From Leuconostoc miyukkimchii (lineage in GTDB: Bacteria; Bacillota; Bacilli; Lactobacillales; Lactobacillaceae), in the NCBI RefSeq assembly GCF_019656055.1, contig NZ_BPKY01000003.1, forward strand, positions 124,001-188,000: a stretch of DNA of 64,000 bases. The letters are read 5' to 3'. Positions 1-64,000 of this stretch are shown piece by piece (positions within the stretch are counted from its first letter, which is position 1; the number at the start of each line of letters is the position of its first letter). Made by a program: the position numbers and the translations under genes. A model generated the notes under the pieces. It ran no database searches. It saw only the letters and a list, made by a program, of their open reading frames with translations, and was not told where the DNA came from.

Positions 1-586
1 CTTCAGCTAAGGCTGATTCAGATGACCAAGACCAATAAACAGGTTTTGAACCCTTAAAAATATAACCCTTGCCTGCCATTTCACCAAAAACGCGCACTTG
101 TGCTGCTTCAAATTCTGGTTGTAATGTAATGTATGGGTTTTGCCAATCGGCCATAATACCTAAACGTTTGAAATCATTTCTTTGCTTGTCAACTTGTTCT
201 AAAGCAAAATCTTTTGCTAGATCTCGCCATGCTGACTTAGGCATTGATTTACGATCATGTCCAGCTTTTGTCAACTGTTGTTCTATAGGTAACCCATGTG
301 TGTCCCATCCAGGAATATAGGGTGCATAAAATCCTGCCATATTCTTATATCGAACAATAATATCTTTTGAAATTTTATTTAAAGCGTGACCTAGATGAAT
401 ATTACCATTAGCATATGGTGGCCCATCATGTAAATTAAAATGTGGTTTGTTTTCATTCTGTGCTAATCTTTGATTATACAAATCATTGTCATACCACTTC
501 TGTTGTCGGATTGGTTCAGTCTTTGGTAATGATCCGCGCATTGGAAAAGCTGTTTTTCCAAGATTAAGTGTGTCTTTGTATTTCAT
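1..586 (-). CDS. ileS: Isoleucyl-tRNA synthetase, N-terminal part (cut by window edge)
   Basis: Charges tRNA-Ile with isoleucine in the cytoplasm. About 195 N-terminal residues are visible. The class I HIGH signature appears as HLGH at residues 64-67 within GNIHLGHA, followed by the PGWDTHGLP segment typical of IleS and the start of the editing-domain region ([14 protein letters not shown]). The start ATG at 586 is preceded by AGGAG. It is the last gene after the division cluster, as in many Firmicutes, but has its own leader: a T-box riboswitch lies between it and divIVA. The remaining C-terminus lies outside the window. Confidence 0.97.
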
Positions 587-635
587 AAATTTTCTCCTAT
601 ATATTGTTCTGATTAACGAGATAATTCAGGTAAAT

Positions 636-677
636 AAAACATCAAAAGCGCCCCCATGTCTTTCGACACAGGGACGC
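636..677 (-). terminator. Regulated terminator of the ileS T-box
   Basis: The minus strand forms a 13-bp hairpin (arms 677-665 and 660-648, GAAA loop, with G-U wobbles) followed by CTTTTGATGTTTT. It is the default off-state of the T-box leader. Confidence 0.85.
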
Positions 678-850
678 CTTCACGTGATACCACCCAAATT
701 TAATTGTTCAATGAACAATCCTCAAACCAGTGTTAACGATCTGCACCGTTTGAACCTACTAAAATTCAATTCAACAAACTCATAACCGATTTGAAAGACT
801 ACAGGGACGATCATCTCTAACCACCATGACTCGCTGCGCGTATGTATGCC
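636..850 (-). promoter_or_regulatory. T-box leader (tRNA-Ile sensing) of ileS
   Basis: On the minus strand the leader contains the T-box core GGGTGGTATCACGTG (about 694-680), immediately followed by a terminator hairpin whose 5' arm includes the CCC able to pair with the T-box GGG, i.e. mutually exclusive antiterminator and terminator. The bulge reads UGGU; its last U can pair with discriminator base A73, expected for tRNA-Ile. In the presumed Stem I, CAAATCGG places an ATC (Ile) specifier at 790-788. The 5' end of the leader is not resolvable by eye. The element raises ileS expression when uncharged tRNA-Ile accumulates. Confidence 0.9.
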
Positions 851-871
851 AATCTTTTTATGTTATGCTTT

Positions 872-1555
872 TTATAATTTATTATCTTCGTTTTCTGTTG
901 GTTCGGGAAACACAACAATTGGTCCCTGTTCAGATGCATCTACTTCATCTGCTTGCTCATCTACATTTGATTCCTCATCAGCTACTTCACTGATGACAAA
1001 TGTCTCATCATTTTTAATCCTATCAACACGATTGGCTGTTGCTTGCCCAATTGGCAAAAGATGAACAGATTCAGCTAAATCATCTGTTTCTAACAGTTTA
1101 CGCTGAAGTGTCAATAATTTCAAGAAGGAATCTTTAAAAGATTGAACTTCCGTTCTAATTTCGTTTTGTTCTTGAATCAAATCAGCATTTTCTTGTGCCA
1201 AACTCGTTGCTTCAGCCTCTGCCTTTATACGTGCATCACCGATAATTTTTGTTGCAGATTCTTGTGCATGTGTTAGTTGCTTTTTAACTTCAACATCCGC
1301 TTCCTGCTTTAAGCGATCGGCTGCTTCTTGTGCAACAAAAATTGACTGATTAACCTGTTCACGTTTTGCTTCCAAAGCATCAACTTTAACCTGTAATTTT
1401 TCAACATCGCGTGATAACTTATCTCGTTCTGCAATGATTGTTTCATAATCATTATTAACTTGATCTAAGAAAGCATCAACTTCAGAAGCAATGTAAGCAC
1501 GCGAACCTTTTTTGGTAAATTCATGTTTTAAAATCTCTTCAGGTGTCAGTACCAT
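872..1555 (-). CDS. divIVA: DivIVA, cell-pole/septum coiled-coil protein
   Basis: A peripheral membrane scaffold that binds negatively curved membrane at division sites and poles. The N-terminal ~60 residues match the DivIVA lipid-binding domain (LTPEEILKHEF ... Y(I/V)ASEVDAFLDQV), followed by a long charged coiled coil (~residues 30-165) and an acidic tail rich in E and D. Length 227 aa is normal for the family. The start ATG has AAGGAGA 8-9 nt upstream. It closes the division cluster directly after ylmH, the usual Firmicutes position. Confidence 0.95.
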   Translation of the reverse strand: MVLTPEEILKHEFTKKGSRAYIASEVDAFLDQVNNDYETIIAERDKLSRDVEKLQVKVDALEAKREQVNQSIFVAQEAADRLKQEADVEVKKQLTHAQESATKIIGDARIKAEAEATSLAQENADLIQEQNEIRTEVQSFKDSFLKLLTLQRKLLETDDLAESVHLLPIGQATANRVDRIKNDETFVISEVADEESNVDEQADEVDASEQGPIVVFPEPTENEDNKL

Positions 1556-1592
1556 AACGGTCTCCTTCTAATTTTAATATATCTCATGTTAA

Positions 1593-2384
1593 TCAACGTC
1601 GAATAATATTTACAATTGACTTGATTTTATCTTTTTTACTCAAACCATCGAATAGTTTAAGTTGCATACGACCATAATTACGAACAGATACAACATCGCC
1701 AATCGCAACCACACGGTCAGGTTTAACAAACGTTGTCCAGTTCACTCGAACTTGCTGTTGTTCAATAAGCGACTTAGCTATACTTCGTGGTATATCAAAC
1801 GCTGTTGAGATAACAGTATCAATTCGCAATGACGAAAGCAATAAGAATACTTCTTCCCAATCATTATGGACAGCAATGACATCTGATATATCATGTTCAA
1901 CCAGTTGAATTTTAACATGCCCTATTTTTTGAACAGTTTGCTGGACATAAGTCATCATTTTTGCATCAACAACTATTTGCCATTGCTTTTCATGTGACAA
2001 AATATCACCAAAAACATCACGCTTGATTCCCGCATGAGTCAATGCCCCTAGTATCATTGGATGATGTAACTCAGCAAATTTCACTGGATATTTAATCTCA
2101 AGGATTGCCAATTCAAACTCTGCCCCATCCACAACGTAGAAATCAGGTGCAACAAATGCACGCTGATTTTCAGCTCCTTGTGTCGCACCATTGTAATGAA
2201 CTTTCAAGCCTTCAAATCGATTAACCAAGGTTTGCAAAATATACTGTTCGCGCGGATTTAAAAAACGCGTAAGAACACCCCGATATTCATCTTCACTTTG
2301 TCGAATCCAATCACTCGCTTGCTGAATAAACTGTGTTTCTTCTGGTCTAAAATGTTGTTCAATTATCGAAAAATCATCTACCAT
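1593..2384 (-). CDS. ylmH: YlmH family S4-domain RNA-binding protein
   Basis: 263 aa. The N-terminal two thirds is the YlmH-specific domain; the C-terminal ~75 residues form an S4 RNA-binding domain (around TVISTAFDIPRSIAKSLI ... VRNYGRMQL). The family sits between yggT and divIVA in Firmicutes division clusters, as here. YlmH homologues have been linked to ribosome rescue or ribosome-associated roles; that function is family knowledge, not shown by the sequence. The gap to yggT is only 2 nt, so translational coupling is likely. Confidence 0.93.
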   Translation of the reverse strand: MVDDFSIIEQHFRPEETQFIQQASDWIRQSEDEYRGVLTRFLNPREQYILQTLVNRFEGLKVHYNGATQGAENQRAFVAPDFYVVDGAEFELAILEIKYPVKFAELHHPMILGALTHAGIKRDVFGDILSHEKQWQIVVDAKMMTYVQQTVQKIGHVKIQLVEHDISDVIAVHNDWEEVFLLLSSLRIDTVISTAFDIPRSIAKSLIEQQQVRVNWTTFVKPDRVVAIGDVVSVRNYGRMQLKLFDGLSKKDKIKSIVNIIRR

Positions 2385-2386
2385 AG

Positions 2387-2650
2387 TTAGAAAAAGAGTA
2401 GTACCAAGTGAGACAAACCATTAATTGCAAAGTTTAATGCTATAATCGCAACAATCGGAGAAATATCGATTATTCCTCCGATTGGCGGAATAATTCGGAA
2501 CAAATTCAAATATGGCGAAACAATACGATGAAGCCATTGACCTATTGTTGATTGTTGTGCACCAGGCAACCAAGACATTAAGACGTAAATGATAATTGCA
2601 TATTCATAGTAATGTGCTATACGGACTATCCAAGTTAATATTTCAATCAT
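2387..2650 (-). CDS. ylmG: YggT family small membrane protein (YlmG)
   Basis: 87 aa with two hydrophobic segments (about residues 8-27 and 62-84) separated by the conserved cytoplasmic motif SPYLNLFRIIPPIGGIIDIS typical of YggT. It is located between sepF and ylmH. The exact role is unresolved; homologues are associated with division-site or thylakoid membrane organisation. Confidence 0.92.
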   Translation of the reverse strand: MIEILTWIVRIAHYYEYAIIIYVLMSWLPGAQQSTIGQWLHRIVSPYLNLFRIIPPIGGIIDISPIVAIIALNFAINGLSHLVLLFF

Positions 2651-2654
2651 ACGA

Positions 2655-3101
2655 TTAATACCTTGTATTTGGTTCTAAGTTATCAGTTAACGTCCCTGAA
2701 ATTTCAAACGTCGCAGGCGTAACCAAAAAAATGGACTGCCCAATACGTTCAATTTCACCGTTTACTGCATAAATAGCACCACCTAAAAAGTCGAGTATTC
2801 GTTTCGCCTGCGCTTCATCAATTTGCGTGAAATTAACAATCACAGCTTCTCCACCTAATATTTGTGAAGCAATAGCCCTAGAGTCAGAATAGACTTTGGG
2901 TTCAAAAAGTGCAATTTTGCTACTTTCACTACTTGAATCCGTCATTGTAGATTGTGATGCTGATTGGCGCCCAAAATATGTCGCTTGTTGCACGGGCTTT
3001 TGATATTGTGGTTGTTCTTGATAGCCACTATCGTAGCCTTCCTCATATAAATCATCTTCTTCATTACTAAAAAGACGTTTGATTGTGTCACCTAATGCCA
3101 T
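2655..3101 (-). CDS. sepF: SepF, FtsZ-ring membrane anchor
   Basis: 148 aa. An N-terminal amphipathic helix (MALGDTIKRLFSNEED) can bind membrane; a Gln/Ser/Tyr-rich linker (~20-62) follows; the C-terminal SepF fold (~65-145) contains VNFTQIDEAQAKRILDFLGG and the GEIERIGQSIFLVTP strand region. SepF polymerises and bundles FtsZ, partly redundant with FtsA. AAGGAG lies just before the ATG. A 108-nt gap separates it from ftsZ, where many Firmicutes carry ylmE (YggS family); none is present here. Confidence 0.95.
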   Translation of the reverse strand: MALGDTIKRLFSNEEDDLYEEGYDSGYQEQPQYQKPVQQATYFGRQSASQSTMTDSSSESSKIALFEPKVYSDSRAIASQILGGEAVIVNFTQIDEAQAKRILDFLGGAIYAVNGEIERIGQSIFLVTPATFEISGTLTDNLEPNTRY

Positions 3102-3209
3102 AGCTTCTCCTTAAACACATTAATTGTTATCCATATTGAAATAACTTCACCAATACTAACTTTAGCTACCAATATATAACAAAATCAACGTGTGCACAAC
3201 TCCCAACTT

Positions 3210-4517
3210 TTAACGCTTCTTGAAAAATGGTGGTTGCTCGTTGTCATCTTCATTATTTGAAAAATCTACTGATGGTTCATTTGATGTTGGTGTGTTAAAC
3301 ACATCAAATGATTGTTTTTGAATGTCATCAAAACGGTCATCTTCAGTAAATGCATCTTTAGGCGCGCCAGTTATATTCCAATCAGCGAAGGGATCATTTT
3401 TTGGAGCTGATGTTGTTGATTTGACTGGCTCTGTTGCAGGCTTTTCAAAAACAGACGAATTTTGTGACGATGAATTGGTATTGGTATTTGCTGAACCAAA
3501 AATCTTGGCAGCATTAGCTTTAGGTGTCGCAGCAGACTTCTTATTTGCTACATCTGCTGTAACGTTTTGTAAACCTGTAGCGATTACTGTAACACGAATT
3601 GAATCACCTAAATCTTCATCGATAGAGGTACCAAAAATAACATTGACTTCGCGTCCAGCTTCTTGGGCAATGACTTCTGAAGCAGTTTGTGCTTCAAACA
3701 AGGACATATCCAATCCACCTGTTATATTTAGCAAAACATCTTCAGCGCCTGACATATCCACTTCAAGTAATGGTGATGATATAGCCTGCTTCGTTGCATC
3801 GGCAGCACGTGTTTCACCACTAGCTTGGCCAACACCCATCAAAGCAGGACCAGCATCTTGCATAACGGTCTTCACATCAGCAAAATCCAAATTGATAAAT
3901 CCGGGGTTTGTAATGAGCTCAGAAATACCACGGACACCTTGCGCAACAACTTCATCCACTACTTTAAATGCTTCTGATAACGGTGTTCTAAGATCAATTC
4001 GATCCTTCAAACGTTCGTTTGTTATAACAATCAGTGAATCCACTGACTCAGATAGAGCTTGTAGTCCTTCAGCAGCAAAACGACCACGTTTTGGTCCTTC
4101 CCACTTAAAGGGACGTGTCACAACTGCAACCGTCAAGGCTCCTTGTTCTTTTGCGATTCGTGCCACAACAGGGGCTGCACCATTTCCAGTACCACCGCCC
4201 ATTCCGGCAGTGATCACAACCATATCGGCACCTGAAATTGCCGTAGCAATAGCTTCAGATGATTCTTCAGCAGCTTTGGTACCACGTTCTGGGTTTGAAC
4301 CTGCGCCCAAACCACCTGTTAGCTTTGGTCCGATTTGAATTTTAATGTCAGCCTTTGACTTATCCAATGCTTGCACATCAGTATTGGCAACGATAAATTC
4401 AACACCGCTAACACCTTCTTCGATCATGTGGTTGACGGCGTTTGATCCACCCCCACCCACACCGATAACTTTAATGATTGCACCGGTTTCTTGGGCGTCA
4501 TCAATTGAAAAATCCAT
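3210..4517 (-). CDS. ftsZ: Cell division GTPase FtsZ
   Basis: 435 aa tubulin homologue that forms the Z ring. The tubulin signature GGGTGNG is at residues 107-113, and the T7 synergy loop region reads [15 protein letters not shown]. The GTPase core ends at about residue 320, followed by a long disordered Ser/Asn/Thr-rich linker. The extreme C-terminus is acidic then basic (EQPPFFKKR), a divergent version of the usual conserved peptide that docks on FtsA and SepF. It lies 21 nt downstream of ftsA. Confidence 0.98.
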
Positions 4518-4538
4518 GAGTTGTCTCCTTAAATTATA

Positions 4539-5885
4539 CTAATCTTCGCGAAATAAATTCTTAATTGTTTGTGTTAAACGGCTAAAGATACCTGGCCGCG
4601 GTTGTTCATCCACATTGCTATTATAATTATACAATGGTTTAGTGCTTAATTCAGATGACTCCACATACTCGTTGGTTTGGCTAGACGCTTGCGAAACCGG
4701 TGGTATGCTATCTTCTTCCCTACGGGACATAATTACTTGTTTAATGACTTGTTGCGTCATACTTTCACGTGAAGCAAACATTGCATACGACATCGCCCGT
4801 GTATAAGCTGGATGGCGTAAACCAATTTGATCTGGTACAAACAGCCGAACGTTGTCGCCCAAAATAGTTTTAGCAAAATCTACCATACGTGGCAAGGCAG
4901 CGTTTCCTCCGGTTAAGACAAATCCACCAGGCATATTCAAGCCATTGACTGTATTTAAAGGTTCAAACGCACGCGAGTAAATTTGTTCTAATCTCGCTGC
5001 AATGATTTCTGACAAATAATGTTCATTAGTCACCTTTGTTTTATGATCCCCAACCACTTCAACTGCAAATTCCTTATCAACACTTGCTTGTGCTGGGTCA
5101 GCATAACCAAAATCACGCTTAATTTTTTCCGCGTTTTTATAAGATATGCCTAACACCGTTGAAATATCTTTAGTGACATTATCGCCACCTTCTAAATCAA
5201 CATAATTAAATTTTAACTGCCGATCGTGAATAATAGAAGTAGTTGTTTGACCACCACCAAGATCAATCAATACTGTTCCAAAATCTTGTTCGCCATCGTT
5301 TAATATACTTGTACCAATGGCTAAAGGCGCTAGAACAAATTCTTTTAATACCAAACCAGCCTTTTGAATGGCCATACGTGTATTATCCAAAATTTTGCTT
5401 GGTCCGACATAAGCAGTACCACGCATTTCAAGACGCACACCGATCATTTCATGAGGATCTTTGATACCGTCAAATCCATCAACACTAAATTCTCCAGCAA
5501 TCAAATCAATCACATCATGATCTGATGAAACACTATGTGATAGCGCTTGTTGTGCAACATTTTGCACGTCAGCATAGGTAATACGTTTATTTTGATTGGC
5601 AATAGAAACAAGGCCATCAACATGAATCATTTCAATTTGGTTTGCAGGAATTCCTACAACTACTTCATTAATTTTAAAATTTGCTTTTTCTTGTGCTTGT
5701 TCAATTGCTTCGCGAATTGCACTTGCTGTAGCATCAATATCTACAATGACACCTTTACGCAATCCTTGAGAAGGTGCATTTCCTGCACCAATCACATTAA
5801 ATTGATTGCCAGTTGTTTGCGCAATGACTACTTTGATAGATGTGGTACCAATGTCTAGACCTACCGTCACGCCTGAGTTATTCAT
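4539..5885 (-). CDS. ftsA: Cell division protein FtsA
   Basis: 448 aa actin-like ATPase that tethers FtsZ to the membrane. Phosphate-binding motifs of the actin fold are visible (GLDIGTTSIKVV at 9-20; VLIDLGGGQTTTSI; PGGFVLTGGNAALP). After a disordered linker the protein ends in an amphipathic helix, PGIFSRLTQTIKNLF, the membrane-targeting sequence. The start ATG at 5885 has AAAGGGGC upstream. It is followed by ftsZ in the same operon. Confidence 0.98.
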   Translation of the reverse strand: MNNSGVTVGLDIGTTSIKVVIAQTTGNQFNVIGAGNAPSQGLRKGVIVDIDATASAIREAIEQAQEKANFKINEVVVGIPANQIEMIHVDGLVSIANQNKRITYADVQNVAQQALSHSVSSDHDVIDLIAGEFSVDGFDGIKDPHEMIGVRLEMRGTAYVGPSKILDNTRMAIQKAGLVLKEFVLAPLAIGTSILNDGEQDFGTVLIDLGGGQTTTSIIHDRQLKFNYVDLEGGDNVTKDISTVLGISYKNAEKIKRDFGYADPAQASVDKEFAVEVVGDHKTKVTNEHYLSEIIAARLEQIYSRAFEPLNTVNGLNMPGGFVLTGGNAALPRMVDFAKTILGDNVRLFVPDQIGLRHPAYTRAMSYAMFASRESMTQQVIKQVIMSRREEDSIPPVSQASSQTNEYVESSELSTKPLYNYNSNVDEQPRPGIFSRLTQTIKNLFRED

Positions 5886-5972
5886 GCGTCGTGCCCCTTT
5901 ACAAAATTATTTTTTACAAAATATACCTAATAGTAATGATATCACAAATTATGACCCTAAAGCCACAACTTA

Positions 5973-6731
5973 TCACTTTTGTTTATCGTTATTTTCGGTA
6001 TTTTTAGTAGTTTTGTTCGTTTGTGTTGTACCATAAGCATAAGAATAAGCACCGTATTGTAAATCAACAATACCTTTAGTTGGCATTTGAGCCGCAATTC
6101 CTGGATAATAATTAATTTTGCTACCAAATGTATCCATCGTTGCATAAACAGTGTTACCATCATTCATAATGATTATTAGTCGATTAGTATTATCTTTATT
6201 AGGTGAAAAAATAATTTGACTGATATTTTGTCGCAGACTAAAATCTAATGCGACAAAAATTTTGGCTATTTTCTTGACGCTTTGTTGCGATTTAAATCCT
6301 GAATAGACTGGTGCATTACCTTCAGGGTTTGCTACTTTACTAAACGTCCCTTTACGATTAATGACATACCAACCTTTACTTTGTCTAACGTAGCCTGCTG
6401 TTACCTTTTCAACAATATCAATCGTTACTTGATTTCCTCGTAACGTGACCTTTGCAGAATCAATTTGGTCATCTTGCTCAGTGATTCGTTGTGCAATGAA
6501 TTGTGTTTGGCCTATTATACGCCAGTATGGTGTATATTTCCTAACATTCGCATATTTTTCAATTTTATCTGCAGGTAACATCATTGCATTTACCTTGACT
6601 GACTGAACAGTTCGCCATGGTTGTAGCACAAAAATAATACTAGCTATGATTACAGCAAAAATGGCTAAATTTAACCAAAGCTGTAATGGTCGCTTTTCTT
6701 TTGATATGCTTTTGTTTGTGACGACATCCAC
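5973..6731 (-). CDS. divIB: Cell division protein DivIB/FtsQ
   Basis: 252 aa bitopic protein: a short cytoplasmic N-terminus, one transmembrane helix (~20-38), then an extracellular POTRA domain (~45-115) and the beta domain. It forms the FtsL-DivIC-DivIB complex that links the Z ring to septal wall synthesis. The C-terminal ~30 residues are polar and low complexity (TTQTNKTTKNTENNDKQK). It lies 4 nt after murG. Confidence 0.93.
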   Translation of the reverse strand: MDVVTNKSISKEKRPLQLWLNLAIFAVIIASIIFVLQPWRTVQSVKVNAMMLPADKIEKYANVRKYTPYWRIIGQTQFIAQRITEQDDQIDSAKVTLRGNQVTIDIVEKVTAGYVRQSKGWYVINRKGTFSKVANPEGNAPVYSGFKSQQSVKKIAKIFVALDFSLRQNISQIIFSPNKDNTNRLIIIMNDGNTVYATMDTFGSKINYYPGIAAQMPTKGIVDLQYGAYSYAYGTTQTNKTTKNTENNDKQK

Positions 6732-6735
6732 TGTG

Positions 6736-7845
6736 TTAATCTTTCTTTTCTAAAATTGCGTCCTGTATCAACTTGTACAATCTATCACCAGCATCAGGCA
6801 TTCCTACCTTGGCTACCTGTGCCGCCATATTTTCACTGATTGTCTCATCCAGTAATAACGTATCAGCTGCTTCAACAAGTGATTCACCACTTAAATCAGG
6901 TTCTGGTATGATGAGTGCCGCACCATCATCAGCTAAATTTTGAGCATTTTTAGTCTGATGGTTACCGGTGACATGCAAACTAGGAATTAAAATTGACGGA
7001 ATACCAAGTACTGTAATTTCTGCAATAGAGGTTGCACCAGCTCTTGATACAATTGCACTAGTTTTAGCTAACACTTCTGGCATATTATCAATATATGGCA
7101 GAATACGTACATTGTCAGCTGCTAGGATGCCACGTTGTGCTAGTTGCGCTAACACAGCATCATATCGTTTTGGTCCAGTAACTACTACAACTTGGTAACT
7201 TCTTGCATTGAATGCATCCATTGCCTCAATTGCTGCTAAATTTATTGCTGGTGCACCCTGTGAACCACCAAAAATTAATAATGTTTGTTTATCATCTCTT
7301 AAGCCTAAAGTTTGCCAAGAAAATGTTGAAACAATGTTTGCCACTTGTTGTGCTCTTGGATTACCAACAAGCGTTACTTTTTCAGAAGGAAATTGTTGTT
7401 TTGCAACATCAAAAGCAACACCAATTCTACTTGCACCTCGTGCCAAAAACTTATTTGTTACGCCAGCTACAGAATTTTGTTCATGAATCACATTTGGAAT
7501 ATGTAGACGTTGTGCTGCATAAACAACAGCACCGGCGACATAACCACCCGTTCCTACGACAACATCCGGCTTAAAATCTTTAATAATTTTTTTAGATTGC
7601 TTGACAGCTTTTAAAAACAAACTGACTGTTTTTACATTATCTACTGATAATGATCGTTTAAATCCCTGAACTGATAGTTGTTCAAACGCCATACCGGTTG
7701 CCGGTACGATGCTAGACTCTACGCCACGTTCTGATCCAACATACAAAAATTCAGAATCAGGTTCATGCTGCTTAATCACTTCAGCCAATGCCAAAGCTGG
7801 ATAAATATGGCCGCCTGTGCCGCCACCTGACAAAATTACACGCAT
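6736..7845 (-). CDS. murG: MurG, lipid II-forming GlcNAc transferase
   Basis: 369 aa GT-B glycosyltransferase on the inner membrane face; adds GlcNAc from UDP-GlcNAc to lipid I to give lipid II. The N-terminal glycine loop SGGGTGGHIYPALALAE (residues 5-21), the second loop VVGTGGYVAGAVVYAA and the donor-site segment IFGGSQGAPAIN and SRAGATSIAEI are all visible. It lies 1 nt downstream of murD. Confidence 0.98.
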   Translation of the reverse strand: MRVILSGGGTGGHIYPALALAEVIKQHEPDSEFLYVGSERGVESSIVPATGMAFEQLSVQGFKRSLSVDNVKTVSLFLKAVKQSKKIIKDFKPDVVVGTGGYVAGAVVYAAQRLHIPNVIHEQNSVAGVTNKFLARGASRIGVAFDVAKQQFPSEKVTLVGNPRAQQVANIVSTFSWQTLGLRDDKQTLLIFGGSQGAPAINLAAIEAMDAFNARSYQVVVVTGPKRYDAVLAQLAQRGILAADNVRILPYIDNMPEVLAKTSAIVSRAGATSIAEITVLGIPSILIPSLHVTGNHQTKNAQNLADDGAALIIPEPDLSGESLVEAADTLLLDETISENMAAQVAKVGMPDAGDRLYKLIQDAILEKKD

Positions 7846-7846
7846 A

Positions 7847-9193
7847 TTATAGCCCCAATACTTTCTTTAGTTTAGCAACAAACTTGTCACCGCGTTCTTC
7901 AAAGCTTTGATATTGATCCCAGCTTGCAGCAGCAGGCGATAGTAACACGACATTACCTGATTCGGCTAACTTAATTGCAACTGGCACAGCTTGCTCAACA
8001 TCGTCAACCGTGATAACAGGTTTATGAGCAGTACGAGCAACAGCCACAATTTTTTGTTGCGTTTCACCAAAAGCAATAACTGCTTTTACATTTTCCAAAT
8101 TAGGGATTAATCGCATTAAATCATCCCCCCTGTCCAATCCGCCAGCTAACCAAATAGTTGGCTCATGGAAACTATTCAATGCAGTTTGTGTAGCCTCGAT
8201 GTCTGTTGCTTTAGAATCATTATAAAATTTAACATGATTAGCCGTAAAGATATACTGCAAACGATGAGGTACGCCGCCAAATTCCTCCAATACCTTACGA
8301 ATTGCGGTATTACCAACACCTGCTAGTTTTGCAACTGTTGTCGCAGCCATAACATTTTCCAAGTTGTGCGGTCCAACAAGTTTAATTTGCGTTAGTGGCA
8401 TAAGGTTTTGGTTTGAAATAAAAAGATTACCATCATTAATTTCAACAGTTAACCCTATTTTCGTACGAGAAAATTCAACTACTTTTGCATGCGATTTGTT
8501 TTTAAAATCAGGTGTGTCTGGTCCGTCAGAGTTTAGCACTAGGATCTGATCAAGTGTTTGATTTTTTGTCAGTTGAAATTTTGCAGCAACATAATTTTCA
8601 CGCGTGCCATGATAATCCAAATGATTAGCAAATATATTCGTAATTAGTGCAATATCTGGTTTTATATCAGGTAATCCCATTAATTGAAAACTAGATAATT
8701 CTAATAATAAGGTGTCCTTTTTGGTGAGAGGTCTGACAACTTCACACACTGGTGTACCGATATTTCCAGCTGTGGTGACATTTTGACCGTCAGCCTTTAA
8801 CATCTCCCTAATTAATGACGTTGTCGTTGTTTTGCCATTTGATCCCGTAACCGCAATTAATCTACCATCAAATGAACTCAAAGCAACCTCAACTTCTGTC
8901 AGAATAGGTATATTTAACGCTTTAGCTCGTTTAACCAATGGTGTGTCATAGCTAATACCTGGGTTTTTAACCATATAATCAAACGTTGCGTCTAGTGAGT
9001 CATCACTATCCTGACTAATGAATTTTACATGATTCTCTAACAGTTGTTGATAGATAGCATCATTTTCATATTCACCGCCATTAACAACAGTCACCTGCGC
9101 GCCGAGTTCAAACAAACGTTGAGCTGCAGCCTTTCCAGAACGTGCCCAACCAAATACCAGCACTTTTTTATTATTAAAATCTTGTATTTTCAT
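7847..9193 (-). CDS. murD: UDP-MurNAc-L-alanine:D-glutamate ligase MurD
   Basis: 448 aa cytoplasmic ATP-dependent ligase adding D-Glu to the peptidoglycan stem. Mur-ligase ATP loop GSNGKTTTTSL is near residue 117; the central domain motif LELSSFQL and the C-terminal KFYNDSKATDIEAT are characteristic of MurD. It lies between mraY and murG, so three consecutive genes cover precursor ligation, lipid I and lipid II formation. Confidence 0.98.
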   Translation of the reverse strand: MKIQDFNNKKVLVFGWARSGKAAAQRLFELGAQVTVVNGGEYENDAIYQQLLENHVKFISQDSDDSLDATFDYMVKNPGISYDTPLVKRAKALNIPILTEVEVALSSFDGRLIAVTGSNGKTTTTSLIREMLKADGQNVTTAGNIGTPVCEVVRPLTKKDTLLLELSSFQLMGLPDIKPDIALITNIFANHLDYHGTRENYVAAKFQLTKNQTLDQILVLNSDGPDTPDFKNKSHAKVVEFSRTKIGLTVEINDGNLFISNQNLMPLTQIKLVGPHNLENVMAATTVAKLAGVGNTAIRKVLEEFGGVPHRLQYIFTANHVKFYNDSKATDIEATQTALNSFHEPTIWLAGGLDRGDDLMRLIPNLENVKAVIAFGETQQKIVAVARTAHKPVITVDDVEQAVPVAIKLAESGNVVLLSPAAASWDQYQSFEERGDKFVAKLKKVLGL

Positions 9194-9239
9194 AATAACC
9201 TGATTTCTAAAATTTTTATGTACGCGAGTAAACTCGCCT

Positions 9240-10202
9240 CTAATTCATATAAAATATACCAGCAACAGCTACAATGGCAGATAAAATCCAAAACAACGTA
9301 CCAATTTGCCATTCACTCCAGCCAAATTTTTCAAATGAATGATGTATCGGAGCCATTGGAAATATACGTTTATGCCAAAAATGATAACCAACTGTTTGAA
9401 TAATGACTGATAGCGTTTCAATGACAAAAATTAATCCGAACCACAATAATGAAAAAGGTACACCAAGTAAAATAGATTCAATTGCCAAACCAGCACCCAA
9501 AGCTAATGACCCAGTATCCCCCATAAATATCTTTGCTTTAGGTTTATTAAAAATTAGGAAGCCTATCAACGCACCAATAACCGAGAAATTAAAAATAACT
9601 AACGTTTGGTTATGCATATTCATGGCTAATACTGTATATGCTGAATAAACAATGATACTTATTCCAGCCAACAGACCATCCAAACCATCGGTTAAATTCG
9701 TAGCATTAGACCAACCAACAAGCCAAAACCATAAGAAAATAAAGTAGAAAATACCAAGATTAAAAGTACCAAACATCGGAATATAGAGTGTAAACGGGAC
9801 GTGTCCTAGCCACATAATTATCATAATTAGTGCTGCACTCATTGTTTGTGCTACAAGCTTTGGCTTGAAAGCAAAGCCATCATCTGCATGATTAATTAAT
9901 TTTAATGTATCGTCAATGCCACCAATGAGTGCATAAGCTAAGAATGCAACGACTGGCAGGCCGACTGCCATAATACCCTGCCAACCATTATAAACGCCAC
10001 CACCAATTAATGCACTCAACGATGCAGCTACAACAAAAAGTGCGCCACCCATGCTTGGTGTACCGGACTTTGACTGATGATCTGGGCCCAACTTACGAAT
10101 AACAGCTTGTTCTTTAGATTGTTTTAAAAACTTAATCAAAAATGGCATGAAAATAACCGTTACAATCATAGCCCGAGCTAAGGCCCATAAATTTTCAGAC
10201 AT
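9240..10202 (-). CDS. mraY: MraY, phospho-MurNAc-pentapeptide transferase
   Basis: 320 aa polytopic membrane enzyme with about ten hydrophobic segments; transfers phospho-MurNAc-pentapeptide to undecaprenyl phosphate (lipid I). Family motifs: GTPSMGG, the DD pair in GIDDTLKL, NATNLTDGLDGL and FMGDTGSLALGA, plus the HHSFEKFGWSE segment. It lies directly downstream of the septal penicillin-binding protein. Confidence 0.98.
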   Translation of the reverse strand: MSENLWALARAMIVTVIFMPFLIKFLKQSKEQAVIRKLGPDHQSKSGTPSMGGALFVVAASLSALIGGGVYNGWQGIMAVGLPVVAFLAYALIGGIDDTLKLINHADDGFAFKPKLVAQTMSAALIMIIMWLGHVPFTLYIPMFGTFNLGIFYFIFLWFWLVGWSNATNLTDGLDGLLAGISIIVYSAYTVLAMNMHNQTLVIFNFSVIGALIGFLIFNKPKAKIFMGDTGSLALGAGLAIESILLGVPFSLLWFGLIFVIETLSVIIQTVGYHFWHKRIFPMAPIHHSFEKFGWSEWQIGTLFWILSAIVAVAGIFYMN

Positions 10203-10211
10203 GTTTTTTAC

Positions 10212-12392
10212 CTACTTCTTCTCTTTTAATGTGATGCCTACAGGCGTATTTTTAACTACCAACTGATCTTTAGCAACCGTCTGTCCAGATATAAATCCAG
10301 ATCCTGACCATGTTAATTTAAAACCGACCTCTTTAGCAACAGATTGCGCATCTGTTAAACTCCAACCTGTCATGTCAGGCAAATGAGTGTTACCTTTAGC
10401 TTTTATAATTATAAGTTGGTTTGTTAATGACTTTTGATCAGGTAACAGTGATTGACTACTTATTTTTCCAGTTGAACCAATAACTGCAGTTCTAAATCCA
10501 GCTTTAGCCAATACTTGCGTAGCATCTTTTATTGATTTTCCAACCACATTTGGTACAGTTTGTTTCGTTGTTTTAGATTTTACAGCACTATCACTATTAT
10601 TTAAAGCTTGGAGCATCAACGGCTGAAATACTTTATTCATAGTTGTCTGAATTGTTGGATCTGGAAATACCTTGGGTTGTTTGACCGCCATATAAAAAAT
10701 ATATTTTGGATTTTTCTCTGGTGCTAAAACCATCACAGAATGGATTGCATTGTTTAAACCTTGTAAATATTGTCCCTTCTCAGATACTTGAGCAGTTCCA
10801 GTTTTAGCCGCAATTTGATATCCAAATGGACGCAAATCAAATTCTTTGGCAGTACCGGTTTCTTGATTAACAACATCAATCATATCTTTTCTAACTTGCT
10901 GAGCTGTACTTGCTTTGATAGGTCGTGCAACATTTTCTGTTTTTCCTTGCTGAACAATTGCACCATTTGCAGGATTAACTACTTTATCAACGAAATACGG
11001 TTTAACTTCACGTCCGTCATTAGCAATAGCTGAAAATGCTTGAATCATTTGCAATGGTGTGACACTAATTCCCTGGCCATACGCCGTATTAGCTTGATCA
11101 ATAGGATAATTAAACGATATAATTCCAGGTTCTTCTTCGTTCAACCCAGAATTAGTAGATTGTAAGAAACCAAATTTTTCTAAGTATTTACGCCAAGTTG
11201 CCGAACCCATTTGCTGTTCCGTTCGTGCAAAAGCAACGTTTGATGAACGCCAAAATCCTTCTCGATAGGTCAACATACCTTGATCTTGACCAAAAGCATC
11301 GACAACTTTTTTACCGTCTATTAGTAACGTACCAGATTGATAGGTATCCTCTGGGTGCCAGTTACCAGTATCAATGGCGGCAGCCAAGGTAATGCCCTTC
11401 ATTGTTGAACCAGGCTCAAACGCACCTTGAGATAATAGATTTGACCATATTTCTGGATTAATTGGCTTGCTATTTGGATTAAAATTGGGACGTTGTGTAG
11501 CTGCAACAATTCGTCCAGTTTTAGCTTCCATCAGAACACCAACAGTGGCCTTGGCCTGTGTTGATTTAAACAAAGTATCCATTCGAGTTTCAAGAGTGTT
11601 TTGAAGCGAATCATCTAGGGTCAGATAGACATCATTACCATTTTCAACAGTTGTACTGTCTTGTATATTTTCTACCTGACCATCATATTTTTTAATGCCA
11701 TCCTTTCCCGCCAACGTTTTGTTCTCAGATGCTTCTATTCCCATGAAACCAACTTGTTTAGATTGCCCAGTTTTTTGATCATCATCTGTTGTCATGGCAC
11801 CTATTAGATGTGACGCCATACTATCATTGGGATATACACGTGAAGGACGTGGCGTAAAATTGATACCAGGTAAATCTAACGCTCTTATTTTTTTATATTG
11901 ATCAATACTCAGATTTCTACTGGCTTGAGTTTTTTTAGAGATGAACTCAACTTGATAAGCCTTTGTCTCTAAACGGTCTAGTATTTCTTTTTGATCCATG
12001 TTGATTACTTTACTGAGTTTTTCAGCAGTTAATTCTTTATCAATTACGTGACCTGAACCATTAATATATTTACCGGTTTTAGTATCCTTCACACGTGCTA
12101 CTTTTTTATCCAACACAGCATACATGTCGTAAACCGTCGTATTATCTGCTAAGACTTGTCCATTGGCATCATAAATTTTACCGCGACTTGCCGGGACAAT
12201 TTGATTGGCCATAAATGCACGACGCGTTGCATCATTTAAATTATGGCCATCAACAGAACCACTGGCGATAATAAAAAGACGCACCCCAAGTCCTAAAGTC
12301 ACAAGCACAATTGCGCCTAACAATATCACGCCAAATATTTTGGCGTTTTTTGTGACTTTTTTATTTGGTATCCGTCTCACTATATTTTTCAT
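10212..12392 (-). CDS. ftsI: Septal class B penicillin-binding protein with two PASTA domains (PBP2x/FtsI type)
   Basis: 726 aa. One transmembrane helix (~21-42), an N-terminal pedestal (~60-245), a transpeptidase domain with STMK at 329-332, SSN at 383-385 and KTGT at 530-533, then two C-terminal PASTA domains (~611-668 and ~669-726). It cross-links septal peptidoglycan; the PASTA repeats are those of the PBP2x/PBP2B group. It lies 2 nt after ftsL and before mraY. The symbol could also be pbpX or pbp2B depending on convention. Confidence 0.95.
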   Translation of the reverse strand: MKNIVRRIPNKKVTKNAKIFGVILLGAIVLVTLGLGVRLFIIASGSVDGHNLNDATRRAFMANQIVPASRGKIYDANGQVLADNTTVYDMYAVLDKKVARVKDTKTGKYINGSGHVIDKELTAEKLSKVINMDQKEILDRLETKAYQVEFISKKTQASRNLSIDQYKKIRALDLPGINFTPRPSRVYPNDSMASHLIGAMTTDDDQKTGQSKQVGFMGIEASENKTLAGKDGIKKYDGQVENIQDSTTVENGNDVYLTLDDSLQNTLETRMDTLFKSTQAKATVGVLMEAKTGRIVAATQRPNFNPNSKPINPEIWSNLLSQGAFEPGSTMKGITLAAAIDTGNWHPEDTYQSGTLLIDGKKVVDAFGQDQGMLTYREGFWRSSNVAFARTEQQMGSATWRKYLEKFGFLQSTNSGLNEEEPGIISFNYPIDQANTAYGQGISVTPLQMIQAFSAIANDGREVKPYFVDKVVNPANGAIVQQGKTENVARPIKASTAQQVRKDMIDVVNQETGTAKEFDLRPFGYQIAAKTGTAQVSEKGQYLQGLNNAIHSVMVLAPEKNPKYIFYMAVKQPKVFPDPTIQTTMNKVFQPLMLQALNNSDSAVKSKTTKQTVPNVVGKSIKDATQVLAKAGFRTAVIGSTGKISSQSLLPDQKSLTNQLIIIKAKGNTHLPDMTGWSLTDAQSVAKEVGFKLTWSGSGFISGQTVAKDQLVVKNTPVGITLKEKK

Positions 12393-12394
12393 AA

Positions 12395-12751
12395 TTATTG
12401 GTTAATATTTCTAACATTGTTATCCGACAATGTCATATTATATTTTTTTGCAACCTCATCTAGATTTTTTTTACTTGTCTTGCTTTGGATGTCACTCCGT
12501 AAAGCATTGTTTGCCTCTTTTGTCGTCTCTGTTTCTGATTGCATAGTTGCCATATCTGATCGTGCAGCATTCGTTTGCATACTAGAAAACACTACACCAA
12601 TCATTAATACCATAATGACAACCGAAACAAAGGTCACCATCAGTTGTTCTTTTCTAGTCCAACGTGCGGCCTTATATTTAATACGTGTTTTCGGCTGCGT
12701 TAACGGTAATGCTTCAGCTGCCGTTGAATAATGATATACGTTTTGTGCCAT
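12395..12751 (-). CDS. ftsL: Cell division protein FtsL
   Basis: 118 aa bitopic protein: cytoplasmic basic N-terminus, one transmembrane helix (~37-57), and a short extracellular coiled coil (~62-105). Sequence conservation is low in this family, so the call rests on topology, size and position between rsmH and the septal PBP. Partner of DivIC and DivIB. Confidence 0.9.
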   Translation of the reverse strand: MAQNVYHYSTAAEALPLTQPKTRIKYKAARWTRKEQLMVTFVSVVIMVLMIGVVFSSMQTNAARSDMATMQSETETTKEANNALRSDIQSKTSKKNLDEVAKKYNMTLSDNNVRNINQ

Positions 12752-12762
12752 GACTAAAGCTC

Positions 12763-13710
12763 CTAATAATTTTTGCGTTCAATACCACGTAACTTAGCAG
12801 ACTGAGACCTATGATTATGTATCATTTCATTTTCACTTGGCAAAATGGGTTTGCGTGTGAGTAAAGTATAATCTGCTTCAAATTGTCCTGGCAGCACCGG
12901 TAAACCGACTGGTAAATCTGGTGTTGTAGCACGTTCACGAAACATCTGCTTAACTAATCGGTCCTCAAGTGATTGAAATGTAATTGCACTAATTCGACCA
13001 TTTGGTGCAAGCAAATCAAGCGCCTGTGTTAAAGAATCCTCTAATGCTTTTAATTCATCGTTGACAGCTATACGTAACGCTTGAAATGTTCTTTTGGCTG
13101 GGTGTCCGCCCTTGCGACGTGCTGGTGCTGGAATTGCCTCTTTTATGATGTCAACCAATTCAAATGTTGTGTTAATCGGAGCGTTCTCACGATGCTGTTC
13201 AATTTTACGTGCAATTTGTTTTGGAAATCTGTCTTCTCCATATCGGCTTAATATACGTAAAAGATCATTAAACGGCCATTCATTAACAATTGTTTTGGCT
13301 GTCAACGTTTGACGTTGATCCATTCGCATATCAAGATCAGCATCATAATTATAGCTAAAACCACGCTGCCCATCATCAAATTGTACAGAGCTCACACCTA
13401 AATCATAAACAATTCCGTCAACTTGAGTGATGCCACGCTCTTCTAAAGCCGCTGTTAACGTTCGAAAATTTTGATGAATCAAAACGAGCTTACCAGCTGT
13501 AATTTCATCAGCATATTGTTCCTGATTATATTGTATTGCCGTGTCATCTTGATCAAAACTAAACAGTGTGCCTGTCGTTAACTGTTTAAGAATTTCACCA
13601 GTATGACCACCCCCGCCTAAAGTTGCATCAACGTAATTACCATCATGTTTTATTTTAAGTAATTCAATTGCTTCTTTTAAGAGTACTGTGACATGTTCAA
13701 ATTCAGTCAT
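12763..13710 (-). CDS. rsmH: 16S rRNA (cytosine1402-N4)-methyltransferase RsmH
   Basis: 315 aa SAM-dependent methyltransferase (formerly MraW) modifying C1402 in the ribosomal P site. The SAM loop [14 protein letters not shown] is near residue 28; [19 protein letters not shown] and the C-terminal [16 protein letters not shown] are family signatures. Second gene of the dcw cluster, 18 nt after mraZ. Confidence 0.97.
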
Positions 13711-13728
13711 GAAATTTTATCCTTTTAA

Positions 13729-14160
13729 CTAGAAGTCGAAATCAACTAGTCCCTCTGCAATATCATCAAAATCGTTAGCTGTGGCAAGTGTGTAATCATG
13801 CCAATTTTCTGAACTCCAAATTTCAAATGAATCACCAGATCCAGTTACGGTTACACTTTTTTCCAACCCAGCATAGTCTTTTAAATTAGAAGGTATGATA
13901 ATTCGGCCTTGCTTATCAATTTCTGCTTCCATCGCACCTGCCAGAACAAACCGTTTAAACTGTCGTGCTTCTTTTTTACCCAAAGGTAATTGATTGAGTT
14001 GTTCTTCTAATTTTTCCCAAACAGATATTGGCATAGCACGTAATGCATGTTCCATCCAACGCGTTACAATAAATTTATCACCTAATTGATTACGAAATTT
14101 TGCAGGAATAATAAGTCGCCCTTTTGCATCGAGCGTATGTGAATATTCGCCCATAAACAT
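13729..14160 (-). CDS. mraZ: Transcriptional regulator MraZ
   Basis: 143 aa with the two tandem SpoVT/AbrB-like MraZ repeats (GEYSHTLDAKGRLIIPAKFR near residues 4-23 and EAEIDKQGRIIIPSNLK near 76-92). MraZ binds repeats upstream of its own operon and tunes the dcw cluster. I place the start at ATG 14160 (MFMGEYSH...): GGAGG at 14173-14169 is correctly spaced, whereas the in-frame ATG at 14175 overlaps that ribosome binding site. Three phased GTGG repeats lie 36-65 nt upstream. Confidence 0.96.
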   Translation of the reverse strand: MFMGEYSHTLDAKGRLIIPAKFRNQLGDKFIVTRWMEHALRAMPISVWEKLEEQLNQLPLGKKEARQFKRFVLAGAMEAEIDKQGRIIIPSNLKDYAGLEKSVTVTGSGDSFEIWSSENWHDYTLATANDFDDIAEGLVDFDF

Positions 14161-14195
14161 AGGGACCACCTCCATTAAAAATTCTATACTACTAA

Positions 14196-14225
14196 TTTAC
14201 CACATTTCTCCACTTCCCTCCACTC
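14196..14225 (-). promoter_or_regulatory. MraZ-box: three 10-bp direct repeats
   Basis: On the minus strand three adjacent 10-mers read GAGTGGAGGG, AAGTGGAGAA and ATGTGGTAAA, so GTGG recurs at exactly 10-bp spacing (14223, 14213, 14203). This matches the known layout of MraZ operators, short G-rich direct repeats about one helical turn apart in front of mraZ. A possible -10 (TATAGAAT) follows at 14188-14181, so the repeats would overlap the -35 region. Autoregulation is inferred. Confidence 0.8.
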
Positions 14226-14252
14226 AATTATCAATTTGTCACAATTTAGTAA

Positions 14253-14316
14253 ATTTTAATACATATAAAAAGACTGCTTCCCATCTAGAAAACAGTCTTT
14301 TTATATGTATTAAAAT
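14253..14316. terminator. Bidirectional terminator with 24-bp perfect arms
   Basis: Arms 14253-14276 and 14293-14316 are perfect reverse complements with a 16-nt loop. The core is AAAAAGACTG / CAGTCTTTTT, i.e. an A tract and a T tract, so it can terminate in either direction; an ATTTTAATACATAT extension on both sides makes it unusually long. It contains the stop codon of the upstream DUF3397 gene and separates it from the mraZ promoter. Confidence 0.88.
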
Positions 14317-14657
14317 GAGTGGTAGAGTAACCCAAAAATTGTCACACTGATCAGTAACACGATACTAAGCAAGCCACTCCATTGCCAATACTTGTGCCAA
14401 AATGCTCGCCAATGCCACTTGTTATGAAGTAAAAACCATGATAAAATAATTCCCACAAAACACCACGCTAGCAATAGCCAGAAAATCCAACTTACACCAA
14501 ATCTGTAACCCATGGTAAAATGTAATATCAGCCAAAGTGGTACCACAATAATATCTAACGTACTAATTTTATATTCACCAAAACGTGTCCATCTATTTAA
14601 ACCCAAAACGAACAAAACAATAATTACGGCACCTATTGGCCAGAACCACCATTGCAT
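14310..14657 (-). CDS. DUF3397-like small membrane protein
   Basis: 115 aa with four predicted transmembrane helices (about 5-20, 33-50, 54-76 and 92-111) and many Trp residues. Size, topology and location immediately upstream of mraZ match the DUF3397 family found next to the division cluster in lactobacilli. No catalytic motif is visible and the function is unknown. Its stop codon lies inside the terminator arm. It is transcribed divergently from a DUF4044-like gene. Confidence 0.75.
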   Translation of the reverse strand: MQWWFWPIGAVIIVLFVLGLNRWTRFGEYKISTLDIIVVPLWLILHFTMGYRFGVSWIFWLLLAWCFVGIILSWFLLHNKWHWRAFWHKYWQWSGLLSIVLLISVTIFGLLYHSF

Positions 14658-14759
14658 AACTTTACCTCATTTATACCTATCTGTCTTAATAAGATTACCC
14701 GACCTCAGCGAAAAAGGCAAGATTAAAAGTATTGAAGTGGTAATTTCAATTGCGCACAT

Positions 14760-14797
14760 TATCATAATAAGTTGCCCATGGACTACTTATTATGATA
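14760..14797. promoter_or_regulatory. Perfect 13-bp inverted repeat between divergent genes
   Basis: TATCATAATAAGT (14760-14772) and ACTTATTATGATA (14785-14797) are exact reverse complements around a 12-nt spacer that itself contains CCATGG. The element lies between the DUF3397 and DUF4044 genes, only 33 nt before the latter's ATG. TATGAT in each arm could act as a -10 on either strand. It has no run of T and is unlikely to be a terminator; an operator or symmetrical divergent promoter is inferred. Confidence 0.5.
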
Positions 14798-14829
14798 CAC
14801 TATTTTTTAATGACAAAATGAGGTGTATC

Positions 14830-15036
14830 ATGACAGATGAACAAAAATTACGGCCTTCTAATACCAAACTACAGGCAGAAATTGACGCAAAATTAGCGCA
14901 ACATCGTATGCCAAAATCTAAGAAAAAGCCACGTACTCGAATTGAAAAGATGACGCTAGTGATGTCTTGGGTCATGGTTGTTTTAATGGTTGGTAGTGTT
15001 TTCTACGCTGCAGTTAGCGCGTTAGGTTGGATGTAA
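14830..15036 (+). CDS. DUF4044-like small membrane protein
   Basis: 68 aa. The start ATG at 14830 is chosen because AGGTG lies just upstream and an upstream in-frame extension has no such support. The N-terminal ~42 residues are polar and basic (MPKSKKKPRTRIEK), followed by one transmembrane helix (~44-64) ending in GWM. This resembles DUF4044 proteins of lactobacilli, small single-pass proteins of unknown function. It is followed by a strong bidirectional terminator. Confidence 0.7.
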   Translation: MTDEQKLRPSNTKLQAEIDAKLAQHRMPKSKKKPRTRIEKMTLVMSWVMVVLMVGSVFYAAVSALGWM

Positions 15037-15049
15037 TTAATTTATACTA

Positions 15050-15101
15050 TTAAAAAATAACACCCCCGTGAGTAATTGTTCACGGGGGTGTTATTTTTTA
15101 A
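15050..15101. terminator. Bidirectional terminator between convergent genes
   Basis: Perfect 20-bp arms (15051-15070 and 15081-15100; core CACCCCCGTG / CACGGGGGTG) flanked by A6 and T6 tracts. It serves the DUF4044 gene on the plus strand and yloV on the minus strand. Confidence 0.92.
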
Positions 15102-15116
15102 TCTAACAATATTTAA

Positions 15117-16817
15117 CTATTCCACAGCAATCAAGAATGGATATAATGGTTGTTTACCATTATGAATTTCAATCTCTAATTCGTCATCCAATGCTAAAAT
15201 AGCTTCTTCAAGTTTTTTAGCATCTTTTTCCTTGGCGTTCTCACCAAATATAATTGTCACGATTTCAGATTCATCATCAATCATTTTAGATACAGATTGC
15301 GTTGCGGCATCCAATAAACGCTTGGCCACCACTTCAATACCAGAATCCAAAATACCCATCCAGTCACCGTGTTTAATTTCTATATCATTTAGAGTCGTAT
15401 CTCTCACTGCTTGTGTAATTTGAGCAGATTTGACATCTGCCATCATCGATGACATATCATCAGCAATGTTTGACAAATCTGCTTCTGGATTATATCCCAT
15501 CATCGCTGTCAAACCTTGTTGAATGGTACGTGATTTAACAACACGTACTGGTATATCAACTAACTCAGCTGCCTGCTCAGCTGCCATAAAAATATTTGAA
15601 TTGTTAGGTAAAATAATAGCCTGCTTAGCACCTGTAGCTTGTATGGCATCTACTATGTCAGATGTGGCAGGATTCATTGTTTGTCCCCCAGAAATAACTG
15701 TATGGACACCTAAACTTTTGAATAACTCGGCAATTCCTTCACCTGCAGCAATAGTAATCACTGCAGTATCAGAAGCAGGTAACGTTGCAGCAGCCAACTT
15801 AGACAACTGTACTTCTTCTGTCCGCTGTTTATCAATCACAGCTTGTTGCTGATCTCTCATGTTGTCAACTTTAACTTTTACTAAGGAACCAAAATGCGTG
15901 CCCCAACTAATAACTTCGCCGGGGTTTTCTGTATGAACATGAACCTTTACAATTTCATCGTCATTAATGACAAGTAACGAATCACCTAACTTTGCTAAAT
16001 GATCGTAAAAGGCTTCATAATCAAACTCATGATCATAAGTCGTGCCTTTTGCAATTTGCACCATAATTTCCGTGCAATACCCATATTCAATGTCACTAGG
16101 ATTCAATGTACTGTTAGCTTGTGCACCAGCATGTAGTTCTTTTACCATTTGATCTAATTCAGCGTTATCAGGTGTTTTAAGATCTTCTTCGCTAAAGTCG
16201 CCACTCAACACCTGATAAAAGGCTTTTAAAACGAAGACAAGCCCTTGACCACCAGAATCCACTACACCCACTTGCTTTAGTACTGGCAATAGATCAGGCG
16301 TTGAATCTAAAGCAATTTGAGCTGACTCAGTTACAGCAGACATCAGTTCAATTAGATCATCTGTCTCGTCTGCAACTTTATTGGCCCTTGAGGCCGCTTC
16401 ACGAATAACAGTTAAAATTGTTCCCTCTGTTGGTTTCATAACAGACTTATAGGCAACTTGAGCACCCGACATCAATGCGTCAGCCAAATCACGCGCTGAT
16501 AATGTTTCTTTACCTACTACTGAATTAGAAAAACCACGGAAAATTTGTGATAAGATAACACCAGAGTTTCCACGTGCTCCCATCAATAGACCCTTAGAGG
16601 TTGCTTTGGCTAATGTTCCAATATCTGTTTCCAACGCATCACGTTCATACTGAGCACCACTTGCCATAGACAAACTCATATTAGTTCCGGTATCACCATC
16701 TGGTACAGGAAAAACATTTAATTTATTAATTGTATCCGCGTTTGCGGCTAACGCTGCTGCTGCTGCGTTAATCATCTTACCAAATTCAACATTGGTAATT
16801 GTCGTAATCTTAGTCAT
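15117..16817 (-). CDS. fakA: YloV/FakA-like DAK2-domain protein (fatty acid kinase ATP-binding subunit)
   Basis: 566 aa. The N-terminal ~200 residues are a DhaL/DAK2 kinase domain with the nucleotide/Mg motif FPVPDGDTGTNMSLSM near residue 35 and GARGNSGVILSQIFRGF; the C-terminus is the conserved FakA/YloV module. In the fatty acid kinase system FakA supplies ATP-binding activity to a FakB (DegV-type) lipid carrier; no fakB is in the window. Start ATG 16817 is chosen because AGGAG precedes it and the homologous N-terminus begins there. It lies 7 nt after yloU, the usual Firmicutes pair. Confidence 0.93.
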   Translation of the reverse strand: MTKITTITNVEFGKMINAAAAALAANADTINKLNVFPVPDGDTGTNMSLSMASGAQYERDALETDIGTLAKATSKGLLMGARGNSGVILSQIFRGFSNSVVGKETLSARDLADALMSGAQVAYKSVMKPTEGTILTVIREAASRANKVADETDDLIELMSAVTESAQIALDSTPDLLPVLKQVGVVDSGGQGLVFVLKAFYQVLSGDFSEEDLKTPDNAELDQMVKELHAGAQANSTLNPSDIEYGYCTEIMVQIAKGTTYDHEFDYEAFYDHLAKLGDSLLVINDDEIVKVHVHTENPGEVISWGTHFGSLVKVKVDNMRDQQQAVIDKQRTEEVQLSKLAAATLPASDTAVITIAAGEGIAELFKSLGVHTVISGGQTMNPATSDIVDAIQATGAKQAIILPNNSNIFMAAEQAAELVDIPVRVVKSRTIQQGLTAMMGYNPEADLSNIADDMSSMMADVKSAQITQAVRDTTLNDIEIKHGDWMGILDSGIEVVAKRLLDAATQSVSKMIDDESEIVTIIFGENAKEKDAKKLEEAILALDDELEIEIHNGKQPLYPFLIAVE

Positions 16818-16824
16818 GATACTC

Positions 16825-17184
16825 CTAGTCCGTAACGCGAACACCTTGAACAATCACATTAACTTCCGTTGCGTGAATGCCGAGCAATGCGTCGAGATTA
16901 TATCTTACTTTGCCTTGAACTGATTTAGAAATTTCTGATAATTTTGTACCGTATTGCGCAACTAAATAAACATCTACACTCACACCATTTTCTTCTTGAT
17001 GAATGACAACACCCTTGGCATAATTCTCACGATTCAAAATTTGATTCATACCATCCCGAAACGTTGCCTTAGAAGCCATACCTACAACACCTGGATTTTC
17101 AATGGCAGAACCACCAACAATTATTGCGATAACATCATTTTCGATTGTAATGTCACCATTTCTAGTTTTAATTTTAATTGCCAT
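16825..17184 (-). CDS. yloU: Asp23/Gls24 family protein YloU
   Basis: 119 aa with the Asp23 core (IKTRNGDITIENDVIAIIVGG ... VQGKVRYNLDALLGIHATEVNVIVQGV, split across the protein). Family members are abundant envelope-associated proteins; the YloU type is paired with yloV. The homologous N-terminus begins at ATG 17184 (MAIKIK), but no Shine-Dalgarno sequence precedes it. A perfect AAGGAGG lies instead at 17306-17300 in a ~130-nt leader. Confidence 0.9.
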   Translation of the reverse strand: MAIKIKTRNGDITIENDVIAIIVGGSAIENPGVVGMASKATFRDGMNQILNRENYAKGVVIHQEENGVSVDVYLVAQYGTKLSEISKSVQGKVRYNLDALLGIHATEVNVIVQGVRVTD

Positions 17185-17288
17185 AATGTTTAAAACACTA
17201 ACCAAGATAAAATCCAAATTCAAATATGATTACTCGAAAACAACCATACTCGCTTTGCTCTTAACTATATATTTGAGAGCTACTTAAG

Positions 17289-17330
17289 TTAATGCATTTC
17301 CTCCTTGAAAGGTTTACTAGTATTATTTTA
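17289..17330 (-). promoter_or_regulatory. yloU leader: promoter-like element, strong SD and two-codon ORF
   Basis: On the minus strand TGTTAAAAT (about 17332-17324) resembles an extended -10. Downstream is a perfect AAGGAGG (17306-17300) followed after 2 nt by ATG CAT TAA (17297-17289). The nearest long ORF, yloU, starts 103 nt after the Shine-Dalgarno with none of its own. A further ATG in the leader, in frame with yloU, reaches a stop after five codons. A regulatory or decayed leader is inferred. Confidence 0.4.
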
Positions 17331-17377
17331 ACATATTTCACAACTAAACGTATTTGGGCAACTGGCCCAATTTGATA

Positions 17378-17401
17378 TAAAAAAACCACCAAAGTGGTGG
17401 T
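17378..17401 (-). terminator. rpmB terminator
   Basis: Minus strand: ACCACCA - CTT - TGGTGGT hairpin (17401-17385) directly followed by a T7 run. It is positioned after rpmB and before yloU. Confidence 0.88.
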
Positions 17402-17461
17402 CAACTTATGTTAGTTGTACGAGATACGTTATTCTAATACAACTCTAAACGTATTACTCGT

Positions 17462-17662
17462 TTATACGCGCTCGATAGTACCAGTTTTTAATCCAGACTT
17501 CAAAGTACGCGCTGATAAGTAAACTTTCTTTGCGGGCGCACCATTAATTTTAACAGTCACCTTTTGCAAGTTTGGCTTCCAGCTACGACGACTTGAGTTC
17601 AACGCGTGTGAACGTTGGTTACCAAAACGTGTGCGTGCGCCTGTAATAGCATCTTTTGCCAT
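17462..17662 (-). CDS. rpmB: 50S ribosomal protein L28
   Basis: 66 aa basic protein. [20 protein letters not shown] at the start and [22 protein letters not shown] are L28 signatures; no zinc-binding cysteines are present, so it is the Cys-less form. Start ATG 17662 is supported by AAGGAGG 7 nt upstream; an in-frame upstream start would run through that site. It is monocistronic, with its own promoter and terminator. Confidence 0.97.
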
Positions 17663-17720
17663 GTTCGACCCTCCTTTTCGAGCCAATATTTTAAAAAAGC
17701 TCTTTCTACAACATTAGTAA

Positions 17721-17749
17721 ATTTTACCAGATTAACGGCACTTTAGCAA
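17721..17749 (-). promoter_or_regulatory. rpmB promoter
   Basis: Minus strand: TTGCTA (17749-17744), 17-bp spacer, TAAAAT (17726-17721); the start codon follows about 60 nt downstream. It is a good sigma-A match. Confidence 0.75.
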
Positions 17750-17750
17750 G

Positions 17751-18065
17751 TTAATTTGTATATTTTGCCAAAACATTTGCCAATTGGTCTTTTGTGTGGA
17801 AACCTGTTAGTCTCTCCACAATCTCGCCATCCTTTTGAACAAGCAATGTTGGGATAGCACGAATACTAAATTTTGCTGGCGTCTCAGGATTAGCGTCCAC
17901 GTCCATTTTCACAAATTCAACATTATCCACTTCTTCAGATAAAGCTTCTAACACTGGAGATTGCATGCGACAAGGACCACACCATGTCGCCCAAAAATCA
18001 GTAATAGAAACGCCAATAGATGTTTCCTTTTCGAATGTTGCATCTTCTACTGCTTTTACTGTCAT
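17751..18065 (-). CDS. trxA: Thioredoxin
   Basis: 104 aa cytoplasmic disulfide reductant. The active site WCGPC is at residues 28-32 and the cis-proline region reads IRAIPTLLVQKDGE near residue 73. TAGGAGG precedes the ATG. It lies between thiN and rpmB, an insertion relative to the usual thiN-rpmB neighbourhood. Confidence 0.97.
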   Translation of the reverse strand: MTVKAVEDATFEKETSIGVSITDFWATWCGPCRMQSPVLEALSEEVDNVEFVKMDVDANPETPAKFSIRAIPTLLVQKDGEIVERLTGFHTKDQLANVLAKYTN

Positions 18066-18116
18066 AATTAATCCTCCTATAATATCACAATACTTTATTA
18101 TTTCAACGTCATCACG

Positions 18117-18761
18117 CTATAATTTGTCTCTTGTTTGCGTGACCATTATAATACCTGTATCAAAACTCACATGCACTGTGTCGCCAATAAATTCATTTGA
18201 TGACCACATCTTATAAACATTATCTGACAATTCCAGCCGATACTTGGCATCAATTATTTTAAAGTTTGAAACTGCATTTAATGGCATAAAACCCAAATAC
18301 TTTGTTTCTTGATTTTTGTGTATCGCTTTCAATCCAGGTGTCAAATAACTAACATTATTGACATTATCAATAATTTTTGTTTTTTCAACAATATTTTTGA
18401 AAGTTGGGTCTGCTAATAACCATAAATTACTTAACAAGTGATCTAAACGACCACCAGTTGCACCAAATATATTAATCTGATCGGGATTTTGATTTTGTGC
18501 ATATAGTAATGCAAGCTCTGTATCCGTCTCGTCTTTTTCAGCCTTTACATGGGTAATCTCATTTGTTTTAAGATGGGACTTCAATATTTCCAATTCGTCT
18601 ACAGTCAAGGAATCAAAGTCACCTACCGCCATAATCATAGGCACATCATGTTTGTAGAGGCGCCAGGCGCCCCTATCAGCACCAATCCAAAGACCAGGCC
18701 TATCAAATATATTATTTGGCCACAATGTTGTTGCCCCACCAGCTAAAATGTTAATTATCAT
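18117..18761 (-). CDS. thiN: Thiamine pyrophosphokinase
   Basis: 214 aa; converts thiamine plus ATP to thiamine pyrophosphate. Motifs: GADRGAWRLY, AVGDFDSLT and the acidic KDETDTELAL followed by GATGGRLDHLLSNL, all diagnostic of ThiN. Its start overlaps the rpe stop, so it is translationally coupled at the end of the priA-to-rpe operon. Confidence 0.96.
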   Translation of the reverse strand: MIINILAGGATTLWPNNIFDRPGLWIGADRGAWRLYKHDVPMIMAVGDFDSLTVDELEILKSHLKTNEITHVKAEKDETDTELALLYAQNQNPDQINIFGATGGRLDHLLSNLWLLADPTFKNIVEKTKIIDNVNNVSYLTPGLKAIHKNQETKYLGFMPLNAVSNFKIIDAKYRLELSDNVYKMWSSNEFIGDTVHVSFDTGIIMVTQTRDKL

Positions 18762-19417
18762 TACTTCGTCAGATCTTTCAATATAGCAATTTTAGCAGCT
18801 GGATCTACCTTGTCATAGACATATGAACCTGCGACAAAGACATTTGCGCCAGCTTCATAGGCAGCCGTGACTGTTTCATTATTCACGCCACCATCAATTT
18901 CGATATCAAAATCATAACCCAACTCATCACGAATAGCTTTGAGCTGTGCAATTTTTTCAACCGTAGATGGTAAAAACTTTTGACCACCAAATCCTGGATT
19001 GACAGTCATAACAAGCACTTGATCAACCATATCTAAAACAGATTCAATTGCCAAAACAGGTGTTCCTGGATTGATAACAACTTCAGCTTTAACACCCTTA
19101 TTTTTAATCATTTGTAGTGCACGATGAATGTGTGGCGTTGCTTCAACATGAACACCAATAATATCTGCGCCTGCATCTGCAAACTCATCAACAATCTTTT
19201 CTGGATTAATAACCATCAAATGTACATCCAAAGTCAAATTCGTCTCTGGACGTAATTGTTTAACCCAATTTGGACCGTAAGAAATTGATGGTACAAAACT
19301 ACCATCCATCACATCAATGTGCAAATATTCAGCCCCAGCTGCTTCAACAAGCTTAACATCCCGCTCTAAGTTAGTATAATCCGCACTTAATATTGATGGT
19401 GCAATAATTCCTGACAT
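18761..19417 (-). CDS. rpe: Ribulose-phosphate 3-epimerase
   Basis: 218 aa TIM-barrel enzyme interconverting D-ribulose 5-phosphate and D-xylulose 5-phosphate. The N-terminal APSILSADYTNLERDV, metal-binding HIDVMDGSFVPSISYGP, MTVNPGFGGQKF and EIDGGVNNET are all present. In a heterofermentative organism this step feeds the phosphoketolase pathway, but here it sits in the usual rsgA-rpe-thiN order. Confidence 0.98.
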   Translation of the reverse strand: MSGIIAPSILSADYTNLERDVKLVEAAGAEYLHIDVMDGSFVPSISYGPNWVKQLRPETNLTLDVHLMVINPEKIVDEFADAGADIIGVHVEATPHIHRALQMIKNKGVKAEVVINPGTPVLAIESVLDMVDQVLVMTVNPGFGGQKFLPSTVEKIAQLKAIRDELGYDFDIEIDGGVNNETVTAAYEAGANVFVAGSYVYDKVDPAAKIAILKDLTK

Positions 19418-19434
19418 GTTGATTTTCCTTCTTC

Positions 19435-20340
19435 CTAAATGTTTCGATTATCTGTACTATATCTTGGCTTTTGCGACTTAATTAAATCGTAGAACGCCTT
19501 ATAACTATTATACCTTGATTGTGAAATAGCGCCAGAGATTATGCTCGCTTTGATGGCACAGCCAGGTTCATTAAGATGAAGGCATCCTCGGAATCGACAA
19601 TCTTGACGCACAGTTACAAATTCAGGGAAGTAATCATCTAAGTCTTCTGCTGCAAAGTCAAATACCTCATACGATGAGAATCCAGGTGTATCTGCAATCA
19701 AAGCATCATCGACATGAATAAGCGTCACTTGGCGTGTTGTATGTTTTCCACGACTTAGCGCTTTTGAGACTACACCAGTTTCGAGTCCGAGTTTTGGTGA
19801 TAATTGATTTAAAAGCGTTGATTTTCCAGCACCAGTTTGTCCCATAAATACAGCCACTTTTTTATTCAAAGCAACTCGCAATTGAGATAGATTTTCCTGG
19901 GGATTTTCTAAAGATGGTAATATCGCAGTGTAACCAATTTTCATATAACGTGCGACTATTTCTTCAGCCTCAGATCTTTCCGCTGCTGTTAATAAATCGG
20001 ATTTGGTAAAGTAAATTAGTGGTTTCACGTAAGCAGCTTCCAAAGCCACTAATTGTCTATCTAATAGGTTTGGCGCAAAGTCTGGTTCCTTAAGCGCAGT
20101 TACAATCACTGCAATATCAATATTTGCAATTGGCGGACGTACAAGCGAATTATCTCTAGGATGGATTTTCCAGATTAATCCTTCATCATTTTCACTCTCA
20201 AAATCAACAAAATCACCGACAATTGGTTTTTGACCAGATTTACGGAATTCTCCCCGAGCACGTGTTCGTTGTACATCACCATTTTCAATTTGTATATCAT
20301 AGTAGCCACTCAGTGAGCGAATAATGCGTCCTGTTTTCAT
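19435..20340 (-). CDS. rsgA: Ribosome small-subunit GTPase RsgA
   Basis: 301 aa circularly permuted GTPase in 30S maturation. The N-terminal OB fold is followed by a G domain in the order G4 (TKSDLL), G1 ([14 protein letters not shown]), G3 (DTPGF), then a C-terminal zinc domain ([14 protein letters not shown]). Start ATG 20340 ([16 protein letters not shown]) matches the family N-terminus; the upstream in-frame extension reads through the prkC tail in another frame. No clear Shine-Dalgarno precedes it and a terminator-like hairpin lies between it and prkC. Confidence 0.96.
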
Positions 20341-20354
20341 ATTCTTATTGTAAC

Positions 20355-20380
20355 AAAAAAGCCGATTATAATCGACTTTT
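20355..20380 (-). terminator. Terminator-like hairpin between prkC and rsgA
   Basis: Minus strand: AAAAGTCGATTATAATCGGC then six T. The stem closes with one G-U wobble. It is only 15 nt before the rsgA start, so it would attenuate rather than fully separate rsgA from the operon. Confidence 0.6.
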
Positions 20381-20392
20381 ACTTTTATATGT

Positions 20393-22321
20393 TTAGTTTC
20401 TGCCTCGGCTACTTGATGAGTTATTTTCGGAGCTAGTTGCCGAGCTACTACTTGTAGTAGAGCTACTATTTTTTGATGACGCGTCACTAGACGAACTATC
20501 ATCATCATCGTCATCTGATGATGAACTAGATGATTCCTGTGGTCCTTGAGAAATAGTCACAAGCAGCACCATGTCTTTTGTAATGCTTGAACCCCCACGA
20601 ATAGATTGACTAATAACATGATCTTTTTTAGTGTTGCCATCGTATTGTGTATTGAAATTTACAACAATATCATGTGAGCTCGCCCAGCTTTGAACTTCTT
20701 CTTGTGTGCCTTTGCCAGTAAAATCGGGCACGCTAATCCGTAATGCACCTGTAGATACGGTAAATTCGACTGTCGTTGACGTGGGATCCACTTTACCATT
20801 AGCATCAAGTGATTGTCCAATTATTTTACCTTCTGATACACTATCTGACGGACTATCTTGCTTAGTCACACTATAACCCTGTGCTCTAAGCTGCGCAGCT
20901 GTCACATCATAATCAGAGCCGACATAATCACCAAATCTCACTTTCTCTCGTCCAGAAGAAATAATTAAGTTAATTATATCCCCCTTTTTCACTTCCACAC
21001 CACTTTTGCTTATTGAACGGACAACATTGCCTTTTGCAATAGTTTTAGAAGGTGTTGAGCTGACTGTACCAATGGCTAAGCCGGATTTTTTAATCCTAGC
21101 AGTTGCTTGATTTTGCGTCAAGTTAATCACATCCGGCACAATTACTTTACTTGATTGATAATTCAAAAAAACAATAACTGCAGTAGCGACAAGAATAAGG
21201 CTTAACATTACCCATGGCCATTTAGATGCTTTACGAAATTTTATACCGTTTTCACGTAGAACATTGCGCACATATTTGGGCGTACGGTCTACCTTATGTG
21301 CAATATCTTTAATAGCATAGCCTTTTTTACCGTGAGCTATAATGACGTCTTGAACTGATGGTTCTTCAGGTGTGTCATTTGGGAAAAGGTTATCCGACGA
21401 AACACCTGTTTTTAGCTGATCTTGAATTTGAGCCATTGGAATGATTCGTGTCTCGTCTATTGTGTCAGACATTGGCGCAAAACGTGTATCATCAGATCGA
21501 CGAGGTGATAATGCTGTTTGCAAATCTTCAGACATTGCTGCAGCACTGTAATAGCGATCCTGAGGTCGCTTAGCAGTTGATTTTAAAATAACATTTTCTA
21601 AGGCTTGTGGAATACGGGGATCAAAATCACGAACAGATGGCATGTCTGCTGTTGTATGTTTCATCGCCACTGCAACAGGTGTATCTCCCTCGTACGGTAC
21701 CTGTTTTGTCAACATTTCATAGAGCATCACCCCCAGAGCATATATGTCTGATTTCGCCGAAGCAAAACCGCCACGTGTCTGTTCTGGTGATAAATAGTGG
21801 ACAGAACCAATGACAGTATTTGTCTGAGTCATATCCTGAACTGACTTCGCAATTGCTATACCGAAATCAGTTATCTTGACCTGTCCATCTTCATTGATTA
21901 AAATATTTTGTGGCTTTAAGTCACGATGAATAATATCTGCATCATGGGCTGCTTGAACCGCACTTAAAACTTGTAACATAATATCAACAACCTGTTGATA
22001 AGGAATTGGAAAATGGTCAGCAATGTAAGACTTCAAGTCTGTCCCTGCCACATACTCCATCACTAAATACTGCGTACCCTCATATTCACCAGTATCATAT
22101 ACTTGGACAATATTGTCATGAACTAACTCTGTTGCAGAAATAGCCTCACGCTTAAATCGTTTCGCTAAATCCACATCATTTTTCATATCTAATCGCATTA
22201 TTTTGAAGGTAACATCACGATTCAAAAATTCATCATGCGCCAAATAAACATTGGCCATGCCACCCCCGCCAAGCGATTTGATAATTTTATAACGATTGTC
22301 TATCACTGTATCTGGTAACAT
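20393..22321 (-). CDS. prkC: PASTA-domain Ser/Thr protein kinase PrkC, with HTH-like linker
   Basis: 642 aa. Kinase domain ~10-270: glycine loop [10 protein letters not shown], catalytic K40, HRDLKPQN at 132-139, DFG at 152-154, and the activation loop [14 protein letters not shown]. One transmembrane helix (~368-386) leads to about three extracellular PASTA domains (~392-595) and a Ser-rich tail (597-642) containing a run of Asp. The kinase senses muropeptides/lipid II and phosphorylates division and wall proteins. Odd feature: residues ~324-363, just inside the membrane, look like a helix-turn-helix ([20 protein letters not shown]). It follows prpC by 2 nt. Confidence 0.96.
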
Positions 22322-22323
22322 AA

Positions 22324-23070
22324 TTATTTTGTGTCCTCTTCGTTGTTGCGACTCACCAAAAGCGCCGTTACGTTATCTGGTGCACCGTTATCATTAGCGG
22401 ACTGAATCAATTCGCACGCACGCAAATTCAAAGGTGTTTTTTCTCTCATAATTTGTTTTATTGTTGCTTCATCTAATACTTTCGTAATACCATCAGAAGT
22501 TAGCAGCAACATATCATTTTCAACAAAAACATGTTGACTAATTTCAATTTCTGCGTGATTATCCACACCCAAAAAACGTGTAACGCTATTTGCATTGGGT
22601 ACATTTTCTGCTTTTTCTTTACTAACAGTTCCAGTTCGTATAAGCTCATTTTTAAGATTATGATCAAACGATATTTGCTCTAGATTGTTATGATGTAATA
22701 AAAATGCCTTAGAGTCACCCAAATTGCCAATAACAACTTGTTCATCAAACAAAACAGCTAAAACTAATGTTGTAGCCATTGTCTTCAAGTCATTAAATCG
22801 TTGTCCTGCTTCAATCATGATACTATTTTCAGCAGATGTTGTCTTTTTTAGCCATAATATTGCTGACTTGATTGTCTCAATATCATTTTCTTCCCAAGCA
22901 TGGCCAAAATGTTCCACAGCCATAGCGCTGGCAACTTCGCCACCTTCAGTTGAAGTTACACCATCGGCTACAACAACCATCACGATTTTTTGTTGATTTG
23001 TAAAAGCGCCAACATAGTCTTGATTTTCATCACGTTTAACGCCTGGATCAGTATGAAATGCTATCTGCAT
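22324..23070 (-). CDS. prpC: PP2C-type protein phosphatase PrpC/Stp
   Basis: 248 aa Mn/Mg-dependent phosphatase that reverses PrkC phosphorylation. Metal-binding motifs: KRDENQDYVG at ~9-18, VVVADGVTSTEGGEVAS at ~32-48, LLTSDGITKVL and NDNGAPDNVTALLV near the C-terminus. It is immediately upstream of prkC in the same operon, the usual arrangement. Confidence 0.97.
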   Translation of the reverse strand: MQIAFHTDPGVKRDENQDYVGAFTNQQKIVMVVVADGVTSTEGGEVASAMAVEHFGHAWEENDIETIKSAILWLKKTTSAENSIMIEAGQRFNDLKTMATTLVLAVLFDEQVVIGNLGDSKAFLLHHNNLEQISFDHNLKNELIRTGTVSKEKAENVPNANSVTRFLGVDNHAEIEISQHVFVENDMLLLTSDGITKVLDEATIKQIMREKTPLNLRACELIQSANDNGAPDNVTALLVSRNNEEDTK

Positions 23071-23171
23071 AGGATTATTTATCTTTTACCAACCTCAGTC
23101 ACAGTTTTTGTATCATACTATGAATGAGATTATTCCGTTTACGTTATTTTAACTACAAATTGTATACGCTA

Positions 23172-24515
23172 CTACTTTTTTTGAAATGTTGCCACAAAGA
23201 AACCATCAGTATGATAATCATTTGGATATATATGAAGTATATCTTCTTCGCGATCTATTTTCAATTTTTGCGACGTTTGTGTTGGAATTGTTTCAAATTC
23301 TGGATGCTTCTTCAGAAATTTTTTAACAACATCGTCATTTTCTTGTTGCAAAATTGTGCAAGTACTGTAAACAAGTATGCCGTTATCAGCAATATTTTGA
23401 CTCACAGCATCTAATAACTCAAATTGAATTTCTGCTAGTTTTTCAACATCTGCTAGGGTTTTATCATAACGTATTTCCGGCTTTCGTCGTAATAAACCAA
23501 ACCCAGAACAAGGTGCATCAACTAGAATACGATCAAACTTTGTATCAATTTCACTTGGTACTTTACGGGCATCCAATACACGTGCTTGAATTTTTTCTGA
23601 AACATGCATACGCTCAGCATTACTTTTAATTAGTTTAATTTTATGCTCATGTACATCTAATGCCGTAATTTTCGCATCATTAGAAATGTATTGTGCTATT
23701 TGTATCGTTTTACCACCTGGTGCAGCAGCCGCATCTAATACCGTTTTAACTTCATCTGTTAAATACATACTCTCAACTGGCAACATTGCACTTTCATCTT
23801 GCAATGTTAGTAAGCCATCATGGTAAGCTTTTGAACTGGCAACATGTCCACCAGAAACAATAAAGGCATGTTCAGCTACGTCAGATTTGGTGACCTTAAA
23901 GTTTTCTTTTTCAAGTGCTGAGACAACTTCTTGATCAGTTGTCAAGACAGTATTAACCCGAATAGATTGCATTGGTGCATCATTTATACTACTAATAATC
24001 TGCCGTGTTGTAGCTTCACCATTTTGTTTCACAAGCTCTTCAATTAACCAAACTGGCAAGCTAGCTTCAATAGATAGACGTTGAATAGGATCTGTAATTT
24101 CAGTAATATCTCGCAAACCTTGGCGAGCAATGCGATGCAAAATTGCCGTCACATATTTTCCAGTACCAACATGCCCTAATAACTTAGCTGCCTCAATTGA
24201 TTCATTAAAAATAGCATGTTCTGGTATTTTGTCTAGAAACTTTAACTGAAATAAGGATGTATACAAAAGTTCGCGAACCCAAACATCAATTTTTTTATCA
24301 CCAATAAATGGTGCTAGCCAATATTCAAAAGTCATACGATGTTGAATAACACCATACACAAGAGTTGTTAATAAGCGTTTGTCAGCTTCTCCTAATTGGT
24401 GTTGTTTAATAACTTGATTTAATTGTAAATTAGAATATGCACCGTTTTTGATTTTGGCTAAAGTTTGTACTGCTAGTACGCGTGGATTATCACTATAAAC
24501 ACGTTTGTCACTCAT
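23172..24515 (-). CDS. rsmB: 16S rRNA (cytosine967-C5)-methyltransferase RsmB
   Basis: 447 aa. The N-terminal NusB-like RNA-binding domain (~1-140) is followed by a Rossmann methyltransferase with the SAM loop DAAAAPGGKTIQIA and the two catalytic cysteines in VDAPCSGFG and YSTCTI. Start ATG 24515 has AGAGGAG upstream, so the gene overlaps the end of fmt by 8 nt; a longer in-frame start lies deep in fmt. Confidence 0.96.
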   Translation of the reverse strand: MSDKRVYSDNPRVLAVQTLAKIKNGAYSNLQLNQVIKQHQLGEADKRLLTTLVYGVIQHRMTFEYWLAPFIGDKKIDVWVRELLYTSLFQLKFLDKIPEHAIFNESIEAAKLLGHVGTGKYVTAILHRIARQGLRDITEITDPIQRLSIEASLPVWLIEELVKQNGEATTRQIISSINDAPMQSIRVNTVLTTDQEVVSALEKENFKVTKSDVAEHAFIVSGGHVASSKAYHDGLLTLQDESAMLPVESMYLTDEVKTVLDAAAAPGGKTIQIAQYISNDAKITALDVHEHKIKLIKSNAERMHVSEKIQARVLDARKVPSEIDTKFDRILVDAPCSGFGLLRRKPEIRYDKTLADVEKLAEIQFELLDAVSQNIADNGILVYSTCTILQQENDDVVKKFLKKHPEFETIPTQTSQKLKIDREEDILHIYPNDYHTDGFFVATFQKK

Positions 24516-25476
24516 TAATTGGCTCCTCTGCCCATAAATTTCCTGTTTGTAACTGGCTACCAACACCGTTTAAATAGGCGACAATCGTCATCTCAGATTT
24601 ACCAGCTGGTTGTAGTTTATCAATGCTAACTACGGTATGATTATTTGCTGCTATTTTTAACTGCTTTTTTGTTTTTTCAACAATATATCCACCAGGTAAC
24701 TGTGTGTTTTCATCTAGAGGTGTTACCTTTGTTAATTTAATTCTTTGGCCACTGACCTGAACATATGCAGGATGCGTTGGGAAAAGTCCGCGCACATGCC
24801 AATCAATTTGTTGTGCTGTTTCGTTTACAAAATCTAAATTTTGCATATGGTGTGGAATATTTGGAGAAAATGACACATCTTCAGCTTTTTGTTTAACAGG
24901 AGAAATATTTCCCGCAGCAATTTTAGGTAAAGTATCCATTAACAAATCTCGACCAGCTAAACTTAGTTTTTCAAACATCGTTCCGACATTATCTTGACTT
25001 GTAATTGGTACTTTTACCACATCAATAATATCTCCAGCATCCATTTGTTTGACCATATACATAATTGACACACCTGTTTCTTGATCCCCATTCATAATTG
25101 CATAATGAACCGGTGCACCGCCACGATACTTTGGTAACAATGACGCGTGTGTATTAACAGCTGCTATTTTAGCTGATTCTAACAATTTATCTGGTAAAAA
25201 TTGACCAAAAGCTGCAGTTATAATAAAGTCCGGATTAATTGAGATGATTTGTTTCATTTCATCGGAACCACTAATTTTTTCAGGCTGTAGTACAGGTAAA
25301 TTGTGCGCAAGTGCTGCTATTTTAACTGGACTTGGTGTTAACGTGTGTTTACGACCTTGAGGCCTATCTGGTTGAGTTACAACGGCTTTTACGTCATATT
25401 GATCATCAGAAATTAATGCTTCCAAAATGGGTACAGCAAATTTTGGGGTACCCATTAATACAACTGAATACGTCAT
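24508..25476 (-). CDS. fmt: Methionyl-tRNA formyltransferase
   Basis: 322 aa; formylates initiator Met-tRNA using 10-formyl-tetrahydrofolate. N-terminal catalytic domain with LMGTPKFAVPILEAL and the HASLLPKYRGGAPVHYAIM active-site segment; the C-terminal OB-like domain begins near residue 205. GAGG is 8-9 nt before the ATG. A terminator separates it from priA. Confidence 0.97.
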   Translation of the reverse strand: MTYSVVLMGTPKFAVPILEALISDDQYDVKAVVTQPDRPQGRKHTLTPSPVKIAALAHNLPVLQPEKISGSDEMKQIISINPDFIITAAFGQFLPDKLLESAKIAAVNTHASLLPKYRGGAPVHYAIMNGDQETGVSIMYMVKQMDAGDIIDVVKVPITSQDNVGTMFEKLSLAGRDLLMDTLPKIAAGNISPVKQKAEDVSFSPNIPHHMQNLDFVNETAQQIDWHVRGLFPTHPAYVQVSGQRIKLTKVTPLDENTQLPGGYIVEKTKKQLKIAANNHTVVSIDKLQPAGKSEMTIVAYLNGVGSQLQTGNLWAEEPINE

Positions 25477-25564
25477 AATGTTGCCTCTTTCTATTTCAAA
25501 TACATATTATTTTATTTAAATTCTATTTTATATTATAAATTCCAACACTACTGTCGTTTAATCA

Positions 25565-25593
25565 CTAAAAAATACTCGATCATACGAGTATTT
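25565..25593 (-). terminator. priA terminator
   Basis: Minus strand: 9-bp arms AAATACTCG (25593-25585) and CGAGTATTT (25578-25570), followed by further T. It lies between priA and fmt, so fmt probably has its own promoter. Confidence 0.8.
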
Positions 25594-25633
25594 CGCTCTT
25601 TTTATTATATCATAGAATAATGTCATACATTTG

Positions 25634-28051
25634 TCACATAAAAGAAATAGGCTCACGATCAATACTCAATTGTAACCCATTCTTTGTCCTCTGAGCACGA
25701 TTTTGTAGTTCTACTAATAAAATATCTAATTCCTGACGTCTTTTAAATTTCAAAATAATTTGAAAATAATAACGATTACGCAATTTTGCAATTGGTTTTG
25801 GTGAGGGTCCCAGAATAATGACTTGATCACCAACACGTGAACGTAACCAACGCGCAACTTGAATCATTTGCCTAGCAGTTTCATTTTTTTCAGTGTGACT
25901 AGCCTGGATTTGTACCGTGTAGTAGTATGGTGCATAATTACCAGCGTGTCTCACTGCCATTTCTTGCTTATAAAATCCTTCATAATCATGATTTTTAGCA
26001 TAAGCAATAGCATAATGCTGTGGATTAAATGTCTGAACTAATACTTCACCTGCTTTTTTAGCACGCCCTGCTCGACCACTCACTTGCGTTAATAATTGAA
26101 ATGTTCGCTCACTTGCATGAAAATCTGGTAAACCTAGTGATGTATCAGCATTTAAAACACCTACAAGCGTGACATCTGGAAAATCAAGACCTTTTGCTAT
26201 CATTTGCGTTCCAAGTAAAATATCTGCTTCGTGATTCCCAAATTTTTGCAGCATAGTATCCATGCTGCCTTTTTTCCGAGTTGTGTCTTGGTCCATGCGA
26301 ATAACACGAGCTTCAGGCAACAAAGATTTAAGTTCTGTTTCAATTTTTTCAGTACCTGTGCCATAATAACGAATACGGTTAGAACCACATTGCCCGCAAA
26401 TTTTAGGAATTGGTTCTTCGTGACCACAGTAATGACATTTCAATGTGTGTGAATCCATATGTAGCGTCATTGCTAGATTACAATTAGGATCACGAGGTAC
26501 ATAACCACAATCACGACACATAACAAAGCTAGAAAATCCTCGGCGATTTAACATCAGCACCGACTGTTCACCACGATCAAGACGTTCTTTTAACTTAATA
26601 CGAAGTTGCTCAGAAAAATTAGTTTCAGGACCATCTGCCAGTGTTTCTTTCATATCAATGATCTCTACTGTCGGTAATTTAGCACCACCTGCACGTTGTG
26701 TTAATCGTAGTAGTTCATAAACACCACGTTGCGCACGCGCTCGGCTTTCTAAAGATGGCGTTGCTGAACCTAAAATGACTGGAATTTGATAATACTGGGC
26801 ACGCCAAAGTGCAACATCACGCGCGTGATAACGTGGATTATCCGTTTGTTTATAAGTTGTTTCATGTTCTTCATCAACGATGATCAGTCCTATATTATCT
26901 AAAGGCGCAAAAACTGCTGATCTTGCCCCGACAACTATTTTGACATCCCCACGTTCAATACGACGCCATTCATCATAACGTTCACCATCTGACAATCCAG
27001 AATGTAAAACAGCTGTCTGTGCACCAAACCTTGATTTCACACGGCGCACCATTTGTGGAGTCAACGCAATTTCAGGCACTAAAAACAAAACAGTCTTTCC
27101 TTGATCGAAAACATGTTGCGCAGCTTGTAAATAGACCTCTGTTTTTCCTGAACCAGTAATTCCTTCTAATAGAAATGGCTGGTACTGACCTGCATCAGCA
27201 CTTGCTAATATAAGATCAAGTGCATCTTGTTGCTCACTATTGAGTTGTAAAGCAGTCGTTGTTGGCATGTTAACCATTGCAAAAGGATCACGTAATTGTT
27301 CAACCTGTATTTTTTTTAACCACTTTTTATTCACACCTTGCCTCAGTGTGCTATCGCTGGTCTCAATTATCTCTTGAAGCTCTTTTTTTATCCAAATTTC
27401 ACCCAAGTGCCCTAGAATAAATTTTAATAATTCAGCCTGTTTCTTCGCTGCTTTATTCAATTCTTGATAGTCATTTTCCAAAAATTCCATATCATCAGTG
27501 AATTGATAAGCTAATTGTGTCTTAATTTTTGCACGATTCAAAACGTTAATCGACATATCAATTTTATGATTACGTCGTAATTTAGTCAGCGTGGCAATGT
27601 CAGTAGGATCAATCTCTTGTGGGCGATAGGTTATCTCTTCTAAACCTTTAAAAATACGATAGCGTACATCATCGTTTACATCATCAATAATTTTTAAAAT
27701 ACGTTCATAGTTTGCTTTTAAAGCATTTGGTAACATTGTTTGCATCACAGAAATACGAAACGCAAAAGTTTCATCAGCAATATAATCTGATAAGCTCAAT
27801 AACTCAGCATTTAAAACAGGTGTCATGTCCAATACATTTGTAATGCTGCGTAATTGTTCCGTGTCCACATCAGTTGTTGCCCTTAATCCCACCACAAAAC
27901 CCATAACGTGTCGATGACCAAACGGTACATCAACACGCATACCTGGAACAACTGTATCTAGCATTGTCTCTGGCACAATGTAGGTATAGGGTTGATTTGT
28001 TTGCATTGTTGGGACATCAACAATGATTTGTGCATATTGTAGTTTCGTCAT
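25634..28051 (-). CDS. priA: Primosomal helicase PriA
   Basis: 805 aa 3'-5' helicase that reloads the replisome at stalled forks. The N-terminal 3'BD domain (~1-110) and winged helix precede a DEAD/H helicase core with Walker A GITGSGKTEVYLQ and the DEEH box (IIVDEEHETT). Zinc-binding cysteines (CRDCGYVPRDPNC, CHYCGHEEPIPKICGQC) and GRAGRAKKAGEVLVQT follow. Full length. Confidence 0.98.
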   Translation of the reverse strand: MTKLQYAQIIVDVPTMQTNQPYTYIVPETMLDTVVPGMRVDVPFGHRHVMGFVVGLRATTDVDTEQLRSITNVLDMTPVLNAELLSLSDYIADETFAFRISVMQTMLPNALKANYERILKIIDDVNDDVRYRIFKGLEEITYRPQEIDPTDIATLTKLRRNHKIDMSINVLNRAKIKTQLAYQFTDDMEFLENDYQELNKAAKKQAELLKFILGHLGEIWIKKELQEIIETSDSTLRQGVNKKWLKKIQVEQLRDPFAMVNMPTTTALQLNSEQQDALDLILASADAGQYQPFLLEGITGSGKTEVYLQAAQHVFDQGKTVLFLVPEIALTPQMVRRVKSRFGAQTAVLHSGLSDGERYDEWRRIERGDVKIVVGARSAVFAPLDNIGLIIVDEEHETTYKQTDNPRYHARDVALWRAQYYQIPVILGSATPSLESRARAQRGVYELLRLTQRAGGAKLPTVEIIDMKETLADGPETNFSEQLRIKLKERLDRGEQSVLMLNRRGFSSFVMCRDCGYVPRDPNCNLAMTLHMDSHTLKCHYCGHEEPIPKICGQCGSNRIRYYGTGTEKIETELKSLLPEARVIRMDQDTTRKKGSMDTMLQKFGNHEADILLGTQMIAKGLDFPDVTLVGVLNADTSLGLPDFHASERTFQLLTQVSGRAGRAKKAGEVLVQTFNPQHYAIAYAKNHDYEGFYKQEMAVRHAGNYAPYYYTVQIQASHTEKNETARQMIQVARWLRSRVGDQVIILGPSPKPIAKLRNRYYFQIILKFKRRQELDILLVELQNRAQRTKNGLQLSIDREPISFM

Positions 28052-28073
28052 ACTCTTATTGTATCAAATGTGT

Positions 28074-28601
28074 CTAGTGAGTGAACTCATCACGCAAAAT
28101 ACCATATTTAATTGAATCATAGTACTGATTCTGCCAAAAGCGGACTTTCCGAATACGACCTTCTAATTTCATACCTACTTTGTTACCAACAGTCATCATA
28201 CGTTGGTTACCAGACCAAGTGGTAAAACCAATATGCGGTAAACTAGGAAACATTTGAAATAATATATCAAGCCACATTTTGAGCGCTTTTGATCCGATAT
28301 GCCTTCCCCATAAATTTTGTTGATAAATGACAATTCCTACCTCGAGCCATTGGTGCAAATTACCATCTTCAAAATGTGCAGACACCATACCTACTATTTC
28401 ACCATCCACGACAATAGCTTGTCTTAAGTTTTGATTCACATATCTTACAACATTTTCTTCACCTAAAAATGCCAAACGTGTTGGTAAGGTGTCATGAAAA
28501 TAGGGCCAGTTCCACTGTGTCCATTCTGCATGCGGGTCACTAAACGCCATCTCCCAAAATTTTGATAAATCATTATATTCAAAATTCCTTATCACAATCA
28601 T
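28074..28601 (-). CDS. GNAT-family N-acetyltransferase
   Basis: 175 aa with a single GNAT fold: acidic N-terminal strand, the central IVGMVSAHFEDGN beta strands, the acetyl-CoA loop LWGRHIGSKALKMWLDILF, and the conserved NQRMMTVGNKVGMKLEGRIRK segment that places it near the RimJ/RimL-like acetyltransferases. The substrate cannot be told from sequence. It lies 22 nt upstream of priA, after the engB terminator. Confidence 0.85.
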   Translation of the reverse strand: MIVIRNFEYNDLSKFWEMAFSDPHAEWTQWNWPYFHDTLPTRLAFLGEENVVRYVNQNLRQAIVVDGEIVGMVSAHFEDGNLHQWLEVGIVIYQQNLWGRHIGSKALKMWLDILFQMFPSLPHIGFTTWSGNQRMMTVGNKVGMKLEGRIRKVRFWQNQYYDSIKYGILRDEFTH

Positions 28602-28632
28602 AGCTATATCTCTTTTTTGAATTCATTATAAC

Positions 28633-28665
28633 AAAAAAGAGCCAATTAACATATCACGGCTCTTT
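28633..28665 (-). terminator. clpX-engB terminator
   Basis: Minus strand: AAAGAGCC ... GGCTCTTTTTT hairpin (arms 28665-28658 and 28643-28636) with a T run. It overlaps the engB stop codon. Confidence 0.85.
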
Positions 28666-29249
28666 CATATATGTGATTCTATCCATTCCCACACTTGATC
28701 TTTTCCATACTTTGTTTCAGATGAAAAAAACTGAAAATCACTGCCCTCTTCATCAAATCCGAGTGTGCGCTTTATATTGGCTTCAAATTTATTAAATTTA
28801 CCCTTTGAAATTTTATCGGACTTTGTTGCGACTACTAAAATTGGAATATTATAGTAATGTAGCCATTCATACATCGAAATATCATCTTCGCTTGGCTCAT
28901 GACGTGCATCGACCAAACTCACCACACCGCGTAGCTGTTTACGCGATGTAATATATTCTTCAATCATATAGCCAAATGCTTCACGTTGCTTTTTTGAAAC
29001 TTTAGCATAACCATAACCAGGTACGTCGACAAAATATAATTTATCTTCGACATTATAAAAATTCAATGTTTGTGTCTTACCAGGCTGTGATGAAGTTCGT
29101 GCAAAATTTTTACGTTGAATTAAGGTATTGGTTAATGACGATTTACCGACGTTTGAACGACCGACTAAAGCAATTTCTGGTTTGCCATCAGTCGGATATT
29201 GCGCAGCCGATACTGCACTCATCACCATATCAACATTGTGTACATCCAT
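28665..29249 (-). CDS. engB: Ribosome biogenesis GTPase EngB/YsxC
   Basis: 194 aa TRAFAC GTPase in 50S assembly. G1 [14 protein letters not shown] near residue 30, G2 [14 protein letters not shown]3 [12 protein letters not shown]4 ATKSDKIS. Its ATG overlaps the clpX stop (TAATG), the common clpX-engB coupling. Confidence 0.98.
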
Positions 29250-30502
29250 TATTTCACCTTTTTCAACTGTAATTCTGGTTGTTCACCAGCAACAACACTG
29301 GCTTTTGTAATCACAACCTTTGCCACATCATCACGACTTGGAATATCATACATAACGTCTTTCATCGTTAGTTCAATGATTGATCGCAATCCACGTGCGC
29401 CAGTATGCCGCTTAATTGCCAACTCAGCCATGGCCTCTAAAGCATCTGGTCGAAATTCTAATACAACATCATCCAAACCAAGCAATGCTGTATATTGCTT
29501 AATCAACGCATTTTTTGGTTCTGTTAATATTCGAGTTAAGTCCGCTATTTTGAGTTCATCTAATACAGTTACAATAGGTAATCTACCAATGAACTCGGGA
29601 ATTAATCCGAATTTTGTCATATCCTCTGGTTGAACGTGTTCAAGAATATTTTCAGAATCTAAGGCTGCCGCGTTATCATTTGCATCTGAACCAAAACCAA
29701 TAACTCGCTCACCTAGTCGTTCTTTAATGATCGTGTCAATTCCAGCAAAAGCACCACCCACAATAAACAAAATATTTGTTGTATCGACCTGGATTAATTC
29801 TTGTTGTGGATGCTTCCGACCACCTTGTGGTGGTACACTGGCGATTGTGCCTTCTAGCATTTTTAAGAGTGCTTGTTGTACACCTTCACCAGAAACATCA
29901 CGCGTAATTGAAACATTTTCTGATTTTTTAGCTATTTTGTCAATTTCATCAACATAAATAATACCATGTTCAGCAGCTTCAATATCAAAATTAGCTGCTT
30001 GAAGTAACTTCAAAACAATATTTTCAACATCTTCACCAACATAGCCAGCCTCAGTTAATGTTGTTGCATCTGCTATAGCAAATGGTACATTTAAAATACG
30101 TGCCAAACTTTGCGCAAGATAAGTTTTTCCCGAACCGGTTGGTCCAATGAGAGCAATATTTGATTTTTGTAGTTCAATATCTGTTGTCGGTGTATAATTT
30201 TCGTTAATGCGTTTGTAGTGGTTATAGACCGCTACCGCAAGTGTTTTTTTAGCGTCATCTTGTCCAATCACATAATCATTTAATTCATCAACAATTTCAT
30301 GTGGTGTAGGTAAAGATAGCGTTGTCATTGTTTCGCCTTTATCCACTGCTAATTCCTCGTCAATAATATTTTTTGCTAAGTCTACGCATTCGTTACAAAT
30401 ATAAATACCATTTGGTCCAGCAACGATTTTTTGAACCTCGCTGGCAGACTTGCCACAAAAACTACAATAAATTTCTTCTTCAAGATTTGGTGTTTGTGCC
30501 AT
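29249..30502 (-). CDS. clpX: ClpX, ATPase subunit of ClpXP protease
   Basis: 417 aa AAA+ unfoldase. The N-terminal C4 zinc domain (CSFCGKS ... CNECVDL) binds adaptors; Walker A is [15 protein letters not shown], Walker B is [19 protein letters not shown] is near the IGF-type loop that docks ClpP. The start is taken as ATG 30502 with AAGGA 8 nt upstream; an in-frame GTG 15 nt earlier would overlap that site. No clpP is in the window. Confidence 0.97.
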
Positions 30503-30529
30503 ATTATATTCCTTCACATTTTATTTCAG

Positions 30530-30581
30530 TGACGCAATTATATTAAATTTAAATACCCTTCTATTCTAACAGATTGCGTCA
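30530..30581. promoter_or_regulatory. 9-bp inverted repeat flanking the clpX promoter region
   Basis: TGACGCAAT (30530-30538) and ATTGCGTCA (30573-30581) are exact reverse complements, 34 nt apart, within the ~140-nt gap upstream of clpX. TATAAT on the minus strand (30543-30538) abuts the proximal arm. It does not resemble a CtsR site. An operator is inferred only. Confidence 0.35.
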
Positions 30582-30643
30582 TTATTTTAAGTGAGAATTT
30601 TTGGGGATATGAAATCAATCAACATGTTTAACATTTTGAAATT

Positions 30644-30667
30644 AAAAAAAGCCTAACGGCTTTTTTT
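30644..30667 (-). terminator. tig terminator
   Basis: AAAAAAAGCC - TAAC - GGCTTTTTTT: a short stem with A7/T7 tracts, usable in both orientations; positioned 34 nt after the tig stop codon. Confidence 0.85.
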
Positions 30668-30700
30668 AGTAAAGTAATTTTCCAAAAAATTAAATATAAT

Positions 30701-31996
30701 TTACTTTGTTTTTGCAGAGTCTGTAATGCGCTTGATAACTTCACGCATTGCGATATCATGCTTCAACAATGAATTAGACAAACTCTCACGTACTTGAGCA
30801 GCTTCCATGTTATATTGTGCAGCCAAACTTGCTACTTCTTCATCGATTTGAGATTCAGTAGGTTCAATAGCTTCTGCCTTAACAATTGCTTCAAGAACTA
30901 AATTAGTCTTAACACGTGTAGATGCACCTTCTTCAAATTGCTTGTGCAAATCATCTTCAGTTTGACCTGAAATTTGGAAGAACATTTCGCGTGAAATACC
31001 TTGTTGTTGTAATTGTGCCAAGTATTGATCAATTTGACGGTGAACATCTTCATCAATCATTTCTTCAGGAATTTCATCACCTTCAACAGAAGCATTTTCA
31101 ACTGCCTTGGTAATAACAGCATCTTCAAAAGCAGCTTGTGCTGAGGCAGCCTTTTCTTCAGATAACTTCTTTGTTGTCTTTTCCTTTAATTCAGCTAAAG
31201 TTTCAACTTCTTCGTCAACATCCTTAGCAAATTCATCATCTAATTCAGGTAATTCCTTACGCTTTAATTCATGAATTTTAACTTCAAACAAAGCTTCCTT
31301 ACCCGCAAGATCAGCCGCTTGATAGTCTTCAGGGAATGTCACAGTAACAGATACTTCTTCACCTGCCAAATGACCAACCAATTGTTCTTCAAATCCAGGA
31401 ATAAATTGTCCTGAACCCAATTCCAATGAAAAGTCATCTGCTTGGCCACCATCGAAATGATCACCATCAACTGAACCATCAAAGTCAATAATCACTGTAT
31501 CGCCATTTTCAGCTTTAACTTCAGCTTCTTGCAAAACTAATTCTGCTTGACCATCTTGCAAACGCTTAATTTCAGCATCAACATCAGCATCTGTTACTTC
31601 TGTATCAGTTGCTTCAACTTCAAGGTTCAAATATTCACCCAATTTTACTTCTGGGGCAGTTGTAATTTCGGCCTTCATTGTCCAATTTTCGCCTTTATTC
31701 ATTGACACAGGTTCAATGTTAGGACGTCCAACTGGTGTTACATCAGCTTCTTCAACAGCTGCTTCATAGGCTGCTGGTAAAACAATATCCATTGTTTCTT
31801 GATACAAAGCTTCTTCACCAAACTTTGAGAAGAAGAGTGCTTTTGTCACTTTACCCTTACGGAATCCAGGGATAGAAACTTCGTTCTTATTACGTTGAAA
31901 AGCTTTTTCCAAGCCTTCTTCAACTTGTGCGCGTGAAATTTCAAATTCTAATGTGCCTTGGTTTTTTTTATCCGCAGCTGGTGTCCAGTTAGACAT
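30701..31996 (-). CDS. tig: Trigger factor
   Basis: 431 aa ribosome-associated chaperone and peptidyl-prolyl isomerase. The ribosome-docking signature GFRKGK is at ~44-49, the FKBP-like domain (~160-245) carries NGDTVIIDFDGSVDG, and the C-terminal arms (~250-431) are helical and acidic. Strong GGAGG before the ATG. Monocistronic, with its own promoter and terminator. Confidence 0.98.
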   Translation of the reverse strand: MSNWTPAADKKNQGTLEFEISRAQVEEGLEKAFQRNKNEVSIPGFRKGKVTKALFFSKFGEEALYQETMDIVLPAAYEAAVEEADVTPVGRPNIEPVSMNKGENWTMKAEITTAPEVKLGEYLNLEVEATDTEVTDADVDAEIKRLQDGQAELVLQEAEVKAENGDTVIIDFDGSVDGDHFDGGQADDFSLELGSGQFIPGFEEQLVGHLAGEEVSVTVTFPEDYQAADLAGKEALFEVKIHELKRKELPELDDEFAKDVDEEVETLAELKEKTTKKLSEEKAASAQAAFEDAVITKAVENASVEGDEIPEEMIDEDVHRQIDQYLAQLQQQGISREMFFQISGQTEDDLHKQFEEGASTRVKTNLVLEAIVKAEAIEPTESQIDEEVASLAAQYNMEAAQVRESLSNSLLKHDIAMREVIKRITDSAKTK

Positions 31997-32029
31997 TGTA
32001 AGTCCTCCAAATGTTTTAAATACCTTTTA

Positions 32030-32058
32030 ATTTTATCTTAAAAACCATTAAATCACAA
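32030..32058 (-). promoter_or_regulatory. tig promoter
   Basis: Minus strand: TTGTGA (32058-32053), 17-bp spacer, TAAAAT (32035-32030), 34 nt before the ATG. Confidence 0.75.
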
Positions 32059-32156
32059 CATTTTTGTCTTATTTTTTTAAATTCAATCATATCTCTTTAA
32101 AAAATATACTGTTCTGATTTAAATTAATACATAACTCATGTATTTTCAGCCAATAT

Positions 32157-32189
32157 AAAAAGTCAATTAATACTTAAATCAATTGACTT
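32157..32189 (-). terminator. SDR-gene terminator
   Basis: Minus strand: AAGTCAATT (32189-32181), 12-nt loop, AATTGACTTTTTA. It lies 25 nt after the SDR stop codon. Confidence 0.75.
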
Positions 32190-32213
32190 GCAACTTAATT
32201 TTGATAAAAATGC

Positions 32214-32990
32214 TTATTGAAACTTAATCCCACCATCAACAGCTAATGACTGTCCTGTAATGTAGTCAGCTTGATCAGATACTAAGAAAGCAACATATTT
32301 TGCAATATCTTCTGGCTCTTCACCACGTCCTAACAAAATACCATCAATGAACGCTTGACGTGTCGAACCCAATGGCACATTTTTCCGTTCAGCAAATCGT
32401 GCATCAATTTCATCCCACATCGGTGTTAAGACAATACCTGGATTATAGGCGTTGACGCGAATATTATCCACCGCTAGTTCTTTTGCGGCAGCCTGCATTA
32501 AACCACGTGCAGCAAATTTAGTTGCCGAATAGATACCTAACATTTCAAAACCTTCCATACCGGCAATTGATGAAGCTAATATGATTGTTCCGCCTTGTTT
32601 ACCATTTTTACGTAAAGCTTCAGGTGCTGCTTGCAGTGCCCATATTTGAGATTTTAAATTAATATTTAATATATTATCGACTTCTTCTTCAGGTGTTTCT
32701 TCAATTGTATCTACCCAGTCAATACCTGCATTAGCAACAAAAGTATCCAAACGACCATACTGCGTGATCGCATATTGTACTAAATCAAAATTCACCTGAC
32801 GTGATTGAACATCCCCAACAAATAGTGAGGCTTCACCACCTGCAGCTTTAATTTTGTCAACAACATGACTTAGCTTACTTTCTGTTCGACCATTCACAAT
32901 AACAGCATAACCATCTTTAGCTAACCGTAAAGCAATTCCTTCGCCAATTCCTTGTCCACCACCTGTTATAATTGCTACTTTTTCTGCCAT
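32214..32990 (-). CDS. Short-chain dehydrogenase, acetoin/diacetyl reductase-like (butanediol dehydrogenase type)
   Basis: 258 aa classical SDR: cofactor loop TGGGQGIGEG at ~9-18, NAG (VANAGIDW), catalytic Ser in LASSIAGMEG and YSATK (Tyr-x-x-x-Lys). The segment NPGIVLTPMWDEID and the C-terminal YITGQSLAVDGGIKF resemble BudC/ButA acetoin(diacetyl) reductases, so reduction of diacetyl or acetoin with NADH is the most likely activity; the exact substrate is inferred. Start ATG 32990 has AAGGAG upstream. Rex-like and cre-like sites precede it, consistent with a redox-balancing enzyme. Confidence 0.85.
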   Translation of the reverse strand: MAEKVAIITGGGQGIGEGIALRLAKDGYAVIVNGRTESKLSHVVDKIKAAGGEASLFVGDVQSRQVNFDLVQYAITQYGRLDTFVANAGIDWVDTIEETPEEEVDNILNINLKSQIWALQAAPEALRKNGKQGGTIILASSIAGMEGFEMLGIYSATKFAARGLMQAAAKELAVDNIRVNAYNPGIVLTPMWDEIDARFAERKNVPLGSTRQAFIDGILLGRGEEPEDIAKYVAFLVSDQADYITGQSLAVDGGIKFQ

Positions 32991-33011
32991 GAGAAAACTC
33001 CTTACATTTAT

Positions 33012-33029
33012 TTGTGATTTATTTAACAA
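33012..33029. promoter_or_regulatory. Rex-like operator
   Basis: TTGTGA-TTTATT-TAACAA, 11 of 12 matches to the Rex consensus TTGTGA-N6-TCACAA, 22 nt upstream of the SDR start codon. Rex senses the NADH/NAD ratio, which fits an NADH-consuming reductase. Binding is inferred. Confidence 0.6.
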
Positions 33030-33034
33030 ATTAA

Positions 33035-33050
33035 TTGTAAACGCTTTCTT
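33035..33050. promoter_or_regulatory. cre-like (CcpA) site
   Basis: The minus strand reads AGAAAGCGTTTACA, one mismatch (first base) from the cre pattern TGWAARCGNTTWCA. It is centred about 52 nt before the SDR start and 5 nt from the Rex-like site. Confidence 0.5.
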
Positions 33051-33083
33051 TAAATAAGTCAATCACCACACTAAATAGTCAAC

Positions 33084-33117
33084 AAAAAAATCTATCTTGA
33101 TTAAGATAGATTTTTTA
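33084..33117 (-). terminator. nadR terminator
   Basis: Minus strand: AAAAAATCTATCTTA ... AAGATAGATTTTTTT, a long A/T-tract hairpin starting 4 nt after the nadR stop codon. Confidence 0.88.
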
Positions 33118-33120
33118 CTA

Positions 33121-34272
33121 TTACAAATGTTTAATATTAAATCCAGTTCTCTCTTGGATAGCATCAAGTGCTTGTAGATAACGCGCATAGTAGCCATAAG
33201 GATCGTCACTGTCTCCCTTGGCATCGAGTAGTACTACTTTATCCATAAACCCGTAATGGCTTATGACACGCATTAATTCATTATGAAATGCCCACCTTGA
33301 ATCCTCATCAGCATTCTCCATGTTACGAAAACCGTCATTAACATAAGGTGTCACCGGTGGAATAATTAGAATTAAATCAATTAACTCTTCACTCACCGTA
33401 TTATCGAACAATGGCTGAAGCTGCTTATTGTCTTCTTCACTTAGCCACAAATTAGCATATACTTTTGTAACCATTGCATCCGTATCAAAAAATGTTAAAC
33501 CGTTGTTAGCTGGCGAGTTTATTTCCCTAGAATTTGCATCATACTGACCTTGAATTAATCTAATATAATCTTTTACTACCAATTCATCATCACTCACATT
33601 AGAGCGCTCTTGATACTCACGTGCATATTCTTCTGAAAAAGGTGAATTACTTGTTCGCGCTAAGCGGCGCACTAAAGTAGATTTTCCTGTCGATGCTGAG
33701 CCCATAATCGTTACTTTTTTGGCAAAATGACGTCGGAAAACACGATTAATATAATCCCAATTGCCAATTGGATTCTCACGAATTGCAGTTGCTGATATTT
33801 TTAATACCGTACGATCCATCAAACTCACTTTAAATTGATTAGTTTGTGGTAATCGCTTCTCTAATTCCTGTTTATATTCCGCTTCACCAGTATAAAATGT
33901 GATTTTTGCATCTTGATTCACAACATTGCGTTTGACAGTTTCAACTAAAATTCGTGTCCACTCGTCCCATCCAGTTGGCATTTGAGGGATGTCATCTTCA
34001 TTAATGTAATCAACTTTAATATCTGTCTCATCACTAAATGCTTCGCGTAAGTAGCGAAAACGCTTTTCAACAGACAATCCCATTTGATCACCACGATCAC
34101 CTGTATAACCTGAAGCAATGACGACAACCCCATCATTTAAGGCCGCTGCTTTATAAATCTCTGCCTGATGACCGACATGCATTGGTGCTAATGTGCCAAA
34201 AAACACCCCAATGTTTTCACCTTCTAAATCATCTGTATATAGATTTCCTGCAAAAGTTCTCATGCTTACCAC
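33121..34272 (-). CDS. nadR: NadR-type bifunctional NMN adenylyltransferase / ribosylnicotinamide kinase
   Basis: 383 aa. The N-terminal nucleotidyltransferase domain has GVFFGTLAPMHVGH (22-35) and ISATAIREN (159-167); the C-terminal kinase domain starts with P-loop GSASTGKSTLVRRLA (191-205). It converts imported nicotinamide riboside to NMN and then NAD. There is no N-terminal HTH, so the repressor function of enterobacterial NadR is absent. The start may be GTG 34272 (AGGGG 7 nt upstream) or ATG 34263. It follows pnuC by 20 nt, giving a transporter-kinase pair. Confidence 0.93.
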   Translation of the reverse strand: MVSMRTFAGNLYTDDLEGENIGVFFGTLAPMHVGHQAEIYKAAALNDGVVVIASGYTGDRGDQMGLSVEKRFRYLREAFSDETDIKVDYINEDDIPQMPTGWDEWTRILVETVKRNVVNQDAKITFYTGEAEYKQELEKRLPQTNQFKVSLMDRTVLKISATAIRENPIGNWDYINRVFRRHFAKKVTIMGSASTGKSTLVRRLARTSNSPFSEEYAREYQERSNVSDDELVVKDYIRLIQGQYDANSREINSPANNGLTFFDTDAMVTKVYANLWLSEEDNKQLQPLFDNTVSEELIDLILIIPPVTPYVNDGFRNMENADEDSRWAFHNELMRVISHYGFMDKVVLLDAKGDSDDPYGYYARYLQALDAIQERTGFNIKHL

Positions 34273-34292
34273 TGTAATCCCCTACTGATTCA

Positions 34293-35057
34293 CTATTTCT
34301 TCGTCAACTTCCGCCATTGTATAATACCGTAAATTGCATTGACAGTTAATGCCAAATTCATGCCCAGCATGGCAAAGGCACTTGGATCCGCATGACCTGT
34401 CCAAGCGCGTCCCCACAAAATAATTTCAACGATATCAAACAACAACCAAGCATACCAAGATTCCGCCAACTTAGCAGTTTGTAGTATCTGTGCACCCATG
34501 GATATTGTTGTTGTCAGGCCATCCATATATGGTTGTCGCGATCCGGCTTGTTCCAGTATAAGACCAACAATTACTAAAATAACTAAAAACACAGGAATAA
34601 CAAAAATCCACTGTTTAGTTGACATGTATTTTGTAGTCACAACATCTTGATTACTTTTTGAAACATCTTTATCACGTTTCATAAAACCAAGCCATGCAAT
34701 AATACCAACAAACTGCATGATAACCCAAAAAGCACTTAATGCCACCTCACCAAACAACTGTGATTGAAATGCCAATGGCATGTACATAGCTGAGTATATT
34801 AAGCCCCAAAAATAGTTAGTAATTCTACCTTTAGCTACCAAAACTACCGTAATAATATTCATCAGTCCTGTTGCCAAACCAAACCAATCATAGCTGTGGC
34901 TATGCGTAACACCAAAAAGCCAGACGGTGCATTGTAACAAGACTAACACAATAAATAAAAGTGCTTCCGGTACGGTCCAACCAAACAATAGTTCCCTAGC
35001 AATATTAGCAGGATTGAAGTATTGCCAGAAACGATTTCTACGGATCTCATTTGCCAT
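34293..35057 (-). CDS. pnuC: PnuC nicotinamide riboside transporter
   Basis: 254 aa with about seven transmembrane helices. The W(Y)xW-rich TM segments (YFWGLIYSAMYMPLA, SWYAWLLFDIVEIILWG) are typical of PnuC. Facilitated uptake of nicotinamide riboside is driven by phosphorylation by NadR, encoded next. GGAG precedes the ATG. Confidence 0.95.
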   Translation of the reverse strand: MANEIRRNRFWQYFNPANIARELLFGWTVPEALLFIVLVLLQCTVWLFGVTHSHSYDWFGLATGLMNIITVVLVAKGRITNYFWGLIYSAMYMPLAFQSQLFGEVALSAFWVIMQFVGIIAWLGFMKRDKDVSKSNQDVVTTKYMSTKQWIFVIPVFLVILVIVGLILEQAGSRQPYMDGLTTTISMGAQILQTAKLAESWYAWLLFDIVEIILWGRAWTGHADPSAFAMLGMNLALTVNAIYGIIQWRKLTKK

Positions 35058-35085
35058 ATTAACTTCTCCAAAAAGTATTTCTTAA

Positions 35086-35094
35086 ATTATAACA
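35086..35094 (-). promoter_or_regulatory. pnuC-nadR extended -10 promoter
   Basis: Minus strand: TGT-TATAAT (35094-35086), 28 nt before the pnuC ATG. No clear -35, as expected for an extended -10. Confidence 0.6.
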
Positions 35095-35120
35095 AAATTT
35101 AAGATGCAAATGACAAAAAC

Positions 35121-35561
35121 TTATGATGTGAACAATGTTAGATATTCACTATACCCTTCGTGTGCCAATTCATTTTTTGGTACAAACCGCATACTAGCAG
35201 AATTGATGCAGTAGCGTAAACCGCCCTTGTCCACCGGACCATCAGTAAATAAATGACCTAAATGTGAGCCAGAATCCTTTGACGTAACTTCAGTTCTAGT
35301 CATACCAAGTGAGTGATCAACATGGCGTTGCACATTACTATCATCTATACTTTTTGTAAATGATGGCCAACCACAACCCGCATCATACTTATCAGTCGAA
35401 CTAAACAATGGTTCACCACTGACAACATCTACAAAAATGCCATCATCCCACCATTGATCATATTTACCCGTAAAAGGACGCTCTGTGGCAGCATGTTGTG
35501 TCACTTCATATTCTTCCGGTGTTAATCGTTTTCTGAGTTCTTCATCTGTATATTTTTTCAT
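35121..35561 (-). CDS. msrB: Peptide-methionine (R)-S-oxide reductase
   Basis: 146 aa; repairs oxidised methionine (R epimer). The substrate pocket [22 protein letters not shown] and the catalytic cysteine in [11 protein letters not shown] are present. The two CxxC zinc sites found in some MsrB are missing, so this is the zinc-free form. AAAGGAAAC precedes the ATG. Confidence 0.97.
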
Positions 35562-35699
35562 GAATCGTTTCCTTTTTCATTCAGATTAGTATCATAAATT
35601 ATTCCGGTAACTTTGTTTAAAAAAAGATTAGTATGCTAAAACGCACACAAAATCTGTTTTCAATGGGTATTAACTTGTGGGATGCTTTTGTTAAAATTA

Positions 35700-37115
35700 C
35701 TAATCTAGATTTGTGATTTCAGCAATTGCCTGTGCATAAATTGAAATTGAACGATATAAATCATCCAGTAATGCAAACTCATTGGCTTGATGCATAGTAT
35801 CTGGTGAATCTGGAAATAGCGCACCAAAAGCCACACCACGCGTCATTAAACGACCATACGTGCCACCACCAATAACTTGATCATGTGCTGGCAATCCTGT
35901 TTGTTCATGATATACATTTAATAATGTTTCAACAATCGGATCAGATGGCGCTACATAGTGTGGTACTTGCGCATGACCACCAATCGTTGGCTTAACATCC
36001 CAATCACCAAGTTGTGATGCCAAACCATTCACGATTTCTTCTGGTGTAATCCCTTTTGGATAACGGAAGTTGAAATTAATAAACAATTCGCCACCATCAA
36101 CAAATTTTTGAATCCCTACATTCATTGATAGTGCACCCATGACGTCATCAGTATAATTAATACCAAATTTTTTACCAATTGTATCCTGATGTGCAGGTGT
36201 GCCTAGATATGTTAGATATGATTTTGCTGTACCACCAAAATCCAATTTTTGTAGGAAATTAGCCAAATACGTACCGGCATTTTCACCGGTTTCAGGCATT
36301 GCTCCGTGAACTTGTTTTCCCTTCAATGTCAAGTTAATTACGTCAGATTGAACAGACACAGAACCAGAAATTTGTGTGTTTGCTGACAAAAATGTTTGAA
36401 AGTCAGCAACTATATTATCAGATTGATCGGATTTCACAGTTGCAGTCGCCAAACCAGGTACCATGTTTGTTCGCAATCCAGACTCAAATGATAACAATGT
36501 ATCTGACCCAGTATTAGTCGCTTTATCATTGATTAGAACTTGAACATTTCCTTTTTCACCGTTAATAATTGGATATTCCGCATCTGGTGAGAAACCAAAC
36601 ACAGGTTCAGGTTCAACCTCAAAGTAGCGTTTCATACCTATCCAGTCGTTTTCTTCATCGGTACCAAAAATTAAGCGCACACGACGTTTCAAAGGTACAT
36701 TTAAATCTGATAGGATTTTAAAAGCGTAGTATGCAGCCATACCTGGTCCCTTATCATCTGAGGCACCTCGAGCAATAATTTTATCGTCAGTCACTATTGG
36801 CACAAATGGATCACTTTCCCAACCGTCTCCAGCAGGCATAACATCAACATGAGATAGAATAGCAACATATTCATCTGCAGTTTCAGGACCAATCTCTATA
36901 TAACCAACAACATTATCAATATTCTTTGTTGTGAAACCATCACGTTCAGCAATTGCCAAAGCATGCAACAAAGCATTTTTGGGTCCTGGGCCAACAGGCG
37001 CATCTGCAGTTGCTTGCGTATCATCACGAACAGATTCAACAGCTAGTAGCGATTTTAAATCCTCAAGATAAGCAAGTTGCCGAGAAGCTGTTTCTTGTTT
37101 CCAATCAATTGTCAT
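35700..37115 (-). CDS. pepV: Dipeptidase PepV (M20 family)
   Basis: 471 aa zinc dipeptidase of lactic acid bacteria. Metal ligands are in AILSHVDVMPAGDGW, ARGASDDKGPGMA and FGTDEENDWIGMKRY; DSPDTMHQANEF supplies a late ligand. Start ATG 37115 (MTIDWKQE) matches family N-termini; the in-frame ATG at 37139 has no Shine-Dalgarno. It supplies amino acids from oligopeptide breakdown. Confidence 0.96.
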   Translation of the reverse strand: MTIDWKQETASRQLAYLEDLKSLLAVESVRDDTQATADAPVGPGPKNALLHALAIAERDGFTTKNIDNVVGYIEIGPETADEYVAILSHVDVMPAGDGWESDPFVPIVTDDKIIARGASDDKGPGMAAYYAFKILSDLNVPLKRRVRLIFGTDEENDWIGMKRYFEVEPEPVFGFSPDAEYPIINGEKGNVQVLINDKATNTGSDTLLSFESGLRTNMVPGLATATVKSDQSDNIVADFQTFLSANTQISGSVSVQSDVINLTLKGKQVHGAMPETGENAGTYLANFLQKLDFGGTAKSYLTYLGTPAHQDTIGKKFGINYTDDVMGALSMNVGIQKFVDGGELFINFNFRYPKGITPEEIVNGLASQLGDWDVKPTIGGHAQVPHYVAPSDPIVETLLNVYHEQTGLPAHDQVIGGGTYGRLMTRGVAFGALFPDSPDTMHQANEFALLDDLYRSISIYAQAIAEITNLD

Positions 37116-37151
37116 AGTATTTTGTAACCTTTCACTCATTATATATACTTA

Positions 37152-37179
37152 ATTATACTGTTTGTCTTGATTATAGCAA
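37152..37179 (-). promoter_or_regulatory. pepV promoter
   Basis: Minus strand: TTGCTA (37179-37174), 16-bp spacer, TATAAT (37157-37152), about 37 nt before the pepV ATG. Confidence 0.7.
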
Positions 37180-37189
37180 GCATATGCGT

Positions 37190-37198
37190 TGATATAAT
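37190..37198 (+). promoter_or_regulatory. Extended -10 promoter, divergent from pepV
   Basis: TGA-TATAAT on the plus strand, 11 nt from the pepV -35. It would transcribe a ~185-nt leader ahead of the 56-aa ORF. Confidence 0.5.
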
Positions 37199-37255
37199 AT
37201 TATTCAGTTTTTAAAGTAATACCATCATTATCATACGCAGTTTTAATGCGGTTAT

Positions 37256-37284
37256 TTGTAAAAAACGTTTTAATCATATAGAAT
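37256..37284 (+). promoter_or_regulatory. Second plus-strand promoter
   Basis: TTGTAA (37256-37261), 17-bp spacer, TAGAAT (37279-37284), upstream of the 56-aa ORF at 37389. Confidence 0.5.
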
Positions 37285-37388
37285 GAACTGTGAATACTTC
37301 AGGGTCATGAAAATGTCTCTTAAAAACAAAGTTAGGAATTACTTGGTGAGATTAGACATTAAATCAAGTATATAAAGGTATATCACAT

Positions 37389-37559
37389 ATGAACAAAACA
37401 ACACTATACGCCACTATCATTGCCATTATATTAATGTTTGTCTCATTAGTTAGTTGGATAGTAAATCAGACAACGTTTGCTATATTAGCTGCTAACTTAG
37501 GACTTCTCATTCTTGCTGTGGCTACTTTATGGGATAACCGTAATCACCTCACACATTAA
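37389..37559 (+). CDS. Small membrane protein, 56 aa, hypothetical
   Basis: The ORF MNKTTLYATI... ending NRNHLTH has two hydrophobic stretches (~5-25 and ~30-47) with a polar hairpin (VNQTT) between them and charged ends, i.e. a two-helix membrane peptide. AAAGG lies 11-15 nt upstream, weaker than ideal. Two promoter-like elements precede it and nnrD follows 73 nt later on the same strand. I do not recognise a family. The coherent topology and codon use make coding likely but not certain. Confidence 0.6.
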   Translation: MNKTTLYATIIAIILMFVSLVSWIVNQTTFAILAANLGLLILAVATLWDNRNHLTH

Positions 37560-37632
37560 TACTTCAACGTATATTTTGTAAGAAAATAACGTTTCAAACA
37601 TGCGTGAGACATCAAATTATGGGTAATAGATC

Positions 37633-38454
37633 ATGAAATTATTAACTGAAAAAATACTTTATCAGGTGATTAAAAAACGCGTGAACCAGTCTTACAAAGG
37701 TACATTTGGCCGTGTACTTATAATCGGAGGTACCAAACAGTTTGGTGGCGCAGTGATTATGAACGCGCTTGCAGCTGTCAATTCAGGTGCAGGCTTAGTA
37801 ACGGTTGCCACCGATCCATCTAATTTCACTGCACTACATTGTCACTTACCAGAAGCTATGGTGATTGATTATAATGATGATTTAACACCATACATAGGAG
37901 CTAGTGATGTCGTATTAATCGGGTCTGGTCTTGGTAATCGTGTAGATATTGTCAAAGCTACATTTTCTATTATTTCAAAAAAACAAATCATTATTATTGA
38001 CGGCTCAGCTTTGACCCTAGCAGCTCATCATCATTTATCTTGGCCAGAAAGTCAAATGATATTAACGCCTCATCAAATGGAATGGCAGCGTATCAGTGGC
38101 GTTCCCATTGCACAACAATCCTTTGAAGCATTCAATATCCTTGCTCAAGACAAATTTGTCATAAAACCAATTATTGTGTTGAAACAATTTCACACGCAAA
38201 TATACACGAATACTGATATATATGAACTACCAATCGGTGGGCCGTACCAGGCAACAGGTGGTATGGGTGATACACTGGCCGGCATCATTGCTGGTTTTAC
38301 AGCGCAATTCAAACTATCATTAGCTGACGCAACATTGGCTGCAGTCTACACACATTCAGCAATTGCAGAGGAATTGTCAGCAACACAATATGTCACATTA
38401 CCAACTAAAATCAGTGCTGCTTTACCACAGTTTATGCAAAAGTATGCCCAATAA
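37633..38454 (+). CDS. nnrD: ADP/ATP-dependent NAD(P)H-hydrate dehydratase
   Basis: 273 aa ribokinase-like enzyme that repairs damaged NADHX/NADPHX. Motifs: KGTFGRVLIIGGTKQFGGA near the N-terminus, VLIGSGLG, LTPHQMEWQRISG, and the catalytic-Asp loop TGGMGDTLAGIIAGF. Most homologues are fused to the NnrE epimerase; here only the dehydratase is present. The Shine-Dalgarno is weak. Confidence 0.95.
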   Translation: MKLLTEKILYQVIKKRVNQSYKGTFGRVLIIGGTKQFGGAVIMNALAAVNSGAGLVTVATDPSNFTALHCHLPEAMVIDYNDDLTPYIGASDVVLIGSGLGNRVDIVKATFSIISKKQIIIIDGSALTLAAHHHLSWPESQMILTPHQMEWQRISGVPIAQQSFEAFNILAQDKFVIKPIIVLKQFHTQIYTNTDIYELPIGGPYQATGGMGDTLAGIIAGFTAQFKLSLADATLAAVYTHSAIAEELSATQYVTLPTKISAALPQFMQKYAQ

Positions 38455-38508
38455 GCAACATCATACCTCGTAAATACAACTAAAATATCTTAATAAAGGA
38501 CATCCTAC

Positions 38509-39327
38509 ATGCAATTTATATCTTGGAATATTGACTCAATCAATGCCGCTGTTGAGCACAAATCTATACGCGGTGAAATGACATGGCAAACACTTAAAGA
38601 TATAGCTGAACGCAAGCCTGACGTTTTTTCTATTCAAGAAACCAAACTCAAATCAACAGGTATGACTACAAAACAGTCAAATACCATTGCCGAACTATTT
38701 CCGGATTATCACATCTATCTTAATTCGAGTACTGCACGTTCAGGTTATTCTGGGACAATGGTATTGTCACGTGTTGAACCCATTCAAATTGATTTTCCAA
38801 AAATTGACGCGCCTGACACAATGGATAACGAAGGCCGAATTATTACTTTAGAATTTGAAAATTATTTTTTGTCCACGGTTTATACACCAAATTCTGGTGC
38901 CAATCTTGCCCGTCTCGAAGCACGAGGTGCTTGGGATGATGCTTATCGTAACTATATCAAAACACTCGACGCACAAAAACCAGTTATATTTAGTGGCGAT
39001 ATGAACGTTGCTCACGAAGAAATTGATTTAAAAAACTTCAAAACAAACCATAATTCTGCTGGATTTACAAATCAGGAACGTGAAAAATTTTCAGAATTAT
39101 TAGATGCGGGATTCACTGACACATTACGTATGAAAAATCCAGACGTATCAGGGATTTACACATGGTGGGCTCAAATCAGTAAAACAAGTAAAATTAATAA
39201 CTCAGGGTGGCGAATTGATTATTATTTAGTTAGTGATCGCATTGCAACTCATGTGACAGATACCGGTGTCCTAGATACTGGCTTGCGACAAGATCATGCA
39301 CCTATTCTACTAGAAATAAATATATAA
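38509..39327 (+). CDS. exoA: Exodeoxyribonuclease III / AP endonuclease
   Basis: 272 aa EEP-family nuclease for base excision repair. SWNIDSINA, IQETKLK (metal-binding Glu), YTPNSG, GDMNVAHEEIDL, WRIDYYLVSDRI and the final DHAPILLEI (catalytic His) are all present. AAAGGAC precedes the ATG. Confidence 0.97.
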   Translation: MQFISWNIDSINAAVEHKSIRGEMTWQTLKDIAERKPDVFSIQETKLKSTGMTTKQSNTIAELFPDYHIYLNSSTARSGYSGTMVLSRVEPIQIDFPKIDAPDTMDNEGRIITLEFENYFLSTVYTPNSGANLARLEARGAWDDAYRNYIKTLDAQKPVIFSGDMNVAHEEIDLKNFKTNHNSAGFTNQEREKFSELLDAGFTDTLRMKNPDVSGIYTWWAQISKTSKINNSGWRIDYYLVSDRIATHVTDTGVLDTGLRQDHAPILLEINI

Positions 39328-39369
39328 AAAATAAGCCATCCCCTATAACACAAGGGTGATGGCTTATTT
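39328..39369. terminator. Bidirectional terminator between exoA and the exonuclease gene
   Basis: AAATAAGCCATC-CCCT and AGGG-T-GATGGCTTATTT pair with a single bulged T. It serves convergent transcription. Confidence 0.85.
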
Positions 39370-39897
39370 ATTTTGAACAAAGTACTTTAGCTTATCTACA
39401 CCAAAATGCTCAGCCTCATAAATTAAAATATTAGCTGACGCGACAGCATCATCAAGTGCATTGTGATGATGATCCAACGTAATACCAAGATTAGTAGCTA
39501 CTGTGTTTAACTTATGATTTTCAAAATTCGGCAATAGTTTACGACTACTGCGCACTGTATCCAACAACATATAATGTGGCTCTTCGATGCCATAATAAGC
39601 TAATGTGCCTTTTAAAATATTATTATCAAATGCTGCATTATGAGCCACAACCAACTTATCTTCTCTAAATAAAGGTGAAATGATAGGCCAAATTTCAGGG
39701 AATTTAGGTGCATTAATTACATCACTCTCCCGTAAACCATGAATCGCAGTGTTGCGTGAACTAAAATAAGTCTCTGGTTTGATTAAACTATAAAACTTAT
39801 CCACTATTTGATTATCTCGAACTACCGCAATTGCTATTGACACTGCAGAATGTTTTTCATGATTTGCTGTTTCAAAGTCCATTGCTATAAAGTTCAT
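39364..39897 (-). CDS. DnaQ-like 3'-5' exonuclease domain protein
   Basis: 177 aa, a stand-alone DEDDh exonuclease fold: ExoI motif MDFETAN (6-12), ExoII VVAHNAAFDNNIL, ExoIII HHNALDDAVASANIL. It resembles the proofreading epsilon/PolC exonuclease and RNase-type oligonucleases; the substrate is not inferable. It is the third gene of the tsaE-acetyltransferase-exonuclease operon and overlaps its neighbour by 1 nt. Confidence 0.9.
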   Translation of the reverse strand: MNFIAMDFETANHEKHSAVSIAIAVVRDNQIVDKFYSLIKPETYFSSRNTAIHGLRESDVINAPKFPEIWPIISPLFREDKLVVAHNAAFDNNILKGTLAYYGIEEPHYMLLDTVRSSRKLLPNFENHKLNTVATNLGITLDHHHNALDDAVASANILIYEAEHFGVDKLKYFVQNK

Positions 39898-40403
39898 TAT
39901 TTTTCTCCTTGATTATTTAACTGTTTGACCATACGTTGTAATGCAGTCACACGAGAACTCGGTAAAGTTAGTATCACCTCTTCTCCGATTTCTTTGAAAC
40001 CAAACTTTTCATAAATATGTTTTGCTACTGAATTATCTGTTTGTACATCCAACCACACCGTTTCCAAACCAACAACACCTGCCCAATCAAGTAAAGCTGA
40101 AACTAAATTAGTCCCAAGACCTGCACCTTGAAACTGTTTTAATATAGCCATACCAAGCTCACCGTTTTCAATAGATGCGATTCCTACTGGTTGTGATACT
40201 GTGCCTTGCTCAGCAATCAACAACAAAGTAATAGCTGGTTCATCACTCACCTCTGGTATGACATCACCGTCTCGTGTACTAGCAACTAAAAACGTATCAG
40301 TTTCAGACATTAAGACCTGAATGAGATATTGCCATTCTTCAGCACGCGCTAAACTTGCTTCTTCTAATTCAAAAGTAATTGGCTTGGTCAAATCAAAAGT
40401 CAT
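39897..40403 (-). CDS. GNAT-family N-acetyltransferase
   Basis: 168 aa. GNAT features: beta strands around GIASIENGELGMAIL, the acetyl-CoA loop LKQFQGAGLGTNLVSALLDWA, and VWLDVQTDNSVAKHIYEKFGFKEIGEE. RimI usually sits near tsaE, but this sequence looks more like a general GNAT; the substrate is unknown. It starts within the last codons of tsaE (4-nt overlap). Confidence 0.87.
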   Translation of the reverse strand: MTFDLTKPITFELEEASLARAEEWQYLIQVLMSETDTFLVASTRDGDVIPEVSDEPAITLLLIAEQGTVSQPVGIASIENGELGMAILKQFQGAGLGTNLVSALLDWAGVVGLETVWLDVQTDNSVAKHIYEKFGFKEIGEEVILTLPSSRVTALQRMVKQLNNQGEK

Positions 40404-40849
40404 ATTTGCGCCTCCAAATCCTTTAAATCACCAATACCTTTAATTTTAATTTTACGATTATTGTCTTCTTCTCCACGTATAAAGGTTATATCCAAACGAT
40501 TATTTGGTAATAAATCTTTCATGTACTGTGGCCACTCAATTAGCGTCACACCATCTGTTCCAACATAATCTTCAAATCCCTGATCTTGCGCCCCTGATTC
40601 TTCCAAACGGTATGCATCAAAATGATAAATTGGAAAACAACGTGCAGTGTACATATTCATAATATTAAATGTGGGACTCTTGACACGACTTGTCACCCCG
40701 AGTGCTCTTGCAAAGCCTTGTGTAAAAGTCGTTTTTCCAGCACCAAGATCGCCATTTAAGGTGATTACTAATCCGGGTTTGGCAAAATTGGCCACACGTA
40801 CTGCAAATTTTTGTGTTTCATCACGATTGTTTGTCAATATTTCTTTCAT
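40400..40849 (-). CDS. tsaE: TsaE, tRNA threonylcarbamoyladenosine biosynthesis ATPase
   Basis: 149 aa P-loop ATPase required with TsaB and TsaD to form t6A37 on ANN-decoding tRNAs. Walker A GDLGAGKTTFTQGFA near residue 33; YHFDAYRLEE and the EWPQYM segment are family signatures. The N-terminus (MKEILTNNRDETQ) matches homologues, but there is no Shine-Dalgarno and the promoter -10 ends 6 nt before the ATG. Confidence 0.96.
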   Translation of the reverse strand: MKEILTNNRDETQKFAVRVANFAKPGLVITLNGDLGAGKTTFTQGFARALGVTSRVKSPTFNIMNMYTARCFPIYHFDAYRLEESGAQDQGFEDYVGTDGVTLIEWPQYMKDLLPNNRLDITFIRGEEDNNRKIKIKGIGDLKDLEAQI

Positions 40850-40855
40850 CTTTTT

Positions 40856-40866
40856 ATTATATCACG
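40856..40866 (-). promoter_or_regulatory. tsaE extended -10 promoter directly at the start codon
   Basis: Minus strand: TGA-TATAAT (40864-40856), then AAAAAG and ATG at 40849. Transcription starting ~7 nt after the -10 would begin at or next to the A of the start codon. Confidence 0.6.
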
Positions 40867-40884
40867 GCTTTCATGCAATATTTT

Positions 40885-40893
40885 TGCTATAAT
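40885..40893 (+). promoter_or_regulatory. pncB-nadE extended -10 promoter
   Basis: TGC-TATAAT on the plus strand, 31 nt before the pncB start; divergent from the tsaE promoter 19 bp away. Confidence 0.65.
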
Positions 40894-40924
40894 AAGTTTA
40901 CTAATTCCAAAGGAAATCAAGACG

Positions 40925-42271
40925 TTGTATTCAGATGATTCATTCACACTACACACTGATTTATACCAAATAAATATGATTTACACCTACTGGCAATCAG
41001 GTATTGATAAAAAGCCAGTTGTATTTGAGGCCTATTTTCGAAACATGCCTTTCAATAATGGTTATGTTATTTTTGCAGGACTAGCACATATCGTTCACTA
41101 TCTCTCAGACATAGGATTTAGTCAAAGCGATATTGATTATTTGCGTTCACTCAACTTATATCGTGATGATTTTTTAACTTATTTAAAAAATTGGCAACTG
41201 ACTGCTACAATACGTTCCCCACACGAAGGCGAAGTCATGTTCAATAATGAACCATTGCTTCAAGTCGAAGGCCCATTAGTCGATGCACAATTATTGGAAA
41301 CCGCGTTACTTAACATTGTTAATTTCCAAACATTAATTGCCACCAAGGCCTCACGTATTGTTTCAGTAGCAGATGGTGACCCACTGCTGGAGTTTGGCAC
41401 AAGACGCGCCCAAGAATTTGATGCAGCCTTGTGGGGTACGCGTGCGGCCTATATTGGCGGCTTCAATGCTACTTCAAATGTCCGTGCTGGTAAACTGTTC
41501 AATATCCCAATATCCGGCACTCATGCCCATGCACTCGTCCAAGCCTATCAAACTGATTATGAAGCCTTTAAAGCCTACGCAACAACCCACCATGATGTTG
41601 TTTTTCTAGTAGATACTTTTGATACGTTAAAATCAGGTATGCCGGCTGCAATAAAGGTAGCTAAGGAGTTTGGCGAAAAAATTAATTTTCAAGGGATAAG
41701 AATTGATTCTGGTAACATGGTTTCATTATCGCAATCAGTTCGTCAGCTACTTGATCACGCGGGATTTACGAACGCTAAAATATATGCATCAAATGATTTA
41801 GACGAATATACCATTTTAGATTTAAAAGCGCATGGTGCAAAGATTGACGTTTGGGGCGTCGGTACCAAATTAATCACTGCATTTGATCAACCAGCCTTAG
41901 GTGCCGTTTATAAAATGGTCAGCATTGATAATCAAGATACAATTAAACTGTCAAATGATATTGGTAAAATATCCACGCCTGGCAAGAAACAAATATGGCG
42001 TAGTCGATCAGGTGATTTATTAACATTTTCAACTGAAGCAGCTATTGGAAAGCCAATATTACATGACATTTTTCTTCACGGTCAAAAAGTTTATAATTTA
42101 CCTGCCGTTCAAGAAGTACAAGCATACGCTAAGAATGCGCTATTACAACTGCCAAACCCTTTTAAGCGACTTGACAACCCAACAAAATATCCTGTGACTT
42201 TATCAAAGCAATTAACTGCTGCTAAGGCATCCCTAATTGCCACGAACAAACAAAAATTAAAGGAGAATTAA
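40925..42271 (+). CDS. pncB: Nicotinate phosphoribosyltransferase, TTG start
   Basis: 448 aa; converts nicotinate plus PRPP to nicotinate mononucleotide. N-terminal TLHTDLYQINMIYTYW, FRNMPFNNGYVIFAGL, the FGTRRAQEFDAA and SGTHAHALVQ regions and IRIDSGNMV are NAPRTase signatures. The start is taken as TTG 40925 (LYSDDSFTLHTD): AAAGGA lies 10 nt upstream, and the next ATG falls after the conserved DLYQIN motif. An ATG at 40811 is in frame but lies upstream of the promoter and inside tsaE on the other strand. nadE follows after 1 nt. Confidence 0.95.
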   Translation: MYSDDSFTLHTDLYQINMIYTYWQSGIDKKPVVFEAYFRNMPFNNGYVIFAGLAHIVHYLSDIGFSQSDIDYLRSLNLYRDDFLTYLKNWQLTATIRSPHEGEVMFNNEPLLQVEGPLVDAQLLETALLNIVNFQTLIATKASRIVSVADGDPLLEFGTRRAQEFDAALWGTRAAYIGGFNATSNVRAGKLFNIPISGTHAHALVQAYQTDYEAFKAYATTHHDVVFLVDTFDTLKSGMPAAIKVAKEFGEKINFQGIRIDSGNMVSLSQSVRQLLDHAGFTNAKIYASNDLDEYTILDLKAHGAKIDVWGVGTKLITAFDQPALGAVYKMVSIDNQDTIKLSNDIGKISTPGKKQIWRSRSGDLLTFSTEAAIGKPILHDIFLHGQKVYNLPAVQEVQAYAKNALLQLPNPFKRLDNPTKYPVTLSKQLTAAKASLIATNKQKLKEN

Positions 42272-42272
42272 C

Positions 42273-43097
42273 ATGCGCTCATTACAAGCAAAAATTATTG
42301 CTGATCTTCATGTACAACCACATATCGACCCAAGCGCTGAAATTCGACGATCTGTTGATTTTTTAAAACAATACTTACAGCACAACCCACAATATACAAG
42401 TTACGTTATCGCTATTTCAGGGGGGCAAGATTCAACATTGGCTGGTAAAATTGCCCAAATAGCAATTACTGAATTGCGAGCTGATTCAACAACCAATTAT
42501 CAATTAATCGCTGTCCGCCAACCATATGGTAAACAACTTGATGAATCAGATGCTCTTGCCGCGATAGACTTTATTCACCCTGATCACATTGTCACAACTA
42601 ATATTAAAGCATCGACAGATGCCATGACCGCAGACTTGCGAAAAACAGGTCTCATTGTCGATGATATGAGCCGTGGTTCTATTAAACCGAAAATGCGTAT
42701 GATTGCGCAATATGCAGTTGCCCGAGAATACCAAGGTGCCGTGATTGGAACTGACCACGCAGCCGAAGCTTTTGCTGGTTTTTTTACAAAATACGGTGAC
42801 GGTGGTACAGATATTAATCCACTATGGCGTTTGAACAAACGCCAAGGACGTCAATTATTAAGCATTCTTGGTGCCCCTTCAGCCTTATATGAAAAAACAC
42901 CAACTGCAGATTTAGAAGACGATCGCCCGCAACTACCAGATGAAATAGCACTTGGTGTGACATATGACAGTATTGATGATTATTTAGAAGGCAAAACTGT
43001 CTCAGTCAAAGATGCTGAAAAAATTGAACAGTTATACCTCTCTAGCGCACATAAAAGACACGAACCAGTAACTATCTATGATACTTGGTTTTACTAA
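42273..43097 (+). CDS. nadE: NH3-dependent NAD+ synthetase
   Basis: 274 aa PP-loop amidotransferase; final step from deamido-NAD to NAD. SGGQDSTLAGKIAQ near residue 49 is the pyrophosphate loop, GTDHAAEAFAGFFTKYGDGGTDINPL and KTPTADLEDDRPQLPDE are family motifs. No glutaminase domain is fused, so ammonia is the nitrogen donor. GGAG lies 8 nt before the ATG. It is the second gene of the pncB operon. Confidence 0.97.
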   Translation: MRSLQAKIIADLHVQPHIDPSAEIRRSVDFLKQYLQHNPQYTSYVIAISGGQDSTLAGKIAQIAITELRADSTTNYQLIAVRQPYGKQLDESDALAAIDFIHPDHIVTTNIKASTDAMTADLRKTGLIVDDMSRGSIKPKMRMIAQYAVAREYQGAVIGTDHAAEAFAGFFTKYGDGGTDINPLWRLNKRQGRQLLSILGAPSALYEKTPTADLEDDRPQLPDEIALGVTYDSIDDYLEGKTVSVKDAEKIEQLYLSSAHKRHEPVTIYDTWFY

Positions 43098-43179
43098 TAC
43101 TAACATAACGATTTTAAGAGCCTATTATTTTCCATACAACGTTCACCCTTCATTTGTATTAGAGTAGACTGCGTAATTT

Positions 43180-43188
43180 TGATATAAT
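43180..43188 (+). promoter_or_regulatory. Extended -10 promoter of the SH3/MucBP-like gene
   Basis: TGA-TATAAT, then GAGGT and the ATG at 43207; the leader would be about 13 nt. Confidence 0.55.
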
Positions 43189-43206
43189 CATATTAGAGGT
43201 TAAGTT

Positions 43207-43890
43207 ATGACAAATAGTGCCCCCATTTGGATATATTATGAAAACATTGCCACACACGATACTATCCTACCACCCAAACGTATAGATGGTGTACCTGACG
43301 AAAAGTATACAATTAGTGTACCTGATATTCCTGACTATACTTATTCTGAAAATTCAGATGATTTGTCTGGTGCCTTTAGTGAATTTCCACAATCGCACCA
43401 TCTATACTACCAACCGATTAGTTGGCGTACTGTTCATCGTGTCAATATGTACATTATGTTACTTACAGAGGTTGCTGCACAGTCAGAGCCCGACGACGAT
43501 GCTAACATTTCAACAATTCTCCCTGCCCAAAGTTATTGGGAAACACCACTACGTGTCATTTCCGGTAATGGTCAATTCTGGTATCAAGTGGGGACACACG
43601 ATTGGCTGCGTTATGATGCATCATTGATGACCCTCTCAGATGATGCACCAAGTGGTGAAAATGTTAACTACATCGAAGACATCGAAAACAGTCAACCAAA
43701 CGCGCTAGTTAACTTTTTACCTGGTCTTTCCACTGAAATTTTCGAGGCACCTTATGGATTACCCGTAGGTAGTGTTTTGGATGGTAACTTTGTTTCAATT
43801 ATCAAAGAACAACATGATGATAATGGTCTTATCTGGTACAAATTAGCTGCCAGTGGTTGGATTAATAGCATATACATCGATAAGTTATAA
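43207..43890 (+). CDS. Hypothetical protein with MucBP-like and SH3-like segments, no signal peptide
   Basis: 227 aa, acidic. Residues ~5-78 follow the MucBP pattern (an initial YYEN strand, KRIDGVPDEKYTI, final HHLYYQP). Residues ~100-145 and ~172-227 look like bacterial SH3 repeats (GQFWYQVGTHDWLRYDA; NGLIWYKLAASGWINSIYI). There is no export signal, no LPXTG and no transmembrane helix, although such domains are usually extracellular. The function is unknown; an internal scaffold or non-classical surface protein are possibilities. GAGGT precedes the ATG. Confidence 0.8.
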   Translation: MTNSAPIWIYYENIATHDTILPPKRIDGVPDEKYTISVPDIPDYTYSENSDDLSGAFSEFPQSHHLYYQPISWRTVHRVNMYIMLLTEVAAQSEPDDDANISTILPAQSYWETPLRVISGNGQFWYQVGTHDWLRYDASLMTLSDDAPSGENVNYIEDIENSQPNALVNFLPGLSTEIFEAPYGLPVGSVLDGNFVSIIKEQHDDNGLIWYKLAASGWINSIYIDKL

Positions 43891-43935
43891 AAAAGCATAA
43901 GTAGATTACATGTTAGTAATCTACTTATGCTTTTT
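43890..43935. terminator. Bidirectional terminator, 20-bp perfect arms
   Basis: Arms 43890-43909 and 43916-43935 (AAAAAGCATAAGTAGATTAC and its complement), 6-nt loop, A/T tracts on both sides. It separates the convergent SH3-like gene and sepM. Confidence 0.92.
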
Positions 43936-45026
43936 CACTTTGCTTTATCCGTCGTCTTGATTACTGTTCCGTTTTCAAGATAGTTCACAGCATCCTGAAA
44001 TGTCCGTACAGGTATAATTTTCATATTTGGTGCGTATTTTTTGCCTGTATCGCGGGCAAGTTGATAATTTGTTTTGTGTTGCTCTTCATACTTTAAGATT
44101 TCTTTATTAGGAGCTATATATGGTGCAAAAAATATTGTTGATCCAGCTTCTTTTGCAGCTATTATTTTTTTATCAATGCCACCTATTTCACCAACATATC
44201 CATCTGCATTCATTGTGCCAGTTCCTGAAATGTTACGATCTTTTGCCAACTTATCGCCAATCAATTGATCGTAAATTTGTAGCGTAAACATCAAGCCACC
44301 AGAGGGACCACCAATTTTTCCTGGATCAACATCTATTTTTCTGGATGTTGTCACAGCCACATTATCTGTCAAAACAATGCCAATACCAGAACGGCCGTTA
44401 GGATATTCTGGAGATTTACTACTTGGTAATTTAATTGTGACACCAGTAGTACGACCTGGTTTACCATTGCGTAAGTAATCAACAGCAACCTTAACGCCTT
44501 TTTGTTTATTTGCAAGATATTTAATGAAGCCATCCGAGTTTTCATAATGATGCCCATCAACAGCTGTAATCGTGTCGCCAACTTTAATTGATTTTTTGAA
44601 GTGGGAAGAATCGCTCACACTAAGCACATAGATGCCACGATAAGTTGTTGATATTTTTTGCCCTGCTTTTTTAAATGCAACTTGCTCAGCATTGGCAATT
44701 GCGCTTTGCATATAAAAATTCTGAACATCGTTAAACACTTCTGAGCTCTCGCCACCGGTAACATCTTCAGATTTATCATATGACATATGCGGGTTTATTT
44801 TTGTCTGTAAATAACTAAAACCATTTGCTTTTGATAAATATACCGATGTGATGTTGTAGCGCCCCTTTGAGGTATCATGCTTCCCATCAATTTTGACAAA
44901 TTTTGATAAATCATCTGCCTCACCAGGACTTTCAATATAGCCATCAAGTGGTCGAACAAGCCATACCAAGCCAACAATAACAAAAACTGTGACAATGGCT
45001 GCAACTATTTTACTTTTTCTTCGCAT
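43935..45026 (-). CDS. sepM: SepM/YlbL-type PDZ and Lon-like serine protease
   Basis: 363 aa. One N-terminal transmembrane helix (~7-24), a PDZ domain (~130-200), and a C-terminal Lon-type peptidase domain with the Ser in GPSGGLMF (S242) and a Lys in GGIDKK (K286/K287) as the dyad. Streptococcal SepM processes competence peptide outside the membrane; YlbL/CtpA-like roles are known in bacilli; the substrate here is unknown. It is last in the ftsW-ylbG-rsmD-coaD operon, the standard neighbourhood. Confidence 0.93.
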   Translation of the reverse strand: MRRKSKIVAAIVTVFVIVGLVWLVRPLDGYIESPGEADDLSKFVKIDGKHDTSKGRYNITSVYLSKANGFSYLQTKINPHMSYDKSEDVTGGESSEVFNDVQNFYMQSAIANAEQVAFKKAGQKISTTYRGIYVLSVSDSSHFKKSIKVGDTITAVDGHHYENSDGFIKYLANKQKGVKVAVDYLRNGKPGRTTGVTIKLPSSKSPEYPNGRSGIGIVLTDNVAVTTSRKIDVDPGKIGGPSGGLMFTLQIYDQLIGDKLAKDRNISGTGTMNADGYVGEIGGIDKKIIAAKEAGSTIFFAPYIAPNKEILKYEEQHKTNYQLARDTGKKYAPNMKIIPVRTFQDAVNYLENGTVIKTTDKAK

Positions 45027-45033
45027 TTATTTA

Positions 45034-45510
45034 TTACTCCAAACGTTCTTTTAAAGCTTTAACAACAATAGGCGGTACGAATTTCGACATATTATCTGCC
45101 CCCATACTGCCAATCTCTTTAACCATTGAACTTGAAATGTTTTGATTTTCTGGTTTGGCCAGTAACAGGATTGTTTCAACATCAGCCAAAGCACTGTTTA
45201 ATCCGGCAATATCTCGCTCATATTCAAAATCTTTGCTATTACGTAAACCACGGACAATAAATTTAGCATTAATTTCTGACATGAACTGGACCGTTAAACC
45301 ATGCATGATGGCAACTTCAACATTATTTAAATCAGCTACTGTAGCAGAAATAAGCGCAATTTTTTCTTCCGGTGTGAATAGTGCTTTTTTACTCGTATTA
45401 TTACCAACACCAACAACAACTGTATCAAATAACTTACTGGCACGACGAATAATATCTAAATGACCATTCGTTAATGGATCAAAGCTACCTGGGAACAATG
45501 CAATACTCAT
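45034..45510 (-). CDS. coaD: Phosphopantetheine adenylyltransferase
   Basis: 158 aa; penultimate step of coenzyme A synthesis. ALFPGSFDPLTNGHLDIIRRA at the start (nucleotidyltransferase HxGH-like motif) and NISSSMVKEIGSMG near the end. Start ATG 45510 is chosen because GAGAGG is 8 nt upstream and the family N-terminus begins there. It lies between rsmD and sepM. Confidence 0.97.
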   Translation of the reverse strand: MSIALFPGSFDPLTNGHLDIIRRASKLFDTVVVGVGNNTSKKALFTPEEKIALISATVADLNNVEVAIMHGLTVQFMSEINAKFIVRGLRNSKDFEYERDIAGLNSALADVETILLLAKPENQNISSSMVKEIGSMGADNMSKFVPPIVVKALKERLE

Positions 45511-45538
45511 GTTCATTTCCTCTCTGTATATGTACTCA

Positions 45539-46093
45539 TCAAGTATTGTATCGATAAATGGATACAACCGTTATACCATATGTTTTTTGCTGAATAATTT
45601 CAAATGTCTGATCTGCATCAGGTAAATTTGCAGTATTATCACTTTCAGCAAGAATAATTGCACCAGATGTTAACAAATTATTATCAGACATATAATGCAT
45701 ATCTGCAGTAATTGTTTCTTTGGCATATGGCGGATCTAAAAAAACAAGATCAAAAGTTTTCTGTTCTGTCACAAATTTTTGAAGGGCTTGTTGAGATTGT
45801 GCCTTGACGACTGTAAATGAATTCAAATCATGTGTCTTTTTAATATTATTTTCAATCACTTTAATGGCTTGAAATTGACGATCAACCAGCGTTGCATGCG
45901 TCATTCCTTGTGACACAGCCTCAATTGCTAATCCACCAGTTCCGGCATATAAGTCTAGAACTGATCCGCCACTTAAATATGGTCTCAACATACTAAACAT
46001 AGCTTCTTTAACTTTATCTGTTGTTGGTCGCGTTCTGTCACCGGAAACCGCGTCTAATTTTGTGCCACGAAAACGGCCTGATACTACTCGCAT
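45539..46093 (-). CDS. rsmD: 16S rRNA (guanine966-N2)-methyltransferase RsmD
   Basis: 184 aa. MRVVSGRFRGTKL, RPTTDKVKEAMFSML, the SAM motif VLDLYAGTGGLAIEA and the catalytic DPPY (LDPPYAKE) identify RsmD. No obvious Shine-Dalgarno is present 42 nt downstream of ylbG. It immediately precedes coaD. Confidence 0.97.
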   Translation of the reverse strand: MRVVSGRFRGTKLDAVSGDRTRPTTDKVKEAMFSMLRPYLSGGSVLDLYAGTGGLAIEAVSQGMTHATLVDRQFQAIKVIENNIKKTHDLNSFTVVKAQSQQALQKFVTEQKTFDLVFLDPPYAKETITADMHYMSDNNLLTSGAIILAESDNTANLPDADQTFEIIQQKTYGITVVSIYRYNT

Positions 46094-46135
46094 TTTTTTA
46101 TATGCATAAAATTGGCGCTAGTTACTAAAACTGCG

Positions 46136-46423
46136 TCAGTTTACGCTCTCCTCATCATAATTTTCAAAGAAAATGTCATCGTGCACATCACCCAAGTCTG
46201 GATCAATATCTGGACGCGGTGATTGAACAACATCTTTAACAAATTTGTATTGCTTAATTTTATCAATTTTTTGATCAATATTAATATCGTCTACATAAAT
46301 CATGGCAAAATCCATTTTTTGAGAGACGTATGTGAGTTGACCAAACTTCTTTAATTGCGATGCATGACGCTTATTTTTTAAATAAATATATAATGCACGA
46401 CGGGGTTGTAATTCAAATGTCAT
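46136..46423 (-). CDS. ylbG: YlbG family protein (DUF2129)
   Basis: 95 aa. RRALYIYLKNKRHASQLKKFG and YVSQKMDFAMIYVD match the YlbG/UPF0298 family; the C-terminus is acidic. Function unknown. It overlaps the ftsW stop by 4 nt and is followed by rsmD, the conserved arrangement. Confidence 0.93.
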   Translation of the reverse strand: MTFELQPRRALYIYLKNKRHASQLKKFGQLTYVSQKMDFAMIYVDDINIDQKIDKIKQYKFVKDVVQSPRPDIDPDLGDVHDDIFFENYDEESVN

Positions 46424-47604
46424 TTCAAATCCTTTCTAGCGATAACATCAGCAGGATGAATCGCTACAATCTTTTTTTGTGTTGCTGCAATATTTAACGT
46501 TAAAGCTACGGCCGCGCTGAACACAATGTAAGACGATCCACCACCAGAAATGAAAGGAAAGACCACACCAGTAATTGGTAAAATACCAATTACGCCACCT
46601 AAATTCACGAGTACTTGTATAAACAAGAGAGTTGCAATACCAAACAACATGAGTCGATAATATTGACTCTTTTGTCGAATACCTAAAATAACCATGCGTC
46701 CAACCATGATTAACATCAAAATTAACACAGTCATTGTTGTAACAGCACCTAGTTCTTCTGTCATGACTGCCATAATAAAATCAGTATTGGACTCTGGTAA
46801 ATATGGCTTGATAAGCGAGTTACCAAGACCCACCCCAAATAGTCCACCATGCGCTATGGCATAATAACCGTATAGTAACTGCCGACTAGCATCAACTGCA
46901 TTTGGATCCCACGGATTAACGAAACTTGTTAACCTGGCAATTGCATAGTGGTCTTTACTTGTTAAATCAAAAAAATGATTAGCAAAACGAATAATTGTTT
47001 GTAAAAATCCAAATCCTAAACCGATAAAAGCTGCCGTTAAGGCAATTATACGACGTGAAACACCTGAAGCTAGTAGCAGAGACAATAGTATTAGCAGAAT
47101 AATCAAGCCATTACCGTTATCCGGCATAATGAAAACTAACAAAATCGCAAAGGCTGGTAATCCCCAAACTTTAAACCGACTAACTGGCTGTAATGCCAAA
47201 CGCAAACGACTTTGCCATGGAAAACGCGCAAAGAAATTTGAAAAGTAAAGGATCATCGCAAGTTTTAAAAATTCAGCTGGCTGTAACGTTATTACGCCCA
47301 AATTAATCCAGCCATGTGCGCCATTGACTGGTGGCATGATAAATTTGGCTACAATTAATGCACCAATGACTAATATTTGAAGATTTCTCATCCATATTAA
47401 ATTCTGTAATTTTTTTAGATTAAGATGGTATAAAAATAATGCACCAATTAACCCCATTACAACAAAAATCGCTTGCTTAATAAAATTACTCAGCGCAGCC
47501 GTTGTTCCCTGAGTCGCCGAAAAGACCATTATAATCCCAAGCATACTAAGGATCACAAAAGGTATGGCTATCCAATAATCTAGTTTTCGTAATTTTTTAA
47601 ACAT
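46420..47604 (-). CDS. ftsW: FtsW/RodA family peptidoglycan glycosyltransferase
   Basis: 394 aa SEDS protein with about ten transmembrane helices. Signature regions: SATQGTTA, GAHGWINLGVITLQPAEFLKLAMI, the large extracellular loop (~190-265), GLGNSLIKPYLPESNTDFI, and GVVFPFISGGGSS near the C-terminus. It polymerises lipid II at the septum together with the class B PBP. FtsW is preferred over RodA because of the ylbG-rsmD-coaD context and the NTDFI segment; the two families are closely related. Confidence 0.92.
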   Translation of the reverse strand: MFKKLRKLDYWIAIPFVILSMLGIIMVFSATQGTTAALSNFIKQAIFVVMGLIGALFLYHLNLKKLQNLIWMRNLQILVIGALIVAKFIMPPVNGAHGWINLGVITLQPAEFLKLAMILYFSNFFARFPWQSRLRLALQPVSRFKVWGLPAFAILLVFIMPDNGNGLIILLILLSLLLASGVSRRIIALTAAFIGLGFGFLQTIIRFANHFFDLTSKDHYAIARLTSFVNPWDPNAVDASRQLLYGYYAIAHGGLFGVGLGNSLIKPYLPESNTDFIMAVMTEELGAVTTMTVLILMLIMVGRMVILGIRQKSQYYRLMLFGIATLLFIQVLVNLGGVIGILPITGVVFPFISGGGSSYIVFSAAVALTLNIAATQKKIVAIHPADVIARKDLK

Positions 47605-47610
47605 GCAAAA

Positions 47611-48693
47611 TTAATCACCTAAAATTGTCTTTAAATTTGTCTCATCTAAGTTTTTTGCAATAGCAATAACAAAGTCTTTTGCTGCTTCATAATCAGCAAT
47701 TGACCAAACTGTTTGATGAGTATGAATATATCTTGACGCTACGCCTAAAGCAACAGAAGGTATTCCTGTATGCTCACTTTGTGCAGCTGCAGCATCTGTG
47801 CCACCCTTAGATACAAAATATTGATATGGTATGTGGTTATCTTCAGCAACTGATAACAAAAATTCCTTCAATCGCAATGGTAAGATGACAGTTGGATCAA
47901 AGACACGTAGTAATGTGCCATGATCCAAAATTCCTTGCCTTCCTTCACTGCCTGCTATATCATCAGCAGCACTGGAATCAATTGCAAAGAAAATATCTGG
48001 CTTCAGTAAATTAACTGCCCCGTGAGCACCACGTAAGCCAACTTCTTCCTGTACGTTGGCACCCATAATTAACGTATTCGGCGTGTTCTCATCTTTTAAT
48101 GCATCCAATGCATCTAAAGTAGTTACTAAACCAAAACGGTTATCCCAAGCTTTTGAAATAACTCGTTTTTTATTTGCAGACATAATCGTTGTCACTTCAG
48201 GCACGATAAAATCACCGGGAAATACACCAAATTTTTGTGCTTCCTGCCTATCAACAAATCCTGCGTCAAATAAAATATCTTCTACCTTAGGGAGCGTTGG
48301 TACGCCACCATGTCCTCGTAAAAGATGTGGTGAAATGGAACTTGATACGACTGGATAATTCCCCTTGGCCGTAAATAATGTGAAACGTTGTGATGATACT
48401 ACAGTAGGATTCCACCCACCAATAGCCTCTACCTTCAAGGCCCCACTAGGCAAAATTTGAGTCACTATAAAGCCAACCTCATCCATATGTGCCGCAAACA
48501 TAACACGTGGTGCATGAACATTAGGATTTTCCTTGATACCAAATACGCCACCTAGGCCATCTTGTTTGATATCATCAACTAATGGTGATAACTCTTGGCG
48601 AAAAGCCTGTCTAATATTTACTTCTTGCCCTGATGTGCCTTGTAACTCTGTATATTTTTTTATACGTTCCCATGTCTTATTATCCAAAACCAA
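47611..48693 (-). CDS. pepA: M42-family glutamyl aminopeptidase
   Basis: 360 aa metallo-aminopeptidase of the FrvX/PepA group. Zinc ligands and catalytic residues are visible in FAAHMDEVGFIV, KAWDNRFG, NVQEEVGLRGAHGA and AIDSSAADDIA; GGTDAAAAQ and the C-terminal H in RYIHTHQT complete the set. It lies between gpmA and ftsW with 6-40 nt gaps. Its likely role is release of N-terminal acidic residues from peptides. Confidence 0.93.
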   Translation of the reverse strand: MVLDNKTWERIKKYTELQGTSGQEVNIRQAFRQELSPLVDDIKQDGLGGVFGIKENPNVHAPRVMFAAHMDEVGFIVTQILPSGALKVEAIGGWNPTVVSSQRFTLFTAKGNYPVVSSSISPHLLRGHGGVPTLPKVEDILFDAGFVDRQEAQKFGVFPGDFIVPEVTTIMSANKKRVISKAWDNRFGLVTTLDALDALKDENTPNTLIMGANVQEEVGLRGAHGAVNLLKPDIFFAIDSSAADDIAGSEGRQGILDHGTLLRVFDPTVILPLRLKEFLLSVAEDNHIPYQYFVSKGGTDAAAAQSEHTGIPSVALGVASRYIHTHQTVWSIADYEAAKDFVIAIAKNLDETNLKTILGD

Positions 48694-48730
48694 CTATCCT
48701 TTCTTACATAAAATTCAAACTCAACTGTTT

Positions 48731-49399
48731 TTATTTTAAATATTCTCGTTCGCTCATGTTAAATTGATCATCAAAAGTGTAGCGAATTGGCTCACCATTA
48801 CCGATTTCTAGACCATCAATTGCAGTATCACTAATGTTTTCCAGATATTTAATTAATGCTCTTAGTGTACTACCATGGGCAACAATTAGCTGATTACATC
48901 CAGATTGCAGTCCGGGTTTAATAACTTCTAACCAATAAGGCAACATACGCTCACTCGCCATTTTTAAGCTTTCGCCTTGTGGCTCAATTTGATTAGGATA
49001 ACGTCTATTTGGCAATACTTCTTCCAACAACGGCGGTACTTCTGTATAGCTACGACGCCATAATGCGACAGCTTCAACTCCGTATTTTTCTCTGGCATCG
49101 TCTTTATTTAAACCTCGCAACGCGCCATAATGTCGTTCGTTTAATCGCCATGTTTTATTTATTGGTAACCATGATTGATTCGTTTCAAACAAAATAATAT
49201 TTGCGGTAGTAATTGCGCGTTGCAGATAAGATGTATGTACAACATCAAACAACAAATGTTTTTGCGCTAAAATATCACCAACTTTTTTTGCTTGTTGACG
49301 ACCCTTCAGAGTTAAAGGAACATCTGTCCAACCCGTAAATTCATTATCGCGATTAGCAGTTGATTCCCCATGACGAACCAAAACAAGTTGAGATACCAT
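48731..49399 (-). CDS. gpmA: 2,3-bisphosphoglycerate-dependent phosphoglycerate mutase
   Basis: 222 aa histidine-phosphatase-fold enzyme of lower glycolysis. [20 protein letters not shown] contains the phospho-acceptor His (H10), followed by [15 protein letters not shown] and [22 protein letters not shown] precedes the ATG. The C-terminus (MSEREYLK) is about the length of other lactobacillar forms. Confidence 0.97.
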
Positions 49400-49433
49400 A
49401 AGTTAACTTCCTTAAAAATCAATGTTGTTTCTA

Positions 49434-49442
49434 TTATAGCAT
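49434..49442 (-). promoter_or_regulatory. gpmA extended -10 promoter
   Basis: Minus strand: TGC-TATAAT (49442-49434), 35 nt before the gpmA ATG. Confidence 0.65.
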
Positions 49443-49746
49443 TAAAAATTAAACAAAATACTAGTCATCGGCTCAAAAATACTTCAGTTGAATTAAATTA
49501 TTTTAGTATAATCTATGCAACAAATTTGGATGATTTTAAAATCATTAATTTTTCATCTCACAATTATTAAGCGTATAAATTGTTACTTTTTGATGATAAG
49601 TTCGTGTTTAAAGCGTTTTCATTTTGCTTTTTTGTTAAAAACATTAGAATTTCTTATTTATATAGCCGTTTTTTGTTTTAATTTTCCTTTTATACTGCTA
49701 GAATTAAATAGGACGTTTAACGTTACTACATTTTTGGGAGATCATT
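49443..49746 (+). other. AT-rich intergenic leader upstream of the purine permease
   Basis: About 300 nt, very rich in T on the plus strand, between divergent gpmA and the permease. TATACT at 49691-49696 could be a -10, and GGGAG at 49736-49740 is the permease ribosome binding site. I see no purine-riboswitch core, no PurR-type box and no terminator hairpin. A short frame (49515-49772) running into the permease is not supported. Confidence 0.5.
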
Positions 49747-51054
49747 ATGTTTGCAATTGCAAATTATTTTAAACTCAAGGAATTAAACACATCAGTTCGT
49801 ACAGAATTCATTGCCGGATTGACGACATTTACATCAATGGCCTATATCTTATTCGTTAACCCTTCTGTGTTAGGTGCTGCGGGTATGGATAAAGGTGCCG
49901 TTTTCACAGCAACTGCTGTCGCCTCTGCCGTTGCAACTCTTTTCATGGGTATCGTAGCGTTGTACCCAATTGCTATTGCACCAGGACTTGGTGTTAACGC
50001 ATTTTTCGCTTATTCAGTAGTTATTGGTATGGGCGTGAAATGGGAAACAGCCATGGCTGGCGTTTTCGTTGCTGCTTTGATTTTTTTAGTTTTAACTTTA
50101 TTTAAAATTCGTGAAAAAATCATCAATATTATTCCTCAAAATTTGAAATTAGCAATTGCTGCGGGTATTGGTCTATTCATCGCTTTTATAGGTCTACATG
50201 ATGCAGGTCTAATTGTTGCAAACGATGCAACAATGGTGTCTTTAGGTAAATTAACGACGCCCACATCACTCTTGTCAATTTTTGGTATTATATTAACGTT
50301 TGTCTTATTATCACGTAAAACACCAGCTGCCATTTTTATTGGTATGGTTGCTACCTCAATTGTTGGTATTGTGTTTGGTTTAATCAAGTTACCTACCTCT
50401 ATTGTTTCCCCAGCACCATCATTGGCTCCAACATTTGGTGCTGGCGTTATGCACATCGGTGACATTAATTCATTACAAATGGTCACAGTCGTTGTGACAT
50501 TCTTACTTGTCACATTTTTTGATACAGCTGGTACGATGATTGGTTTAGCGACACAAGCTGGCTTCATGAAAAATAATGAAATGCCACGTGCTGGTCGTGC
50601 TTTAATGGCTGATGCCGTTGGTATGACTGTTGGTGCTGTTATTGGCACTTCCCCAACGTCTGCATACGTTGAATCGTCATCAGGTATTGCAGTCGGTGGT
50701 CGTTCTGGATTAACCAGTGTTTTCACCGGATTATTCTTTCTACTCGCATTATTCTTCTCACCTCTATTGAGCGTTGTCACATCACAAGTTACTGCACCTG
50801 CTCTAGTCGTGGTTGGTGTTTTGATGGCAGAAAGTTTACGGAAAATTGACTGGGATGATATCGCAATTGCTGCACCTGCCTTCTTAATTATCATAGGTAT
50901 GCCACTGACTTACTCAATCTCAGATGGTATTGCATTAGGATTTATTTTGTATCCTATAACAATGATAGCAACTGGTCGTGGTAAAAAAGTACATCCCTTA
51001 ATGTATTTTCTAGCCGTGCTATTTGTCCTATTCTTAGTAATTGTTGCACATTAA
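49747..51054 (+). CDS. pbuG: NCS2 (AzgA/PbuG-type) purine permease
   Basis: 435 aa with 12-14 predicted helices. The N-terminal RTEFIAGLTTFTSMAYILFVNPSVL region, APGLGVNAFFAYSVV and TFFDTAGTMIGLATQAG plus GTSPTSAYVESSSGIAVGGRSGL match the AzgA-like branch that imports hypoxanthine/guanine. The exact nucleobase is inferred. GGGAG 7 nt before the ATG. Monocistronic, ending in a strong bidirectional terminator. Confidence 0.93.
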   Translation: MFAIANYFKLKELNTSVRTEFIAGLTTFTSMAYILFVNPSVLGAAGMDKGAVFTATAVASAVATLFMGIVALYPIAIAPGLGVNAFFAYSVVIGMGVKWETAMAGVFVAALIFLVLTLFKIREKIINIIPQNLKLAIAAGIGLFIAFIGLHDAGLIVANDATMVSLGKLTTPTSLLSIFGIILTFVLLSRKTPAAIFIGMVATSIVGIVFGLIKLPTSIVSPAPSLAPTFGAGVMHIGDINSLQMVTVVVTFLLVTFFDTAGTMIGLATQAGFMKNNEMPRAGRALMADAVGMTVGAVIGTSPTSAYVESSSGIAVGGRSGLTSVFTGLFFLLALFFSPLLSVVTSQVTAPALVVVGVLMAESLRKIDWDDIAIAAPAFLIIIGMPLTYSISDGIALGFILYPITMIATGRGKKVHPLMYFLAVLFVLFLVIVAH

Positions 51055-51065
51055 TATTGTTCTTA

Positions 51066-51109
51066 AAATTAAAAGCGCTTCAGCAATTAAGCTGAAGCGC
51101 TTTTAATTT
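51066..51109. terminator. Bidirectional terminator, 19-bp perfect arms
   Basis: AAATTAAAAGCGCTTCAGC (51066-51084), loop AATTAA, and its exact complement at 51091-51109. It lies between convergent pbuG and recN. Confidence 0.92.
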
Positions 51110-51114
51110 ATTAA

Positions 51115-52794
51115 TTATCTGTTACTTTTGGCTTCTCTGCGTAAATCCCGTGCATTTGCCAGTGCCGTTTTAGTAATATTTTCTCCAGAAAGCATCATTG
51201 CAATTGCACGTTCACGTCCGATTTCATCTAATGGTGTGACTTGAGTTACAGTGCGCTCATTTTCAGCTACTTTTGCAATTAAAAAATGATGTGTTGCTGC
51301 CGCAGCCACTTGAGGTAAATGCGTTATTGCAAAAACTTGTGAATCTGCAGCGATTGTTAGCATTTTCTTGGCAATTGCTTGTGCAACACGTCCAGAAACA
51401 CCAGTATCAGCCTCATCGAATACAATGGATATAATATGTTGTTGTTTCGTGAAAGCTGTTTTGATAGCTAACATCAAGCGAGCAGTCTCGCCACCAGATG
51501 CAATCTTAACCAAGGGTGCCATACCTTCCCCCACATTTGTTTGCACATAAAATTCAACATTATCCGTACCAGAAGAAACAAAACCTTCAATTTGGTCAAA
51601 ATGCACTTCAAATTCTGCACCAACCATAAGTAATTCGTTTAACTGCTGATTAATTGCCTGTTCAAGTTCTCGAGCAACTTTTTGCCGCACCTCGCGTAAT
51701 TTAATTGCTTGTTTACGCAATACTTGCCGTAAATTATTTTGCCGTACTTGAAGTTGTTCCACGTCAAGTTCATCATTGTCTTTCATTGATAATTCCTTAT
51801 CAACTTTTTGTTTGAAAATTAAAACATCCGCAACAGTTGTACCATATTTGCGTTCCAATGAGTGAATCAGTTGTAACCGTTCGTCAATTCTTACGAGCTC
51901 TGCCTCATCATATGTTAAGTCACTGATTTGTTCATCAACATCTCGGCTGACCTCTTGTGCAGCATAATAACTATCCGCAATTGTACTAGCCAAATCAGCA
52001 TAGTTATCATCATACTCAGCAATCTCTTGTAATGCTTGCATTGATTCTGCCAAACGATCAACTGCACCACCATCTTCACCACTCAAAGTTAGTTGCGCAC
52101 GCTGTAACCGATCAGCAATTTTTTTATAATTAAGCAGCTTTCCGCGAGCATCTAGCAAATCCTCTTCTTCATTTGCCTGCAAATCAGCATCTGCCAACTC
52201 TTGTTGTTGAAACTGCAACAAATCCAGACGTTGCGTAATCTCTTGTTGAGAAGTCTGAACCCGACGAATACGTTGCGTGATGCTACGAAAATCATTAAAA
52301 ATTTCTTGGTATGCCTGCTTTGTCACCAATAATTCGTTCCCACCATAAGCATCTAATAGTGGCAAATGTTCATCTGAGTTCAATAATTGTTGTGTATCAT
52401 TTTGACCTTGAATGTCAACCAGTTGACGCCCGATACTTGACAACATTTTCAAACTTACAACCACACCATTGATACGAATCAGGCTACGTCCATTGTGCTT
52501 TAATTCACGGTATATGATTAGCTCACCATCAGAAATTTCAATTCCCTGTTCATTTAACTGATTAATCAGACTCTTATTTTGAGGTATACTAAAAACCGCT
52601 TGAAGTACAGCTTTTTTACTACCATGACGAATCATGTCTGAACTACCGCGTCCTCCAGTCAACATCATCAGTGCATCGATTATAATTGACTTTCCAGCTC
52701 CTGTTTCACCAGTTAACACACTCATACCACTATCAAATTGTAACGCCACTTTTTCAATAATGGCAAAATTTTCAATAAGAAGATTTTCTAACAT
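51115..52794 (-). CDS. recN: DNA repair protein RecN
   Basis: 559 aa SMC-like ATPase acting early at double-strand breaks. N-terminal Walker A GETGAGKSIIIDALMM near residue 32, a central coiled coil (~150-370), and C-terminal ABC signature region ASGGETARLMLAI with Walker B IVFDEADTGVSG. Start ATG 52794 (MLENLLIENFAIIE) matches homologues, but no Shine-Dalgarno is clear; an in-frame GTG at 52818 is an alternative. It follows argR. Confidence 0.96.
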   Translation of the reverse strand: MLENLLIENFAIIEKVALQFDSGMSVLTGETGAGKSIIIDALMMLTGGRGSSDMIRHGSKKAVLQAVFSIPQNKSLINQLNEQGIEISDGELIIYRELKHNGRSLIRINGVVVSLKMLSSIGRQLVDIQGQNDTQQLLNSDEHLPLLDAYGGNELLVTKQAYQEIFNDFRSITQRIRRVQTSQQEITQRLDLLQFQQQELADADLQANEEEDLLDARGKLLNYKKIADRLQRAQLTLSGEDGGAVDRLAESMQALQEIAEYDDNYADLASTIADSYYAAQEVSRDVDEQISDLTYDEAELVRIDERLQLIHSLERKYGTTVADVLIFKQKVDKELSMKDNDELDVEQLQVRQNNLRQVLRKQAIKLREVRQKVARELEQAINQQLNELLMVGAEFEVHFDQIEGFVSSGTDNVEFYVQTNVGEGMAPLVKIASGGETARLMLAIKTAFTKQQHIISIVFDEADTGVSGRVAQAIAKKMLTIAADSQVFAITHLPQVAAAATHHFLIAKVAENERTVTQVTPLDEIGRERAIAMMLSGENITKTALANARDLRREAKSNR

Positions 52795-52830
52795 AATAAT
52801 TGTTGTGCTAGTGCGCACATTTTCTTTCTA

Positions 52831-53286
52831 TTATTTTTCAAGTAATTTTTGAATTGTATTAGTCATTTGTGACGTAACTACACCATCTTTTAATAGTACG
52901 AGTACTGAGCTATCGTCACTTAAAGTACCAAAAACTTCTGGAAATTTTACTTGTTCAAATAAATTAGCAACTAATTGCCCATTACCAGGCTGAACTTTTA
53001 ACATGATTTGTCCACGTTGTGCACGCTGACTTAAAAATGATTGCTGCAAAGTACGACGTAAACGTTGAAGGTAGGGACGATCATCTTGCTTAGGCAGATG
53101 ATAATGAAACCCACCATGTGTATTGGGTACCTTTATTAGGCCAAGTTCATTAATATCACGTGAAATAGTTGCTTGGGTAACTGTTTCACCTATTGTTTCA
53201 AAATGAGCCACAATATCTTCTTGTCGACCCACTTGATGGTTTTGAATTAATGCCAGTAGCGTTTTTTGACGGATCTTTTTATTCAT
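52831..53286 (-). CDS. argR: Arginine repressor family regulator
   Basis: 151 aa. The N-terminal winged HTH (IRQKTLLALI ... VTQATISRDINELGLIKV) and the C-terminal oligomerisation/arginine-binding domain with FGTLSDDSSVLVLLKD (the usual GTxxxDD). No arginine genes are nearby; ArgR/AhrC genes usually sit in this tlyA-recN context. AGGAAG supports either ATG 53292 or 53286; 53286 (MNKKIRQK) is the family-like start. Confidence 0.95.
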   Translation of the reverse strand: MNKKIRQKTLLALIQNHQVGRQEDIVAHFETIGETVTQATISRDINELGLIKVPNTHGGFHYHLPKQDDRPYLQRLRRTLQQSFLSQRAQRGQIMLKVQPGNGQLVANLFEQVKFPEVFGTLSDDSSVLVLLKDGVVTSQMTNTIQKLLEK

Positions 53287-54121
53287 CAACATGACTTCCT
53301 GTTTGATTTAATTGTGCATACGTTTGTGCTAACAATGTATCAATAGTAGTATCAGTAATGGCTGTTGCAGACTCATCTCGTGTTAAAATAGCCAAAAATT
53401 CAATATTTCCTTGACCACCTTTAATCGGAGAATACGTTAGCGCCTTAATACTGAATCCATTAGTTACCATTATTTTGGTCACTGACTGTAGTACTTGTTT
53501 ATGGACAGCTGGGTCTTTGATAATACCATTCTTACCAACATTTTCTCTACCAGCCTCAAATTGTGGTTTGATCAGAGCAACAACATGGCCACCATTGCTA
53601 ATAATTTTTGAAAGTGGTGGTAGTATTAACCCTAAAGAAATAAATGAGACATCGATAGTTGCAAATGCTGGTTGTCCAAACTTAAAATCAGCTAAAGTTG
53701 AATAGCGGAAATTTGTATTCTCCATAACTTTAACACGTTCATCCGAACGCAGTTTCCAAGCAAGTTGATTTGTTCCTACATCGAGTGCATAAACCATTTT
53801 AGCGCCATTTTGCAAAGCAACATCAGTAAAACCACCAGTAGAAGAGCCAATATCCAATACAACCTTATCGGCCACTGTAATATCAAAATCATTCAAGGCT
53901 TTTTCAAGTTTTAAGCCACCACGTGATACATACTTTAACTTTTCACCTTTAAAATGTAGCTCTGTTGATACTGGTATTTTCTGTCCAGCTTTATCTATGC
54001 GCTCTTCATTTTCTCCAAGTATCTCACCAGCCATAATCGCTCGTTTTGCCTGTTCACGTGAATCAAAAAGGCCTTGCTGAACTAGTAAAATATCAACGCG
54101 TTCTTTTTCTACAGCACTCAT
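53279..54121 (-). CDS. tlyA: TlyA-family S4/FtsJ-type rRNA methyltransferase
   Basis: 280 aa. An N-terminal S4 domain (RVDILLVQQGLFDSREQAKRAIMAG) precedes a FtsJ-like methyltransferase with VLDIGSSTGGFTDVALQNGA and VALIKPQFEAGRE. Mycobacterial TlyA 2'-O-methylates rRNA; Firmicutes YqxC is less studied. It overlaps ispA and argR by a few nt. Confidence 0.93.
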   Translation of the reverse strand: MSAVEKERVDILLVQQGLFDSREQAKRAIMAGEILGENEERIDKAGQKIPVSTELHFKGEKLKYVSRGGLKLEKALNDFDITVADKVVLDIGSSTGGFTDVALQNGAKMVYALDVGTNQLAWKLRSDERVKVMENTNFRYSTLADFKFGQPAFATIDVSFISLGLILPPLSKIISNGGHVVALIKPQFEAGRENVGKNGIIKDPAVHKQVLQSVTKIMVTNGFSIKALTYSPIKGGQGNIEFLAILTRDESATAITDTTIDTLLAQTYAQLNQTGSHVDE

Positions 54122-55053
54122 ACCCTATCTCCAATTAAGTTTAAAAAATCATCTAATAACGCACGGTTAAATTGTGAATCATGTGCAGAAATATCAGCCA
54201 AATCTTGATGCGCACTAGCAATATATTCATCACGTTTATTAATCGCTTCTTGCTTACCAATTAAATGTGGTAATGACATAATTTTTTCATCATCGTCTTG
54301 ATCAAAATCATCTAAATCATCTTGGATTTGAAAAGCGATACCAAAATTATATCCAAAATTAAAGATAGCTGCATTGGTGTTAAATCTATTTTGGACCAAT
54401 TCTTCACTGCCATCTTCATCTACCATATTTTGATGTGCCAACCTTGAACCAGCCAACGCAGAAAAGCTTAATAAAGCAGCAGTTTTAGGAGCATATACTT
54501 CGCTCAATAACCACTCATCATCAACCTGAAATTTTTCGCCATGATTTTTCATGTCCTGCATTTGACCGATAACCATACCATTGCCCCCCGCTTGAAAAGA
54601 TAGCATTTTTGAGAGTAACAATAGTTCTTCAGCATTAATACGTTGATCTTGTTTGGCACTATCGTTAGCCGTACTTAACACATGAAATGCCCCAGTTAAT
54701 AAAGCATCCCCAACTAAAATTGCCTCTGCTTCACCATACAACGCATGCACACTGGGCTTTCCACGTCTAAGCATATCATTATCCATTGCGGGTAAATCAT
54801 CGTGTACTAACGAATATGAATGCACCCATTCAACTGCGGTTGCTGCTTTTAAAATACTTGGTGTTATTTCTTTTCCAAAACTGGCTATTACTGCAAGCAC
54901 CAACATGGGTCTTAATCGCTTACCACCGTTCAATACGGCATACTTCATCATCTCAGCAAAATCATTGTCTCTCGACGCGCATGTCAAATCACTTATTAAT
55001 TGTTGGTTAATCTTAGCTGTCCACTCTGATTGAAAGTCTGATAATTTAGTCAT
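54118..55053 (-). CDS. ispA: Polyprenyl (farnesyl) diphosphate synthase
   Basis: 311 aa all-helical prenyltransferase. The first Asp-rich motif is in [13 protein letters not shown], the second in [22 protein letters not shown] is the IPP-binding region. It supplies FPP for undecaprenyl phosphate, the carrier used by MraY. It overlaps xseB by 8 nt, the usual xseA-xseB-ispA-tlyA order. Confidence 0.95.
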
Positions 55054-55270
55054 TTGTTAATTCCAAATCTGTTAGTTCGTCATTATCAGCCATTACTTTT
55101 GCTAACGTTTCTTCAGCATTTTTCAAAGTATTCTGCAATTCTTTCACTAATCCTACACCATTTTGAAAATCAATTAAGGCGCCTTCTAGTGGTCTATCAC
55201 CTTTTTCTAATTGGCTCACAATACTTTCCAGTTGTTGTAGTTTATCTTCAAATGTTGTTGGTTCACTCAT
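55046..55270 (-). CDS. xseB: Exodeoxyribonuclease VII small subunit
   Basis: 74 aa, start ATG 55270 ([20 protein letters not shown]); typical XseB with [23 protein letters not shown] and an acidic end. The start overlaps the xseA stop (ATGAGTGA), giving translational coupling. Confidence 0.95.
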
Positions 55271-56549
55271 TTTTAAGGTCACTCGTTTCTATAATTTTAG
55301 CTTCTGCTGTGCCATCTTGTAAACGCAAGTTAACATGATCATCGATATGTACCTCTTTAATTGTACGCACCAGTTGATCATCTTTTTCGATTAAGACATA
55401 GCCACGGGATAATATTTTAAGCGGGCTCATCAAATCAAGCTTAGCGGCCAATAATTTCACTTTTTGGCTTGGAGCTTGTAGCAATATTTTCCGAATTTGT
55501 AACTGTCGTTGAACTAAAGCTTTAATCTCATGGTTCTTTGTTGTTAACCGCTGCTGTATTGATTGTGTTAGCATATGAGCTAATTGATCAACTCGTTGAT
55601 TATAACCAGTGTACAACCTGTCTGGCTGCTGGAAAATCACATGACGTGCCACGCGTTCCAGTCGCTGTTGACGTACATCAATTATTTGTTTCATGCGCAA
55701 ATTAAGTCGAATTTGTAATTCATTTAATCGGCTAACTATTTGTTCTAGCGTAATTGGTGTAGACAACTCGGCGGCAGCAGTTGGTGTTGCCGCACGGCGA
55801 TCTGCAACAAAATCAGCCAACGTATTATCTGTTTCATGACCAACTGAACTAATAATTGGCACATGCGTTGCAGCAATCACCCGCGCTAGTTTTTCATCAT
55901 TAAATGCCCACAAATCCTCAATAGAACCACCACCACGTCCAACAATTAATGTATCGTATTGCCCAGAGTTATCAATCCGAAGAATTTGTTTAATCAAAGT
56001 TGCGGCAGCTTTTTCACCCTGCACAACCGCAGGAAACAGCACAACTTGCGCGCTTGGAAAACGCCTCTGTACGGTACGTGTAATGTCTTCAATGACCGCA
56101 CCTGTTGGTGAAGTTACAACTGCAATTTTTTTTGGAAATGTTGTTATTTGCTTTTTTGGTAAGTCAAATAATCCTTCTGCAGCTAATTTTTGTTTAAGTT
56201 GCTCATACGCTAAAAATAATTCGCCAATTCCATCTGGTGTCATTTGTTCTAAGATAATTGCGTAAGTACCACTCGGTTCATATATCTGGATACGACCGAT
56301 AGCATTGACCTTCATACCCTCTTCCGGCTTAAATTTCAACCGGCTTGCATAAGAAAACATGGCAGCTGAAATTAGCGCATTACCATTTGGATCCTTAATT
56401 GAAAAATATAAATGCCTACCTCGTCGCCTACCAATATTGGAAATTTCACCAGTAATATAAACTTTTTCTAGATAGGGATCAGCGTCAAATTTACGTTTTA
56501 AATAGGATGTTAACGCACTAATTGTTAAATACTTTTGTGTTTCTGACAT
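55263..56549 (-). CDS. xseA: Exodeoxyribonuclease VII large subunit
   Basis: 428 aa. An N-terminal OB fold (~1-105) precedes the catalytic region with [13 protein letters not shown] and [16 protein letters not shown], then a long coiled coil (~265-375). With XseB it degrades single-stranded DNA to oligonucleotides. It has its own upstream intergenic gap after the camS-side hairpin. Confidence 0.97.
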
Positions 56550-56581
56550 AGTTTTATTATACCATTTCTATGCATATATAC

Positions 56582-56603
56582 AAAAAAGCATAGCATGCTA
56601 TGC

Positions 56604-56606
<3 letters not shown>
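56582..56606 (-). terminator. camS terminator
   Basis: Minus strand: AAGCATAG-CATG-CTATGCTTTTTT, a perfect hairpin with T6. The camS stop codon is inside it. Confidence 0.88.
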
Positions 56607-59791
<3,185 letters not shown>

Positions 59792-59796
59792 CTACC

Positions 59797-60285
59797 TCAA
59801 AATTTGTTCATATGCTCTATGATATCATAAATAGCCATCTCCACTGTAACAGCGTGATCAAAAATAATTTCGTCTTCAATACCTAAATAATCAGTAGCAC
59901 GATACCAACGCTTAACGTCCTTATCTGTAAAATCAATTACAGACTTTGTTTTGTGTCGATTAAGTGTCTCAGACAATGATAAATTATAATAAATTGGAAT
60001 AACATTATGAAATAAAGCGGCCTGGTGTACTAACATTTCAGCATATACATCACGGCGCAATATACCTTCAATAATTACCACATCAACATTTAATCGACCA
60101 AATTCCAATAAAGTGTTCATTAAGTTAATTGACAAGTTGCCAGCATGATCATCTACTTGTAATATTTCTCGACGGATAACATCTTGTGAAATTAACAAAC
60201 TGTTAGTAAATCGTCTACGTAATTGCTTAGCGAGTGTTGTTTTTCCACTGCCCGAATTACCTCGTATAATGATTAAAGTCGTCAT
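59797..60285 (-). CDS. P-loop kinase, AAA_33/zeta-like, unknown substrate
   Basis: 162 aa. P-loop IIRGNSGSGKTTLAKQL (~6-22), VVIIEGILRRD as Walker B-like, and a C-terminal lid region (RHKTKSVIDFTDKDVKRWY). It resembles small nucleotide/sugar kinases (uridine kinase-like) and zeta-type phosphotransferases; no antitoxin-like partner is adjacent. It is inserted between pcrA and ligA and starts within the last codons of pcrA, so it is co-transcribed with them. Confidence 0.78.
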   Translation of the reverse strand: MTTLIIIRGNSGSGKTTLAKQLRRRFTNSLLISQDVIRREILQVDDHAGNLSINLMNTLLEFGRLNVDVVIIEGILRRDVYAEMLVHQAALFHNVIPIYYNLSLSETLNRHKTKSVIDFTDKDVKRWYRATDYLGIEDEIIFDHAVTVEMAIYDIIEHMNKF

Positions 60286-62531
60286 GACACTCTCGTAATT
60301 GGTGCAAATGCTGCTAATAGCTGTTTCACACCCTCAGCAGGAAAAGCCACTTTTAGCTCTTGATCTTGTGAACTGCCAGTCACTGACACAACTGTCCCGA
60401 TGCCCCATTTTTTATGCGATACTTTATCTCCAGCTTGCCAAGATGTGCTGTCAGCACCAGTTGAACCAGAAGTTGTTTTGACAACTGGACTCGCTTTATA
60501 AGTTGTGGTTGTTGCACGTTGCACTTTTTTATCAAACGGATACGTTCCCTTATCACCCAATGTTCCTCTAGTATTGCTGCCGATTACTTCTAATAATTCG
60601 GGTGAAATTTCATTAATGAAACGTGAAGCCTCATTAGCCTGAGTTCGGCCGTACAATAATCTTGAAAACGCATTAGTTAAATATAACTTTTTCATCGCAC
60701 GTGTAATGCCCACATAAGCTAAGCGTCGTTCTTCTTCAAGTTGATCATCATCCATCATTGCTCGTGATAGCGGGAAAATACCTTCTTCCATGCCAATCAA
60801 GAAAACTACTGGAAATTCCAATCCCTTAGCTGCGTGTAATGTCATTAATGTTACAGCGCCGTCGCCTTCTTCAAAGTCATCTAAATCACTCATCAAAGCA
60901 GTAGTGCCCAAAAAATCAGTCATTGGGTCCACTGCTTCTGGATCTTCAGCGTTATACTTGTCATCAAATTCTTTCGTAACAGACAAAAATTCTTCCAAAT
61001 TTTCTAATCTAGCTTGACTATCTGGGTCGTTTTTACCAGCTAACATTTGTCGATAGCCTGACCTAGTCATCGACAATTCAGCAAGTTCGGTCACATTTAA
61101 AAATTCAGATTGTTGGCGCAAATCATGCATCATCTCCGCAAACGCCAAAAAACTAGAAGTCGCCCGCGTCGATATTTCTGGAGCCAATTCGATACTATCA
61201 ATTGCAGTCATGTAAGATACGTTCAATCGATTGGCTAATTCACGTAGTCTCGATAGAGACGTAGCCCCCAATCCTCGTTTTGGTTCGTTAACTATCCGTT
61301 CAAACGCCGCGTTATTATCTGGATTTGTAATCAAGTTCATATATGACATAATGTCTAGAATTTCTTTACGCTCATAAAATTTATGACCACCAACCATTGT
61401 ATAAGGCATATTCGCTTTTACTAATGATTCTTCCACATTACGAGATTGCGCGTTCGTGCGATACAAAATAGCAAAATCACTGTATGCCATGTTGTTTTCG
61501 TCCCGCATTTTTTTGATGTTTGATAAGATAAAGTTAGCTTCATCATGCTCCGATTGTGCACGATAATAAGCAATCTTATCGCCTTTACCTTTTTGTGTCC
61601 ACAATTCTTTGGGTACACGTTCATTGTTATGGTTAATAACAGCATTAGCAGCATCTAAAATGTTTTGTGTTGAGCGATAATTTTGTTCCAATAGCACAGT
61701 ATGGGCATTAGGGTAATCTTTTTCAAAATTCAAAATATTATTCATATTGGCACCACGCCAACCATAAATAGACTGATCAGCATCACCTACAACCGCTAAA
61801 TTCTGCGAACGTTTTGCTAATAAGTTAACAATTGTATATTGCGCATCGTTTGTATCCTGATACTCATCGACATGAAGATATTCAAATTGATTTTGATAAC
61901 GTTCAAGGACTTCAGGAGAAGTTTGAAACAAATCAATTGTTAACATAATTAAATCATCAAAATCAACACTTTGTGCACGTTTTAATTCAGCTTGATATGC
62001 AGTATAAACATCAGCAACTGTCTCTTGAAAAGCATTATCAGCTTGTTTTGCAAAGTCGCGTGGCCGTAGCATATCGTTTTTTGCGTTTGATATCATTCCC
62101 AAAACTGTACGTGGATCATACTGATTTGTGTCAAGATTTAAATCATTAATAACACGTTTCATCAACGTTCGTTGCGCGCTTGTATCTATAATTGTAAAAT
62201 TACGTGATAACCCAATATTTTCGCCATCACGTCTTAATATACGTACCGCCAGTGCATGAAATGTTGATACCCAGATGTCGCGCGCCACGTCTTCAGATAA
62301 TAATGACCCAATTCGTGTTCTCATTTCTTTAGCGGCTTTATTGGTAAACGTAATTGCTAGTATGCGCCACGGAAAAACATTTAAGTCTTGAACAAGATGT
62401 GCAATTCGATGTGTTAAAACGCGTGTTTTCCCTGATCCAGCACCCGCCATAATCAAAAGTGGCCCTTGTGTTGTTTGCACCGCTTCGGCTTGTTTATCAT
62501 TCATTCCGTTGATAAGTTCTTCTACTGACAT
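60282..62531 (-). CDS. pcrA: ATP-dependent DNA helicase PcrA
   Basis: 749 aa UvrD/Rep-family 3'-5' helicase. Motif I GAGSGKTRVLTHR, motif II DEYQDTND, motif III GDADQSIYGWRGA, motif V VTLMTLHAAKGLEFPVVF, and a C-terminal Tudor-like RNA-polymerase-interaction segment (WQAGDKVSHKKWGIGTVV). Start ATG 62531 with AGGAG. First gene of the pcrA-kinase-ligA-camS operon. Confidence 0.98.
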   Translation of the reverse strand: MSVEELINGMNDKQAEAVQTTQGPLLIMAGAGSGKTRVLTHRIAHLVQDLNVFPWRILAITFTNKAAKEMRTRIGSLLSEDVARDIWVSTFHALAVRILRRDGENIGLSRNFTIIDTSAQRTLMKRVINDLNLDTNQYDPRTVLGMISNAKNDMLRPRDFAKQADNAFQETVADVYTAYQAELKRAQSVDFDDLIMLTIDLFQTSPEVLERYQNQFEYLHVDEYQDTNDAQYTIVNLLAKRSQNLAVVGDADQSIYGWRGANMNNILNFEKDYPNAHTVLLEQNYRSTQNILDAANAVINHNNERVPKELWTQKGKGDKIAYYRAQSEHDEANFILSNIKKMRDENNMAYSDFAILYRTNAQSRNVEESLVKANMPYTMVGGHKFYERKEILDIMSYMNLITNPDNNAAFERIVNEPKRGLGATSLSRLRELANRLNVSYMTAIDSIELAPEISTRATSSFLAFAEMMHDLRQQSEFLNVTELAELSMTRSGYRQMLAGKNDPDSQARLENLEEFLSVTKEFDDKYNAEDPEAVDPMTDFLGTTALMSDLDDFEEGDGAVTLMTLHAAKGLEFPVVFLIGMEEGIFPLSRAMMDDDQLEEERRLAYVGITRAMKKLYLTNAFSRLLYGRTQANEASRFINEISPELLEVIGSNTRGTLGDKGTYPFDKKVQRATTTTYKASPVVKTTSGSTGADSTSWQAGDKVSHKKWGIGTVVSVTGSSQDQELKVAFPAEGVKQLLAAFAPITRVS

Positions 62532-62563
62532 ATGTGCTCCTAAAGTGTAAATTAACTTCTATT

Positions 62564-62572
62564 ATTATAACA
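62564..62572 (-). promoter_or_regulatory. pcrA extended -10 promoter
   Basis: Minus strand: TGT-TATAAT (62572-62564), about 33 nt before the pcrA ATG. Confidence 0.6.
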
Positions 62573-62604
62573 GATTTTGACACGAACATCAGTTCGCAAT
62601 ACCG

Positions 62605-62630
62605 ATAAAAAAAACGAGATTTCTCTCATT
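62605..62630 (-). terminator. Terminator after the GH73 gene
   Basis: Minus strand: (T)GAGA-GAAA-TCTC(G) followed by eight T. The stem is short. Confidence 0.65.
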
Positions 62631-63271
62631 TAATTTTGTGGTACATCAAAACGTGATAAATGCCATTCTTGTATGATTGCAATAAGTTTTTCAGCGTACG
62701 TTGGATCTGTTGCATAACCGTCCTTGGTTAATGCTGTTGCTGCTGATTTATAATCTCGCGCTGCTAGAACATGTTGGTATTGCGCAGAATTCCAACTTGT
62801 TCCATGATACAAAAGTTCTGCATGCGCCTTCATACTGTCCTGCCAAGTATCATAGGCTGCAAAACGACCTTGAATAGTGATCCATTGACCATTTTCAAAT
62901 TCTTGTGTTGGCAATACAACACTTTTTTGACTAGCATCTGCTTTGATACCGTATAAGTTATTGTACTGTGTTGAAAGCGTTGATGTATGCCAATCTGATT
63001 CTAAAATGGCTTGTGCGATACTAATCGAAGCAATTACGCCATATTTTTCTTGCATTTGTCTTGCATATGGTGCTAATTGGTTAATCCAGGCAATTTTTTG
63101 TTGCCGCACAGCATCTTGATTAGGTGTCTGTTGATGGTTGTATATGAGTGTTTGAGACCAAAATGTGGCCCCAATCGCTATAATTAAAATACTGCTAACC
63201 CATAGCCACAGATTTAATCTCGGTAGTCTCTTCTTTATTTTTTTTAGCTTTTTTCTTCTTTTTTTTGCCAT
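62630..63271 (-). CDS. Membrane-anchored GH73 endo-beta-N-acetylglucosaminidase
   Basis: 213 aa. Residues 1-18 contain 12 Lys/Arg, then one transmembrane helix (~20-39), then a glucosaminidase (GH73/lysozyme subfamily 2) domain. The catalytic Glu is E91 in SIAQAILESDWHT; YNNLYGIKADAS, RFAAYDTWQDSMKAHAELL and YATDPTYAEKLIAII are family signatures. It cuts the peptidoglycan glycan chain at the membrane surface; no cell-wall binding repeats. Its ATG overlaps the stop of the cydC-like gene. Confidence 0.92.
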   Translation of the reverse strand: MAKKRRKKLKKIKKRLPRLNLWLWVSSILIIAIGATFWSQTLIYNHQQTPNQDAVRQQKIAWINQLAPYARQMQEKYGVIASISIAQAILESDWHTSTLSTQYNNLYGIKADASQKSVVLPTQEFENGQWITIQGRFAAYDTWQDSMKAHAELLYHGTSWNSAQYQHVLAARDYKSAATALTKDGYATDPTYAEKLIAIIQEWHLSRFDVPQN

Positions 63272-64000
63272 TAATTAAGTCCGTCCATTGCTAATAATTG
63301 CCGAAAATGGCTTGAGGTCGTGCGCAGCTTTTCAGGTGTATCTCCCAAAACAAAGTGCCCGTTTTCTAAAAAATAAACCTGATCAACATTATCAATACCA
63401 GTTAAATGGTGTGTCACCCAAATCACCGTACGATCCTTCAAAACATCAAAAATTTGCTTTAACACGTCGTTTTCTGTTTTTGGATCTAAACTAACAGTTG
63501 GTTCATCTAAAATAACAATGGGCGCGTCTTGTAGCAAGACACGGGCCAGAGCAAATCGTTGTTGTTCTCCACCGGAAAAACGAGCACCTGCCTCTTTCAT
63601 TTGTGTATGATAACCGTTAGGTAGCGTATCAATTAAGGGTCCTAATCCAGTTTTTTCAATCGCTGCCTGAACCTGATCGTCTGTGGCTGTGACATTTCCC
63701 ATTCGTACATTATTTAGAATTGTCGTATCAAACAAATAGGATTGTTGATCTAAAACGGCAATGACTTTTGACAGATGGTCCTGTAACAAACTCACAGGTT
63801 GATTGCCAATTTCGATACTTCCCGCAATTGGTTTGACATCACCAGCTATTAATTTTAATAAAGTTGTCTTGCCGGATCCTGACCGACCTAGCAATGCAAT
63901 TTTTTCACCTGGTTTAATACTCAAATCTAGACTGTCAATTACTGATCTGCCATCATATTTAAACGTCACATTTTTTAAACTAATCGTTGTATGCGTTACT
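63271..64000 (-). CDS. cydC: CydC-like ABC transporter, C-terminal nucleotide-binding part (cut by window edge)
   Basis: The reading frame stays open to the window edge, so only the ~240-residue ATPase domain is seen. Walker A GRSGSGKTTLLKLIAG, Q loop DQQSYLF, signature FSGGEQQRFALARVL and Walker B IVILDEPTVSLD, then the switch His in VTHHLTGI. The SGGEQQR signature and overall style fit the exporter family CydC (thiol/heme-linked, for cytochrome bd assembly), but the membrane domain is not in view. Confidence 0.8.
   Translation of the reverse strand, partial: VTHTTISLKNVTFKYDGRSVIDSLDLSIKPGEKIALLGRSGSGKTTLLKLIAGDVKPIAGSIEIGNQPVSLLQDHLSKVIAVLDQQSYLFDTTILNNVRMGNVTATDDQVQAAIEKTGLGPLIDTLPNGYHTQMKEAGARFSGGEQQRFALARVLLQDAPIVILDEPTVSLDPKTENDVLKQIFDVLKDRTVIWVTHHLTGIDNVDQVYFLENGHFVLGDTPEKLRTTSSHFRQLLAMDGLN

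Follow-up and report, generated by a model that had tools for sequence, protein, structure and literature searches.

Organization of the prkC Locus

The 64,000-nucleotide stretch of the Leuconostoc miyukkimchii genome analyzed here (the window) carries prkC, which encodes a PASTA kinase in which the kinase domain, the transmembrane (TM) helix and the PASTA repeats are all present, the best of the three Pfam PASTA stretches starting at residue 393 (Table 1). The PrkC, StkP and IreK kinases of the Bacillota share this arrangement of kinase, linker, one TM helix and PASTA region, and they presumably also share the placement of the gene, which here lies between what we take to be a prpC-like gene (22324-23070) and an rsgA-like gene. 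The rsgA-like reading frame overlaps prkC as listed (19435-20514), and the start MKTGRII, with its ATG near 20340 on the minus strand, is likelier than one at 20514.

Table 1. Features of the prkC gene and its product, in window coordinates
Feature	Residues	Position	Strand	Basis
prkC, 642 aa, kinase - linker - HTH - TM - PASTA		20393..22321	minus	ORF and Pfam
Ser/Thr kinase domain	11-262	21536..22291	minus	Pfam Pkinase, E 9.2e-53
Disordered linker with DETRIIP motif	274-320	21362..21502	minus	pLDDT <50; identity 0.425
Predicted HTH module	321-363	21233..21361	minus	models, families, fold comparison, profile search
HTH helix 1	323-332 (323-333 in the 314-367 model)	21326..21355	minus	DSSP on model
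HTH helix 2	337-344	21290..21313	minus	DSSP on model
HTH helix 3 (recognition-helix position)	348-357	21251..21280	minus	DSSP on model
Transmembrane helix	368-391	21149..21220	minus	modelled helix, block pLDDT 87-88
Extracellular PASTA region	~393-595 (end estimated)	20537..21145	minus	three Pfam PASTA stretches, E 2.6e-28

Outside these domains, a Ser-rich extracellular tail of about 43 residues (20396-20524) extends beyond the PASTA region and has no invariant column over 37 aligned rows. The DETRIIP motif of the linker (residues 289-295, window 21437-21457) has ETKVL or DETKLV-like counterparts at about the same position in many Lactobacillales PrkC proteins, and motifs of this type are perhaps a conserved phosphothreonine site. 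A weak Pfam SNARE match was set aside, as it spans the junction of the helix-turn-helix (HTH) segment and the TM helix. One Lactobacillaceae genome (L097, G027:C1:678300-683000) apparently holds two tandem PrkC-like kinase genes.

A Predicted HTH Fold in the Juxtamembrane Linker

A preliminary description of this DNA had pointed to window positions 21225-21360, which fall on residues 321-366, as an HTH segment of the resolvase or Spo0J type, unusual for a PrkC linker, which could dock DNA or protein and link wall sensing to gene control at the membrane. The peptides on which it relied do lie there, with an 11-residue stretch at 334-344, a DRT turn at 345-347 and a 12-residue stretch at 348-359, and structure prediction returned confident helices rather than disorder. 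AlphaFold2 was supplied with an alignment of 14 rows, namely the window and 13 of the 14 loci found by a genome scan. The scan used one peptide pattern, so that its 13 other loci are no census, and the locus left out, a Micrarchaeota match (L045), was rejected as a chance hit because it merely shares a 12-residue stretch within an unrelated 211-aa reading frame. The model of residues 314-367 contains three helices (Table 1) at block pLDDT values of 86-91. In the model of residues 1-392, the HTH blocks reached 80-84 and the TM helix 87-88, with the preceding linker below 50; its mean pLDDT was 60.8 (46-52 in the other four models), the kinase being poorly modelled from a shallow alignment. The models thus predict with confidence that residues 321-363 form a folded three-helix HTH with a tight turn, inside an otherwise disordered linker. 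The HTH core pattern is present at motif positions 4, 5, 8, 15 and 18; Asp occupies position 9 and Arg position 10, where the usual pattern has Gly and a hydrophobic residue, respectively.

Fold comparison by VIA-align bore out the resemblance to resolvases, with Z-scores of 6.0 to GcrA (5yiv; 1.7 A over 41 residues), 5.9 to the Sin resolvase (2r0q; 2.9 A over 43) and 5.4 to both the gamma-delta (1gdt) and Tn3 (5cy1) resolvases (5.7 and 5.6 A over 46), and the top rows were mostly DNA-binding HTH domains. Z-scores of 5-6 are middling and indicate a common fold, not a function. Foldseek found no match with an E of 0.001 or lower, and its first rows included ScpB, whose winged helix binds protein; searching the PDB with a sequence profile yielded nothing meaningful, its best match being a designed cage (E 0.16).

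Of the 31 distinct segments, 26 were scanned against sequence families. With matches counted up to E 5, the Pfam families HTH_58, HTH_38, HTH_23 and HTH_28 matched 21, 20, 19 and 13 of the 26, and all named families matched by at least 10 segments are DNA-binding or DNA-related. PHROG 323 (transcriptional regulator) matched all 26, as did, weakly, the NCBIfam family Cbp1, a CRISPR repeat-binding HTH protein (best E 1e-5), for which the segment of the window scored 20.7 bits, far under the cut-off of 140. Scanned singly, only one segment, from a relative, passed a curated Pfam cut-off (HTH_58, 24.0 versus 23.8 bits); that of the window reached 20.0 bits. Although the three-helix fold is common to the serine resolvase and GcrA domains, the resolvase family HTH_7 matched only two of the 26 segments, weakly (best E 0.041). 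The proposed likeness to Spo0J/ParB proved weak, a ParB-like PHROG matching 15 of the 26 segments with a best E of 0.0036. With the ParB_N profile, the single match in the same genome was a gene on contig C7, not prkC. As controls, ten of ten shuffled segments gave no HTH family match (one had a chance spectrin match), and seven of seven linker pieces without the HTH gave no match at all, six of them from HTH-less PrkC and one, with six invented leading residues, from the stretch preceding the HTH of L020.

Distribution and Origin of the Module

A profile built from 15 segments detected the module in 37 of 397 Lactobacillaceae genomes at E <1e-21, the next match being at 3.5e-4, and in 37 of 37 it lies in the PrkC reading frame. 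These genomes belong to five genera (19 to g1, Leuconostoc; 13 to g2; 2 to g7; 1 to g8; 2 to g56), and the helices are conserved in these 37. The genera other than Leuconostoc may include Fructobacillus and Convivina. The weak Lactobacillaceae matches (E 3.5e-4 to 0.1) were followed in part: five loci (L111-L115) gave no kinase reading frame, and another (L120) is, we presume, a carbamoyl-phosphate-synthase-like frame. An order-wide draw of 295 genomes gave six with a match at E ≤0.001, of which three, all from g1, were strong and three weak (1e-4 to 6e-4). A phylum-wide draw of 398 gave 24 matching genomes at E 1e-4, with a frame of kinase length only in the genome of the window, in which no second copy of the module was found at E 10.

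In a tree built from 73 kinase domains (37 with the HTH and 36 from other Lactobacillales without it), the five genera form a single clade and the label changes once, at an SH-aLRT support of 99; the tree comes from a quick search with several long branches, and a count of label changes cannot separate gain from loss. As the module is absent elsewhere, we infer that it was gained once in the PrkC of the Leuconostoc clade.

The preliminary view that such a segment is unusual for a PrkC linker agrees both with its absence from these 36 proteins and with the juxtamembrane domain of pneumococcal StkP, which is intrinsically disordered by NMR and SAXS (PMC12077195); in the present PrkC, residues 274-320 are predicted to be disordered, whereas residues 321-363 are predicted to be a folded HTH. 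Juxtamembrane disorder of the StkP kind is not a defining feature of all PASTA kinases. Searches of the open-licence literature found no description of an HTH within the linker of a PASTA kinase, and absence there is weak evidence; in a data repository on kinases of probiotics, Leuconostoc among them (PMC9178022), the terms helix-turn-helix, HTH and PASTA are absent from the main text, the domain tables being in outside files.

Outside the clade, the best matches suggest that the closest relatives of the module are HTH-UTRA (GntR-like) regulators of other Bacillota. Of the phylum-wide matches, those in the remaining 23 genomes lie in frames of 199-285 aa, apart from one 92-aa frame at a contig end; a Pfam UTRA domain was matched in all three relatives scanned, over the cut-off in two, and the best E of an HTH-UTRA match to the PrkC module was 2.4e-9. 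HTH-UTRA frames carry DPFLxxxEIAxxVxTTPRYVRTILSE or a near variant, and the likeness lies in VxTTPRYVRTIL (HTH-UTRA) against VDRTPxYVRxVL (PrkC). They differ in having a UTRA domain, no kinase and conserved base-reading positions. Given the 40 residues compared, the kinship would amount only to common descent within the HTH superfamily. This family of HTH-UTRA regulators (loci L122-L144), present in 23 of the 398 genomes of the phylum-wide draw, has YVRT in 26 of 26 frames; in the three scanned, the HTH itself reached no Pfam cut-off.

Conservation of the Fold and Variation of the Base-Reading Face

Over the 37 rows, mean pairwise identity was 0.727 for the kinase, 0.644 for the HTH, 0.529 for the PASTA region, 0.425 for the linker (275-320) and 0.274 for the TM helix. 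In 15 close pairs, pN/pS was 0.031 for the kinase, 0.056 for PASTA, 0.069 for the linker, 0.074 for the HTH and 0.356 for the TM helix. The HTH is under purifying selection, which between close species is not stronger than that on the linker or the PASTA region. R346 and R352 are invariant in all 31 distinct segments, T347 and K361 are kept in 30 and K338 in 29, and P348, N358 and G359 are also fixed or nearly so. The net charge of the segment ranges from 0 to +6 and is +3 to +6 in 28 of the 31.

Base contacts of HTH proteins such as the 434 repressor and Hin usually come from motif positions such as 13, 17 and 20. We set the register of the PrkC HTH against these two proteins on the assumption that positions 13 and 17 contact bases; a literature search for this register gave no supporting paper. 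Residues 349, 353 and 356, the canonical base-reading positions, are variable even between close species. Entropy was computed over the ungapped 20-residue motif (residues 337-356), counting distinct motifs only, for positions 13, 17 and 20 and for the core (positions 4, 5, 8, 15 and 18). In the PrkC of 22 genomes (14 motifs, identity 0.71), mean entropy was 1.98 bits at the base-reading positions and 0.07 in the core, and in all 37 genomes (24 motifs, identity 0.67) it was 2.22 and 0.19. For ParB from those 22 genomes (15 motifs, identity 0.73) the values were 0.42 and 0.74, with 1.27 at position 13 alone, so that its contrast with PrkC rests on positions 17 and 20; the HTH-UTRA regulators (21 motifs from 26 frames, identity 0.70) gave 0.33 and 0.46. 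Counts with repeated motifs kept agree.

The PrkC module thus keeps its fold together with R346, T347, P348, Y/F350 and R352, but not its base-reading face. Variable base-reading positions beside an almost constant core disfavor a shared operator, and with it the suggestion of gene control in the preliminary description, since the same positions are nearly fixed in HTH-UTRA and ParB proteins of like identity. What a variable face leaves is contact with the DNA backbone, binding of a protein or pairing inside the fold.

The noc-like Gene in the Same Genomes

The possibility that the HTH replaces Noc was considered and set aside, as the noc-like gene is also missing in HTH-less genomes and its absence is no proof. 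All 22 HTH genomes examined have one ParB_N gene and lack the second, noc-like one. Two strong ParB_N genes (>100 bits) were found in 9 of the 15 Lactobacillaceae genomes without the HTH and in 4 of 23 genomes from other families of the order, the noc-like gene being missing in 6 of 15 and 19 of 23, respectively. At ten loci that were read, under gene names that we take to apply, the order was rsmG-noc-parA-parB in four HTH-less genomes and rsmG-parA-parB in four of four HTH genomes; of two further HTH-less genomes, G035 is also without the noc-like gene and G022 has a single ParB_N gene and no parA. At G000:C7:155000-160000 (L151), no noc-like gene lies between rsmG and parA. It is likewise absent from the HTH-less genome that the kinase tree places closest to the HTH clade (on a long branch, with support 81). 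Loss of the noc-like gene does not predict the HTH, because HTH-less genomes lack the gene too; such loss is common and either preceded the HTH or was separate from it.

Possible Functions of the HTH Module

Placed between a disordered linker and the membrane in the models, the HTH is best read as a docking module, for DNA or for protein. We tentatively favor, as the leading candidate though with less than even confidence, a module that would dock on DNA with little sequence specificity and so cluster or activate PrkC, by analogy with YabT of Bacillus subtilis. As described in two papers (PMC6333020, PMC3708118), YabT consists of a kinase, a DNA-binding juxtamembrane stretch (274-315) and a TM helix (316-338); DNA activates the protein, presumably without recognition of a particular sequence, and YabT is enriched at the sporulation septum. 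The same papers describe its DNA-binding stretch as highly basic and disordered without DNA, use B. subtilis PrkC as a control in the DNA-binding assay and state that YabT differs from other characterized Hanks kinases. Both proteins would have a DNA-binding stretch between kinase and TM helix, a candidate one in the present PrkC; YabT has no extracellular sensor, whereas the present PrkC has three PASTA stretches and a predicted folded HTH. In such a scheme, the PrkC of the Leuconostoc clade would have gained, once, an HTH of the resolvase/GcrA kind between linker and membrane helix. The module would dock nucleic acid under the membrane (the nucleoid, or septal DNA) through the backbone and with little sequence specificity, and several PrkC molecules on one stretch of DNA might bring their kinase domains together and favor trans-autophosphorylation, as in YabT. 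PrkC would then sense wall fragments outside through PASTA and DNA inside through the HTH. Retention of R346, R352, T347, K361 and K338 alongside variable residues 349, 353 and 356 suits backbone contact. The confident three-helix model, the mostly DNA-binding domains at the top of the VIA-align comparison, the DNA-binding or regulatory nature of the matched families and nearest relatives, and the mostly positive charge of the segment also appear to count for DNA docking, with the missing noc-like gene of the HTH genomes as side evidence that is offset by its absence from many HTH-less ones. Against it, helix 3 lies only about 10 residues from the TM helix, which in the model would leave little room for DNA at the bilayer, the highly basic and disordered stretch of YabT is unlike the present one, and the StkP juxtamembrane domain favors recruitment and is probably dispensable for activation. 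A more specific version we consider rather doubtful: a sequence-blind HTH apposed to the membrane would read unsegregated DNA at the division site while PASTA reads wall precursors, and the kinase, gated by DNA, would serve as a nucleoid checkpoint for septation in this clade, which lacks the noc-like gene.

Loss of the base-reading face suits a protein partner equally well, and a protein-docking HTH, which would bind a divisome or elongasome protein and so place PrkC or present a substrate, is a possible reading that we rank close behind DNA docking. RodZ offers a precedent, being a cytoplasmic HTH tied to the membrane that binds MreB; its HTH belongs to another family (HTH_25), and this genome has a separate RodZ-type HTH_25 gene along with two full-length MreB matches. 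Near-fixation of R346, T347, P348, R352, N358 and G359 beside unconstrained base-reading positions, and ScpB among the first Foldseek rows, are in line with a protein ligand, and the juxtamembrane domain of pneumococcal StkP (PMC12077195), whose role was only recently assigned, favors recruitment of division proteins, is required for phosphorylation of some substrates, influences through its own phosphorylation how the division machinery assembles, and is likely not essential for activation. The families matched by many segments and the nearest relatives by domain make-up are nonetheless DNA-binding, and the segment is mostly positive. It is unlikely that the HTH is only a structural spacer, a rigid or dimerizing three-helix cap that sets the height or geometry of the kinase at the membrane and has no ligand: the HTH does adjoin the TM helix directly and the fold core is its most conserved part, but the invariant charged residues R346 and R352 lie beyond the hydrophobic core (though they could pair within the fold), and the 36 other Lactobacillales PrkC manage without the module. 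Less probable again is a sequence-specific membrane-bound regulator whose HTH would bind an operator with an occupancy changed by PASTA signals; the fold and the likeness to HTH-UTRA regulators speak for it, and its target could differ between species, but the entropy at motif positions 13, 17 and 20 runs the other way. That the segment is a chance helical linker and no domain, as a single barely passed Pfam cut-off might suggest, is hardly credible beside the purifying selection, the conservation in 37 genomes, the confident model and the lack of any HTH match among the ten shuffles, and we rejected it on the shuffles, the linker controls and selection.

Implications

A clade-wide, predicted folded HTH provides a discrete and removable module in food bacteria with which one may ask whether a PASTA kinase is gated from the cytoplasmic side by DNA or by a protein partner. 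Should the module bind DNA, PrkC of this clade would join YabT as a DNA-dependent Hanks kinase of independent evolutionary origin and, to our knowledge, would be the first with an extracellular wall sensor.
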